From: Terriglobia bacterium
GTDB taxonomy: Bacteria; Acidobacteriota; Terriglobia; Bryobacterales; Bryobacteraceae
Assembly (NCBI GenBank): GCA_003175985.1
Contig: PSRJ01000153.1
Span: 1-45,438 of the forward strand
Direction: 5' to 3'
DNA length: 45,438 nt
Shown piece by piece: positions 1 to 45,438 of the stretch (position 1 is the first letter of the stretch; each line of letters opens with the position of its first letter). The notes below the pieces were generated by a model. That model saw nothing but the letters and a program-made list of their open reading frames with translations, was not told the origin of the DNA and searched no databases. Both the position numbers and the translations under genes were made by a program.

Positions 1-126
1 GAAATCGCCAGCCAACTCAGAGTCCGGTCTGGTACGGTCGGAGCTCTGCTGGCCCGCGTTCAAAGCAAAATGCGCCATATAGCCGGGCCGCGGCCAGGCC
101 GCTCCCAATCTGCGAGCGCGGCCTGA
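1..126 (+). CDS. C-terminal end of an RNA polymerase sigma factor (partial)
   Basis: An open frame runs in from the window edge and stops with TGA at 124-126, giving 41 residues. It begins EIASQLRVRSGTVGALLARV and continues with a basic tail. This has the pattern of sigma-70 region 4: the EIA..L.....TV...L.R helix-turn-helix that contacts the -35 element. The N-terminal part is outside the window, so the family (probably ECF) is inferred from this helix alone. It could instead be the HTH end of another LuxR/sigma-like regulator. It converges on the VWA pilus-type gene, with only 39 bases between the two stop codons. Confidence 0.5.
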   Translation, partial: EIASQLRVRSGTVGALLARVQSKMRHIAGPRPGRSQSASAA

Positions 127-165
127 ACCGGCGGCCTCTCCCCCGCCCCAAGTGTTGCTGCTGGA

Positions 166-1866
166 TCATTTGGAAAGACGCAGAATTTCCGAAGCCACCG
201 CGATGAACGCGGCATTGAGCTGATCGGCAGAGTGAACTTCGAAGTATTGGCCGATCTGCTCGTTCACGTTCGGCATCGGCTGGCAGTCCTGCGTGTTGGC
301 GACCCGCTTCAGCAGTCCCGCGTCTACACCGCCGTTTCCCGTATAGCCAATGGTAAATATCTGAATCGGATTCATCGAACCGGTTGGCGCCGGGATGGTG
401 CCCATCGCCGTCATACTTCGGATCGTGTTGGCGGAATTGTCTACCGCATTCCAGATCCCGAGCCCCACTTGATATCCGTTTGTGGGTTGTGCCGGATTAT
501 AAGCCGTCCCGTTGTAATCCACACTCGAATAAATGTACATGTTGCCGGTGGTGGAATTTCCGTAGAGGTCGTAAGGCGGGATCTGGCGGAGATCGTTTAA
601 CTGCGCGTGCGATCCGGTATTGGGATTGTCCAGGTAGGCGCAGCCCGACAGCGCCGAAGTGGGCATCGACGAAACTGTGGTGTCATAGCTCGGGTGGTTC
701 ATCCAATACGCCAGGTTATGCGCTGCGTTGGTGTCCGTTAGCGGAATCAGGTGAAGGCCCACCGGAGTCCCCCAGCCCGGAGGATTGCCCGGCACCCCGA
801 TCCAGCCGGTCATGTGAGTGCTGGCATTGGAATTCTCCGGGTTGTATGTGCAACTGGTCGATCCCGGCGATTTCAGCGAGTTGGTGCTCGCGTTCGTATT
901 GTCGTTCGCGTTTACGGATAGTGTCGTCGGAACGCCATCCGTGAACAGCACGATCGCATTCAGCCGGCTGTCTGTGCCGTTTTGCGCCAGATCACGATTG
1001 TGAGCCTTCTGCAGCTCAATGTACGCCAGCGCCAGCGCCTCCGAGGTCCCTGTGCCTCCACCGGCTGTCATGGCATTGATCTGGTTGATCATCGTTCCGG
1101 CAGTCGGAGAAGTCCCAAAGTTGACATCCGGGCCTCCAGGACCGGATGCGCTGTAGTTGTAGGGCCAGTTCATCGGATAGGCGACCACGCCGCCACCCGA
1201 GAAAATCACCAGGCCCAGTTCATCGGTGCCTGGATTGAACATGCCCACGAAGCTCTTGGCCGAGCTCTGCATCGTGGTGAACACATTCAATCCGCTGACA
1301 GGGTCTACATTGTTCATGGAACCGGAGCGATCCAGCACCAGAACGATGCGTGAGTCGGTACGCGTGGCGGTGGCCGCGGAGGCTACCGTTGAGTGGTCTT
1401 GTCCGATGACACGCAGAAACAGCAGCGGCACATCCACGGTCGCGGAGACGTTGATCGTGTGCGTCGCCAGCACGGTTGTGGAACTGATGCTGGGCTGCAG
1501 GTTGCGGCTTCCCCAGTAGCCGGTCGGAAAATTCACGTTTAGAAACTCGGCGGCTATTTCATTGGTGTTGGCGGGTGTGCCGAGGAGGCGGCCGGCGCCC
1601 AGAGCTGCGCCGTCTACCGCCGCTGCCAGCTTGGCCTGCACGATGTAACACAGGGTCCCGTCGATCGCCAATCCCACTAACGGAACCATGAATAACGGCA
1701 GCATCATCATGAGCAGAATCATGGTGCTGCCTCGCTCGCCAGACCGCTCCCTCGCAGTCGCGGCTCGGCAATTGCCGCCAAACACGGGAAGGCGTTTCTC
1801 AGCCGCGCCCGTCAGCAAGCGGTTTTTGAACTCTCTCAGCACGCTTCTCGTAGTGTTCGGCTGCAT
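166..1866 (-). CDS. TadG-like pilus assembly protein with a von Willebrand factor A domain
   Basis: This 566-aa protein has a basic N-terminus followed by a hydrophobic helix at about residues 49-68. The segment RSGERGSTMILLMMMLPLF is typical of the TadE/G-like N-terminal anchor, in which a prepilin-like helix holds the protein in the inner membrane. A VWA domain follows from about residue 172, with the metal-binding DxSxS site at D179, S181 and S183 and a later LFTDG strand. The start is set at ATG 1864-1866 because a GAGGGAAAG ribosome-binding site lies just upstream. A longer frame reaches 1968 but would overlap the preceding gene. It is last in an operon with two TadE-like genes, 22 bases after the second. 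In this family such proteins are minor pilins or tip adhesins of Flp/Tad pili. No other tad genes are visible here. Confidence 0.85.
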   Translation of the reverse strand: MQPNTTRSVLREFKNRLLTGAAEKRLPVFGGNCRAATARERSGERGSTMILLMMMLPLFMVPLVGLAIDGTLCYIVQAKLAAAVDGAALGAGRLLGTPANTNEIAAEFLNVNFPTGYWGSRNLQPSISSTTVLATHTINVSATVDVPLLFLRVIGQDHSTVASAATATRTDSRIVLVLDRSGSMNNVDPVSGLNVFTTMQSSAKSFVGMFNPGTDELGLVIFSGGGVVAYPMNWPYNYSASGPGGPDVNFGTSPTAGTMINQINAMTAGGGTGTSEALALAYIELQKAHNRDLAQNGTDSRLNAIVLFTDGVPTTLSVNANDNTNASTNSLKSPGSTSCTYNPENSNASTHMTGWIGVPGNPPGWGTPVGLHLIPLTDTNAAHNLAYWMNHPSYDTTVSSMPTSALSGCAYLDNPNTGSHAQLNDLRQIPPYDLYGNSTTGNMYIYSSVDYNGTAYNPAQPTNGYQVGLGIWNAVDNSANTIRSMTAMGTIPAPTGSMNPIQIFTIGYTGNGGVDAGLLKRVANTQDCQPMPNVNEQIGQYFEVHSADQLNAAFIAVASEILRLSK

Positions 1867-1888
1867 AGTGACTTTCCCTCGAAATGCC

Positions 1889-2563
1889 TCAGAAGAAATT
1901 GAATGAATACGTGGTGGCATTGGAAACGAAGGGCGGCATGTTAAATCCCGTGGCGCCCGCCTCGGCAAGATACAATACCTGGCCGGACGGCAACCCTTGG
2001 GCTTGGCCGTTGATGACCTGATATGGGTTGACCCCGCTGAAGTTGGCCACCGCCCCGGCCTTCTTAACGTAATCGGACTGCGTGATCTTACCGGTGACCG
2101 GATCCACCGTTACGCCCGTCGGCCCGCTGGTAATCGGAGATCCGTAATTGCTGCTTCGGACATTCTGGTTGCCGATCAGCACGCGCTGCGTGAAAACCCA
2201 CTTCTGATAGTTCGTACAAGCCGAGGTCGGATTGCCATTGCCATCCACCGCTCCCACCGCCGCACAGGCATTCACATCGACATACGTAAGAGCCGAAAGT
2301 ATAACGACCGCCGTGCCGGAGCCGGGCGTCGTGCTGAGACCCAGGCTCGAACCGAGATTTCCCACGATTGTCATGTTGCCGGGCTGGGCGAAGTTCACAT
2401 CGCGCGCGTACATGTGACCGACATCGCGCGCCAACTGCACCGTTTGCAGGGTCAGGATCATATCGATTCCCGTAACCCCCGTGCCGAGTAACAGAGGCAG
2501 AAGAATAAGCATGCAGAAGGCAAATTCGATGCTGGATACTCCGCGCCGGTTGCGAGATCTCAT
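1889..2563 (-). CDS. TadE-like pilus assembly protein
   Basis: This 224-aa protein begins MRSRNRRGVSSIEFAFCMLI and continues with a hydrophobic helix to about residue 33. The arginine-rich start followed by G-x-S-x-I/V-E-F-A is the signature of TadE-like minor pseudopilins, which are anchored by one helix and exposed outside the inner membrane. The rest is rich in Gly, Asn, Thr and Val and has several cysteines, as expected for a folded extracytoplasmic domain. It lies 9 bases after the upstream TadE-like gene and 22 bases before the VWA/TadG-like gene, so the three are surely co-transcribed. It probably helps assemble or cap a Tad-type pilus. The family call is from the N-terminal motif only. 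Confidence 0.85.
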   Translation of the reverse strand: MRSRNRRGVSSIEFAFCMLILLPLLLGTGVTGIDMILTLQTVQLARDVGHMYARDVNFAQPGNMTIVGNLGSSLGLSTTPGSGTAVVILSALTYVDVNACAAVGAVDGNGNPTSACTNYQKWVFTQRVLIGNQNVRSSNYGSPITSGPTGVTVDPVTGKITQSDYVKKAGAVANFSGVNPYQVINGQAQGLPSGQVLYLAEAGATGFNMPPFVSNATTYSFNFF

Positions 2564-2572
2564 ACGCGTCTC

Positions 2573-3133
2573 CTATGGCGCCGTCCCTATGCAGGGCGGG
2601 TTCCGGGACGGCTCGATCAAATCGGCTGAGTTTACATTGGCGAAGATGGTGGACTTTTTGTCCGCCGCCGTTTTCCAGTCGAAGAAGCGCGGCAGAATCG
2701 GGACGAGCACAAAATTCTGCACCGAGACTTGCATGATATTCCCCGGAGCGTCCCCGGAAGGCGACCCCGAAACGTCCACCGCCGGACCGTTCGAGTTGGG
2801 AGCTGGCGGCTGAAAGTAGTTCACTTTGATCAGGTTGTATCCGGACTGCCCGTTGAGCAGACCCAGCGCGTTTGCCTGCACTGTCTTTTTTACTGTGTCG
2901 GTCAGGCAAGCGCCTTGCGCCATCTGCGTAGCCGTCAGGGTCACACCAGTGCGCACTGCCAGGCGCACGGCGCGCTGCAGCGTGCTCTTCGCAAAGATTG
3001 CCCAGGCCGTGTCTACGGTTACCGTAACCATAGCTAACATCGGTAGGAATACGAAAGTGAACTCAATGATTTCCGACCCTCTGGTTCGGGCTTTTCGGGA
3101 GCGTATCCTGTTTTCGATTTCCTGAGGTTTCGT
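2573..3133 (-). CDS. TadE-like pilus assembly protein with no canonical start codon
   Basis: This is the first gene of the TadE-TadE-TadG operon. The TadE motif RGSEIIEFTFVFLPML is encoded upstream of the first in-frame ATG (3038-3040), which lies inside the membrane helix and cannot be the real start. Reading upstream, no ATG, GTG or TTG occurs in this frame before the stop at about 3161. The best candidate is ACG at 3131-3133, because GGGAAGGGAGAG lies 7-8 bases before it. That gives 186 residues with a normal length of basic sequence before the helix. The rest resembles minor pilins, with a long hydrophilic C-terminal domain. Either a rare ACG start is used, an ATG was mutated, or there is a base error in the sequence. 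Confidence 0.75.
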   Translation of the reverse strand, partial: TKPQEIENRIRSRKARTRGSEIIEFTFVFLPMLAMVTVTVDTAWAIFAKSTLQRAVRLAVRTGVTLTATQMAQGACLTDTVKKTVQANALGLLNGQSGYNLIKVNYFQPPAPNSNGPAVDVSGSPSGDAPGNIMQVSVQNFVLVPILPRFFDWKTAADKKSTIFANVNSADLIEPSRNPPCIGTAP

Positions 3134-3297
3134 AAGCGCTCTCCCTTCCCCGTTTTTGCTCGCTTAGAAGAGTAATCTCAGCACCTCTTTCTTTACGCCG
3201 GCTTAGAGGAGATCCCCTGATACCGGTTCCAACCCAGTCATGGAGTTGTCACGGTGTCCGGGTTGTCGGTCCAAGCCGATTTGCCTTACAGTAGGAT

Positions 3298-6200
3298 TTG
3301 ACGCCCCGAAAATCGCTTTTATACTCTGTTTGCGCCTTGTCCCTGCTCGGGCCTGGAATGCTGGCCGCCGCGCCGGATCGCATCGCACGGGCCGTAGATC
3401 GCGGCCGCACCGTTGTCCTTCGCAATCACGTGCCCGTGGAAGCGCAGTCCCGCTTCGATCGCGGTCTCCTTGCTCCCGGCACGATCCTGTCCTATGCCAC
3501 GCTGCGTCTGAAACCAGCCGCTGGAATCGAGACATTTCTTGCCGATCAGCGAAATCCCTCCTCGCCGGATTACCACCGCTGGCTGACTCCGGGCCAGTTC
3601 GGGGACCGGTTCGGGTTGAGCCCGAACGACCTCGACAAACTCGCGGCCTGGCTCCGGTCGGAAGGTCTCCAGGTGAACGATGTTGCCCAAGGCCGGCTCT
3701 GGATCACTTTTAGCGGTACAGCCGCGAGTGTCGCCGGAGCCTTTCACACCGAGATCCGCCGCTACCAGGTGAACGGCGAAGCGCATTTCTCCAATGCAAC
3801 CGAACCTGCGATTCCCGCGGCTTTTGAAGAGGTGGTGAGTGGTGTCGATGGCCTCAATGATTTCGATATGCGCCCGATGTATCAAACCGAGAAGCAGCCG
3901 CGTGGGCCGTTCTCTCCGGAGTTCACCAGCGGCGCCTCCCGCTACCTCGCGCCCGAAGATGTCGCCACCATCTATAACATTGCCCCGCTCTACGCGATGG
4001 GGTTGGATGGATCCGGCCAGAAGGTCGCCGTCATCGGCCGTTCGGATATCGACATCCAGGATATACGGATCTTCCGCAAATCTTTCAATTTGCCCGACAA
4101 CGATCCGCAGATGCTGCTTTTCGGAACCAACCCCGGTGTCACGAGCAGTTCGGTTGAATCGGATCTCGATATCGAATGGGCCGGCGCGGTGGCTCCCAAC
4201 GCAACTATCGTCTACGTCTACGCGAGTAGTGTCACCACCGCCGCGCAATATGCTGTGGACCAGAACGCTGCGCCTGTGATTACGTTCAGTTACGGAAGCT
4301 GCGAGCCGTACAATAACGCGAGCTTTCAGGGAGTGGCGCAGCAGGCCAACGCGCAAGGAATAACCTGGCTTTCCGCATCCGGCGATTGGGGCGCTGCCAT
4401 CTGCGATGTCACTTCCCCTACCCCGCAGGCTTCCAAGGGTCCCGCGGGGACCTTTCCGGCCACGATCCCCGAAATCACGGCGGTGGGCGGCACCGAGTTC
4501 GACGATGGCGATGGCAATCGCTTCTGGGCTCCCGTCAACACTGCCAATGGGGGCTCGGCGCTCTCGTATGTCCCTGAACGAGCCTGGAACGATTCCACGC
4601 TGCGTAACGATCTTTCGGCCACTGGCGGCGGCCCCAGTGTGCTGTTCGCCAAACCCGGCTGGCAATCCGGCCCCGGAGTCCCCAATGACGATGCCCGCGA
4701 CACCCCCGACATCGCATTTCCAGCCTCGCCGCAGCGCTACGCTTACATCGTCTATGCCAACGGGGATCAATTGCACATAGGCGGCACTTCGGTGGCGAGT
4801 CCCGTATTCGCCGGCGTACTCGCTTTATTGAACCAGGCTCTCGCAAAAACGACGCAGGCTCAGCCGGGCCTGGGGAATATCAATCCGGCGCTTTACCGGC
4901 TCGCCCAGACTTCGCCGGAGATCTTCCACGATGTGGTCGTCGGAGATAATCGCGTCCCTTGCTCCCAGAGCAGTCCCGCCTGCACCGGCGCCGGCATGGG
5001 ATATAGTGCCGGCGCCGGCTACGATCTGGCCACCGGCTTGGGCTCACTGGATGTTTACCGTTTTGTGACGGGATGGAAAACCGGTACGGCCTCCACTACG
5101 ACGCTGGCCATTCAACCTGGTACAGTCAATGTGGCCGACACGGTCCACCTGATGGCTACGGTTGCCGGGCGAGGCGGCACGCCAACCGGCTCCGTCACAT
5201 TCCTGGCTAACGATGCATCCGTTGGCTCCGCCCTCCTCTCCTCCACCGGAACGGCCGTGCTCAACGTCAGTGCGGTGACTCTGGCCGCGGGCAACGGGAC
5301 TGTTAGTGCGCTCTATGCCGGCGATAGCGTCTTTGAAGGCTCGAGTGGAAGCGCCACTATCCAGCTCGCGACAACCGGAACCGGCTCCATGGTGGTGCCA
5401 TTCATTACGCCCAACCCCGTGCCCCAGTCGGGAAGCGTCTGGCCGTATGTGGTGGGTTTGACGGAAAAGGCCGGAGTAGCCACCACGTTGACCGGGTTTA
5501 CCGTCGACGGCTTCAGCCAGAATCTCTCTTTCTGGACCAGCACCAATATTCCGGCCAACGGGACTGTGCGCGCGAGCCTGGCGGGCAACAGCCTCACCGT
5601 CCCGGTGGACCGGCTCTTCGCGTTCACCGGCAGAGACGCCGATGGCCGCACGTGGAGACAGGAAATGACGGTTCCTTTTGTAGCAGGGAACCGCCCGTCG
5701 CTCGCGCCCTCCATCGTGCTTTCCGGCGCGCCTTCCACGGTTCTCCGCAACCCTCACGCCGACGCCTGCCAGTGGTCGCAGCAGATTACCGTTCAGGAAA
5801 CGGCCGGATTTCAAGTACAACTGGCCAGCTTCATTGCCGGGTCCACCAGTCTGAGTTCCCAGATCCAGCAGCTTTTTGGCACCACGCGCCTGGCCCCTTA
5901 TGGCATACTGCAAGCCACTGTCTGCTCGGACAACCTGACGCCTCCGGTCAGCAGACTCTATCAACTGGGGGGCACCAGCGAGCTCGGCACCCCTGTTTTC
6001 GCCACACTCTCCGTGTCATTCACCGCCGAGGCCTCGGCGGCGCCGGCACTCGCGGTCTCGCCAGCGGCCGTTACGTTTTCAGGCGACGGAACGGCATCAT
6101 TGAACTTGCGGTTTGACGGAGGCGACGCGGACTGGACCGCTGTCGTGCTTCCCGCCAACCGCACCACCTCGTGGCTGACGATTTCTCCGCGCTCGGGAAC

Positions 6201-7017
6201 CGGAGCAGCCGAAGTAACCATCCAGGCTTCCGCCGCCGCGCTCGCCAATGGAGTGTACCGCGCCCTGATCTCCATTCAGGCGCCGAACGCGCTCCCCCAG
6301 GCATTGCTCGTGCCGGTCGTTCTTGTAGTGGGCGGGTCCCAGGAAATGACGGTGAGCGCTGTCCGCAACAATGCCTCCGGTGCTGCCGCGATCGCGCCGG
6401 GCATGCAGGCAGTTGTGTACGGCTCTCAGTTGGCGGCTTCCTCGCAGTCTTTCCGCCGTCCGCCGCTGCCGTTCGCTCTGGCAGGAGTCTCGGCCACAGT
6501 GAACGGAGTGAGCGCGCCCCTCTACGCGGTCAGCCCCGGGCAAATCAACCTGCAAATTCCGTACGAAACCGGAATCGGCCCGGCCGTTCTGGCAATCAAC
6601 AACAACGGCAAAGTTGCCTTCTCTACACTACAAGTAGGAGTGGCAGCCCCCGGGATTGACGGCCTGGTGATCGATAACACGACAGGTCAGCGCGGACAAG
6701 CCCGTGCCGGAGACGCACTGACGTTGTTCTTCACGGGCGCCGGCGATTTGACGCCATCGCTAGCCACCGGGGCAGCACCCCCGACGGGTACCCCAACCCG
6801 GAATCTGCCCAGACCGCGGCTGCCGGTTTCGATCACCATTGGCGGTGTGCCCGCCACCATCACCTCCGTAGGTAACCCCAGCGGCATGGTCGGTTTGATG
6901 CAGCTCAATTGCACCGTCCCCGCCGCTGTGACGCCCGGCGCGCAGCCTGTTGTTGTAACCGTCGGCGACGCAGCCAGCGACCCGGTGAATATTACGATTC
7001 TGGCTTCGGACTCGTGA
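3298..7017 (+). CDS. Secreted sedolisin-family (S53) serine-carboxyl peptidase with Ig-like, BACON-like and TIGR03437 domains
   Basis: This 1239-aa exported protease starts with a signal peptide (residues 1-25). A pro-kumamolisin activation domain follows at about 40-200, and then an S53 catalytic domain. All expected residues are visible: E287 and D291 in ESDLD, oxyanion Asp D363 in SGDWG, and Ser498 in GGTSVASP. A calcium-site tail ends in AGYDLATGLGSLD. After it come an Ig-like domain (about 598-690), a BACON-like domain (about 910-1012) and a Solibacter-type TIGR03437 C-terminal domain (about 1016-1239, PLYAVSPGQINLQIPYE). S53 enzymes cleave proteins at acid pH; this one presumably degrades extracellular protein. 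The start is TTG 3298: the frame opens only one codon earlier, after a TAG, and the AGGA upstream is unusually close, so the start is not certain. It converges on the next gene with 7 bases between stops. Confidence 0.93.
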   Translation: MTPRKSLLYSVCALSLLGPGMLAAAPDRIARAVDRGRTVVLRNHVPVEAQSRFDRGLLAPGTILSYATLRLKPAAGIETFLADQRNPSSPDYHRWLTPGQFGDRFGLSPNDLDKLAAWLRSEGLQVNDVAQGRLWITFSGTAASVAGAFHTEIRRYQVNGEAHFSNATEPAIPAAFEEVVSGVDGLNDFDMRPMYQTEKQPRGPFSPEFTSGASRYLAPEDVATIYNIAPLYAMGLDGSGQKVAVIGRSDIDIQDIRIFRKSFNLPDNDPQMLLFGTNPGVTSSSVESDLDIEWAGAVAPNATIVYVYASSVTTAAQYAVDQNAAPVITFSYGSCEPYNNASFQGVAQQANAQGITWLSASGDWGAAICDVTSPTPQASKGPAGTFPATIPEITAVGGTEFDDGDGNRFWAPVNTANGGSALSYVPERAWNDSTLRNDLSATGGGPSVLFAKPGWQSGPGVPNDDARDTPDIAFPASPQRYAYIVYANGDQLHIGGTSVASPVFAGVLALLNQALAKTTQAQPGLGNINPALYRLAQTSPEIFHDVVVGDNRVPCSQSSPACTGAGMGYSAGAGYDLATGLGSLDVYRFVTGWKTGTASTTTLAIQPGTVNVADTVHLMATVAGRGGTPTGSVTFLANDASVGSALLSSTGTAVLNVSAVTLAAGNGTVSALYAGDSVFEGSSGSATIQLATTGTGSMVVPFITPNPVPQSGSVWPYVVGLTEKAGVATTLTGFTVDGFSQNLSFWTSTNIPANGTVRASLAGNSLTVPVDRLFAFTGRDADGRTWRQEMTVPFVAGNRPSLAPSIVLSGAPSTVLRNPHADACQWSQQITVQETAGFQVQLASFIAGSTSLSSQIQQLFGTTRLAPYGILQATVCSDNLTPPVSRLYQLGGTSELGTPVFATLSVSFTAEASAAPALAVSPAAVTFSGDGTASLNLRFDGGDADWTAVVLPANRTTSWLTISPRSGTGAAEVTIQASAAALANGVYRALISIQAPNALPQALLVPVVLVVGGSQEMTVSAVRNNASGAAAIAPGMQAVVYGSQLAASSQSFRRPPLPFALAGVSATVNGVSAPLYAVSPGQINLQIPYETGIGPAVLAINNNGKVAFSTLQVGVAAPGIDGLVIDNTTGQRGQARAGDALTLFFTGAGDLTPSLATGAAPPTGTPTRNLPRPRLPVSITIGGVPATITSVGNPSGMVGLMQLNCTVPAAVTPGAQPVVVTVGDAASDPVNITILASDS

Positions 7018-7024
7018 CCTGTGG

Positions 7025-9184
7025 TTAGTTTTCGATCGCCGGGCTCTGCCCCGCCGGCGGCGCAACCGTAAGTCTGGTCCGCTTGCGGATGCGAATAGTT
7101 GCAGTGCCGTCGGGCCCCGGCATTACCGGAATCTGGAAAAGCTTCGTCACTGGGTCGTAGATCAGGGCGCCTGTCGAGCCGCTCATCGCTTTCACCGCGG
7201 GCCGAACCGGCGAATAGCCGGAAATCACGCGCGTCTGCTCCCCGTCTGCAAATGCAATCGTCAGGTGCACCTTGCCATTGTCTGTCAGTGAAGGAATTCG
7301 TTTCTTCCCCATCGAGACGAATTGCCCGAGGTCGCCGAGAACCGCGATACCCGAAGGGCCGATGGGAGCCGCGATCAGGTAGAGGGAACTGTCGCCGATG
7401 GGCGCTGCCACCGTCTCCGAGGGATTTACGACGCGGCCGGCGCCGGCAAAATAGTCGTACACGTAGGTGGGAGAGTCCAGTCCGAGTTCTGACGTACTGA
7501 ACTTCGCCTGCACGTTGGACCCCTGTCCATAAGCAAAAAGGTAATACGTGCGGAGCTCGCCGAAATCCGTGGATGCGGCCGCGAGCTGGACTGCATCCGG
7601 CGCATGCGCGGCGTTTTGAAAGCTGCTGTCGATGGGAGTCACCGGCACGTCCGGCTTCACGATCACCCCATCGCGGCGCACGGAGCGTAGCAGATTGTCG
7701 CGGCTCTCCGTCCCGATCGCATCGCCGATGCCCACCGGTCCCGCCGAGAGGGTTGCCAGCAGCAGATTCTCGGTTTCGCGGCTCAGCAATACATCGGTGA
7801 ACGGCCAGATCCCCAGAGCGCTCGCAAGGCGCGAAGTGTAGAGGAACTCGGTCCAGCGCGCGCGCACAAACCGGTCCGCGCTGGTGCGAATCGTCGTGAG
7901 ATTGTTATACCGCGAGCCTTGCAGGAAATGCCGCGGCGAGGCCATGCAGTATTGCATCGTCAGACCGCGCTGCGCCATGCCCGAGGCCATATTGTTCAAG
8001 AAGGTATCGGCATCCGTCAGATTGAAGTCGGTATGAGCCTTATCGTCCAGCCAATCCTGTTCGTAGGTCCCGACACCGGAGCTGGAAAGATACGCCGCCA
8101 CGGCCCTCCAGTACGCCATATCCGTCACCACGTTGCCCGACATTTTATAGAGCTGCCGGTATGGGCTGCTGGGATCGATCCAACGCGCGTGTGTAATCAG
8201 TGAAACTCCCACACGCTGCTGGAACGCCGAGAGGCTTCCCGGAAACAACGTTGGCGACGCTGTGTACTGATAGATGCCGCTGCCGCCATCGTTCCACAAT
8301 CCCGACGCGCCCTTCGGATAAAACCAGCTATCCAGTTGAATGTACCCCAGGCCGATCGCCATCCGGTCGAAATCGGATTTGACAGCGGCCAGGGTGTCTT
8401 CGTAGGAAAGCGACGGGGCCGTCTTGTAGTAGTAAGACGCGCCGTTGTCGGTCCAGTAACCGACATATTTCAAGCTTCGATCGGCGTCGTTCGCCGGGCG
8501 CGTCTTCCCCTGCAAGGCTGTGAGCGTCTGCCCCCACGTATCGAACGCGCGGTTGATTCCTCTCTCGACCACCAACAGTGTCTGATGCTGGAACCCTTGC
8601 GGCAGGGCCGCAATCTTCGGGGAAATGCCGCTTTGCAGCTCACCGTTCGCGCTGTAGCCCGTTTGCGAGGCCATGAAGTTGGCGGCCGGAGACAGAATAA
8701 AAGCATTGGCGGACGAATCGAAAAAGATCCACGGGCTTTCGTCGGAGGAACTGTTGAACGATGGCGGAGCGAAGATACCCGCGTACGTCAGGCGGTCGAG
8801 GTTGCGCGGAAACTGGTTCCACTTGGGGAAGGAGAAACTGTTCGGAGATCCGTTGGGGCTCGTGACTGTAAAAAGTAGAGTCTGGTGATTTCCATAGGCG
8901 CGGATTGCAGCGTGGCGCGCGGCATCGGAGACAAAGTCGAACGAGATCTCCGAATAGTTGCCGGCCGCATCCCCTCCCGAGGCGACCGCTACGTTAACCA
9001 GGGGTGCCCCGATGCTTCCGCTGAATCGCCACCCCAGGTCCGCTACATAAACCTCGTAAGTCCCTGAAGGATCGACTGATACGGCGAGCCCGGCGGCGCC
9101 GCCGATGTTCGTGGACGCTATCCCGCCCCACGAAGTTAATAAAGCCAACAAGACTAGTAAAGAGACGGACTTGGTCCCGGACAT
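7025..9184 (-). CDS. Secreted glycoside-hydrolase-like protein (TIM-barrel type, GH36/GH27-like)
   Basis: This 719-aa protein has a signal peptide (about residues 1-24), then a beta-rich N-terminal region to about 225. A probable (beta/alpha)8 barrel follows at about 236-560, and then a beta-rich C-terminal domain. The barrel has acidic motifs at strand ends: YIQLDSWFYPKG (D285) and GTYEQDWLDD (E375, D377, D380). Together with the overall layout these resemble the alpha-galactosidase/GH36-GH27 clan. No substrate can be assigned, and the catalytic pair is inferred. It is convergent with the secreted protease and diverges from heme A synthase across a 131-base gap. The context suggests it belongs to a set of exported polymer-degrading enzymes. 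Confidence 0.7.
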   Translation of the reverse strand: MSGTKSVSLLVLLALLTSWGGIASTNIGGAAGLAVSVDPSGTYEVYVADLGWRFSGSIGAPLVNVAVASGGDAAGNYSEISFDFVSDAARHAAIRAYGNHQTLLFTVTSPNGSPNSFSFPKWNQFPRNLDRLTYAGIFAPPSFNSSSDESPWIFFDSSANAFILSPAANFMASQTGYSANGELQSGISPKIAALPQGFQHQTLLVVERGINRAFDTWGQTLTALQGKTRPANDADRSLKYVGYWTDNGASYYYKTAPSLSYEDTLAAVKSDFDRMAIGLGYIQLDSWFYPKGASGLWNDGGSGIYQYTASPTLFPGSLSAFQQRVGVSLITHARWIDPSSPYRQLYKMSGNVVTDMAYWRAVAAYLSSSGVGTYEQDWLDDKAHTDFNLTDADTFLNNMASGMAQRGLTMQYCMASPRHFLQGSRYNNLTTIRTSADRFVRARWTEFLYTSRLASALGIWPFTDVLLSRETENLLLATLSAGPVGIGDAIGTESRDNLLRSVRRDGVIVKPDVPVTPIDSSFQNAAHAPDAVQLAAASTDFGELRTYYLFAYGQGSNVQAKFSTSELGLDSPTYVYDYFAGAGRVVNPSETVAAPIGDSSLYLIAAPIGPSGIAVLGDLGQFVSMGKKRIPSLTDNGKVHLTIAFADGEQTRVISGYSPVRPAVKAMSGSTGALIYDPVTKLFQIPVMPGPDGTATIRIRKRTRLTVAPPAGQSPAIEN

Positions 9185-9365
9185 CCCCTAGTAATCACCC
9201 CGGTTCGTGAAGAATGGTACATCTTAGCACGGGTAAGTTCCTCATCGCGCTGTAACCGTACTATCCCCGATCTTCTTTAGTTCCATATCGAGTTTAGTCG
9301 ACCACGAGATTTACAATGGAAACATCGTCGCTGTATCCAAAGCATTTGCCCGCTATGCCGCGGCG

Positions 9366-10298
9366 GTGCTGGCCTATAACGTCGCCGTGGTGCTTTGGGG
9401 GGCGTACGTCCGCGCGACCGGATCGGGAGCGGGCTGTGGAAATCACTGGCCCCTCTGCAACGGGGTCGTGGTGCCGCCCTCCCCGGCTCTCTCTACCATT
9501 ATCGAATTCACCCATCGCGCCACCAGCGGTCTCGACGTCCTGCTGGTAGCGGTGTTGATCGTCTGGGCCTTTCGAGTATCCCCGCCCGCGCATGCGGTCC
9601 GTCTGGGGTCGGTGCTCTCCGGTGTCTTTTTGACTACCGAAGCCTTGATTGGTGCGCTCCTCGTGAAGTTGGAACACGTGGCCCGGAATGCTTCGGTTGG
9701 CCGCGCGTATTCCCTCTCCGCGCATCTGATCAACACTCTCACGTTGCTGGCCTGCCTCACGCTGACGGTCTGGTGGGCAATCGGTGGGGGCCGCCTCCGT
9801 TGGCGTCGCCGAGAGTTTTGGCCCGTGGCCGCCGGAACCGCGCTGATCGTTGCGACCAGCCTCATGGGCGCGATCACTGCCCTGGGCGATACTCTGTTTC
9901 CGGCGTCATCGCTGGCTGCGGGATTCAGGCAGGATTTTGACCGGGCCGCCAGTATCTTCGTCCGGTTGCGGCTGTTCCATCCGCTGCTGGCTGTGTCAAC
10001 CGCCGGGTACCTGGCTTTCTGGGGAGTCGCGGCCAGGGCACGCCTGCCGCGAGTGAAACCGCTTGTCGACAGTCTCTTGGTGTTGCTGGCTGCGCAGCTT
10101 ACGGCCGGCGTGCTGAACCTGCTGCTCCTTGCGCCCGTCTGGCTGCAGATGATTCATTTGTTGCTCGCGGACCTGGTCTGGATCGCGTTTGTGCTCCTGA
10201 GTGCCTCCCGCCTACAGGACGCTGCGATTCCCGCCGATCTTAGGGTGGATGAGATGGGTGCTGCTGTTGATCGCCTCGAGCGCGCTAGCCCAAAATAG
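9366..10298 (+). CDS. ctaA: Heme A synthase (COX15/CtaA family)
   Basis: The product converts heme O to heme A for cytochrome c oxidase in the inner membrane. It has about eight hydrophobic helices. Counting from GTG 9366, the four conserved histidines are at about H50 (EFTHR), H120 (SAHLIN), H205 (LFHPLL) and H264 (MIHLL), and the first-loop cysteine pair is C24 and C31 in GAGCGNHWPLC. The length (310 aa) fits the family. The start is a problem: family members have about 10 more residues, and no ATG, GTG or TTG precedes GTG 9366 in this frame. An ATG at 9316 in another frame would give an ideal N-terminus if one base were added near 9333. The lytic transglycosylase gene overlaps its last 50 bases. 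Confidence 0.88.
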   Translation: MLAYNVAVVLWGAYVRATGSGAGCGNHWPLCNGVVVPPSPALSTIIEFTHRATSGLDVLLVAVLIVWAFRVSPPAHAVRLGSVLSGVFLTTEALIGALLVKLEHVARNASVGRAYSLSAHLINTLTLLACLTLTVWWAIGGGRLRWRRREFWPVAAGTALIVATSLMGAITALGDTLFPASSLAAGFRQDFDRAASIFVRLRLFHPLLAVSTAGYLAFWGVAARARLPRVKPLVDSLLVLLAAQLTAGVLNLLLLAPVWLQMIHLLLADLVWIAFVLLSASRLQDAAIPADLRVDEMGAAVDRLERASPK

Positions 10299-10812
10299 CC
10301 GCGACGCCATGCGCGCCGCCATCGAAAAGCAGCGCGCGGCTGCCGCGATTCAGCGCGAAGCCGTAAGAAAACAACAGGAGCTGGCGGGCTTTGCTCCCGT
10401 GTCGGCTTCGAGCGAACCCGGGTGTGATCCGATTGCCGAGCCGGCGCTCACGCCCATGATCGATAGCGCCGCCAAAGCTCAGGAACTCCAGCCAAAGCTG
10501 GTGCGCGCGGTAATCCAACAGGAATCGGCTTTCCGCCCTTGCGCCGTCTCCGACAAAGGCGCCAAAGGCCTGATGCAACTCATGCCGGCCACCATCGAAC
10601 AGTTCGGAGTACACGATCCTTTCGACCCGAAGGAAAGCATGGAGGCAGGCGTCAAATACCTCAAGCAGCTCGTGGAACGCTATAAAGGCAATCTTTCCTT
10701 GGCGCTCAGCGCTTACAACGCGGGGCCCTCCATTGTAGATGACGCGAAGAGCATACCCGACATCCCCGAAACGCGTAACTATGTGGAAGCCATTCTCAAG
10801 GCCATCCAGTAA
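10249..10812 (+). CDS. Lytic transglycosylase (SLT family 1), secreted
   Basis: This 187-aa exported enzyme cleaves the glycan strands of peptidoglycan in the periplasm. The start is ATG 10249, giving the signal peptide MRWVLLLIASSALAQ; an AGGG sits just upstream. A charged, Ala/Gln-rich helical linker covers residues 17-46. The SLT domain follows, with catalytic Glu92 in QQESAF and the family motifs GLMQLMP (108-113) and AYNAGP (155-160). The gene begins inside the 3' end of heme A synthase, so it may be translationally coupled to it. It may act in wall remodelling or in inserting envelope machines. A link to the Tad-like genes is possible, but they are 7 kb away. Confidence 0.92.
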   Translation: MRWVLLLIASSALAQNSRDAMRAAIEKQRAAAAIQREAVRKQQELAGFAPVSASSEPGCDPIAEPALTPMIDSAAKAQELQPKLVRAVIQQESAFRPCAVSDKGAKGLMQLMPATIEQFGVHDPFDPKESMEAGVKYLKQLVERYKGNLSLALSAYNAGPSIVDDAKSIPDIPETRNYVEAILKAIQ

Positions 10813-10813
10813 G

Positions 10814-11986
10814 CTACACGAACTGCCCCGCCGCATGACCCGAGGCCCAGGCCCATTGGAAGTTGAAGCCGCCGAGTTGCCCCGTCACATCCAGCACCTC
10901 ACCGATGAAGTAGAGCCCCTTGATTTTCTGAGCCTCAAACGTCTTCGAAGACAGCTCTGCGGTATCGACGCCGCCCATGGTGACTTCTGCTTTCCCGTAG
11001 CCTTCGGTTCCGGCAGGTATGATCCGCCAGGTGTGCAGCCTGTCGGAGATCGCCTGAATTTCGCGGTCGCTCAACATCGCAGCGGGCTTCGAGGCGGCAA
11101 ACCAAGCGGCGGCCAGCCGCTTCGGCAGATGCGCCGCCATGATCGCGCGGACCTCCGAACTTTCCCCTCGCGTACGGCGCGCGCACAACAAGTCAACGGT
11201 ATCAACGCCGGGCAACAGATCGATTTCGATCTCCTGCCCGGGCGCCCAATAGCTGGAGATCTGCAGGATGGCCGGCCCGCTGAGTCCGCGATGCGTGAAC
11301 AGCATCTTTTCGCGAAACTGCGCCGCCCCGCATCGCGCTAGCACTTCCAGCGAGACTCCTGCCAAGCCACTGACGGCCGCAAGGTCGCCCGGTTGGAGCA
11401 CCAGCGGAACCAGTCCTGGGCGGCAGGGGATCACGCCTAATCCAAACTGGCGGGCCAGGTCATAACCGAACGACGTCGCGCCGAGCTTGGGAATCGACAG
11501 GCCGCCCGTAGCCACCACCAGCGAATCGCTCGTGCAGAATCCCACTCCCGTCTCGACCGCAAATCTCGAATCGCAGCGTACGCTCCGCACTCCCGCCGCG
11601 GTTTCGATCCGCACTCCGACAGCCGAACATTCGGTCTCCAACAAGGAAACGATATCGTTCGCCGAGCGGTCGCAGAACAACTGGCCAAGCGTTTTTTCGT
11701 GGTAAGGAATGTGGTGTTTGCGAATTAGCGCGAGGAAGTTCTCCGGGCGGTAGCGGGCCAGAGCCGATTTCGCAAAGTGCGGGTTTGCCGAAACGAAATT
11801 CTCCGGCCGCGTGTGAACGTTGGTGAAATTGCACCGGCCGCCGCCGGAGATCATGATCTTGCGCCCGATCTGGCTGTTGTTCTCAAGGACGGCTACTCGC
11901 CGCCCCCGCCGTCCCGCTTCCATGGCGCACATCAGGCCGGCTGCGCCGCCGCCGATCACGATAACATCGAACGGGGACTGGGCCAC
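10814..11986 (-). CDS. FAD/NAD(P)-dependent oxidoreductase of the HI0933/BaiN family
   Basis: This 390-aa cytoplasmic flavoprotein has the FAD-binding dinucleotide fold at its N-terminus: VIVIGGGAAGLMCAMEAG, about residues 9-26. The HI0933-type signature GRKIMISGGGRCNFTN follows at about 41-56. A second nucleotide-related motif, VVATGGLSIPKLGATSFGY, is at about 157-175, and the C-terminal flavin-contact segment is GGFNFQWAWASGHAAG. The length fits the family. The substrate is unknown for most members; some are linked to reduction of bile-acid-type or other enone substrates, so no specific reaction is claimed. It is convergent with the lytic transglycosylase (one base between stops) and divergent from the next gene. 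Confidence 0.9.
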   Translation of the reverse strand: MAQSPFDVIVIGGGAAGLMCAMEAGRRGRRVAVLENNSQIGRKIMISGGGRCNFTNVHTRPENFVSANPHFAKSALARYRPENFLALIRKHHIPYHEKTLGQLFCDRSANDIVSLLETECSAVGVRIETAAGVRSVRCDSRFAVETGVGFCTSDSLVVATGGLSIPKLGATSFGYDLARQFGLGVIPCRPGLVPLVLQPGDLAAVSGLAGVSLEVLARCGAAQFREKMLFTHRGLSGPAILQISSYWAPGQEIEIDLLPGVDTVDLLCARRTRGESSEVRAIMAAHLPKRLAAAWFAASKPAAMLSDREIQAISDRLHTWRIIPAGTEGYGKAEVTMGGVDTAELSSKTFEAQKIKGLYFIGEVLDVTGQLGGFNFQWAWASGHAAGQFV

Positions 11987-12063
11987 TTCCGATTCTACCT
12001 GGGTCGCCGAGCCAGCTCGTGCGTTTCCCTCCCCAGTTGCGTAAGCTATAGGGCGAGCAAACT

Positions 12064-12852
12064 ATGTTGCCAGATCGAGTCAAGCTTTATGCAATCGTAG
12101 CTGCAGTTTTGGCGATCCCTGCTTCCGGCTTTGCCCAGTGGGTGAATTATCCCTCCGCCGGAGTACCTCGCGGGCCGGATGGCAAGACCAATCTCGCGGC
12201 GCCAGCGCCACGAACATCGGACGGAAAGCCGGACCTCTCCGGCGTCTGGCAGGCCGAGAGCCAGGAATTCTTCTTCAACCTGGCTGCCGGCCTCAAGCCG
12301 GAAGACGTTGCCATGCAGCCTTGGGCGAAGGCCTTGCAGGAGCAGCGCGTGGCCGATGAACACGGAGACGATCCCCTGGCGCGCTGCCTCCCGCATGGCG
12401 TGCCCCGGGTCAACACGAACGGCCTGTTTCCGTTCAAGATTATCCAGACGCCGCGTTTGGTCGTCATTCTCTACGAACAATTGAACCTGTTCCGCCAAAT
12501 CTTCATGGACGGCCGCAAGCTGATCAACAATCCGAATCCCACATGGCTGGGATATTCGACCGGAAGGTGGGACGGCGACACGCTGGTGATCGAGACTTCA
12601 GGGTTCAACGACCAAACCTGGCTGGATACCGAACGGGGCCATCCCGCTACCGGCGCGCTCCACGTTACCGAGCGATTCCGGCGGAAGGATTTCGGAAACC
12701 TGGAAGTGCAGGCGACCATCGACGATCCCAAGGCTTACAACAAGCCCTGGACCACGACCGTACAACGGATGCATCTCCAGCTCGATACCGACATTCTCGA
12801 GTTCGTCTGCAACGAGAACGAAAAAGACATCCAGCACGCGGTCAAGAAATAA
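12064..12852 (+). CDS. Secreted conserved protein of unknown function
   Basis: This 262-aa protein starts at ATG 12064 with a signal peptide (residues 1-24, ending SGFA before QW). The mature part contains GPDGKTNLAAPAPRTSDGKP, then DLSGVW, and a C-terminal half rich in W, D and T (GYSTGRWDGDTLVIETSGF). This is a recurrent type of exported acidobacterial protein with no known activity. The DLSGVW and RWDGDTLVIET segments recall lipocalin-like or sugar-binding beta barrels, but that is only a guess. In related genomes, from memory, such genes often lie near DUF6152 genes; here a DUF6152 gene is present but 21 kb away. Confidence 0.8.
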   Translation: MLPDRVKLYAIVAAVLAIPASGFAQWVNYPSAGVPRGPDGKTNLAAPAPRTSDGKPDLSGVWQAESQEFFFNLAAGLKPEDVAMQPWAKALQEQRVADEHGDDPLARCLPHGVPRVNTNGLFPFKIIQTPRLVVILYEQLNLFRQIFMDGRKLINNPNPTWLGYSTGRWDGDTLVIETSGFNDQTWLDTERGHPATGALHVTERFRRKDFGNLEVQATIDDPKAYNKPWTTTVQRMHLQLDTDILEFVCNENEKDIQHAVKK

Positions 12853-12861
12853 GGATCGCGT

Positions 12862-13362
12862 TCAGGAGTAATACTCGCGTTCCGAGATGGCTGCCGGCGC
12901 CGCGGGTTCACCGGACCGGCCCGCCCGCTTGCGTGCCGTGAACATCGCGCCGCTGGCGTCCTTCACGGGAGCGAATCGCGCCATGCCGGTTGGCGAATGC
13001 ATGTCTACATAAACGGCTTCCATGCCGCCGCGCTTGAAGTAGGCTTCGTGCCAGAAGCCTGTGCCCCCCGTGTCGCGCAGGAAGTTCTGCCACCAGATCC
13101 GGTGCGGCTCCGATCGCGACCACATTTCGAGCGATTCGAAATCGCGCCAGTACTGCCGCATGCCGACGTGGCGCAGCGAATAGAAGACCGATTCGTGTAG
13201 CAACAAACCCTCCGGCTTGGCTTTCACGGCGCCTGCGATCTTGGGGCCAAACCCGAGCACGGTCCTGAAGCCTTGCCACCGATTGACGCGCATCCCCAGG
13301 TAGATCACAACCAGATCCGGGTATTCCGAGAGATCCACGGTTTCGCGTTTCGGCCGCGCCAT
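12862..13362 (-). CDS. Monooxygenase af470-like / DUF4188 family protein
   Basis: This 166-aa protein lacks a signal peptide. It contains MRVNRWQGFRTVLGFGPKIA near the start, then LLLHESVFYSLRHVGMRQYW, DFESLEMWSRSEPHRIWW and TGFWHEAYFKRGGMEAVY. This order of motifs is that of the DUF4188 family (af470-like monooxygenase), a ferredoxin-like dimeric alpha-beta-barrel fold. Its substrate is unknown. The start is ATG 13362 because GGGAGGG lies 5-6 bases upstream; a longer frame to 13473 lacks such a site. It follows the 512-aa unknown gene on the same strand with a 38-base gap and converges on the secreted protein gene. Confidence 0.8.
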   Translation of the reverse strand: MARPKRETVDLSEYPDLVVIYLGMRVNRWQGFRTVLGFGPKIAGAVKAKPEGLLLHESVFYSLRHVGMRQYWRDFESLEMWSRSEPHRIWWQNFLRDTGGTGFWHEAYFKRGGMEAVYVDMHSPTGMARFAPVKDASGAMFTARKRAGRSGEPAAPAAISEREYYS

Positions 13363-13400
13363 ACTACCCTCCCATCGCAGGATAAAACATCGGGCCGCCA

Positions 13401-14939
13401 TCAGGCGGCGTGCGAATCCCGTGAAGCGGTTCTTCGTTCCGGCACGCCGTCGAAAGTGGCGTTCACAAGGCAATCCAACTGCGAGTAGTCTCTAGCGCTC
13501 AAAAGCACCTTCCGCACCGGCTCCGGCAGGATGCGCCAGGGCACGGGACCGAGGAACTCCCGCAATTCGGCGCTGTGATAGCGGACCGCGTTTACGCGCG
13601 ATTCGACCGTTTCCAGGTTTCGCGGACGGCCGCCGCGAGTAGCCTCGCACAGCCCGAGAAGGGCACGACCCAGGGGAATGAGTTCGCTGTGGCGAAACTG
13701 TTCGATCGGGTCGGCTGTCTCCTGGGCCAGCGCAGCCAGTAGCGCGTCTTCCAATGCCGCCCACCTCATGTCCGCGACCGCGGGGCGGAGCCGCCGGACG
13801 CCGTTTTCAGTTTCGCTCCGCGGCTCAGGCATGCGTATGGAATCGGCAAACACCAGATGCAGCCAGGTATGTGCGCCTTCCTGCTCCCATTGCGCGATCC
13901 GCCAGCGACGCCCGAGCAGCTCGAACTTCGTCTCGAGCCGGACAGCGCCCCTCCACTGCGGCCGGCTTTCGGGCCAGGGAATTCGCAGCCGCGCGTGCTC
14001 TTCGGAATAGTCGATGCAAAGATGCCCGCCGGGCTCATAGACAATGACATCCCGGTCGCTCCGCTGCAGCCGGTTCGCATTCCACCACCGGCCATCCATG
14101 CTCACGATAACGGCCCCGATTCGCAGCGAGTCCCGATCCAGCAGTTTCGCCGCATCGCCGGGAGCGATCGGCACGTGGAACTCTTCTCCTCCCGCTGCCT
14201 CCACTAGAAACCCATGGCGTACAGCGTCGCCATGTTGCGAGGAATCCAGGGGCGATTCCGGCGCGACCGCGATCAATACCGCCGGCAGCGCCGGAAAGGG
14301 CGGCATCTCCGTGCGTCCGAGCAGATACAGAACTACGTCTCGCAGGATTTCGATATCGGCCGGGTAAAACCACTGAGGCGACAAGAGACCCGGATCGAGT
14401 AGCGCCTCGAGCGTTTCCCGCGAAACATGCTCCCGAATGAGCAGCCGCTCGATGGCCCTTCCACGGATCAACGCGGGTATGCCGGTACTGAAGACGCCGT
14501 CTTCTTCAAACTCCGTAACCAGCAGCCGTGCGATTTCTGCCGGCAACCATTGATTCAGGAGCTGGGCGAGATACCGTTCGATGTTGGCAGACCGCAGGCG
14601 GCTGCGGTCGGGTGCCGCTGATTGGCCCTCCTCCCTCCCGGTTTTCCCCGCGGCGGGCGTTTGCCGAATCCAGTGCTTCATTTCCGCCAGGATTGCAGAC
14701 TGCTCGCCACCAGTGGTTTGCGCACGCCCGATCAGGCCGTCCAGTGCTTCCAATTCCCGGCGATCGTATCCGCTGCGGTAAATTGTTCGCAACCAATACC
14801 ACCCCAGCACGGGTAAGCTGTCGCGGTATAGCCGCTTCTCCATTCGTTCCAGGAGATTATCGAAATCCTTGCGTACACGTAGTTTGGATGTCCAGTACGG
14901 AAAGACCCGAAACGGCGCGGACACTGGTGTTGCAGACAT
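13401..14939 (-). CDS. Large cytoplasmic protein of unknown function
   Basis: This 512-aa protein is not recognised. It has no signal peptide or membrane helix. The N-terminal 90 residues are helical and basic (RVFPYWTSKLRVRKDFDNLL, LYRDSLPVLGWYWLRTIY). The middle contains an acidic LLVTEFEEDGVF segment and a beta-rich stretch with many Trp and Arg (GRWWNANRLQRSD, GRRWRIAQWEQEGAH). The C-terminus is helical again. Codon use is like its neighbours and no stops interrupt it, so it is surely a gene. ATG 14939 is preferred over the TTG one codon before. It leads a short minus-strand unit with the af470-like gene. Nothing in the context gives a function. Confidence 0.85.
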   Translation of the reverse strand: MSATPVSAPFRVFPYWTSKLRVRKDFDNLLERMEKRLYRDSLPVLGWYWLRTIYRSGYDRRELEALDGLIGRAQTTGGEQSAILAEMKHWIRQTPAAGKTGREEGQSAAPDRSRLRSANIERYLAQLLNQWLPAEIARLLVTEFEEDGVFSTGIPALIRGRAIERLLIREHVSRETLEALLDPGLLSPQWFYPADIEILRDVVLYLLGRTEMPPFPALPAVLIAVAPESPLDSSQHGDAVRHGFLVEAAGGEEFHVPIAPGDAAKLLDRDSLRIGAVIVSMDGRWWNANRLQRSDRDVIVYEPGGHLCIDYSEEHARLRIPWPESRPQWRGAVRLETKFELLGRRWRIAQWEQEGAHTWLHLVFADSIRMPEPRSETENGVRRLRPAVADMRWAALEDALLAALAQETADPIEQFRHSELIPLGRALLGLCEATRGGRPRNLETVESRVNAVRYHSAELREFLGPVPWRILPEPVRKVLLSARDYSQLDCLVNATFDGVPERRTASRDSHAA

Positions 14940-14997
14940 CAATTATTAGATGCAGCAACACCCCTGCCGACGTTTCGCTCCGTACAGGTGTGCGGGA

Positions 14998-15819
14998 CTA
15001 GTGTAATAACCCGGTAATGAGCAGGGCGCCGAAGCCGGTGGAAAGTCCTAACTCCGACCAGCCCAGGGAACGGACCGCCAGCGCAGCGGACGGACGCGCA
15101 AACCAGGCAAATCCCCGGATCAAGGCGGGGAGGAATGCTGCGGCGGCGTACCAACGGAACATGTGGAGGCCCGCGGCCAGGGCGACCGCTACCAATAGAA
15201 CGGTCTGCGCAGCCAGGAAGGCCTTACCCTGGCGCAGCTTTTCGCGGCATGTGGCGGGACGCGCGATGTGAATCAGGAGGTGAACGAAATGGATCTGATT
15301 GAGCGCGAACAACAGATTGGCCGCCCACAGTGACCACGACACTTCGTTAAGGTGTCCCGTGGCGGCCGCGTAGGCCGCCGGAGCTGTTGCGGTGAGTCCT
15401 ATGGCGCCAACCATTTGTGCCGCGGTGCGAAACCGGCGGCTCAGCTTCTTTAGTGCGGCCTGCCCCAGAAAGGACGCGGCGGCTGCCGCTCCGATCCACA
15501 ACAGGTTAGCGCCGCGGCTGCCCCAAAACAACCAGAGGAGCGCGCGGCTTCCCGCCGCGATCAAAGCCAATGCAGTCGTGCGAACTAACCGCTTCTCGGC
15601 AGGCGTGCAAGCGCGCATGGGACCGGTTCCCGACCAGCTCTCCACCGGAGTGCGCAACCAGAATAGCGCCAGCGCGGCGGCGGTCAGCGGCGCAAGAGGG
15701 AGTAGTTGGCCGCCGGCCAGAACTCCGACTGCGCCGCCGCTCACCAGCGGGATCAGAAGGATGCCCCAGGCGCCGTGTTCACGAGGAAAGATCAAGGCCT
15801 TGCGCCTTGCATTCGCCAT
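14998..15819 (-). CDS. YwiC-like integral membrane protein
   Basis: This 273-aa protein begins with a short basic stretch followed by the conserved PREHGAWG motif (residues 13-20) of the YwiC-like family. About eight to nine hydrophobic helices follow, separated by short loops with conserved charged residues (TPAEKRLVR, LNQIHFVHLLIHIARP). Family members are predicted inner-membrane proteins whose role is unknown. The bacillar namesake lies near nitrate-respiration genes, but nothing similar is seen here. It is transcribed on the same strand as the 71-aa gene upstream and the 512-aa gene downstream. Confidence 0.82.
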   Translation of the reverse strand: MANARRKALIFPREHGAWGILLIPLVSGGAVGVLAGGQLLPLAPLTAAALALFWLRTPVESWSGTGPMRACTPAEKRLVRTTALALIAAGSRALLWLFWGSRGANLLWIGAAAAASFLGQAALKKLSRRFRTAAQMVGAIGLTATAPAAYAAATGHLNEVSWSLWAANLLFALNQIHFVHLLIHIARPATCREKLRQGKAFLAAQTVLLVAVALAAGLHMFRWYAAAAFLPALIRGFAWFARPSAALAVRSLGWSELGLSTGFGALLITGLLH

Positions 15820-15929
15820 GGCTTTGCCCTTTCAGTCTCGCGCGGGCGCCCGCAAGCAATCCGGGGCGAGCCCAGAAATTCGGCGCTGCGCGCGTACCAC
15901 TGCAAATCCACACGGCTCAGTGACTTCGG

Positions 15930-16145
15930 TCACGCGGCGTGAGGCAAATGGCCGTCAACCGGAGCGGCAATTCCCGTATTGGCCGCCAGGCGCATCGGCA
16001 CTTCCCGGAGATGCACCGGGTCCAGACCGCGGGCCGGCCGCCGCGCTGTCCATCCGTTCTGACTTGCCGGGAAAGCCACCCAGCCGGTTTCCGGGCTATA
16101 GGCCACCCATTGATTGAGGTGTGTCGCACTCTTGTACAGCTTCAT
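15930..16145 (-). CDS. Small conserved-looking protein, 71 aa
   Basis: The start is ATG 16143-16145, chosen because AAAAGGAG sits 7 bases upstream, an excellent ribosome-binding site. The product starts MKLYKSATHLNQWVAYSPET and continues GWVAFPASQNGWTARRPARG. It is Trp/Arg-rich and soluble, with a Leu-Arg-rich C-terminal half (DPVHLREVPMRLA). It has no cysteine, signal peptide or membrane segment. No function is known. The strong ribosome-binding site and balanced composition argue for a real gene. The YwiC-like gene lies 110 bases downstream on the same strand. Confidence 0.7.
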   Translation of the reverse strand: MKLYKSATHLNQWVAYSPETGWVAFPASQNGWTARRPARGLDPVHLREVPMRLAANTGIAAPVDGHLPHAA

Positions 16146-16233
16146 GCGAATTCTCCTTTTCGGAGTAAAGGTACCCAATTCTGTTGTTTTGTTCAACAAG
16201 TCTTTTGCGGGCGCGGCGGGAGTGCCTGCATGC

Positions 16234-16261
16234 GGGGGTGAGGCGGGGGTTGGGGGAGGGG
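16234..16261 (+). other. G-quadruplex-type G-run cluster in a divergent promoter region
   Basis: Four G-runs of 5, 5, 5 and 4 bases occur at 16234-16238, 16245-16249, 16252-16256 and 16258-16261, with loops of 6, 2 and 1 bases. This fits the standard four-tract G-quadruplex pattern. It lies between the 71-aa gene (minus, start 16145) and the broken beta-propeller gene (plus, start 16370), about 90 bases from the first. A role in transcription is possible but unproven. Confidence 0.55.
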
Positions 16262-16369
16262 CGGTGCCGTACTATTGCGTGTAGTTGGAACAATGGTCTC
16301 GTGAATCGTCAGTATAGAGATCATCCCCGAAGGTTTTATAAAACGGATAAATAGGCATGAAAATAACGT

Positions 16370-17990
16370 ATGTTCCAGCAGGGCCTCTGTTACCCGTTAA
16401 TTTGGGCGTTAACCGTCGCATTCTTTTCCGTGCTCCCGGCCGCGGCGCAGTTTAACAGCCTATGGCTCCTGGAGCGGGCAAGGATCTCTATTTTTCCTTC
16501 AATCTTTCGCTAAAGCGTTCCGAGGAACCTCGGAGCGGGCACATCTATAAAATTGGTACCGTCCCTTTAACCACCATTGCCGGTCCGAACGACAATTCTC
16601 GCCAACCCTTCCAGGGCGTTAATGTGGATCTGTTCCAGGTCGACACCAGTCGGAATGGAGAAACGCTGGCTTACAGCGGACGAACCGACTGTTATGCCGA
16701 TATGGTCACTTGCACTTATTCAACCCATGTTAGCGACCCTCTGAGCGGGATGCGCTGGTACGAGGGCGCAGGGCGCCTGAGCGGCAACGGAAGATACCTC
16801 GCATCTTTCATACCGAGCCCAACGACGGCTAGCTCGACGCTTAGCCTCATCGATTTGAGGACGGGCCAATTGTTATCCCGCACACTGCTTGACGCGACTT
16901 ATTACCGCTTCTCACTCAACGGTCGTGTTGTCGCCGATGATGGGACATTTGTAATGTTTAATGAACGGGAGGTATTTGTGTTTCGTCGCGGGCGTTTGGT
17001 AACAACCGGGACGGGCTACGGCTCATGCGCGCGCGACCCAGTGATCAACGCTGCCGGCGACACGGTCGTCCATTGGGCTTGTGGCTCTCCGTCCCAATTG
17101 CGCCTATTCCGTCCGGAGACTGGAGAAGATACCTCGCTGAGCGAAGGGTTAGAACCTGTTCTTAGCTCCGATGGGCAGCGAATCGCCTTTCTGAGAGTCC
17201 CGAATCCGGCGGCAAACGGCCCAATGGGGCGGTCCCAACTTTACACCATAAATCTTGACGGCACCGGCATTCAGACGCTTACGGATGAGGTCAATGGTGT
17301 CTTTCAGTTCACGCTTTCCGACGATGGCCGGATTGCCTGGTATACCACTACCAACGGCGCGCTATTCGAGTTGGATGTAGCCAGCCAGCAGAAAAGACAG
17401 CGCATTCCGCAGACTGGATATGCATATATGACATACGACCTGTCTCCAGGTTCGGCTTTTCGCATCCAGGGTAATGGATTGGTACAGATCCAAGAGTTAC
17501 CGTGGACGGAATACAAGTTGCCGTTTTCGGCAGCACTGGCTCCACAGTTTGGGCGCAGATTCCATGGGAGATCGCGGCGCCTAAGTCAGTGTTCGTTTCA
17601 CTCGATGACGGATCGCCCTTTGAAATTCTCGGTGTGACGGCAAAGGTACGGCCACAGTCAATCGCGATTTGGAATGGGCCTCTCCATCAGGACTGGAGCG
17701 GTTTAATCTGGGAGGGGAGCCCGGCTCATAGGGGAGAAGTTGTCCATCTTTATTTAACCGGCCTGGGCCCGGTGCAGCCACCCGTCAACACGGGAGACCC
17801 GGGACCGAGTGATCCGCCGGCGCTGGTGACAGCGTCTGTGCAATGTAATTTGCCCATTCGATTCGTGGGGCTGGCACCGGGACTGATCGGATTTTATCAA
17901 CTCGATGTTCAAATCCCGGATACTGGAAATGGAGCTGTGGAGCTTTCCTGCTTTGATTGGCCCGCATTTACAATACCCACGCGGCCATGA
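16370..17990 (+). pseudogene. Secreted PD40 beta-propeller protein with TIGR03437 C-terminal domain, split over three reading frames
   Basis: Three consecutive open segments form one protein but lie in different frames. Segment A starts at ATG 16370 and gives a signal peptide (MFQQGLCYPLIWALTVAFF, cleavage after PAAA), but stops at 16511-16513. Segment B, open from about 16456 to 17637, carries the WD40/PD40-type propeller, with repeated strands such as LYTINLDGTGIQTLTDEVNG and DDGRIAWYTT. Segment C, open before 17502 and ending at 17990, carries a Solibacter TIGR03437 domain (VWAQIPWEI, LYLTGLGPVQPP, GLAPGLIGFYQLDVQIPD). Each switch would be repaired by one added base, near 16461 and near 17440-17500. 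Intact homologues are single secreted proteins. This is a decayed gene or one carrying two single-base sequence errors. Confidence 0.82.
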
Positions 17991-18089
17991 TGCTTCGCCC
18001 GAGGTTGGCGAACTCCGCAAGCGCATTGCTCTAATAAATCCGTGGCTGGAAAGGTAACGTCTGAGGACGAACCGAAGGCAGAAAACCGA

Positions 18090-18713
18090 TTACAACCCGT
18101 TCTCTTTTTCGATCCGCCGCAGTTCGGAGGTCAGGCGCATCAATGTGGCGGTAAAGCTGATCCGATCTTTGCCTTGGCGCTCCTTGGCGGAAATCTCTTC
18201 GAATTCGGCGATCAAAGCGCTACACCGCTGGTCGAGTTCTTTCAGACGCTCGTGCATCGCCGGTGGCGGCGCTGGCTTCTTGGCGGGCAGGCTGCGCCGC
18301 AGTTCCGCCACCGCCGCCGCCACCTTCGTGGAATTCTCCCCGTTCAACTCGATGGCTTCGCCGTTGGCGTGCAGCACGCCGTCTTTGATGGAAGGGGCGA
18401 TGGCACGATAGGTCTCGGGCGAAATGCGGGTCAACTGCGCCAGTTCGAAGTAGCCGGGCCCGAATTCATCCAGCAGCCGAATGATCTGATCGGCCTGTGC
18501 GCCGCTGATTTTCAGATAGCGGGAGCAAAATTCGCGCCAGTGCGGCGTGAGCAGTTTATAAGCGCGTTCCTCCCGCAATTGCCGCAGCATCGCCGCCTGC
18601 GCCGCCGAGCATCGCCCGGCAATGAGACCAAAGGCTTCGTTTTTTCCCAGAACCTTACCCAGTTCGAGCGTTGCGGCCGCCTCGGCCGGCAACTCGGAAT
18701 TCGACTTGTCCAT
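18090..18713 (-). CDS. Protein of unknown function with a charged helical C-terminus
   Basis: This 207-aa protein starts at ATG 18711-18713 behind GGAGAGG. It is rich in Ala, Glu, Leu and Arg, with no signal peptide. The N-terminal half is mainly helical (LGKVLGKNEAFGLIAGRCSA, LTPHWREFCSRYLKISGAQA). Residues 155-207 form a likely coiled coil (MHERLKELDQRCSALIAEFE and following). The helix pairs around AQLTRISPETYRAIAP suggest a helix-turn-helix, but no family is recognised. Upstream lies a 350-base non-coding stretch with paired direct repeats and two perfect hairpins, which may hold its regulatory sites. Confidence 0.8.
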   Translation of the reverse strand: MDKSNSELPAEAAATLELGKVLGKNEAFGLIAGRCSAAQAAMLRQLREERAYKLLTPHWREFCSRYLKISGAQADQIIRLLDEFGPGYFELAQLTRISPETYRAIAPSIKDGVLHANGEAIELNGENSTKVAAAVAELRRSLPAKKPAPPPAMHERLKELDQRCSALIAEFEEISAKERQGKDRISFTATLMRLTSELRRIEKENGL

Positions 18714-18898
18714 AACCTCTCCAACTGTTCCGTAACCAGACTCCAGTCACGGCAACTCTAAATGGCTCAAAATAGAGGGGCGTATTTGAGATTTGACCAG
18801 ACTCCAGCCACAGCCTCTTTTTCAGGATGGCAGACCGGTCCCGAAAATCAGGTCGCCGGACGGCCCGCAGAGACGCTTAAATCATGAAACTTCGAGGC

Positions 18899-18918
18899 GT
18901 TGAGAATTTTTTCTCAAC
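18899..18918. repeat. Perfect 8-base inverted repeat with TTTT centre
   Basis: GTTGAGAA and TTCTCAAC form perfect arms around a four-T loop. The symmetry fits a dimer-binding operator or a small RNA hairpin. It lies 30 bases from a second perfect inverted repeat. Confidence 0.7.
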
Positions 18919-18947
18919 CGTTAACTGAAGAACCTCTAAAGCCGTAC

Positions 18948-18968
18948 GATGTCTCTGTAGGAGACATC
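18948..18968. repeat. Perfect 8-base inverted repeat with 5-base centre
   Basis: GATGTCTC and GAGACATC form perfect arms around TGTAG. The right arm continues as GACATCAC, which recurs 18 bases further on. It lies about 100 bases beyond the vapC stop codon, in the leader of the 207-aa unknown gene. Confidence 0.7.
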
Positions 18969-19063
18969 ACTCTACGGTTCAGGACATCACGGGCGCCCCG
19001 GCGAGAGCGTTTCGAGTTTGGTTCGCCGATCACGCGGCGGAATTCGGAATCTGAGCCGTGATC

Positions 19064-19459
19064 TTACCATTCAGAGATACTCAAGTCATCGATTTCCTGA
19101 AAATGCCGGTCCCGGGTTATGAGAACCAACCCATGACACACCGCGGTCGCGGCAATCCAGATATCGTTCTCCGGAATTGGCCTTCCCTTTTCTCGAAGAC
19201 TTTGCTTGAGACGCCCGTACGCCCGGGCCACATCAACATCACAAGTAAGAATCGATCGACCCGCTGCGAACCGTTCCACCTTATCCGTGTTCTCGCCAGG
19301 GCGTCCGGACTTAGCTGCTCCATAAAACAACTCGCCCAAAACTGTGGCCGAAACGAATACTTCTGATGCCTGATCCAGGTTGGATAAGATAGCTTCCTCA
19401 CCCTCCAACAATGCAATCACGATGTTGGTGTCCAGCAGGTACCTACCACTCGGCAGCAT
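19064..19459 (-). CDS. vapC: VapC-type PIN-domain ribonuclease toxin
   Basis: This 131-aa PIN-domain protein starts at ATG 19457-19459 (MLPSGRYLLDTNIVIALLEG). The acidic metal-binding residues of the family are visible: Asp in LLDTN, Glu in VLGELFYG, Asp in PENDIWIAATA and Asp in ITRDRHF. VapC toxins cut RNA, often initiator tRNA or rRNA, when freed from their antitoxin. The gene overlaps the 3' end of the antitoxin by 17 bases, so the two are translationally coupled. Length and all key residues are intact, so it should be active. Confidence 0.92.
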   Translation of the reverse strand: MLPSGRYLLDTNIVIALLEGEEAILSNLDQASEVFVSATVLGELFYGAAKSGRPGENTDKVERFAAGRSILTCDVDVARAYGRLKQSLREKGRPIPENDIWIAATAVCHGLVLITRDRHFQEIDDLSISEW

Positions 19460-19664
19460 CCACTTGCTCGCACGCCTCTTCAATGGCTTGGATCATCTCG
19501 TGGGCCGATTTGCGATCGAGCGATCCCGAGAACTCTCGTAAAATTGCCCCGTTTTCACCCTTCGGAACTCCGGATACTAAAGATGAGACGAACCGGAGCA
19601 CCTGTTCCTGCATTTCGGGAGAGAGTTTGCCGACTTCCGCAGCGATACGATCGCGTATGTCCAT
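19443..19664 (-). CDS. vapB: VapB-type antitoxin
   Basis: This 73-aa acidic protein starts MDIRDRIAAEVGKLSPEMQE and ends EEACEQVDAAEW. It sits directly upstream of vapC with a 17-base overlap. The helical N-terminal segment (SPEMQEQVLRFVSSL) resembles small VapB/DUF2281-like antitoxins. The acidic C-terminus fits the toxin-neutralising part. Two ATGs lie in tandem at 19667 and 19664; the second is preferred because GAGG is better spaced from it. Antitoxin identity rests mainly on its position. Confidence 0.82.
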   Translation of the reverse strand: MDIRDRIAAEVGKLSPEMQEQVLRFVSSLVSGVPKGENGAILREFSGSLDRKSAHEMIQAIEEACEQVDAAEW

Positions 19665-19746
19665 CATGACCTCTGCTTTTAGGATATGTCCCAGAGCGGG
19701 GAAACAGCGCCCAAGGAACGGTATATTGAGCGTGTTTTGATTCCTG

Positions 19747-20478
19747 CTATCTACTACACCCTTTTTTGGTCTCCTCGAATCCCTCGAACAATCGCCCGGC
19801 ATGGTCTCCAGCCAATGTTTCCAGGCGGTGCGGCTGGCCTTGCTCGACCGAATAGCGCGCGACGGTGCCTTTAGAACGCAAAAACTCTGCTTCCTTCTTC
19901 ATCTCGGAGTGCCACATGTAGGGATCGTGCTCGCCCACATACATAAATACGCACATTTTCGAAATGGCCTGAAGCCGGGCGGTGCTGGGCTGCCACATGT
20001 AGCCTGGAAAAGCGGTAACGGACAAGAAATATTGGGGATTCAAAGCCGCGACGTGGAACGCGGCAATTCCGCCGTTAGACGGCCCGGCGATGTGGAACTT
20101 GTTGTCCTGGATTTTGTAGTCTGCCAGGATCATCTTCAGAAACTCAGGAAAGATGCGCGCGCCTTCTTCGAAGAACAAGTCGTCATCCGGCGCGGCGGGA
20201 GCAACCACGATGTAGCCTCGCTTCTCGGCTTCCGCGCGGAGGTTGCGGTTGAGAACGCTATCTACGGTGTTCATGGTTTGCGGACCGCCGCCGAGAGCCA
20301 AAATGGCCGGGTAACTTTTCGCGGCATCGTATCCGTTGGGCAGCACAACCTTATATCGCACAGTGGTAGCGCCCACCTTCTTGGTCTTCTCAAGCAACTC
20401 CGCCCGAACCACGCAGGGCGCGAGCACCGCCACCGCAACGGCTGCGAAGAGCAGCGGCATCCACTTGGTGTTTTGCAT
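19747..20478 (-). CDS. Secreted alpha/beta-hydrolase (esterase-like)
   Basis: This 243-aa protein starts MQNTKWMPLLFAAVAVAVLA, a signal peptide ending near residue 26. The mature protein is an alpha/beta-hydrolase with a nucleophile elbow GPSNGG (Ser134), a likely Asp185 in GEHDPYM and His217 in GQPHRLE. LALGGG (61-65) forms the oxyanion loop. This resembles PHB-depolymerase/feruloyl-esterase-like secreted esterases; the substrate is unknown. It lies 79 bases upstream of vapB and 31 bases downstream of the secreted unknown gene, on the same strand. Confidence 0.85.
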   Translation of the reverse strand: MQNTKWMPLLFAAVAVAVLAPCVVRAELLEKTKKVGATTVRYKVVLPNGYDAAKSYPAILALGGGPQTMNTVDSVLNRNLRAEAEKRGYIVVAPAAPDDDLFFEEGARIFPEFLKMILADYKIQDNKFHIAGPSNGGIAAFHVAALNPQYFLSVTAFPGYMWQPSTARLQAISKMCVFMYVGEHDPYMWHSEMKKEAEFLRSKGTVARYSVEQGQPHRLETLAGDHAGRLFEGFEETKKGCSR

Positions 20479-20509
20479 GTTGCAAACAGTTTACACCGGC
20501 AGGCCGCCG

Positions 20510-21970
20510 CTAGTCGCCCCGCGTAGTGATTTGTCCCGGCCGACAGGAATACGGCGGCTCCACCGGCACGTACGAACAAGAGTTCGGCTGCACGAACGGC
20601 GCGGCCACCGGCGGAATCTGCGTGGCCGTCTGGTAGTCGAGTGCAAACCCGTATTCGCCCATATAGCCGCCCGCCGAATTGTATTCCGAGCTCCGGTAGG
20701 GGACATTCCTGGCCGAGCATTGGAACGAGGACGAGGCGAGAATGCTCCGCAACTGGATCCGATCGATGGTGAGGAGCCCCGCCGATTTAGAGAGGTCCAG
20801 CCAGGTGTAGCCGTTTTGCGTCGTGACCTGTGCCGGCTTGGCCGCGCCCACACCGACGATCAGCGTCACATATCCGTTTGCGTCGCGAGTTAATTGCGTG
20901 TCGCTGATGGTATCCACCACCGACTCGCCCTGCTGGAACGAGAGGCTCCAATAGCGCAGTTCCTCCACCCCGCTTAAGGAGCAGGTTCCATTGCACGGTA
21001 TTTTGGGCATCACGGGAAGACGGAAACGAAATCGCAGGAATTGTTTGTTGTCGATCAGGCTTTGAATCAGGCCGGCCGGAACGTTGGCAAGCGAGTAGGC
21101 CGTGTCAAAGCTCGGATTGGACAAATACTCGGTGGTGCGCTTCCAGGTGAGCGTGCTGTTGGGATCCGGCCCGTAGCAGTTCCACGGCAGATAATTCTGC
21201 TCGTAATCGTAGTGGGTGTTCATCTGCTTCCGGTCGAGCCACGAAGCATAATACAGCGCCGCGTTGTAAGTCAGGAGCGATTGAAACGCCACATCGGGAG
21301 TTACCGCGCAACCGGTAGTCAGGTCCCGCACAAGGATGTAAGGCCTCACGTAGCCCTGACCGGACTGATCCAGGTACCGGCGCACTTCTAACTCTCCATA
21401 GACCGTGGGATTGTCATTGTGGACGGGATAGTCGGGCGGGATGTTGGGATCGCCATTCCAGTTCATGCCGGCGTGCCGCGGATAGGCATGCAGCGTATTC
21501 GCATAGACATTGAACCCATCCAGTTGACAGCCAGGAGTGACTTGTGGCGGTTGCGAGCCTCCAAAGCTCACCGCAGCCGCGTAGAGTTGTCCCGACTTAT
21601 AAGAAACACCGGGCGCATAAGGATTGACGTAGGCGGCCGTTAGCGGAACGATCTGGGCGTCGTAGAGCCGCTCCTGGAACGCCGCGTGATCGTCATACAC
21701 ATGGATGGACATAAAGCGCGTGTTCGGGAATGAGCCGTAGACGATCAGCTCATACCGTGGATCGATGCGATAGAACATTCCATCGTATTTGGCGTTGCGG
21801 TCGCCGCCGGCCCCCGACGCGCCGGCCCACATGTTGATGGCGTAGCACGAATTCGCAAAATTGCTGAAGAAGTTACCTTTTGGGTCGATCGGGGGACAGG
21901 TCTGTGACCGCGCCGAGAGACACCCGAGTGTGAGAACTACTGCCATACATGCAAGTCTGCGGATTGTCAT
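20510..21970 (-). CDS. Secreted protein of unknown function
   Basis: This 486-aa protein starts at ATG 21968-21970 with a signal peptide (MTIRRLACMAVVLTLGCLSA, then RSQ). The frame stays open upstream to 22393, but that part is antisense-like noise over the DUF763 gene. The mature part is rich in Tyr, Asn and Pro, with many paired cysteines. Segments such as YELIVYGSFPNTRFMSIHVY, GVEELRYWSLSF and YVTLIVGVG loosely recall DUF1254/DUF1214-type exported proteins, but I do not claim membership. The same-strand esterase lies 31 bases downstream. Confidence 0.8.
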   Translation of the reverse strand: MTIRRLACMAVVLTLGCLSARSQTCPPIDPKGNFFSNFANSCYAINMWAGASGAGGDRNAKYDGMFYRIDPRYELIVYGSFPNTRFMSIHVYDDHAAFQERLYDAQIVPLTAAYVNPYAPGVSYKSGQLYAAAVSFGGSQPPQVTPGCQLDGFNVYANTLHAYPRHAGMNWNGDPNIPPDYPVHNDNPTVYGELEVRRYLDQSGQGYVRPYILVRDLTTGCAVTPDVAFQSLLTYNAALYYASWLDRKQMNTHYDYEQNYLPWNCYGPDPNSTLTWKRTTEYLSNPSFDTAYSLANVPAGLIQSLIDNKQFLRFRFRLPVMPKIPCNGTCSLSGVEELRYWSLSFQQGESVVDTISDTQLTRDANGYVTLIVGVGAAKPAQVTTQNGYTWLDLSKSAGLLTIDRIQLRSILASSSFQCSARNVPYRSSEYNSAGGYMGEYGFALDYQTATQIPPVAAPFVQPNSCSYVPVEPPYSCRPGQITTRGD

Positions 21971-22085
21971 GTTTTGGAATAGTAAGGGGCGCTCCCACGC
22001 CGCGCAAGGATCAGAGCGGAGTTGTGTACGGAAGATAGTTCGGAAGTACGTCTGGTACGAGCGGTACTCGCGGCGGCAATCCCGA

Positions 22086-23303
22086 TCAAAAGAGCCACAT
22101 CTGGCGGGAATCGGTAACGGAGGAGCGCTTGGACCGTTTGCCATCGAAAGCGGTTCGGCCGCCGAGTTGGGCCGAAATGGCGTGTTCGTGTTCCAGCACG
22201 GCATCAAAATCGGCTTCCGGGCGGCAACGCTGCTCGATGATGCGCGTGAACTCGTCGAGCCGGGCGAAACCCTCGAGCTTGTCCGTGTCTCCCAGCCGCG
22301 CGCGATCGAGGGCATCGCGCAGCAGCGAAATGGATTGGTCGTACGTCTTGAGTGGAACGGGAAACGGATGGCCGTCCTTGCCTCCGTGCGCAAAAGAAAA
22401 ACGCGCCGGGTCGGAAAAGCGCGCCGGCGATCCGTGAACCACTTCGGCGATCAGAGCCAGAGATTCGAGCGTGCGCGGGCCCAGGTTTTCCAACAGCAGG
22501 AGCGAGGCAAAATCGCGGAATTCGCGTTCGTACGCGACTGCCAGCACGGCCCCGAGACGCTTCTGATCCACATCTTCTACCCGGACCTCGTGGCGCCGCG
22601 GTACAACCAGGCGGCGAAATTCGGCGAGGGTATGCTCCGGCGAGTCATGGACTATCGAGAGCATCGCATCCTGCGCGGGCCGTGCGCGCCGGTCCACCAG
22701 GTTGAGAATGTCGCCCTGGTTCTCTCCCACAATCGCCGTGTGCGGTTCGACGACGAAATCCCGGACCGACGTCGAGTGCCAGTGGTAACGCCGCGCCAGC
22801 CCGGTCCCCTCATTCATGCCCTGTTGCACAACGGCCCACTCACCGCCGCTGGTGACAATGAACGAGTGAAGATAGATCTGGAATCCGTCGGCTATGGCAT
22901 TGTTGTCCACGCGTGCCGTGAGGCGGCTGGTGCGAACCAGTTCGTCTCCATTCAAGCCGTGTTGCTCCGCCACGGCGCGCAACTCGTCCGGTGTGCGCCG
23001 GGAATGCCTGCCGCGGCCGCCGCACACAAAAATGCCGAGCTCGCCGGCGCGCGGATTCAGTCCTCTCTTTAGAGCGCCTAGTACGGAAGTAGTGATACCG
23101 GAAGAGTGCCAGTCCATGCCCATCACGCAGCCGAGCGCTTGAAACCAGAACGGGTCACTGAGGCGCGAGAGCCATTCGGAGGCGCCATAGTGATAGAGGA
23201 TCGCTTCCGTAATCGCCGTGCCCAGCTTGGACATACGGGCGGCAAGCCACTCGGGGACACGGCCTCCGTGAAGCGGCAAATCGGCAATTCCGGAACGCTG
23301 CAT
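22086..23303 (-). CDS. DUF763 domain protein
   Basis: This 405-aa protein begins MQRSGIADLPLHGGRVPEWL, the signature N-terminus of DUF763. Conserved interior stretches such as FQALGCVMGMDWHSSGITTS, GLARRYHWHS, PHTAIVG and LLLLENLGPRTLESLALIAE match the family's full-length layout. The last stretch resembles a helix-hairpin-helix, which suggests contact with nucleic acid. No biochemical role is known to me for the family, which also occurs in archaea and thermophiles. It is divergent from the 122-aa gene across a 168-base region with two inverted repeats. Confidence 0.9.
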   Translation of the reverse strand: MQRSGIADLPLHGGRVPEWLAARMSKLGTAITEAILYHYGASEWLSRLSDPFWFQALGCVMGMDWHSSGITTSVLGALKRGLNPRAGELGIFVCGGRGRHSRRTPDELRAVAEQHGLNGDELVRTSRLTARVDNNAIADGFQIYLHSFIVTSGGEWAVVQQGMNEGTGLARRYHWHSTSVRDFVVEPHTAIVGENQGDILNLVDRRARPAQDAMLSIVHDSPEHTLAEFRRLVVPRRHEVRVEDVDQKRLGAVLAVAYEREFRDFASLLLLENLGPRTLESLALIAEVVHGSPARFSDPARFSFAHGGKDGHPFPVPLKTYDQSISLLRDALDRARLGDTDKLEGFARLDEFTRIIEQRCRPEADFDAVLEHEHAISAQLGGRTAFDGKRSKRSSVTDSRQMWLF

Positions 23304-23374
23304 ACGGCGTCAGGGCCTTTTCCAGGTTAACAATTCAGCGCCAGGAGCACTGCCGTTGGGTATGGTGCTTTTTG

Positions 23375-23388
23375 CTAACTAAAGTTAG
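23375..23388. repeat. 14-base palindrome in a divergent intergenic region
   Basis: CTAACT and AGTTAG form perfect 6-base arms around AA. The site is 72 bases upstream of the DUF763 start and 84 bases before the 122-aa gene. It is a candidate operator for a dimeric regulator serving one or both genes. Confidence 0.5.
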
Positions 23389-23428
23389 TTCGGTCCGTCC
23401 GGTTCTGCTCGTCCGGGGTTTGGCATCG

Positions 23429-23461
23429 CTCGCAAGTCCTGGTACAAAAGGCACTTGCGAG
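23429..23461 (+). repeat. 9-base inverted repeat just before a start codon
   Basis: CTCGCAAGT at 23429-23437 and ACTTGCGAG at 23453-23461 are perfect complements around a 15-base loop. The right arm ends 10 bases before ATG 23472 and covers the only purine-rich stretch that could serve as ribosome-binding site. In RNA it would form a stem that can mask the start; it could also be a DNA operator. Confidence 0.6.
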
Positions 23462-23471
23462 AAATTTCGAA

Positions 23472-23840
23472 ATGCCGGAATATCGTTTCCACGGAGCAAG
23501 AATGACGATTACATACGCGAACGGAACAAAGAGGGAAGCGGTCCTGGTGAAGCGGCACGAGAATACGATTCGCGCCGCGGTCAAGGGTGAAGACGATTTC
23601 GTGGAGTTCAAAGACTTCAACGGAACATGGGTTTCGGAAGACTGCGAACCGGTCCAAATTGAATTCGAATGGCAGCGCCACGAGCGCCGGGCAGAAGTCA
23701 CCGAAGCCGACTGCGTTTGCTCCCAGGAATTAGCGGCGCGGTTGATTCAGATGCTACTGAGCGGGGAAGAGCCGGAGTCCCAACCGGAGCTTCCCCTCGA
23801 TTTGCTGCTGGAAGCCGCGGCCAAACGCATGGTGGTATAG
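23472..23840 (+). CDS. Small protein of unknown function, 122 aa
   Basis: The protein starts MPEYRFHGARMTITYANGTK. A beta-rich half follows (AVLVKRHENTIRAAVKGEDD, DFNGTWVSEDCEPVQIEFEW), then an acidic, helical C-terminus with a Cys pair (DCVCSQELAARLIQM) and many Glu and Pro. It is soluble, with no signal peptide. The N-terminal half looks like a small beta-barrel that could bind nucleic acid, but no family is recognised. There is no clear Shine-Dalgarno sequence, and a perfect stem-loop ends 10 bases before ATG. MTITYANG at 23502 is an alternative start. It converges on the Uma2 gene with 9 bases between stops. Confidence 0.7.
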   Translation: MPEYRFHGARMTITYANGTKREAVLVKRHENTIRAAVKGEDDFVEFKDFNGTWVSEDCEPVQIEFEWQRHERRAEVTEADCVCSQELAARLIQMLLSGEEPESQPELPLDLLLEAAAKRMVV

Positions 23841-23849
23841 AGGCGCCGC

Positions 23850-24383
23850 TCACGCGAAGATGTCGTCAACGCGCAGCGAGCCGGCGCCGAAGGAGCCGAG
23901 CGAAAGCTCGTGGCCAGAGTGGAAAGCTGTGGTGATACCGTCGGGCCTGGAAACTTTCACCTGGCGGAGATCGGGATCGACGATCCAGAATTCCTTGCAC
24001 CCGTTTTCCAGGCAGAGCTTCTCTTTGTCGTTGATTTCAGCCACTGTGTTGGAGGGAGAAAGAACCTCGATGACCAGATCGGGTGCGCCGCGAAGATTGT
24101 CTTCGCGGTCGGTCTGCCGGATTCGGTTGGCCGATACTATCGCCACATCGGCAACGCGCAGCTCATATTCGGAGAGCGCGCGGAATGGAAATTCCACGCC
24201 CACAAACATTTCAGGAACCGCACTTTTGAGCAATCCGTGCAACTGCTCCTGGATGAGAATATGCTTCAGCTTCGGTCTAGACACAGGAACGGCCTCTCCA
24301 TGGCGCAGCTCGTAGTAGAAAGGTCCTGTTTCAGGCAGTTGGCGGAACTGTTCGACCGTCATTAATCCTGTGGTTGTGGCCAT
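23850..24383 (-). CDS. Uma2 family (DUF820) restriction-endonuclease-like protein
   Basis: This 177-aa protein starts at ATG 24383 (MATTTGLMTVEQFRQLPETG). It carries the family pattern: YELRHGEAVPVSRPKLKH, then RVADVAIVS, then APDLVIEVLSPSNTVAEIND, and EFWIVDPDLRQVKV. The Asp in PDLVIEVLSPS and the following Glu belong to the PD-(D/E)xK nuclease-like core. Members occur in many copies in cyanobacteria and soil bacteria, and their biological role is not established. It lies 29 bases after the extradiol dioxygenase on the same strand, though a functional link is doubtful. Confidence 0.9.
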   Translation of the reverse strand: MATTTGLMTVEQFRQLPETGPFYYELRHGEAVPVSRPKLKHILIQEQLHGLLKSAVPEMFVGVEFPFRALSEYELRVADVAIVSANRIRQTDREDNLRGAPDLVIEVLSPSNTVAEINDKEKLCLENGCKEFWIVDPDLRQVKVSRPDGITTAFHSGHELSLGSFGAGSLRVDDIFA

Positions 24384-24412
24384 GGTGCTCTGTCCCGATT
24401 GTAGCGCCGCTT

Positions 24413-25405
24413 TCAATCCCAGTACACAAATGCCATTGCATTTCCCGTCCCGGCTTCCGAGCGATAGCAAGGGACATAATCGACCTGGTGATAGCGCCGG
24501 CCTTCGGCATTCATGGCGGCGATTACCGGAAGCCAGTTCTTGATCTCCGCGGTGCCGACTTTGAAGACGTTTTCGGGCAGACGGCCGAGCGCCTCCTCGT
24601 CTCCCTTTGCCATGGCGGAAAGCACCTGTTGATCCAGTTCTTCGTCGATCACGAAGTGCGTCAATCCTCCCGAGGCAACAATCGCGACGCGACCGTAGCC
24701 CTGAAAGCTTTGGATCGCGCGCCGCAGCGCGCGGCCCAGCGCAAGACAGCGATGGATCTTCGGCTGATTGTGCGGGAAATGCACGTTGAGGATGACGGGC
24801 ACACTGGGCGGCGGCGCGTCCGCCAGGATCGAGTGATAGATGAAGCCGTAGGCGTGCGGAATACCTGGCCGCGAAGCCCCTTGCGGGCGGGAATCCGATT
24901 GGGCGAGGTCGAAATCTTCTTCAGCCAGAGATTTTAGGATGTGATCGGCGAGATCGGACGCACCGGGATAGGCGATGGCCTGCTCCGGGGCATTACCCGG
25001 CTCGGCGATTGCGAGGCCCGGAGCCGGCTCATGCGGGTCGCGCGCGTTGTAAATCTCTTTGCCGCGATAGACGGTGATCGAAGGAGTGAGATCCGCGTTG
25101 AAGAACTCGCGCTGGTCATTGCCGACGATCACGAGGGCATCGGGAGCGGCTTCCCGGAATTTGCGCCCGAGGACTTCCATCGCCTGGCGGCATCTCCCAA
25201 ATCGTTCGCGCCGCGTCTCCACAGCAATGTCGCTGGCAAAGCCGGGCGCCCGCAGGCGAAGCAGCGAATCGTAATCGTAAGTCTTCCCGCGATACCAGTG
25301 GTTCTTGTTTTCGCGATCGGCCTTCGCGCGCAGGTCCCACTGCTCGGGAGGCGTGGAAAGCAGCGGGCCGTGCGACGATCCCATCCCAAAAACGATTTCC
25401 GCCAT
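24413..25405 (-). CDS. Class III extradiol ring-cleavage dioxygenase (LigB family)
   Basis: This 330-aa protein belongs to the LigB-type extradiol dioxygenase superfamily, which opens catechol-like rings using Fe(II). It begins MAEIVFGMGSSHGPLLSTPP, with a likely iron-binding His12. The family's later conserved parts are PDALVIVGNDQREFF, NVHFPHN and ASGGLTHFVIDEELDQQVL. Length is normal for a full beta-subunit-type enzyme. The substrate is not predictable, and some members are not ring-cleaving. It is transcribed divergently from a Rieske oxygenase with 67 bases between the start codons, which suggests that both act on an aromatic compound and share a control region. Confidence 0.88.
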   Translation of the reverse strand: MAEIVFGMGSSHGPLLSTPPEQWDLRAKADRENKNHWYRGKTYDYDSLLRLRAPGFASDIAVETRRERFGRCRQAMEVLGRKFREAAPDALVIVGNDQREFFNADLTPSITVYRGKEIYNARDPHEPAPGLAIAEPGNAPEQAIAYPGASDLADHILKSLAEEDFDLAQSDSRPQGASRPGIPHAYGFIYHSILADAPPPSVPVILNVHFPHNQPKIHRCLALGRALRRAIQSFQGYGRVAIVASGGLTHFVIDEELDQQVLSAMAKGDEEALGRLPENVFKVGTAEIKNWLPVIAAMNAEGRRYHQVDYVPCYRSEAGTGNAMAFVYWD

Positions 25406-25472
25406 GCAGGTCTCTCCTCGGCAAGTGCCTATTCTCTCATGGCCGCCGGACGCGTTTATACTCAGAAGTCAT

Positions 25473-26732
25473 ATGTTGGACGAGTCGAAAAACCAACTGC
25501 TGACGCAGGTTGGCCGCGGCACGCCGATGGGCGAACTACTGCGGCGCTATTGGATGCCGATCGCGGCCGTGACGGAGTTCGACAGCCAGGCCATCAAGCC
25601 GGTGCGCCTCATGGGCGAGGACCTCACACTCTATAAAGATCTCAGCGGCACCTTCGGGCTCGTGGACCGGCACTGCCCGCACCGGCGCGCCGATCTTTCC
25701 TACGGCTTCGTCGAGGAGTGCGGCCTGCGCTGCAATTATCACGGCTGGTTGTTCAATGAACAGGGGCGGTGCATGGAGCAGCCTTTCGAAGATATGTCCG
25801 CGCCCGAAGCGCGTTTTAGAGATAAGGTGCGGGTGAGGGCGTATCCGGTGGAAGTCAAGGCTGGACTCATCTGGGCGTACCTCGGCCCGCAGCCGGTTCC
25901 CCTGGTTCCCAATTGGGAGCCATTCACGTGGAAGAACGGCTTTGTGCAGATCGTCTTTGCCGACATTCCATGCAACTGGCTTCAGTGCCAGGAAAACTCG
26001 ATCGATCCGGTGCACTTCGAGTGGATGCACATGAACTGGAGCCTCCGGCTGCGGGACGAGTTCGGCCCCTATTCGCCGCGGCACTTGCGGCTGGAGTTCG
26101 ACGAATTCGAGTATGGGATCGCATACCGCCGCATCCGCGAGGGGATGAGCGAATCCGATCCGCTGTGGAAGGTAGGCCGGGTTTGTCTCTGGCCGAACGC
26201 GCTATTTCCGGGGGATCACTTCGAGTGGCGCGTTCCGGTGGATGACGAGAACACGCTGAGCGTCACATGGGCATTCAGCCGCGTCCCCAAGGAGCGGGAG
26301 CCCTACGTGCAAGAGCGGATTCCCGCGTGGCACGGTCCCGTAAGCGAAACTGACACCGGGCGCTGGGTCACGAGCCACATCATGAATCAGGATTTCGTGG
26401 CGTGGGTCGGACAAGGGCGGATCGCCGACCGCACGCAGGAGCACCTGGGAACCAGCGATCGCGGCGTGCTCATGCTGCGGAAGCGGTTCTTCGCCGATCT
26501 CGATGCGCTGGCTCGCGGCGAGGACCCCAAGGCCGTAATCCGCGATCCGGTGCTGAACCGGTGCATCCCGCTGCCGGTGGCCGAGCGCCGCTATCTAGCG
26601 GAGGGAGTGAGCCGCGATGAGCTGTTGCGTCACCCGCTGCTAGGCAGACAGCTTACGGAGGGCTATCCGTTCCAGCTCGGCCAGCCCGAGGAGGTCCGGA
26701 AAGCTTATTTGGAAGCGATGGGAACCGCCTGA
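25473..26732 (+). CDS. Rieske-type aromatic ring-hydroxylating oxygenase, alpha subunit
   Basis: This 419-aa oxygenase starts at ATG 25473. It has a Rieske [2Fe-2S] site with C68, H70, C87 and H90 (CPH, then 16 residues, CNYH). A mononuclear iron site follows, with H181 and H186 in [13 protein letters not shown]. The C-terminal region is rich in Trp, Arg and Glu, like the phthalate/toluate-type and O-demethylase subfamily. It would hydroxylate or demethylate an aromatic substrate with electrons from a separate reductase; none is encoded here. It is divergent from the LigB-type gene, and its last 28 bases overlap the convergent photolyase gene. Confidence 0.9.
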
Positions 26733-28174
26733 GTTAAGACTTCGGCGTAAGCCTCGAGCGCGCGAATGCGCGCCTGACGGGCATCGACTAGCGGCAGGGG
26801 ATAATTGTCCCCTAGCACGACTCCAGCGTTGGCGAGAACCTTGGGTGGCGCCTCCCAGGGAGCGTGGATATACTGGGCGGGGAGCTTCGCGAGTTCGCGA
26901 ACGAAGGCACGGATGTAATCGCCTCCAGGATCGAACTTGCGGCTTTGCAAGACAGGGTTAAAAACGCGGAAATATGGAGCGGCGTCCGCGCCGCAGCCGG
27001 CGATCTATTGCCAGCCCGCCGCGTTATTGGCGAGATCAGCGTCAACGAGTGTATCCCAGAACCATTCCTCGCCCGAGCGCCAGTCTTGCAACAGGTGCTT
27101 GACGAGGAAAGAACCCGCGATCATTCGCACCCGGTTGTGCATCCAGCCCGTGCGCCAGAGTTGGCGCATGCCGGCGTCGACGATTGGGTAGCCCGTGAGG
27201 CCCTTTTGCCAAAGGCGCAGGGTTTCGGGATCGCTCCGCCAGTGAAACCGGGCGAATTTCGGGTTCCAGGGCTTTTCGGGCAGCGCGGGAAAATGATACA
27301 GGAGGTGCCAGGAGAATTCGCGCCAGATGAGCTGACGCAGAAACTGCTGCACACTCTGCGCTGCACTGGCTTTCTCTTCCGCGGCGGCACGGCTGGCGGC
27401 GTGCCAGACGGTTTGCGGACTGACCTCGCCGAAATGTAAATGCGGCGAGAGACGCGACGTCCCATCCATCGCGGGGAAGTCGCGCCGGTTCTTATAGTGC
27501 GCGGCAACGTCGCCGGCGACGCGCCGAAGCCGCTTTTTCGCGCCCAGTTCGCCCGGCTGCCAGAGTTTTTCCATGCTTGCATACCAGCCAACCTGCGGCT
27601 TGAGCCCGAGACTGTCAACTGGCGCACGCTCTTCCCAACCATGCCAGCGCACTCGCGGCGCCTCGCCCGGCGGACGCACGGGTTTCTCCGCGCAGGCGCG
27701 TGCGAAGGCCGTGAAGACCTTGAAGGACCCGCCGATGCTGGTAGAGATCTCCCAGGGTTCGAACAGGAGCCTGCCGTTGAAACTTTCGGCGTCAACCCCA
27801 TCGTTCTTGAGACTGGCCTCCACCACCTTGTCGCAGGCGATGCCGGCGGGATCGTAGCGCCGGTTCCAGTAAACGGCGGACGTGCCCGCCGTTCGCGCGA
27901 AAGCCGGCACGACTTCGGCCGCCGCACCGTGCAGGACGACGAGCGGGATCCTGGCCGCTAGCGCGACGAGGCTTTCGTGCAGCCACCAGCGTGCAGCACC
28001 GCCTGGGGGCCAGGCGCCGTTGTCCTCAAGAACATAGAGTGGAATGACCGGCCCCTGCGCGGCTGCTGCCGCGAGCGCTGGATTGTCCGCAAGCCGCAGG
28101 TCCTGGCGGAACCAAAGCAGCGACGGCCTGCCTTCCTTGGGTCTTCGCTCACTCGCTCTCGAGTGCCATCTCAT
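26705..28174 (-). pseudogene. phr: DNA photolyase (class I CPD type) with an in-frame amber stop
   Basis: The frame encodes a photolyase of about 489 residues interrupted by TAG at 27005-27007 (codon 390). The upstream part has the N-terminal antenna-binding domain (LLWFRQDLRLADNPALAAAA) and the FAD-binding motifs SRLSPHLHFGEVSP, WREFSWHLLYHFP, TGYPIVDAGMRQL and NNAAGWQ. The stop falls where the family has Trp in GWQW. After it the frame continues in phase with [23 protein letters not shown] and a normal C-terminus. Only one base (TGG to TAG) separates it from an intact gene. The enzyme repairs cyclobutane dimers with light. Its ATG overlaps the kinase stop (ATGA), so it belongs to the sigma-kinase operon. 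Confidence 0.9.
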
Positions 28175-30843
28175 TTATCCCAGTGTCGCGCGGCCTGCTC
28201 CTGCGCGCGTCGGGAGTCGGGGTGATCGGATCCTAACGCGTGTCTTAGATGTTCGGCCGCGGAGCGGTATGCGGCCGAAGCTTCGCCGTGGTTGCCTTGG
28301 GCTTCGAGGGCGCGCCCGAGCGCAAAATACGCCCGGCCAAGATTGACGGAGGGGGTCTCCGGCTGCTCCCCAGCCTTCCCTATGCTCAGGGCTCGCGCGG
28401 CATCAGTTTGCGCATCGTCCACTCGCCCGAGCTGAAGCTCGATCTCCGACCGGCAAATCAGAAACGCCGGCAGTTTATAAGCGCCGCGGATGTTGATGGA
28501 CTTTTCCAGGATAGTTATTGCCTCATTGGAGAAGCTCAACGCCGCTGGCAGGTCTCGTGCTGCCTTGGCGTTGAGCGCCCGTTGCCGCGCGAGTCCGGCG
28601 AATAAGCTGTGGCCCGGCGGGAGGCTGCGCTTAAAGAGCGACGCCGCCTCGGACACGACCTTGCCTGCCCGGTCGAGATCGCCCTTGTCACGGTAGATAG
28701 CGGCCAGCAGTAAAAGCCCCTCCCGGATGGGTACTTGATCGCCTGTCGCTCGTGCCTTGGCGACACCCCGCTCCGCATAGTCGTCGGCCTGGTCCAATTC
28801 GCCCAGCTCAAATAATGCGCGCGCGTAGTTTACCAGTGGCATTGCCTGAACCGCTTCCTCGGTTCCGCTCGCCATGCTGATATCGATTGACCGCCTGAGA
28901 ACCGTTTCCGCCTCCAGGGGCCGGCCGGCGCGAATCAACGCCGCACCCCAGTTGTTGAAGACTGTGCCGGACCTTTGCGTGTCACTACGTCCGAGCTTGA
29001 CTAACTGCGAGGCCGCTTGTTCGAACGCGGCAACAGCTCGCTGGAGTCTGCCCGCGCCGCTATATGCGCCGGCCAATGTGATCAGAGTGTTCAGCTCGGC
29101 AAGCTCGGAGCGAATCGGCAATTGTTGCAACATACCCCGCGCGGCCTCGGCCCGGGCAATCGCATCGCGCGAGTTGCCGCTGTTGGTTGCGATTTCGGAG
29201 CCTCGCTCCAGGCAGAAGACCCGATCGAGCGCGTATCCCCCTTCTTCAGGAAGAGCCTTGAATCCCTCCTGGAAAAGGGCCTCGGCGCGCGGAATGTCGC
29301 CGGTTCTTGATAGTGCTTGTGCCAAGGAACAGGCGGCTCTTCCACGAGTCGATGCGTCCGGCAATGCACGCGAAAGCTGATAGGCTTCCCCCAGCAGGAC
29401 ACGGGCCTTCGCGTACTCGTCTTGAACCGTATACTGGCGTCCTATAGAAATGAGCAGGTCTACCCGGGTTCTATCGGCTGCGCCGTACTGACGTTTGATA
29501 ATGCCTTCCGCACGCGCCAGCAGATCGTTTACCGTAAACGGTTTGCCCGAAGGCGAAGCGTCGGAGAGCACGTAGGAATTCAGATCGTTGATCGCCTCCG
29601 CCCGGGACAGTTGCCGAAGCGCGAAGTCGCGTTGCATGCGCGCGGTTCGGGCTTGGTTCAATGTCCCCAGAATCCCAGCGACCGACGCGAAAAAGGCTAC
29701 GGCCGCGAGTGCGACTGACACGCGGTGACGGCGCACGAGCTTGGCGGCGCGATATACGAACGTGTCGGGGCGGGCATCGATGGGCTCGTGGTTGAGGTAG
29801 CGGCGGACATCGCCCGCCAGCGCCGACGCCGAGAGATAGCGCTCGCTTGGGTTTTTCTTCAGAGCTTTCGCGACAATGGTGTCCAGGTCTCCACGGAACA
29901 TACCTGGCAGCTTGTTGTGCGGCACTACGCGCGACAGAGGTTGTGGCTCGGTTTCCACGACCGCCTTCAACAACTCGGCGCAAGAGTGGGGACCGGCGCC
30001 GGCCGGATGCTGCCCTGTCAGCAGCACGTAGAGCAGCACCCCTAACGCATAAACGTCGGTCGCGGTGGTCACCGGGCCGCCGGAAACCTGCTCGGGCGCT
30101 GCGTACGCCGGAGTCATCACTCCGCCGCCTTCGCGTGTCACGAGGTTTGGTTCTCCAGCGGCATCTTCGTTCTGCAAAAGCTTCGCGATACCGAAATCCA
30201 GCAACTTCGGCTCGCCCCGCTGGTCAACCAGGATATTGGACGGCTTGATATCGCGATGAACAATTAGATTCTGATGGGCGTAAGAGACGGCTTCGCATAC
30301 GCGGATGAACAGCCGCAACTTACTCCGCACGTCCAGGTCCTCGGCGTACACATCGATAGGCATGCCATCAATGTGGTCCATCACCAGGTAGGGCTGGCCG
30401 TCGCTCGTGTGACCGGCATCGAGCAGCGCGGCGATGCCGGGATGGTTGAGCGATGCTAATATTTGACGCTCCGCCAGGAAACGCTGCCGCACGGCGGGAC
30501 CATCCGCGCCGAGCGGGAGAATCTTCACGGCGACGTTTCGTGCAAATTCGCCGTCCACTCGCTCCGCGGCATACACCGCTCCCATGCCGCCGCGGCCCAG
30601 GAGGCGGCCGAGACGGTACGGCCCACACCGGCGACCTCCCTGGTCGAGCTGCGCTATTGCCGACTCCGCTACCCGGCCGAGGTCGTGCTGGAGGGTCTTA
30701 GTCCAAGTGCAATCGAATGCCAGCAAACCTTCCACTTCTCTGCGCGTATCTTCGTTTACGTGGCACTGAGCGAAATAGCGGGCACGCCCGCCCTCCGTTA
30801 GATCGGCCACTTCATCGAAAAGTTCGCTAACCCGCTTTCTCAT
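28171..30843 (-). CDS. Transmembrane Ser/Thr protein kinase with TPR sensor region
   Basis: This 890-aa Hanks-type kinase has a glycine loop (GRGGMGAVY, 83-91), catalytic Lys107 (VAVK), HRDIKPSN (196-203, Asp198), DFG at 216-218 and APE at 249-251. A transmembrane helix lies at about 376-396 (VALAAVAFFASVAGILGTLN). An outer region of tetratricopeptide repeats runs from about 420 to 880 (LNTLITLAGAYSGAGRLQRA, NLGRAYFALGRALEAQG). The N-terminal 70 residues are a common acidobacterial kinase extension. It follows an ECF sigma gene by 37 bases and overlaps the photolyase ATG by 4. This sigma-kinase pairing is typical of Solibacter-type genomes. All catalytic residues are intact. Confidence 0.93.
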   Translation of the reverse strand: MRKRVSELFDEVADLTEGGRARYFAQCHVNEDTRREVEGLLAFDCTWTKTLQHDLGRVAESAIAQLDQGGRRCGPYRLGRLLGRGGMGAVYAAERVDGEFARNVAVKILPLGADGPAVRQRFLAERQILASLNHPGIAALLDAGHTSDGQPYLVMDHIDGMPIDVYAEDLDVRSKLRLFIRVCEAVSYAHQNLIVHRDIKPSNILVDQRGEPKLLDFGIAKLLQNEDAAGEPNLVTREGGGVMTPAYAAPEQVSGGPVTTATDVYALGVLLYVLLTGQHPAGAGPHSCAELLKAVVETEPQPLSRVVPHNKLPGMFRGDLDTIVAKALKKNPSERYLSASALAGDVRRYLNHEPIDARPDTFVYRAAKLVRRHRVSVALAAVAFFASVAGILGTLNQARTARMQRDFALRQLSRAEAINDLNSYVLSDASPSGKPFTVNDLLARAEGIIKRQYGAADRTRVDLLISIGRQYTVQDEYAKARVLLGEAYQLSRALPDASTRGRAACSLAQALSRTGDIPRAEALFQEGFKALPEEGGYALDRVFCLERGSEIATNSGNSRDAIARAEAARGMLQQLPIRSELAELNTLITLAGAYSGAGRLQRAVAAFEQAASQLVKLGRSDTQRSGTVFNNWGAALIRAGRPLEAETVLRRSIDISMASGTEEAVQAMPLVNYARALFELGELDQADDYAERGVAKARATGDQVPIREGLLLLAAIYRDKGDLDRAGKVVSEAASLFKRSLPPGHSLFAGLARQRALNAKAARDLPAALSFSNEAITILEKSINIRGAYKLPAFLICRSEIELQLGRVDDAQTDAARALSIGKAGEQPETPSVNLGRAYFALGRALEAQGNHGEASAAYRSAAEHLRHALGSDHPDSRRAQEQAARHWDK

Positions 30844-30880
30844 CGCATCCTCCTCCCGGCGTGCGGGTGCCGGAGGTATG

Positions 30881-31453
30881 TCATGTCCGGCTACTCAGGT
30901 CGCGCTTCAACCACGCGCGGGCAGCTCTCGCGTCGCGCATAACGGTTTCAGGAGACACGTTCAACGCCGCGGCCGTTTCCTCGACGCTGAGCCCGCCGAA
31001 GAACCGGAGCTCAATCACTTGTGCCTTGCGAGGATCGGATGCCGCCAGTGCCGCGAGCGCGTCGTCGAGCGCCACTAAATCGCTCCCCGCTCCCCCTGCA
31101 GCCTCGGGGATTTCCTCCGGATTGACCCGGGCCTGGTGGCCGCCGCGCTTGGCCGCTATCCGGGCTCGCGCCGCGTCGAGCAGGATGTGCCGCATGATCC
31201 GTGCGGTTATGGAAAAGAACTGAGCCCGGTGCTGCCAATCCACGTTCCTGACGTCCACCAGGCGCAGGTACGCTTCGTGGACCAGGGCCGTGGCCTGAAG
31301 GGTGCGCGCGGGACTCTCATTCTGCATGAAGTGCCCCGCCAGGCGCCGTAGCTGTCCGTAGACGCATGGAGTCAGTTCGTTGAGCGCGGCCCGGTCGCCG
31401 CGTGACCATGCCTGAAGAAGGCCTGTAATTTCCGCGCCTTGCCCGTTCTCCAT
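30881..31453 (-). CDS. ECF RNA polymerase sigma factor paired with a Ser/Thr kinase
   Basis: This 190-aa protein begins MENGQGAEITGLLQAWSRGD. Region 2 includes LVHEAYLRLVDV and QFFSITARIMRHILLDAARA. Region 4 carries the helix-turn-helix ELRFFGGLSVEETAAALNVS followed by PETVMRDARAARAWLKRDL. This fits the acidobacterial ECF-like family (TIGR02999). The start is ATG 31453 because GGAGG lies 5 bases before it; a frame to 31492 is less well supported. It is the first gene of an operon with the kinase, so the kinase probably controls or is controlled by it. Two GGCGGAAA repeats lie in its upstream region. Confidence 0.9.
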   Translation of the reverse strand: MENGQGAEITGLLQAWSRGDRAALNELTPCVYGQLRRLAGHFMQNESPARTLQATALVHEAYLRLVDVRNVDWQHRAQFFSITARIMRHILLDAARARIAAKRGGHQARVNPEEIPEAAGGAGSDLVALDDALAALAASDPRKAQVIELRFFGGLSVEETAAALNVSPETVMRDARAARAWLKRDLSSRT

Positions 31454-31711
31454 AGGACCTCCGTGAATCGAACCTCTCATGCCCGCGCTCACTGCGAAAA
31501 ATTCTCGGGTGCCGTGACAGTTTCCGCCGGTGATTTCCGCCTTTTAGGCGACCGCGACTGAGGGCGGACATGCACAAACGCGCAAGGGGCCTGCTTAATG
31601 GCTCACGCCCCTTATACGCGCGAGGACGGCAATGTGAGAAAACTCACCATTGCCCGTCCCGACGCCTGATGTCATGCCGATTCACAAACCGTTACGTAAG
31701 GAGAAAAGTCA
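31454..31711. promoter_or_regulatory. Divergent control region between the sigma factor and the secreted unknown gene
   Basis: This 258-base gap separates divergent genes. On the minus strand it contains two direct copies of GGCGGAAA at about 31525-31550, 14 bases apart, placed for autoregulation of the sigma gene. On the plus side there is an inverted repeat with arms AAGGGGC (31584-31590) and GCCCCTT (31607-31613). The assignment is by position only; no -10/-35 pair is convincing. Confidence 0.4.
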
Positions 31712-32308
31712 ATGAACCATTCGATAATCATCCGATTCACGGCCGGCATCCGGCATTCGATACTCGCCCTTGCCGTCCTGACCGCCGGCGCTTCGCACGC
31801 AGCGGCGCAGAAGGGACACGCGCACCCGGACTTGTTGAGGCAAGACCAGTCCAGCGCGAGCGCCCTTCTCAGGATCGTCCGCGACTCGACCGAGCGCTTC
31901 CAGGACGTCCACGTCGCTATGGCGGAGGGGTACGTCCTCCAGTTCGGCTGCGTCAGCGGCTCTGATTCCGGGGCAATGGGCCTGCATTACGTCAATGGGA
32001 CCCTGGTGGAAAGCGGCATCCTGGATCCGAGGCATCCGCAAATCGTCATCTATGAGCCAATGCCGGACGGCAGCCTTGAGCTGATCGGCGCCGACTATCT
32101 CGTACTCGCCCAGACCTGGCACGCAACGCACTCGGAGCCGCCCGAAATGATGGGACAGCTGTTTCACCTGTTCGACGCTCCGAATCGCTTTGGCTTACCC
32201 CCGTTCTACACACTGCATGTCTGGGCGTGGAAGGACAACCCGAACGGAGCCTTCGTCAACTGGCACCCGAACGTCTCGTGCGCATCGTACGCGGGGACAA
32301 ACCACTGA
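31712..32308 (+). CDS. Secreted His-rich protein of unknown function, upstream of mddA
   Basis: This 198-aa protein starts at ATG 31712 behind AAGGAG (8-base spacing). It has a signal peptide (about 1-32, ending ASHAAA). The mature part is rich in His, Trp, Tyr and Met, with motifs YVLQFGCVSGSDSGAMGLHY, HATHSEP, FHLFDAPN and LHVWAWKDNPNG, and has two cysteines (FGC, VSC). The histidines suggest metal binding, but no family is recognised. The methyltransferase gene begins 70 bases after it, and a GC-rich hairpin lies in the gap. The two are likely co-transcribed, which makes this a candidate partner of the sulfur methyltransferase. Confidence 0.8.
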   Translation: MNHSIIIRFTAGIRHSILALAVLTAGASHAAAQKGHAHPDLLRQDQSSASALLRIVRDSTERFQDVHVAMAEGYVLQFGCVSGSDSGAMGLHYVNGTLVESGILDPRHPQIVIYEPMPDGSLELIGADYLVLAQTWHATHSEPPEMMGQLFHLFDAPNRFGLPPFYTLHVWAWKDNPNGAFVNWHPNVSCASYAGTNH

Positions 32309-32325
32309 TGTCGCAGTATGCCGCG

Positions 32326-32357
32326 GTTCGCGCCGGGCAACACGCCCGGCGGCGAAC
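32326..32357 (+). repeat. GC-rich intercistronic hairpin
   Basis: Bases 32326-32338 and 32344-32357 form a stem of about 13 pairs (GCCGGGC with GCCCGGC, and GTTCGC with GCGAAC, one bulged base) around a 5-base loop. It lies between the secreted gene and mddA, and no T-tract follows. In the mRNA it could stabilise the upstream message or lower readthrough. Confidence 0.6.
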
Positions 32358-32378
32358 GGCGCCAGAAGGAGACTGATT

Positions 32379-33140
32379 ATGTTCAGACGTTTGCTTTTCT
32401 TTGTTTATGGGCTCACGTGTTACGTGATCTTCCTGGGCACATTCCTTTACGCAATCGCCTTTGTCGGAGGTTTCGGACTCCCGTCCAGTCTGGACGGGCC
32501 GCTAGAGATTTCCTTGTCGGGCACCCTCGCCATTGACTGCGCACTTCTGATGGTGTTTGCGTTGCAGCACAGTGTGATGGCGCGCCGCTGGTTCAAAGAG
32601 CGCTGGACGAAGATTGTCCCTGAGCCCATCGAGCGCTCGACATACGTTTTGTGCGCCAGCCTGGCCTTGCTTCTGCTTTTCTGGCAATGGCGTCCGGTGG
32701 GCGTTCAGATTTGGGACGTGAGGAATCCAGCCGCTCGAGCGATCTTGTGGACCTTATTTGCCGCGGGCTGGGGGACGGTCCTTGTGATGACGTGGTTCAT
32801 CAACCACTTCGACCTGTTCGGTTTGCGGCAAGTATGGCTGCCGCTAATGGGCAAGCCTTACACGCGGATCGCGTTCCGCACGCCCCTGCCGTATCGCGTG
32901 GTGCGGCATCCGCTGTACTTCGGTTTTATGCTCGCGTTCTGGATGACACCGAACATGACATTGGCGCATCTCGTATTCGCGCTGGCAACGACCGGATATA
33001 TCCTGATCGCTATCCAGTTGGAAGAACGAGACCTGGTTGCCGAACACGGCCGGGAATACGAAGAGTATCGGCGGAGCGTGCCAATGCTGTTGCCCGGGCG
33101 CACCCGGCAATCCGCAGGCGGAGTCCAATCGTCACTTTGA
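32379..33140 (+). CDS. mddA: Methanethiol S-methyltransferase (MddA)
   Basis: This 253-aa polytopic membrane protein belongs to the NnrU/isoprenylcysteine methyltransferase-like superfamily and shows the MddA subfamily pattern. Visible parts are FLYAIAFVGGF, FALQHSVMARRWFK, ERSTYVLCASLALLLLFWQW, INHFDLFGLRQVWL, PYTRIAFRTPLPYRVVRHPL and IQLEERDLVAEHG. MddA methylates methanethiol to dimethyl sulfide with S-adenosylmethionine and can also methylate sulfide. The RHPL and EERD motifs form the S-adenosylmethionine site in this superfamily. The start is ATG 32379 behind AGAAGGAG. A broader NnrU-type function is the main alternative. The enoyl-CoA hydratase gene follows at once. Confidence 0.85.
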   Translation: MFRRLLFFVYGLTCYVIFLGTFLYAIAFVGGFGLPSSLDGPLEISLSGTLAIDCALLMVFALQHSVMARRWFKERWTKIVPEPIERSTYVLCASLALLLLFWQWRPVGVQIWDVRNPAARAILWTLFAAGWGTVLVMTWFINHFDLFGLRQVWLPLMGKPYTRIAFRTPLPYRVVRHPLYFGFMLAFWMTPNMTLAHLVFALATTGYILIAIQLEERDLVAEHGREYEEYRRSVPMLLPGRTRQSAGGVQSSL

Positions 33141-33922
33141 ACTGTGCGAACCTGAGAGGCGTGATTGAAATCGAAGAGTCCGGCGAACTCGCGGTCTTCC
33201 ACATGGGACATGGCAAAGCCAATGCTTTCGATTTAGAATTCTGCGAGGCAATAGTGACGCAATTGGAGGCGCTGAACCAGTCATCTCGCCGCGCGGTTGT
33301 GATCACAGGGCAGGGCCAGATTTTCTCGGCGGGCGTAGACCTGCTTCGCGTCCTGGATGGAGGTTCGGTGTACCTCAAGAGCTTTCTGCCTGCCTTGAAG
33401 AGGGCCTTCGAGACGCTGTTTTGCTTTCCGAAACCCGTGGTCGCGGCGATCAACGGACATGCCATTGCCGGCGGCTGTGTGCTGGCCCTTGCGGCCGACC
33501 AGCGCCTCATGGCGTCGCAGGCGGGGCGAATTGGGATTCCCGAACTCGCAGTGGGAGTCCCATTCCCCACCCTGGCGTTGGAGATTATGCGGCACGCGGT
33601 TGCGCCAAGACATTTTCGCGAACTCGTCTATCTTGGCGCCACGCTCTCGCCAACAGAGGCTAAAGAGAAGGGTCTCGTGGACGAAACCGTGGATGCGGAG
33701 AAACTCCTGGATAAAGCCTTAGCAGCGGCTGAAGCTTTGGCGGCCGTTCCGCCCGAGGTCTTCGCCATTACCAAGCGACAGCTTTGCGATCCGGTGATGA
33801 AACGAGTACGGGAAGATGCCGGCCGGTTCGACGCCGCTGTGGAGGAACTCTGGAGATCACCGGCGACACTTACAGCCATTAAGGCCTACGTTGAGCGAAC
33901 GTTCAAGAAGTCTAAAGCCTAG
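33137..33922 (+). CDS. Enoyl-CoA hydratase/isomerase family protein
   Basis: This crotonase-fold enzyme adds water to, or isomerises, enoyl-CoA thioesters. Visible motifs are AFDLEFCEAI, GQIFSAGVDLLR (CoA and first oxyanion segment), KPVVAAINGHAIAGGCVLAL (second oxyanion loop) and LGATLSPTEAKEKGLVDETV. Length is about 255-261 aa. The start is uncertain: TTG 33137 overlaps the mddA stop (TTGA), while GTG 33161 gives a tighter N-terminus. The ORF stays open upstream, but that part only shadows mddA. It is co-transcribed with mddA, though a common pathway is not obvious. The stop overlaps the DUF6152 gene by 4 bases. Confidence 0.88.
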   Translation: MNCANLRGVIEIEESGELAVFHMGHGKANAFDLEFCEAIVTQLEALNQSSRRAVVITGQGQIFSAGVDLLRVLDGGSVYLKSFLPALKRAFETLFCFPKPVVAAINGHAIAGGCVLALAADQRLMASQAGRIGIPELAVGVPFPTLALEIMRHAVAPRHFRELVYLGATLSPTEAKEKGLVDETVDAEKLLDKALAAAEALAAVPPEVFAITKRQLCDPVMKRVREDAGRFDAAVEELWRSPATLTAIKAYVERTFKKSKA

Positions 33923-34323
33923 TTCTGGGGCGCGCCGTTGGTTCCCTCTTCACCCGAGGAGCCGGCATTGAAAACGCGCTGCCCGTCGGCTGTCTTTATC
34001 GTGCGCGCGTTGGCGAGGTTCGCGCCATCCTTGGCGGCCGACCCGCTCACGATAATGACATCGCCCGGTTTGACCGTATCTTTGCGCCAGCCGTTGCGCA
34101 TCAGGATGTTGGGGCTTCCCAGCTCGCAGCTCCACATTGTGACCTTTCCACTGTCGTCCTTCACTTCAATGTGGATCCAGGCATGAGGATTTACCCACTC
34201 GACACTCGTGACGGTGCCCTTGAGCTCGACCGGTTTCTTGACGTCGAACTCCGCCGCAAACGAATGGTGTGCCAGCGCGGGCAGACAAGCCAGCAGAAGA
34301 CCGGCGCATAATTTGGCTCGCAT
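33919..34323 (-). CDS. Secreted DUF6152 family protein
   Basis: This 134-aa protein has a signal peptide (residues 1-18, MRAKLCAGLLLACLPALA). The family core follows: HHSFAAEFDVKKPVELKGTV, VEWVNPHAWIHIEVKDDSGK, WSCELGSPNILMRNGWRKD and KPGDVIIVSGSAAKDG. These are the conserved segments of DUF6152, a small exported OB-fold-like beta barrel of unknown role found widely in Acidobacteria and Proteobacteria. The start is ATG 34321-34323. It converges on the enoyl-CoA hydratase with a 4-base overlap. Confidence 0.88.
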   Translation of the reverse strand: MRAKLCAGLLLACLPALAHHSFAAEFDVKKPVELKGTVTSVEWVNPHAWIHIEVKDDSGKVTMWSCELGSPNILMRNGWRKDTVKPGDVIIVSGSAAKDGANLANARTIKTADGQRVFNAGSSGEEGTNGAPQN

Positions 34324-34373
34324 AAGTTTTTCTATTGTACTGCCGGAGCGATGCGTTATGGTGGAGCGAGCGG

Positions 34374-34844
34374 ATGACTGTCACTTTACCGCGGTCGCGC
34401 GCCCGGCAATGGAGCCGGGCAGCGTGGGCCATGTCGATCCTGTTCGCAAGCTTGCCGCTGGCCAGCAGGCTCTTCGTGGGTGTGTGGGGCTTCGATGGCG
34501 CGCTGGAGCTCTCGTTTCTCTGCCTGGCCCTCGGCACCTACTTGCACTTCCTCGGCCGCCGGCGAGCCAAGGCCCTGCGCGACAGCGCGGCGTTTCTCGA
34601 GCAGGCGATCGAAGCGGCAGGCTCCAACGACGTTGCTGGAGCCATTGCGCTGTTAAGCAAGGCCGCGCGGTTGAGCCCCCGGTTGTGGCAGGCTTATCAA
34701 TACCGTGGTGAGCTTTACTTAAGAAGTTACCGTTTCGAAGAAGCTCTCGAAGATTTCAACCAGGCTATCCAGCTCGCGCCCGAAGAAACGCACCTGCAGG
34801 AGCTGCGCGCATACGCGCAAAGCCTGGTGGGACCGGCCGGCTAG
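34374..34844 (+). CDS. Small membrane-anchored TPR protein
   Basis: This 156-aa protein starts at ATG 34374 behind TGGAG. Two hydrophobic segments lie within about residues 15-60 (AWAMSILFASLPLASRLFV and LELSFLCLALGTYLHFLG). A tetratricopeptide region follows: AIALLSKAARLSPRLWQAYQ, YRGELYLRSYRFEEALEDFN and QAIQLAPEETHLQELRAYA. It probably sits in the inner membrane with its TPR part in the cytoplasm and mediates protein contacts. The partner is unknown. Its stop overlaps the convergent DinB gene by 4 bases. Confidence 0.82.
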   Translation: MTVTLPRSRARQWSRAAWAMSILFASLPLASRLFVGVWGFDGALELSFLCLALGTYLHFLGRRRAKALRDSAAFLEQAIEAAGSNDVAGAIALLSKAARLSPRLWQAYQYRGELYLRSYRFEEALEDFNQAIQLAPEETHLQELRAYAQSLVGPAG

Positions 34845-35347
34845 TTGCCTTCGTCGGCCGACGGGCCGTAGACAGACGGTACGGGAAGATCGTTTAACCG
34901 CAAGTACACCCCGAGCTGCGCGCGGTGGTGAATGCAGTGGTTCATCACAAACGTCCGCAGCACCGTCACCCGCGGCATCGTCATGATCGTTTTCCCCCCG
35001 GCGAGCAGCGACCAGGGTTTGAGCATATGCTCGTCGCTGGCTTTGACAATTTCGTCTCTGGCCGCGGCCACACCTTTATCGAAGATGTCTACCAGCTCCT
35101 TCGCGGAATTAACCGGCGGGGGCTGGTAAGGCGGCGCACCCGGCGGCGCGTAATCAAAGGAATCCAACGTCATAACCTCTTTGGTCCACCCCACCATGGT
35201 CGCCAGATGCTGGCTCAACGCCCCCATGGTGAACGACTTGGCGTGGGGTTTCCAGCCGAGCTTGTCATCGGGCACGCGCTCCAGCGTCTTGCGGGTATTC
35301 GCCATTTCCTGATCAAATTCCGGCAGCATCGATTCGCTAATTTTCAT
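34841..35347 (-). CDS. DinB family protein
   Basis: This 168-aa four-helix-bundle protein starts at ATG 35347 behind AGGAG. Motifs of the DinB/DfrB-like family are visible: KPHAKSFTMGALSQHLATMV, ending in a helix with a His, and TFVMNHCIHHRAQLGVYLRL. The histidines are likely metal ligands (HLATMVGW, NHCIHHR). Members are thiol-dependent or metal-dependent enzymes or stress-induced proteins. The exact reaction of this one is unknown. Confidence 0.88.
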   Translation of the reverse strand: MKISESMLPEFDQEMANTRKTLERVPDDKLGWKPHAKSFTMGALSQHLATMVGWTKEVMTLDSFDYAPPGAPPYQPPPVNSAKELVDIFDKGVAAARDEIVKASDEHMLKPWSLLAGGKTIMTMPRVTVLRTFVMNHCIHHRAQLGVYLRLNDLPVPSVYGPSADEGN

Positions 35348-35486
35348 TCAGGTTCTCCTGTATTTCGCTTTCTCTTCGCCATAGTAAGTCGCTCCCCGGC
35401 GGAAGTCAAGAAACAAATTGGTAAATTCGGAGAACCGTGGAACCCCGTCGCAAGGGGTGCGTCCAGAGTGTATCGGAGACGCGTTT

Positions 35487-35906
35487 ATGAAATTGCCGAT
35501 GGCTCTTCTTTCTCTCGTTCTACTTGCACCGTGGCCTGCCATGCAGGCACGCGTCCGGCTGGGCGGCGTAGCAGTGGGCGCCAGTTATTCGTATTGGGGC
35601 TACTACTCGCCGTGGTACTACGATCCGTTCCTGTTCTATCCGTTCTACGCGCCCGGATATTACACCGGCTTTGCTTACCAGCCGAACATGGGCGCGGTGA
35701 AGCTTCAGACCGTGGATAAAGATGCCTTGGTCTATCTCGATGGCGCGCTGGCGGGCCGGGCGGACAAGCTCAAGCAGATGTGGCTGAACCCCGGCGCGTA
35801 CGAGCTGGAGTTGCGGAACGGCGACAGGCGCTCCACACAGAAGATCTACGTGCTCAGCGGCAAGACGCTCCGCGTGACGCCTCAGTTGATGGAGGTGCGG
35901 CCGTGA
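35487..35906 (+). CDS. Secreted PEGA-domain protein, aromatic-rich
   Basis: This 139-aa protein starts at ATG 35487 behind CGGAG. A signal peptide covers residues 1-21 (MKLPMALLSLVLLAPWPAMQ). A strikingly Tyr/Trp/Phe-rich stretch follows at about 32-68 (YSYWGYYSPWYYDPFLFY). A PEGA domain comes after it (DKDALVYLDGALAGRADKLK, NPGAYELELRNGDRRSTQKI), the carboxypeptidase-regulatory-like fold often found in envelope proteins. The stop overlaps the next gene (GTGA). It is the first of three exported proteins in a row, probably one operon. Confidence 0.88.
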   Translation: MKLPMALLSLVLLAPWPAMQARVRLGGVAVGASYSYWGYYSPWYYDPFLFYPFYAPGYYTGFAYQPNMGAVKLQTVDKDALVYLDGALAGRADKLKQMWLNPGAYELELRNGDRRSTQKIYVLSGKTLRVTPQLMEVRP

Positions 35907-36601
35907 AGCGGGCCGTGCTCTTGCTTTACGCGGCGGGTATGCTGCCGGCGTTTGGCGCTGGCATCCGGCCGCGCGATAGTGCTGCCGATTACCCGGCGCA
36001 TGAATCGGCCGGCGGCGTCACGGTGGGCGCGGCTGTGATTCCGCCCGCGCAGGTGCGAAAGCTGTTCGCCACCGACCTGAATGCTGGCGGGTACATTGTG
36101 CTGGAAGTGGCCGTCTATTCCGACGCCCGCAAAGAAATCGACCTCTCTCCCGGCGATTTTCTGCTGCGCTCTACCGCGGGTGCGGAAACCGCGCGTGCGG
36201 CGAGCGGCAGCGCGATTGCGGCCGCGCTGCAAAGCAAGAACGCGCCTCAGCCGGGCAAGAGCCGCGATGTGTCCGTGTATCCGACAGCGACAGTAGGCTA
36301 CGAATCGGGTGGCTACGACCCGGTCACCGGTCAGCGGCGGCGCGGCGTCTACACGGGTGTCGGTGTCGGAGTGGGCGTCGGCCAACCGCAGCCGCCCGGA
36401 CCCGCCGGAACCGATCGCGATCGCACTACCATGCAGCAGGAGCTCGAAGACAAATCGCTGCCGGCAGGGAAAACCACCAGTGCTGTGGCAGGCTACTTGT
36501 ACTTCCCCAAACCTTCGGGGAAGGCCAGGGATGTCTACGAGCTCACGTATTACGGAAATACCGGGCAGGTGAGGCTGCGCGTGCCGGCGCCCGCCAAATA
36601 A
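35903..36601 (+). CDS. Secreted protein of unknown function, partner of the PEGA protein
   Basis: This 232-aa protein starts at GTG 35903, overlapping the PEGA gene's stop by 4 bases (GTGA). It has a signal peptide (MKRAVLLLYAAGMLPAFGA). A beta-rich domain follows (GGYIVLEVAVYSDARKEIDL, LLRSTAGAETARAASG), then a Gly/Val-rich linker (GVYTGVGVGVGVGQPQPPGP) and a C-terminal half with YELTYYGNTGQVRLRVPAP. The YIVLEVAVYSD and DLSPGDFLL strands resemble DUF4352-like or telluride-type beta sandwiches, but no family is certain. The tight overlap implies it acts with the PEGA protein. Confidence 0.8.
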   Translation: MKRAVLLLYAAGMLPAFGAGIRPRDSAADYPAHESAGGVTVGAAVIPPAQVRKLFATDLNAGGYIVLEVAVYSDARKEIDLSPGDFLLRSTAGAETARAASGSAIAAALQSKNAPQPGKSRDVSVYPTATVGYESGGYDPVTGQRRRGVYTGVGVGVGVGQPQPPGPAGTDRDRTTMQQELEDKSLPAGKTTSAVAGYLYFPKPSGKARDVYELTYYGNTGQVRLRVPAPAK

Positions 36602-36651
36602 GGTAATTCGCGGCACAGAACCAAAGACGTCAATCGCCGTATCATCGCGAT

Positions 36652-37119
36652 ATGCACCGGTGGGTCATTGTGCTCCTCAGCCTCAGCGCCATCCGTGCCG
36701 GCGATGGGCCGCTGGACCGCGCCACGCTGCGCGGCATCAAGGCCTTGAGCGTGATCGTCGATCGTCTTGACGCCGATCTCGAGCAAGCCGGCCTCACTCA
36801 GAACGCCCTGCGCGCCCGGCTCGAGGGACGCTTGAAGAACGCGGGCGTTCCCGTCGATCCCAAAGCAGTGGAATTTGTCGGGCTTCGCGTCAATTCATTC
36901 CTGGCAAAAAAAGGCCCCGATAGTCTTTGCTTCTCGCTGGGCTTCTATCAACCCGTGGTGCTGGCGCGCGATCAGAAGGTTCGCACAGCGAGCCCCACTT
37001 GGGAAGTCCAAACCATGCTCCTGGTCCCACCGAAACCGATGGTGCAATCGGCATTGAACACTGCCGACCAGGTCGCCGATCAGTTCATCAGCGCCTACCA
37101 GGCGGCGAATCCGAAGTGA
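36652..37119 (+). CDS. Secreted small protein of unknown function
   Basis: This 155-aa protein has a short signal peptide (MHRWVIVLLSLSAIRA). The mature part is mixed helix and strand: ALSVIVDRLDADLEQAGLTQ, LRARLEGRLKNAGVPVDPK, FLAKKGPDSLCFSLGFYQPV and ALNTADQVADQFISAYQA. The motif of an N-terminal amphipathic helix, then a central beta sheet, then a C-terminal helix suggests a small lipoprotein-like envelope factor, but there is no lipobox Cys. It is 50 bases from the 232-aa gene and converges on the MFS/spermidine synthase gene. Confidence 0.75.
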   Translation: MHRWVIVLLSLSAIRAGDGPLDRATLRGIKALSVIVDRLDADLEQAGLTQNALRARLEGRLKNAGVPVDPKAVEFVGLRVNSFLAKKGPDSLCFSLGFYQPVVLARDQKVRTASPTWEVQTMLLVPPKPMVQSALNTADQVADQFISAYQAANPK

Positions 37120-37126
37120 TCGGGCG

Positions 37127-39163
37127 CTACTTCAAAATCTGAAACAGGTTCGAATAGTCGTCGGTCCACAGCCGCACCTTGCGGGCCTTCGCCAGATCGG
37201 TGGAGCGGCTCAGAATGGACTGGCTGAAGCCGGCGGAGGGCGAGCGGATGAGTACCCACGTGGCGCCGAACAGATCTTGCGTATCGTCGTCTTCAGTGTC
37301 CACGACGCGGCCGATCTTGCCCGTCACTTGCGTTTCGCCCGCCAAAACCGGTTGCAGGTCGAGATAACGGTTCGAGATGTGCACTACCAGGAAGCCGTCG
37401 GGCTTGAGGTGGCGGAAATAGAGCTGCATAGCCTCGCGCGTGAGCAGGTGTACGGGGATGGCATCGCTCGAGAAGGCATCGACTACAAGAATGTCGAAGT
37501 TCTCCGGCTGTTCGCGCTCGAGGGATAGCCGGGCATCGCCCATGGCGATATCGACTTTCGCCTTCGAATCGGGCACGAAGTAGAACTGCCCCTTGGCGAT
37601 CGGGGGCACCAGCGGGTTGATTTCATAGAAGCGGACGTAATCGCCCGGCTTGCCGAAGGCAGCCATGGTGCCGGTGCCCAGGCCGATAACGCCGATGCGG
37701 ATAGGGCCGGTGGTGTGCCGGTCCTGCACCGCGAGCGCCACGCCGCTGCCGCCGCCGTAATAAGTGATGGGGATATCGCGCTTGGAGGGCGCCAGGTACT
37801 CTTCCCCGTGATTGATGGTGCCGTGGATCAGGGTGCGAATCGTATCCTGAGCGTTGACCGGGCCGCTGTCGCGCACGCGCAGGCCGCCATAGAAGTTGCG
37901 CACCACCAGGCGGGCGTTCCGCTCCGCGGTGCGGATCTGCAGACCCACATACACCGTCAGCGCCAATGCCAACGTGGAGGCCGCCAGCGGCGCCGGTTGG
38001 CGCCAACTGCGGAACCATCGGAGCGCCGGGTCGAACTTCATCACCAAGACCATGAGGACAGCGCACGCCACCAGTCCGAGCGGCATTTCGTAGAAGGCAT
38101 GGAACAGGTGAGGAGCCACCAGCCCAACGAGCAGGCCGCCGGCCGCCCCTCCCACCGACACCATCACGTAGAAATGCGTAAGATACCGCGGGTGCGGCTT
38201 CATCTGCGCCAATTCCCCGTGGCATACCATGCAGCAGACGAAGAGCCCCATGGAAAACAGCGGCACCAGGATTTTGATCGAGACGTTGCCTTCCAGGTCG
38301 CCCGACATGGCATATGCCATCGATCCGAGCGCGATAGCGCCCAGGGGAATGTATGGAAAGCGCCGGTACCAGCCGCTGCCTTCAAAACACAGGATGAACG
38401 TCAGCAAGTAGACGCTCAAGGGCAGCACCCACAGGAACGGAATTGCCGCTACATTCTGCGACAGGTGGTTGGTGATGGCGAGCAGGAGCGTCGACGCGCA
38501 GGCGGCCAAGGCGCCCCACATCCAATACTGCGCGGCGCGCGGACGTTCGGCCGCTTCGACCTCGGCCGGCACTTCGATCACATAGGCGTTACCCGAGCGA
38601 ATCGCCGTTATGGCGCACAGCACGATGAACGCTCCATAAGCAATGGACCACATCCCCGCCTGCTGCCTCGTGGTGTACACCGGCTCGAAGAGAAACGGGT
38701 AGCTCACCAGCGCGAACATCGACCCGGCATTCGAGAGAGCGAACAAGCGGTACGGGATCGCGCCCTTGAACTGGCGCGTGTACCAGGCCTGCAGCAGCGG
38801 GCCCGTGGTGGACAGCAGAAAATAGGGAAGTCCCACCGAGACAGCCAGCACGGCGAGAATGCCGACCACCGGGTCGCCCGTCCCGGATGGTTTCAGCCAT
38901 TCGCGCGGATAAATAGGAAGCACCGCCGCGCTGACCACGAGCAGGAAGACGTGCAGCAGCATCTGCGTTCGGGGCTTGAGATGCCGGACGGTCGTGTGTG
39001 AGTAAAGATACCCCAACACCAGAACGGTTTGAAAGAAGAGCATGCAGGTGGTCCAGACGGCGGCCGAGCCGCCGAACCACGGCAGAATGATTTTGGCGAT
39101 CACCGGCTGCACCTGGAACAGCAGAAAGGCGCTCACTACGATCGTCAACGCATAAAGAATCAT
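37127..39163 (-). CDS. Fused MFS transporter-like/spermidine synthase-like protein
   Basis: This 678-aa protein has an N-terminal membrane part of about 12 helices, beginning MILYALTIVVSAFLLFQVQP and going on with WFGGSAAVWTTCMLFFQT. This is the pattern of the fused MFS/spermidine synthase family. The C-terminal about 210 residues form a spermidine-synthase-like Rossmann fold, with GVIGLGTGTMAAFGKPGDYV (nucleotide site), YEINPLVPPIAKGQF and VDAFSSDAIPVHLLTREAMQ. The aminopropyl-transfer reaction is not certain for the membrane-fused forms. The start is ATG 39163. It is convergent with the small secreted gene (7 bases apart). Confidence 0.9.
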   Translation of the reverse strand: MILYALTIVVSAFLLFQVQPVIAKIILPWFGGSAAVWTTCMLFFQTVLVLGYLYSHTTVRHLKPRTQMLLHVFLLVVSAAVLPIYPREWLKPSGTGDPVVGILAVLAVSVGLPYFLLSTTGPLLQAWYTRQFKGAIPYRLFALSNAGSMFALVSYPFLFEPVYTTRQQAGMWSIAYGAFIVLCAITAIRSGNAYVIEVPAEVEAAERPRAAQYWMWGALAACASTLLLAITNHLSQNVAAIPFLWVLPLSVYLLTFILCFEGSGWYRRFPYIPLGAIALGSMAYAMSGDLEGNVSIKILVPLFSMGLFVCCMVCHGELAQMKPHPRYLTHFYVMVSVGGAAGGLLVGLVAPHLFHAFYEMPLGLVACAVLMVLVMKFDPALRWFRSWRQPAPLAASTLALALTVYVGLQIRTAERNARLVVRNFYGGLRVRDSGPVNAQDTIRTLIHGTINHGEEYLAPSKRDIPITYYGGGSGVALAVQDRHTTGPIRIGVIGLGTGTMAAFGKPGDYVRFYEINPLVPPIAKGQFYFVPDSKAKVDIAMGDARLSLEREQPENFDILVVDAFSSDAIPVHLLTREAMQLYFRHLKPDGFLVVHISNRYLDLQPVLAGETQVTGKIGRVVDTEDDDTQDLFGATWVLIRSPSAGFSQSILSRSTDLAKARKVRLWTDDYSNLFQILK

Positions 39164-39199
39164 GAATTTTCTAACCTAGTCCCTCGGTTCCGCGCGGAC

Positions 39200-40366
39200 C
39201 TATTTATACGCCGGCACTCCCGTTATCCTCTCACCAATCACCAGCGCGTGGATATGGTCGGTGCCTTCGTATGTCTTGACGGTTTCCAGATTACAGAGGT
39301 GACGCATGATGGGGTATTCGTCGGTGATTCCGTTGGCTCCGAGCAGGTCGCGGCTGAGACGGGCACACTCCAGAGCAATCGCGACGTTGTTCCGCTTAAG
39401 CATAGAGATGTGCGCCGGTTCGATCTGGTTCCGGTCTTTGAGGCGGCCGGCATGCACGGCGAGGAGTTGCGCCTTGGTGATCTCGGTGATCATCCAGGCA
39501 AGCTTTTCCTGCACCAGTTGGTGCGAAGCGATCGGCCGGTCGTCAAACTGCTTGCGCAGCACGGCGTACTGGCGCGCCGTTTCGTAGCAATCCATGGCCG
39601 CTCCGAGCGCCCCCCAGCCGATCCCGTAGCGCGCTTGCGAAAGGCAGCTCAGCGGCCCTTTGAGCCCCTGTGCCCCCGGCAGCAGTGCGCTATCGGGCAC
39701 GCGGCAATCGGAGAAGGAAAGGCTGGAAGTGACCGACGCCCGCATGGACCATTTGCCGTGGATATCCGAAGTGCGGAAGCCCGGCGTGCCGCGTTCGACG
39801 AGGAAGCCGCGGACGCCCGCATCCGTTCGCGCCCACACCAGCGCGACTTGCGCCAGGGTGCCGTTGGTGATCCAGGTCTTTTCGCCGTTGAGGACCCAGC
39901 AGGCGCCTTCCTTGCGCGCCGTGGTGCGCATCCCCGCGGGGTTGGATCCGAAATCGGGTTCGGTGAGCCCGAAGCACCCCACGGCTTCCCCGCTTTGCAA
40001 AGCAGGCAGCCAGCGCTGTTTCTGCTCCTCGGAGCCGTAGGTGAGAATCGGGTACATGACCAGCCCGCCCTGCACGGAAACGAAGCTGCGTAAGCCGGAA
40101 TCGGCGCGTTCGAGCTCCTGCATGATCAGCCCGTACTCGACATGGGTCATGCCCGCGCAGCCATAGCCTTCGAGATTAGCGCCGAGAAACCCGAGTGCCG
40201 CCATTTCCGGGATGAGTTCGTGGGGAAAGCGGGCCTCGCGGAAGCAATCGCGCATGAGGGGAACGGCACGTTCGTCGGCAAACCGCCGCGCCGTCTGGCG
40301 GACGAGCAGCTCCTGTTCGCTGAACAGCGAATCGACAGCGAAGTAGTCTACGCCCTTGAATGGCAT
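39200..40366 (-). CDS. gcdH: Glutaryl-CoA dehydrogenase
   Basis: This 388-aa acyl-CoA dehydrogenase converts glutaryl-CoA to crotonyl-CoA and CO2 with FAD. The start is ATG 40366 with AGGA upstream. Motifs include GCFGLTEPDFGSNPAGM, WVLNGEKTWITNGTLAQV, QARYGIGWGALGAAMDCYE and the C-terminal LGANGITDEYPIMRHLCNLE, then TVKTYEGTDHIHALVIGERI, where Glu in KTYEGTD is the catalytic base. These match GcdH better than short-chain dehydrogenases. The step feeds lysine, tryptophan and aromatic breakdown. The substrate is assigned by homology, and a close relative acting on another acyl-CoA remains possible. Confidence 0.87.
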   Translation of the reverse strand: MPFKGVDYFAVDSLFSEQELLVRQTARRFADERAVPLMRDCFREARFPHELIPEMAALGFLGANLEGYGCAGMTHVEYGLIMQELERADSGLRSFVSVQGGLVMYPILTYGSEEQKQRWLPALQSGEAVGCFGLTEPDFGSNPAGMRTTARKEGACWVLNGEKTWITNGTLAQVALVWARTDAGVRGFLVERGTPGFRTSDIHGKWSMRASVTSSLSFSDCRVPDSALLPGAQGLKGPLSCLSQARYGIGWGALGAAMDCYETARQYAVLRKQFDDRPIASHQLVQEKLAWMITEITKAQLLAVHAGRLKDRNQIEPAHISMLKRNNVAIALECARLSRDLLGANGITDEYPIMRHLCNLETVKTYEGTDHIHALVIGERITGVPAYK

Positions 40367-40427
40367 GCGGGTAATCCTATATTTGACCACGGAATGAAAA
40401 GGGGGGCGTGCGGCTGGAGATGCGCAT

Positions 40428-40588
40428 TCATACCCCACTCAGCAACAGTTTCGTTGGCCACCTCTGGCGGCCGTGGAAAACGGCGATCAGCTCCAAGCGG
40501 TCGCTTCGGACCCGGTAGGGAATGATGTGATGTAGTTGCGTAGGTGCTCAAGGTGGCGTATCGCCCGAGGCGACCAGACAATCTTCAT
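40428..40588 (-). pseudogene. ParE/RelE-type toxin remnant with internal deletion
   Basis: An ATG at 40588 overlaps the antitoxin stop (ATGA) and begins MKIVWSPRAIRHLEHLRNYI, a normal ParE/RelE N-terminus. That frame soon stops. In a neighbouring frame, starting at about 40545, sequence reads HHIIPYRVRSDRLELIAVFH then GRQRWP and ends at TGA 40428-40430, exactly a ParE C-terminus. A normal ParE has about 50 more residues between these parts. The gene has therefore lost its middle (about 150 bases) and is out of frame across the junction, where the direct repeat ACATC occurs twice. The toxin should be inactive. The antitoxin remains. Confidence 0.88.
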
Positions 40589-40842
40589 TTCGGGGCTTTG
40601 GTCTCACCGGGCTTGCCCCACGTTTTCAGCCATTGTTCGACCCTTTCGTGGGTGATGCCCTTCCCGGCATCGAGTTCCGCAACGCCAGCTTGGAGCTCGC
40701 CGAGCTGCCATTCTTCGGATTCGACAAAGGCGGCGATTGCCTCGGCCGCGAGAAACGATTTCGAGCGTCTCGAACGCTTTGCGAGGGCATCAAGACGCCT
40801 CTTAGTTTCCCGGTCTAAGCGGATGGAGAGGGTCTCAGTCAT
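40585..40842 (-). CDS. Ribbon-helix-helix (CopG/ParD-like) antitoxin
   Basis: This 85-aa protein starts at ATG 40842 (MTETLSIRLDRETKRRLDAL). It has the N-terminal ribbon-helix-helix fold of CopG/ParD-type antitoxins (SIRLDRETKRRLDALAKRSR, then SKSFLAAEAI). An acidic helical C-terminus follows, which would bind the toxin (ESEEWQLGELQAGVAELDAG). Its stop overlaps the toxin start by 4 bases, the usual arrangement. The toxin is disrupted, so this may be a solitary antitoxin, perhaps still a DNA-binding repressor or one that neutralises related toxins. Confidence 0.88.
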   Translation of the reverse strand: MTETLSIRLDRETKRRLDALAKRSRRSKSFLAAEAIAAFVESEEWQLGELQAGVAELDAGKGITHERVEQWLKTWGKPGETKAPK

Positions 40843-40999
40843 GACTTGTGCTCGCGTGTATACATGTTCGCACAACATCCTGCCGAACCGCCCTCGCCAA
40901 TAGAACATGGCCCTAACCCTTCGAAGATCTGAGTTTCTTGTTATCTTGGACTACGCGCTGCGAACGGCTCGTCGCGGCCAGAGCTTGGGAGATGACTTT

Positions 41000-41638
41000 A
41001 TGAGGATGATCCTATTTTGTGTCCTATTGCTTGCTGCGCTTCCGGCGATCCCTCAGGACCGGACCCCGCTGCCACGCGACATTAACGCGGTGACGCTCTC
41101 CCGCCTGCCTCCGGTCACGGCGGCAGACCTGGATGAAGAGGGGCAGCGTCTTCTGGCCGCGAGAACCAACTTCAAGCCGGCGCCGGGCCCGACCCACGTC
41201 ACGATCTACAGCCCAAGGGAACTCGATCTGGGCATCCCCTCCGGTGAAAAAAGCCCCGTAGGTCCTCGATATTTTCAGCTCGCTGTGCTGATCATGGCAA
41301 GGGAGATCGATCAACAATACGAATGGTCCGCGCACGAGCCGGCGGGCCGGCGGCAGGGCTTGGAGCAAGCGGTCATCGATGTCGTCAAGTACAACCGGGA
41401 CGTGGCGGGACTATCCGAGAAGGACGCAACCCTGATCACTTTCGGGCGCACGCTGTTTCGCGAACACCGGGTCAGCAGTGAACTTTGGGAAAAGATGGTG
41501 AACCAATTTGGGCGTCAGCGTACCGTCCAGCTCATGATGATCATGGGCGACTACTTCCGGGTAGGCTTCATGCTCAACGCCATCGATCAGCACCTTCCGC
41601 CCGAGCGCGCGGCACTGCTGCCGCCGTTGACGAAATAG
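41000..41638 (+). CDS. Secreted AhpD/carboxymuconolactone-decarboxylase-like protein
   Basis: This 212-aa protein starts at ATG 41000 behind GGGAG. It has a signal peptide (MRMILFCVLLLAALPAIPQ). The mature part has the CMD fold: AAVSVLIMARE-type helix (LAVLIMAREIDQQYEWSAHE), EQAVIDVVKYNRDVAGLSEK and TLITFGRTLFREHRVSSELW, with a C-terminal RTVQLMMIMGDYFRVGFMLN. CMD-family proteins usually carry a CxxC thiol pair; here that pair is replaced by EWSAHEPA, as is common in the secreted acidobacterial type. The function is thus not the AhpD redox reaction. A second secreted protein gene starts 15 bases on. Confidence 0.82.
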   Translation: MRMILFCVLLLAALPAIPQDRTPLPRDINAVTLSRLPPVTAADLDEEGQRLLAARTNFKPAPGPTHVTIYSPRELDLGIPSGEKSPVGPRYFQLAVLIMAREIDQQYEWSAHEPAGRRQGLEQAVIDVVKYNRDVAGLSEKDATLITFGRTLFREHRVSSELWEKMVNQFGRQRTVQLMMIMGDYFRVGFMLNAIDQHLPPERAALLPPLTK

Positions 41639-41652
41639 TGCCCGGACATAGA

Positions 41653-42621
41653 ATGCTCCTCATGATGCGAAATTCGCTGCTGATCGCGCTGGCGGCTGCC
41701 GTTTGCATTCCGGCCGTTTTCGCCGCTGATTGCGACCGGACGTGCCTGAAGGGCGTGCTCGACCAATACCTGAATGCCGTAATCCAACACAACCCCTCAG
41801 GCGTGGCGTTGACGCCCGGATATCGGCAGACTGAGAACGCGGTGATTCGCCGTCCGGGCCAGGGAATTTGGCAGACAGCGAAGGCGCTGGGCAAGGTGCA
41901 GCGGCGCTACTTCGACCCGGCGACGCAGAACGCAGGATATTTCGGTACGCTCGAAGAGACCTCCGGCAATGCAGCCGTGGTGACGCTACGGCTGAAGGTT
42001 ACCGACCGGAAGGTGGCCGAGGCCGAATGGTATCTCGCGCGAAAAGGCGACCCAGGTATCGGTACGGGCGCAGGCGCGCAGGCCAACAACTCTTTCTGGG
42101 ATGCGGAATACCTGGCCGGGCATCCGCCAGCGGAGCGCGTGGCGCCTAAAGCCGAGCGCGTTTCGCGTGAGGATTTGATCGCCATCACCAACAGTTATTT
42201 CGATTCCCTTTCGGCCCACGACGGCCACGTCATGATCGCACATCCCGGCTGCGTGCGCCTCGAAAACGGCGTGCTCACCACCCAACGCGACGCGCCGGCG
42301 AATCTGCCGGCCAATGCCGCCGGCGTTTTCAACGGCAAGACCGATTGCATGAACGAGGGGGCGATGACGAACATCTACGCTGTAGTCGCCCGGCGTTTCC
42401 CTCTTGTGGATGAAGAAGCCGGCACAGTGCTCGGGTTAGGCGTCTTCCTGCGCAAACCGGGCGTGGCGATGCGCCGCAATCAGTTCAGTGAGTGGTTCTT
42501 TATCGACCAAGGCAAACTGCGCGCTATCTATTCCTCGATGTTCTATCCGGACCAGGACGCTTTGGTGCCCAACTGGCCGCCCTACAACGGGAATTGGCCC
42601 GTGCTCCCGCCGCCGAGGTAG
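41653..42621 (+). CDS. Secreted protein of unknown function
   Basis: This 322-aa protein starts at ATG 41653; an ATG at 41662 or 41665 is also possible. A signal peptide covers about 1-24 (NSLLIALAAAVCIPAVFA). The mature protein starts DCDRTCLKGVLDQYLNAVIQ, with a close Cys pair. Two similar NTF2/SnoaL-like halves seem present: LDQYLNAVIQHNP and ITNSYFDSLSAHDG each open a helix-strand unit and are followed by EN.V and later RR-type segments. That internal likeness is by eye only. It follows the CMD-like gene by 15 bases and precedes the tannase gene, so the three may form an operon. Confidence 0.8.
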   Translation: MLLMMRNSLLIALAAAVCIPAVFAADCDRTCLKGVLDQYLNAVIQHNPSGVALTPGYRQTENAVIRRPGQGIWQTAKALGKVQRRYFDPATQNAGYFGTLEETSGNAAVVTLRLKVTDRKVAEAEWYLARKGDPGIGTGAGAQANNSFWDAEYLAGHPPAERVAPKAERVSREDLIAITNSYFDSLSAHDGHVMIAHPGCVRLENGVLTTQRDAPANLPANAAGVFNGKTDCMNEGAMTNIYAVVARRFPLVDEEAGTVLGLGVFLRKPGVAMRRNQFSEWFFIDQGKLRAIYSSMFYPDQDALVPNWPPYNGNWPVLPPPR

Positions 42622-42637
42622 CGCCGCCGAACGCTGA

Positions 42638-42643
42638 TATAAT
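42638..42643 (+). promoter_or_regulatory. Possible -10 element of the tannase gene
   Basis: A perfect TATAAT hexamer lies 25 bases before ATG 42668. No convincing -35 hexamer is seen at the usual distance, so the promoter is only tentative. The site would allow separate transcription of the tannase gene from the two secreted-protein genes upstream. Confidence 0.3.
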
Positions 42644-42667
42644 CGGCTCGCTGGAGGGAGAGTCGAG

Positions 42668-44209
42668 ATGAGAACTTACTGGTTGGCATTCGCGCTTATG
42701 CCGGTGGCTTACGCGCAAACATCGAGCAAGTGCGCGGACCTGACCAAATTCAAGATTCCCGGCGTGCCGATGGTGATCACCAAAGCCGCAACGATTCCCC
42801 CATCCTCTGCCCCCGGAACGGCCACCGCGGAAACATCGGCGACCTCGGCCACAATCCCGTCGCACTGCCAGGCCGACGGCATGATCAATGAGCGCACCGG
42901 CGCTGACGGCAGAACCTACGGCATCGGCTTTTCCCTGGCGCTGCCCGACAACTGGAATAACCGCTTCCTGTTCCAGGGCGGCGGAGGATACAACGGCAGC
43001 GTCCGGCCGCCCGTGGGCACTGCCGCCGCCGGCGGCGACCCCGGACTGGCGCGAGGATTTGCCGTCGTCTCCACCGATACCGGCCACAAGGGCGCCACGT
43101 TTGACAGAAGCTACGATGTCGATCAACAGGCCAGTCTCGATTTTGCGCAGGTCGCGGTCGATCAGGTGGCGGAACTCGCCAAGCAGATCATCGCCCACTA
43201 TTACGGGCAGCCGGCCCGATATTCCTACTTTGCAGGCTGCTCGACGGGCGGGCGGGAAGCCATGCTGATGACCCAACGATACCCCACCGAGTTCGATGGC
43301 GTCATCTCCGGAGATCCTGCCATACGCACTGGCTTTTCACGGATTGGAAACCAGTGGTCCGCGGCCGCGTTCAACCAGATTGCTCCCAAGGATGACGCCG
43401 GAAGGCCGCAGCCGAACAAGGTGTTTTCCGAGAGCGACATTAGACTGATCGTCAACGGAATCTTGAACGCCTGCGATGCCAACGACGGACTAAAAGACGG
43501 TATGGTGTTCAACACCCGGGCCTGCAAGTTCGATCCCGAGATCTTAACGTGCAAAGGCGCAAAGAATGATTCCTGCCTGACGGCACAGCAGACGGCAGCG
43601 ATCAAGAAGGCTTTTGCCGGGCCGCGGAATTCCAGGGGCGACCTCGTCTACCCGATGAACGGTTATGATGCCGGCATCGCCAATCTCCTGCCCAATCCGA
43701 AACCGCCCGCGACTCCGCCCGCCGCCGGCGCTCCAGCGCCTCTGCTGAGTATCGACGTTGACCAGCGCCTCTTTTCGCTGCTGGGAGATCCGCTCGAGGC
43801 GGTCACGGATACCACCTGGACCAACCTCACCACCTTCTCGGCGCACGGCGGCAAGCTGCTGTTTTATCACGGAATGAGCGACCAGGCGTTCTCCGCCATG
43901 GACACCCTCGATTACTATCAGCGAATGGCCAAGGCCAACGGCGGCATGGATAAGGTGCAGAATTGGAGCCGCTTCTTTCTAGTGCCCGGCATGTATCACT
44001 GCCGGGGCGGCGAGTTCGCACTCGACAATTTCGATTTGTTGACCGCCGCGGTCGATTGGGTGGAGAAGGGCACTGCTCCCGATTCGGTGGTCGCAACCGG
44101 GAAAGCCTTCCCTGGCCGGAGCCGCCCCCTGTGCGCATACCCCAAGTACGCGTATTACAAGGGCCAGGGTGACCCGCAAGATGCGCGGAATTTCGAGTGC
44201 CGGGAATAA
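42668..44209 (+). CDS. Tannase/feruloyl-esterase family secreted hydrolase
   Basis: This 513-aa secreted esterase has a signal peptide (residues 1-16, MRTYWLAFALMPVAYA). The catalytic triad of the family is visible with its flanking cysteines: Cys191-Ser192 in AGCSTGG, Asp405 in HGMSDQAF and His444-Cys445 in MYHCRGG (the CS-D-HC pattern). A calcium-binding-like CDANDGLKDG is at 269-278. FQGGGGYNG (103-110) forms the oxyanion region. It would hydrolyse ester bonds of tannins or hydroxycinnamates. GGAGGGAGAG lies just upstream of ATG 42668. Confidence 0.92.
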   Translation: MRTYWLAFALMPVAYAQTSSKCADLTKFKIPGVPMVITKAATIPPSSAPGTATAETSATSATIPSHCQADGMINERTGADGRTYGIGFSLALPDNWNNRFLFQGGGGYNGSVRPPVGTAAAGGDPGLARGFAVVSTDTGHKGATFDRSYDVDQQASLDFAQVAVDQVAELAKQIIAHYYGQPARYSYFAGCSTGGREAMLMTQRYPTEFDGVISGDPAIRTGFSRIGNQWSAAAFNQIAPKDDAGRPQPNKVFSESDIRLIVNGILNACDANDGLKDGMVFNTRACKFDPEILTCKGAKNDSCLTAQQTAAIKKAFAGPRNSRGDLVYPMNGYDAGIANLLPNPKPPATPPAAGAPAPLLSIDVDQRLFSLLGDPLEAVTDTTWTNLTTFSAHGGKLLFYHGMSDQAFSAMDTLDYYQRMAKANGGMDKVQNWSRFFLVPGMYHCRGGEFALDNFDLLTAAVDWVEKGTAPDSVVATGKAFPGRSRPLCAYPKYAYYKGQGDPQDARNFECRE

Positions 44210-44413
44210 CTCCAGGTACATTTCAAAAGACGCGTCGTGCTGCGCGTGATCGTACGTACTCTTCCATTAATTGTTCGTCCACGGACATTCAAATTTCACC
44301 GCACACCGGGGTTCGTATAAGTTGAAACGATGTCCTGGCTGCGGGCAGTCCCAAACTCATCGGTTCGGGACCGGCAATAGGGACACGAACAAATGGACCG
44401 AGGGAGACGAACG

Positions 44414-45438
44414 ATGGCGACACAGAATGTGGAAGGGCTTCGAGGCGAGCATGCGGTAATGCCAACGCTGGAACAGACCGCATTATTGAAGGCGTTACAG
44501 GCTGTTCGCAACGGCGATTTCTCGGTTCGCCTCCCCGCAGATCGCGCTGGGATCGAAGGCAAAATCGCCGACACTTTTAACGAAATTGTTGCGGCCAATG
44601 CTCGCATGGCCTCCGAACTCAAGCGGGTCGGACTGGCCGTCGGCAGGAAGGGCCAAACGCGCCAGCGTGTCCGCTCTTTGCCAATGCCTGGGAAATGGGA
44701 CGAGATGACGACGTCGATCAACGACCTTATCGACGATCTTCTCTGGCCCACAACCGAGGTGACCCGCGCCGTGTCGGCCGTGGCGCAAGGCGACCTGCTT
44801 CGCACCGTTCCGCTCGAGGCCAACGGGCGTCCTCTCGAGGGCGAGTTCTTGCGGTCTGCCAACATCGTCAACACGATGATTCAGCAGTTGGTCGTGTTCA
44901 CTTCGGAAGTGACCCGCGTGGCGCGCGAAGTGGGTACCGACGGAAAGCTTGGAGGCCAGGCCGATGTGCGCGGCGTGAGCGGCGCCTGGAAAGACCTGAC
45001 GGATAGCGTCAACTCGATGGCGAATAACCTCACCGCTCAGGTTCGCAACATCTCCGAAGTGACGATTGCCGTAGCCAGCGGCGACCTTTCCAAGAAGATC
45101 ACAGTCGACGTCCGCGGCGAGATTTTGCAGTTGAAAGAAGCTATCAACACGATGGTGGATCAACTGCGATCGTTCGCGAGCGAAGTGACGCGCGTGGCGC
45201 GCGAAGTGGGTACCGAAGGCCGTCTCGGCGGCCAGGCCGTGGTGCCGGGAGTCGCGGGCACCTGGAAAGACCTGACGGACTCGGTGAACGCGATGTGCGG
45301 AAATCTCACAGCGCAGGTTCGGAACATCGCGGATGTGACCACGGCGGTCGCCCGCGGCGATCTTTCGCGCAAGATCACCGTGGACGTGAAGGGCGAGATT
45401 CTGGAGCTCAAGAACACCATCAACACCATGGTGGACCA
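44414..45438 (+). CDS. HAMP-repeat sensor histidine kinase (5' part)
   Basis: The frame starts at ATG 44414 behind GAGGGAGA and runs off the window. The 341 visible residues contain several HAMP domains and linkers with no transmembrane helix, so the protein is soluble. Two units of 92 residues are nearly identical ([35 protein letters not shown]). This array is typical of large hybrid histidine kinases related to Nik1/group III kinases in bacteria and fungi, in which HAMP arrays sense osmotic or other stress. The kinase and receiver parts would lie beyond the window. No input domain precedes the HAMPs. Confidence 0.9.
44909..45438 (+). repeat. Tandem 276-base HAMP-coding repeats
   Basis: The same sequence recurs with a period of 276 bases (92 codons): the segment starting GTGACCCGCGTGGCGCGCGA at 44909 matches 45185 with only one base changed in 20. 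The second unit continues to the window's end. Such long repeats are prone to slip or to be collapsed in assembly. Confidence 0.85.

Follow-up and report, generated by a model that had tools for sequence, protein, structure and literature searches.

When the toxin half of a toxin-antitoxin pair is broken and the antitoxin stays whole, is the survivor kept for a task of its own, or is it what remains part of the way through the loss of the pair? The question is raised by a locus in a genome of the Bryobacteraceae (contig PSRJ01000153.1), singled out in a prediction made from the sequence alone; the window, as we call the whole stretch of DNA analysed, is 45,438 nucleotides long. The explanation that we favour, with high confidence, is that the locus belongs to the ParDE kind of chromosomal type II modules and that an internal deletion of 138-139 nt recently destroyed its toxin. 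Without its toxin, such a module would confer no addiction and should drift to loss. The features of the locus are listed in Table 1.

Table 1. Features of the toxin-antitoxin locus, in window positions.
Feature	Position	Strand	Basis
Segment with the whole module, flanked by genus-conserved stretches that are not adjacent in the genus	40396..40987		Limits of DNA homology
C-terminal toxin remnant, residues ~68-94, in a different frame	40446..40526	minus	Profile of relatives' toxins
Deletion junction, tandem ACATC ACATC	40524..40533	minus	Gap placed by alignment with intact relatives
N-terminal toxin remnant, residues 1-20	40529..40588	minus	Profile of relatives' toxins
Antitoxin, 85 residues, ribbon-helix-helix (CopG/ParD-like), intact	40588..40842	minus	RHH_1 and profile of relatives
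Operator-like site TTGTGC-N6-GTATAC-N6-GCACAA, symmetric, intact	40846..40875	minus	Conserved before relatives' antitoxins

Two remnants of a ParE-type toxin

On the minus strand, an ATG overlapping the stop of the antitoxin opens a frame that reads MKIVWSPRAIRHLEHLRNYI... and ends after 33 codons at a stop at 40487-40489; another frame reads IIPYRVRSDRLELIAVFHGRQRWPTKL... and is closed by a stop at 40428-40430. A profile built from the intact toxins of relatives (25 sequences, window left out, members chosen by a text rule, Z=1000) matched two pieces separately and in toxin order, the N-terminal piece at model positions 1-22 (iE 2.2e-6) and the C-terminal piece at positions 66-94 (iE 1.1e-12). 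Both were found at the same places when a nine-sequence profile was run over the whole 7.44-Mb genome (E 7.6e-4 and 2.4e-11, respectively). The original prediction had named a profile search as the check on chance matches, and this check, run with the relatives' toxins, together with the whole-genome search rules out that the pieces are such matches. Its description of ParE-like ends lying in two frames, with the middle gone, is likewise borne out by the profile matches and by alignment with intact relatives. Pfam recognised the N-terminal piece weakly (ParE_toxin, E 0.092, 13.8 bits against a cut-off of 23) and gave no match for the C-terminal piece. While two intact relatives score 62.2 and 66.6 bits against the ParE family profile, the window holds two remnants only and not a full-length ParE fold of about 90-95 residues with a profile score above the cut-off. 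These comparisons make the window copy a ParE pseudogene, in the RelE/ParE superfamily.

What the remnants lack can be read from the predicted model of one relative's toxin (mean pLDDT 83.8), whose elements are E2-5, H7-21, H25-44, E58-61, E67-74 and E77-80. Residues 21-66 of this model comprise the end of helix 1, the entire helix 2 and one strand. With most of the fold gone and a stop reached after so few codons, we infer that the window toxin is dead. The solved folds closest to the relative's toxin were ParE chains, with RelE chains ranking lower, which places the intact relative in the ParE fold; in NCBIfam, by contrast, an intact relative falls under RelE_StbE (30.1 bits against a cut-off of 27.9). 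The nearest solved sequence to an intact relative's toxin was ParE of the PaaA2-ParE2 complex (5cw7). This complex and the ParDE of P. aeruginosa (6xrw) are among the closest solved sequences or folds to the relatives' intact toxin, at about 24-30% identity over the fold match, and unlike the window copy their toxins are intact.

An internal deletion with a tandem repeat at its junction

Aligned with seven intact relatives, the window toxin has a single gap, a net loss of 138-139 nt or 46-47 residues that shifts the frame; about 50 missing residues had been predicted. The deletion alignment held 39 distinct loci of 70, namely those with at least 55% identity that reached query residue 84, with identical copies merged and the others dropped. 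The decamer ACATCACATC, which forms the junction, has a single occurrence in the window. Among the intact relatives, eight of 28 have ACAT on both sides of the lost stretch, and three (L017, L021 and L061) have TACATC on both sides. Slippage or a microhomology deletion had been suggested for this junction. Short repeats at the edges in some relatives agree with that suggestion, but plain repeat collapse fails as an explanation because it leaves one ACATC, whereas the window has two in tandem. The deletion would have arisen between a pair of TACATC-like stretches by one of two routes: a single event that rejoined the ends imprecisely, or a 144-nt collapse that kept the frame, with a tandem duplication of 5 nt after it. 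The ancestral sequence at the junction is deduced from relatives whose antitoxins are no more than 78% identical, a same-species copy with an intact toxin not having been found.

A fault of assembly or binning, with the toxin of the organism itself intact, seems to us very unlikely. The genome consists of 405 contigs and is 92.21% complete, and the relatives are mostly metagenome assemblies, all of which leaves room for such a fault. However, the lesion consists of a single clean gap inside the gene, and in the rest of the genome no match to the lost middle was found below E 0.6, apart from a separate ParE-like gene on contig 120. Loss between repeats of 5-6 nt is, moreover, unusual as a short-read assembly error.

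The antitoxin and its putative operator

The antitoxin lies upstream of the toxin, and the stop of the one and the start of the other overlap as ATGA, an offset that is identical in most relatives. Its N-terminal part is a ribbon-helix-helix DNA-binding domain by Pfam RHH_1 (27.1 bits, cut-off 20.5); the RelB-like model of NCBIfam reached 40.2 bits, below its cut-off of 50. A profile of the relatives' antitoxins, with the window excluded, gave a score of 147.5, and full-length relatives within the Bryobacteraceae are up to 78% identical. The complete ribbon-helix-helix antitoxin with an ATGA overlap that had been claimed for this place is thus confirmed by the RHH_1 score, the full-length relatives and the reading frames. 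Complete, and with its partner toxin disabled, the window antitoxin is an orphan from a degraded pair.

The operator-like site is separated from the antitoxin ATG by 3 nt. Versions of it precede the antitoxin in most relatives, often with equal spacing. In a weight matrix from 27 of the 28 intact relatives (one has no upstream sequence) the window site ranks fifth of 28, a rank that is not fully independent, as the matrix sites were picked by a consensus drawn up with the window in view. Since the site is intact, binding of the antitoxin to its own putative operator, and hence self-repression, is likely, which lends indirect support to the original prediction that the leftover protein may act as a repressor. 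The antitoxin would probably still be made, bind the symmetric site before its own start via the ribbon-helix-helix domain and repress itself, although this repression may be weaker than that by a complex with toxin. Regulation in trans through other operators is unsupported: the relaxed operator pattern has one zero-mismatch site in the genome, and allowing at most two mismatches gave 7 forward and 7 reverse matches, close to the level of the control (15 and 3).

Genomic surroundings of the module

The downstream neighbour on the same strand (start 40366) is, as we take it from its sequence, an acyl-CoA dehydrogenase. The collection has five genomes of the genus, the window's included, and in three of the others this gene is 86-87% identical. 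On the dehydrogenase side, DNA homology stops at 40395 (L072), 40391 (L074), 40355 (L073) and 40354 (L076). The gene on the other side of the module is 86% and 83% identical in two genus genomes, with homology from 40988 (L119 and L120), and the two flanking genes sit on different contigs in the genus relatives. Conserved DNA thus ends close to the module on both sides and the flanking genes are not neighbours elsewhere, so that the module marks a point of rearrangement or insertion.

No close relative of the antitoxin was found in the four other genus genomes, two of which gave no match and two a match at 34-35% identity. The intact pair at the same place in relatives, for which the original prediction had advised a search, was therefore not found, and an ancestral place of the pair in the genus is ruled out by the lack of a close antitoxin and by the flanks lying on different contigs.

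The surroundings also bear on whether the antitoxin was retained as a regulator whose promoter now drives the dehydrogenase as well. This gene begins about 60 nt past the end of the remnant frame, on the same strand, with no terminator-like site found between the two on the minus strand, and the operator-like site is intact. Yet it has a short leader of its own before its start (TCAAATA...), seen by eye in three module-free genus relatives too, and the genome contains no second perfect operator. Because the leader also occurs without the module, a takeover of the dehydrogenase by the antitoxin promoter is disfavoured, and we assign it a very low probability.

Intact and broken pairs among relatives

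Antitoxin matches at E ≤1e-3 are present in 72 of 200 Bryobacteraceae genomes, and a scan of the contig collection returned 37 loci, with titles mostly of Bryobacterales, Bryobacteraceae or Acidobacteria. Fifty loci, the window included, were classified by hand, with the caveat that a draft genome may show frame shifts that stem from sequencing errors: both genes are intact at 27, the antitoxin only at 12, the toxin only at three, both are broken at seven, and one lies at a contig edge. The expectation that intact pairs would occur among relatives is met by the 27. An intact antitoxin accompanies a broken toxin in G000, G054, G122, G108, G106, G084, G162, G077, G041, G177, G006 and G188 (the last below 54% identity), and a toxin that is intact or nearly so accompanies a broken or absent antitoxin in G141, G097 and G193 (the last without the toxin's first residues). 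There is a modest surplus of antitoxin-only over toxin-only loci, with two-sided binomial values of 0.035 (12 to 3), 0.057 (11 to 3), 0.013 (12 to 2) and 0.022 (11 to 2); the comparison is not fully symmetric, since the best 30 loci of the toxin-seeded list were examined. The lesions of the toxin vary by locus, from deletion, insertion and frame shifts to truncation and absence, and because they differ the toxin must have been lost repeatedly.

Several of these loci have features of their own. L103 (G141) and L107 (G097; the toxin DNA is the same in L066) have full-length toxin frames and antitoxins without the ribbon-helix-helix part, which remain in frame from about residue 47-54 up to residue 85. 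L107 also has a weak match to antitoxin residues 32-49 on the other strand, as a small inversion might leave. In L024 (G108) about 33 residues of the toxin frame match, after which it runs on into an unrelated tail, seemingly fused by rearrangement. In L063 and L142 (G177) the antitoxin relative is complete and 56-57% identical; a toxin remnant was not found there, nor is an operator recognisable ahead of the antitoxin start. This is perhaps an older solitary antitoxin.

Age of the toxin loss and survival of the antitoxin

In leave-one-out comparisons among the intact toxins (28, those passing our frame rule), the N-terminal piece ranked ninth and the C-terminal piece thirteenth of 29. Median pN was 0.165 between the remnant and intact relatives, compared with 0.195 among the intact toxins themselves. 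Because the remnants are conserved like the same segments of intact toxins, the toxin loss looks recent relative to the divergences among relatives, and to these only, as pS is near saturation (~0.73-0.75) and gives no synonymous-rate date. For the antitoxin, median pN/pS was 0.23 against the antitoxins of intact relatives and 0.27 among those antitoxins. As the toxin loss looks recent, this conservation mostly predates it; the survival of the antitoxin is thus no evidence of a new role, and no special explanation is needed.

A role of this kind had been part of the original prediction, in which the leftover antitoxin may be an anti-addiction factor, that is, one kept by selection because it neutralises related toxins of plasmids or phages. 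Its completeness, the resemblance of its pN/pS to that among intact relatives and the excess of antitoxin-only loci fit such a role, and the idea is put forward for orphan antitoxins generally in a passage of PMC7354431. However, the conservation appears mostly older than the loss, and close targets are lacking: 648 plasmid records match the antitoxin, all below 60% identity (the best at 44% among the matches listed), one phage record matches at 46% identity over 76% of the antitoxin query, and a search of viral contigs for the antitoxin confirmed none. Contig 120 carries the one further full-length ParE-like toxin that was found in this genome, and it is paired with an antitoxin of its own (30% identical). 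With no close plasmid, phage or viral counterpart, and with a pseudogene so fresh that the survival of its antitoxin implies no selection, we consider anti-addiction highly improbable here. Cross-neutralisation of other toxins by the orphan antitoxin is not supported by these sequence searches, in which nothing points to such a toxin.

Discussion

A broken toxin beside an intact antitoxin and control site marks a stage that is ordinary for such pairs as they decay. One likeness comes from Caulobacter crescentus, a bacterium of a different phylum from the window's. Its parDE loci include one with a parE pseudogene and a ParD without an apparent mate, according to the part of PMC7354431 that treats them, and the pseudogene is named parE2 in an excerpt of PMC5634604. 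There too a ParE-type pseudogene stands beside a kept antitoxin; the likeness concerns pseudogene status alone, whereas the window lesion is a frame-shifting internal deletion. For the Klebsiella pneumoniae complex, PMC7354431 counts as many as 2253 orphan antitoxins, of which a large share probably derive from intact systems by degradation. These are survey counts and do not concern the present subfamily. Decay of chromosomal pairs through deletion and nonsense mutation is described in a section of PMC7167474. These sources already describe how chromosomal pairs decay, antitoxins left as orphans and a parE pseudogene with its antitoxin, and the window alone adds little to them.

A wider reading would be that the antitoxin half systematically outlives the toxin in these Acidobacteria, the survivor with its operator becoming a stand-alone regulator or immunity factor. 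We find this quite unlikely; if it were true, the window would show the switch shortly after the death of the toxin. As a case of toxin-first decay of a type II module, which is the explanation we prefer, the locus is a clean example: its lesion and operator-like site can be set beside numerous relatives, some intact and some broken, so that the order of decay can be counted within one subfamily.
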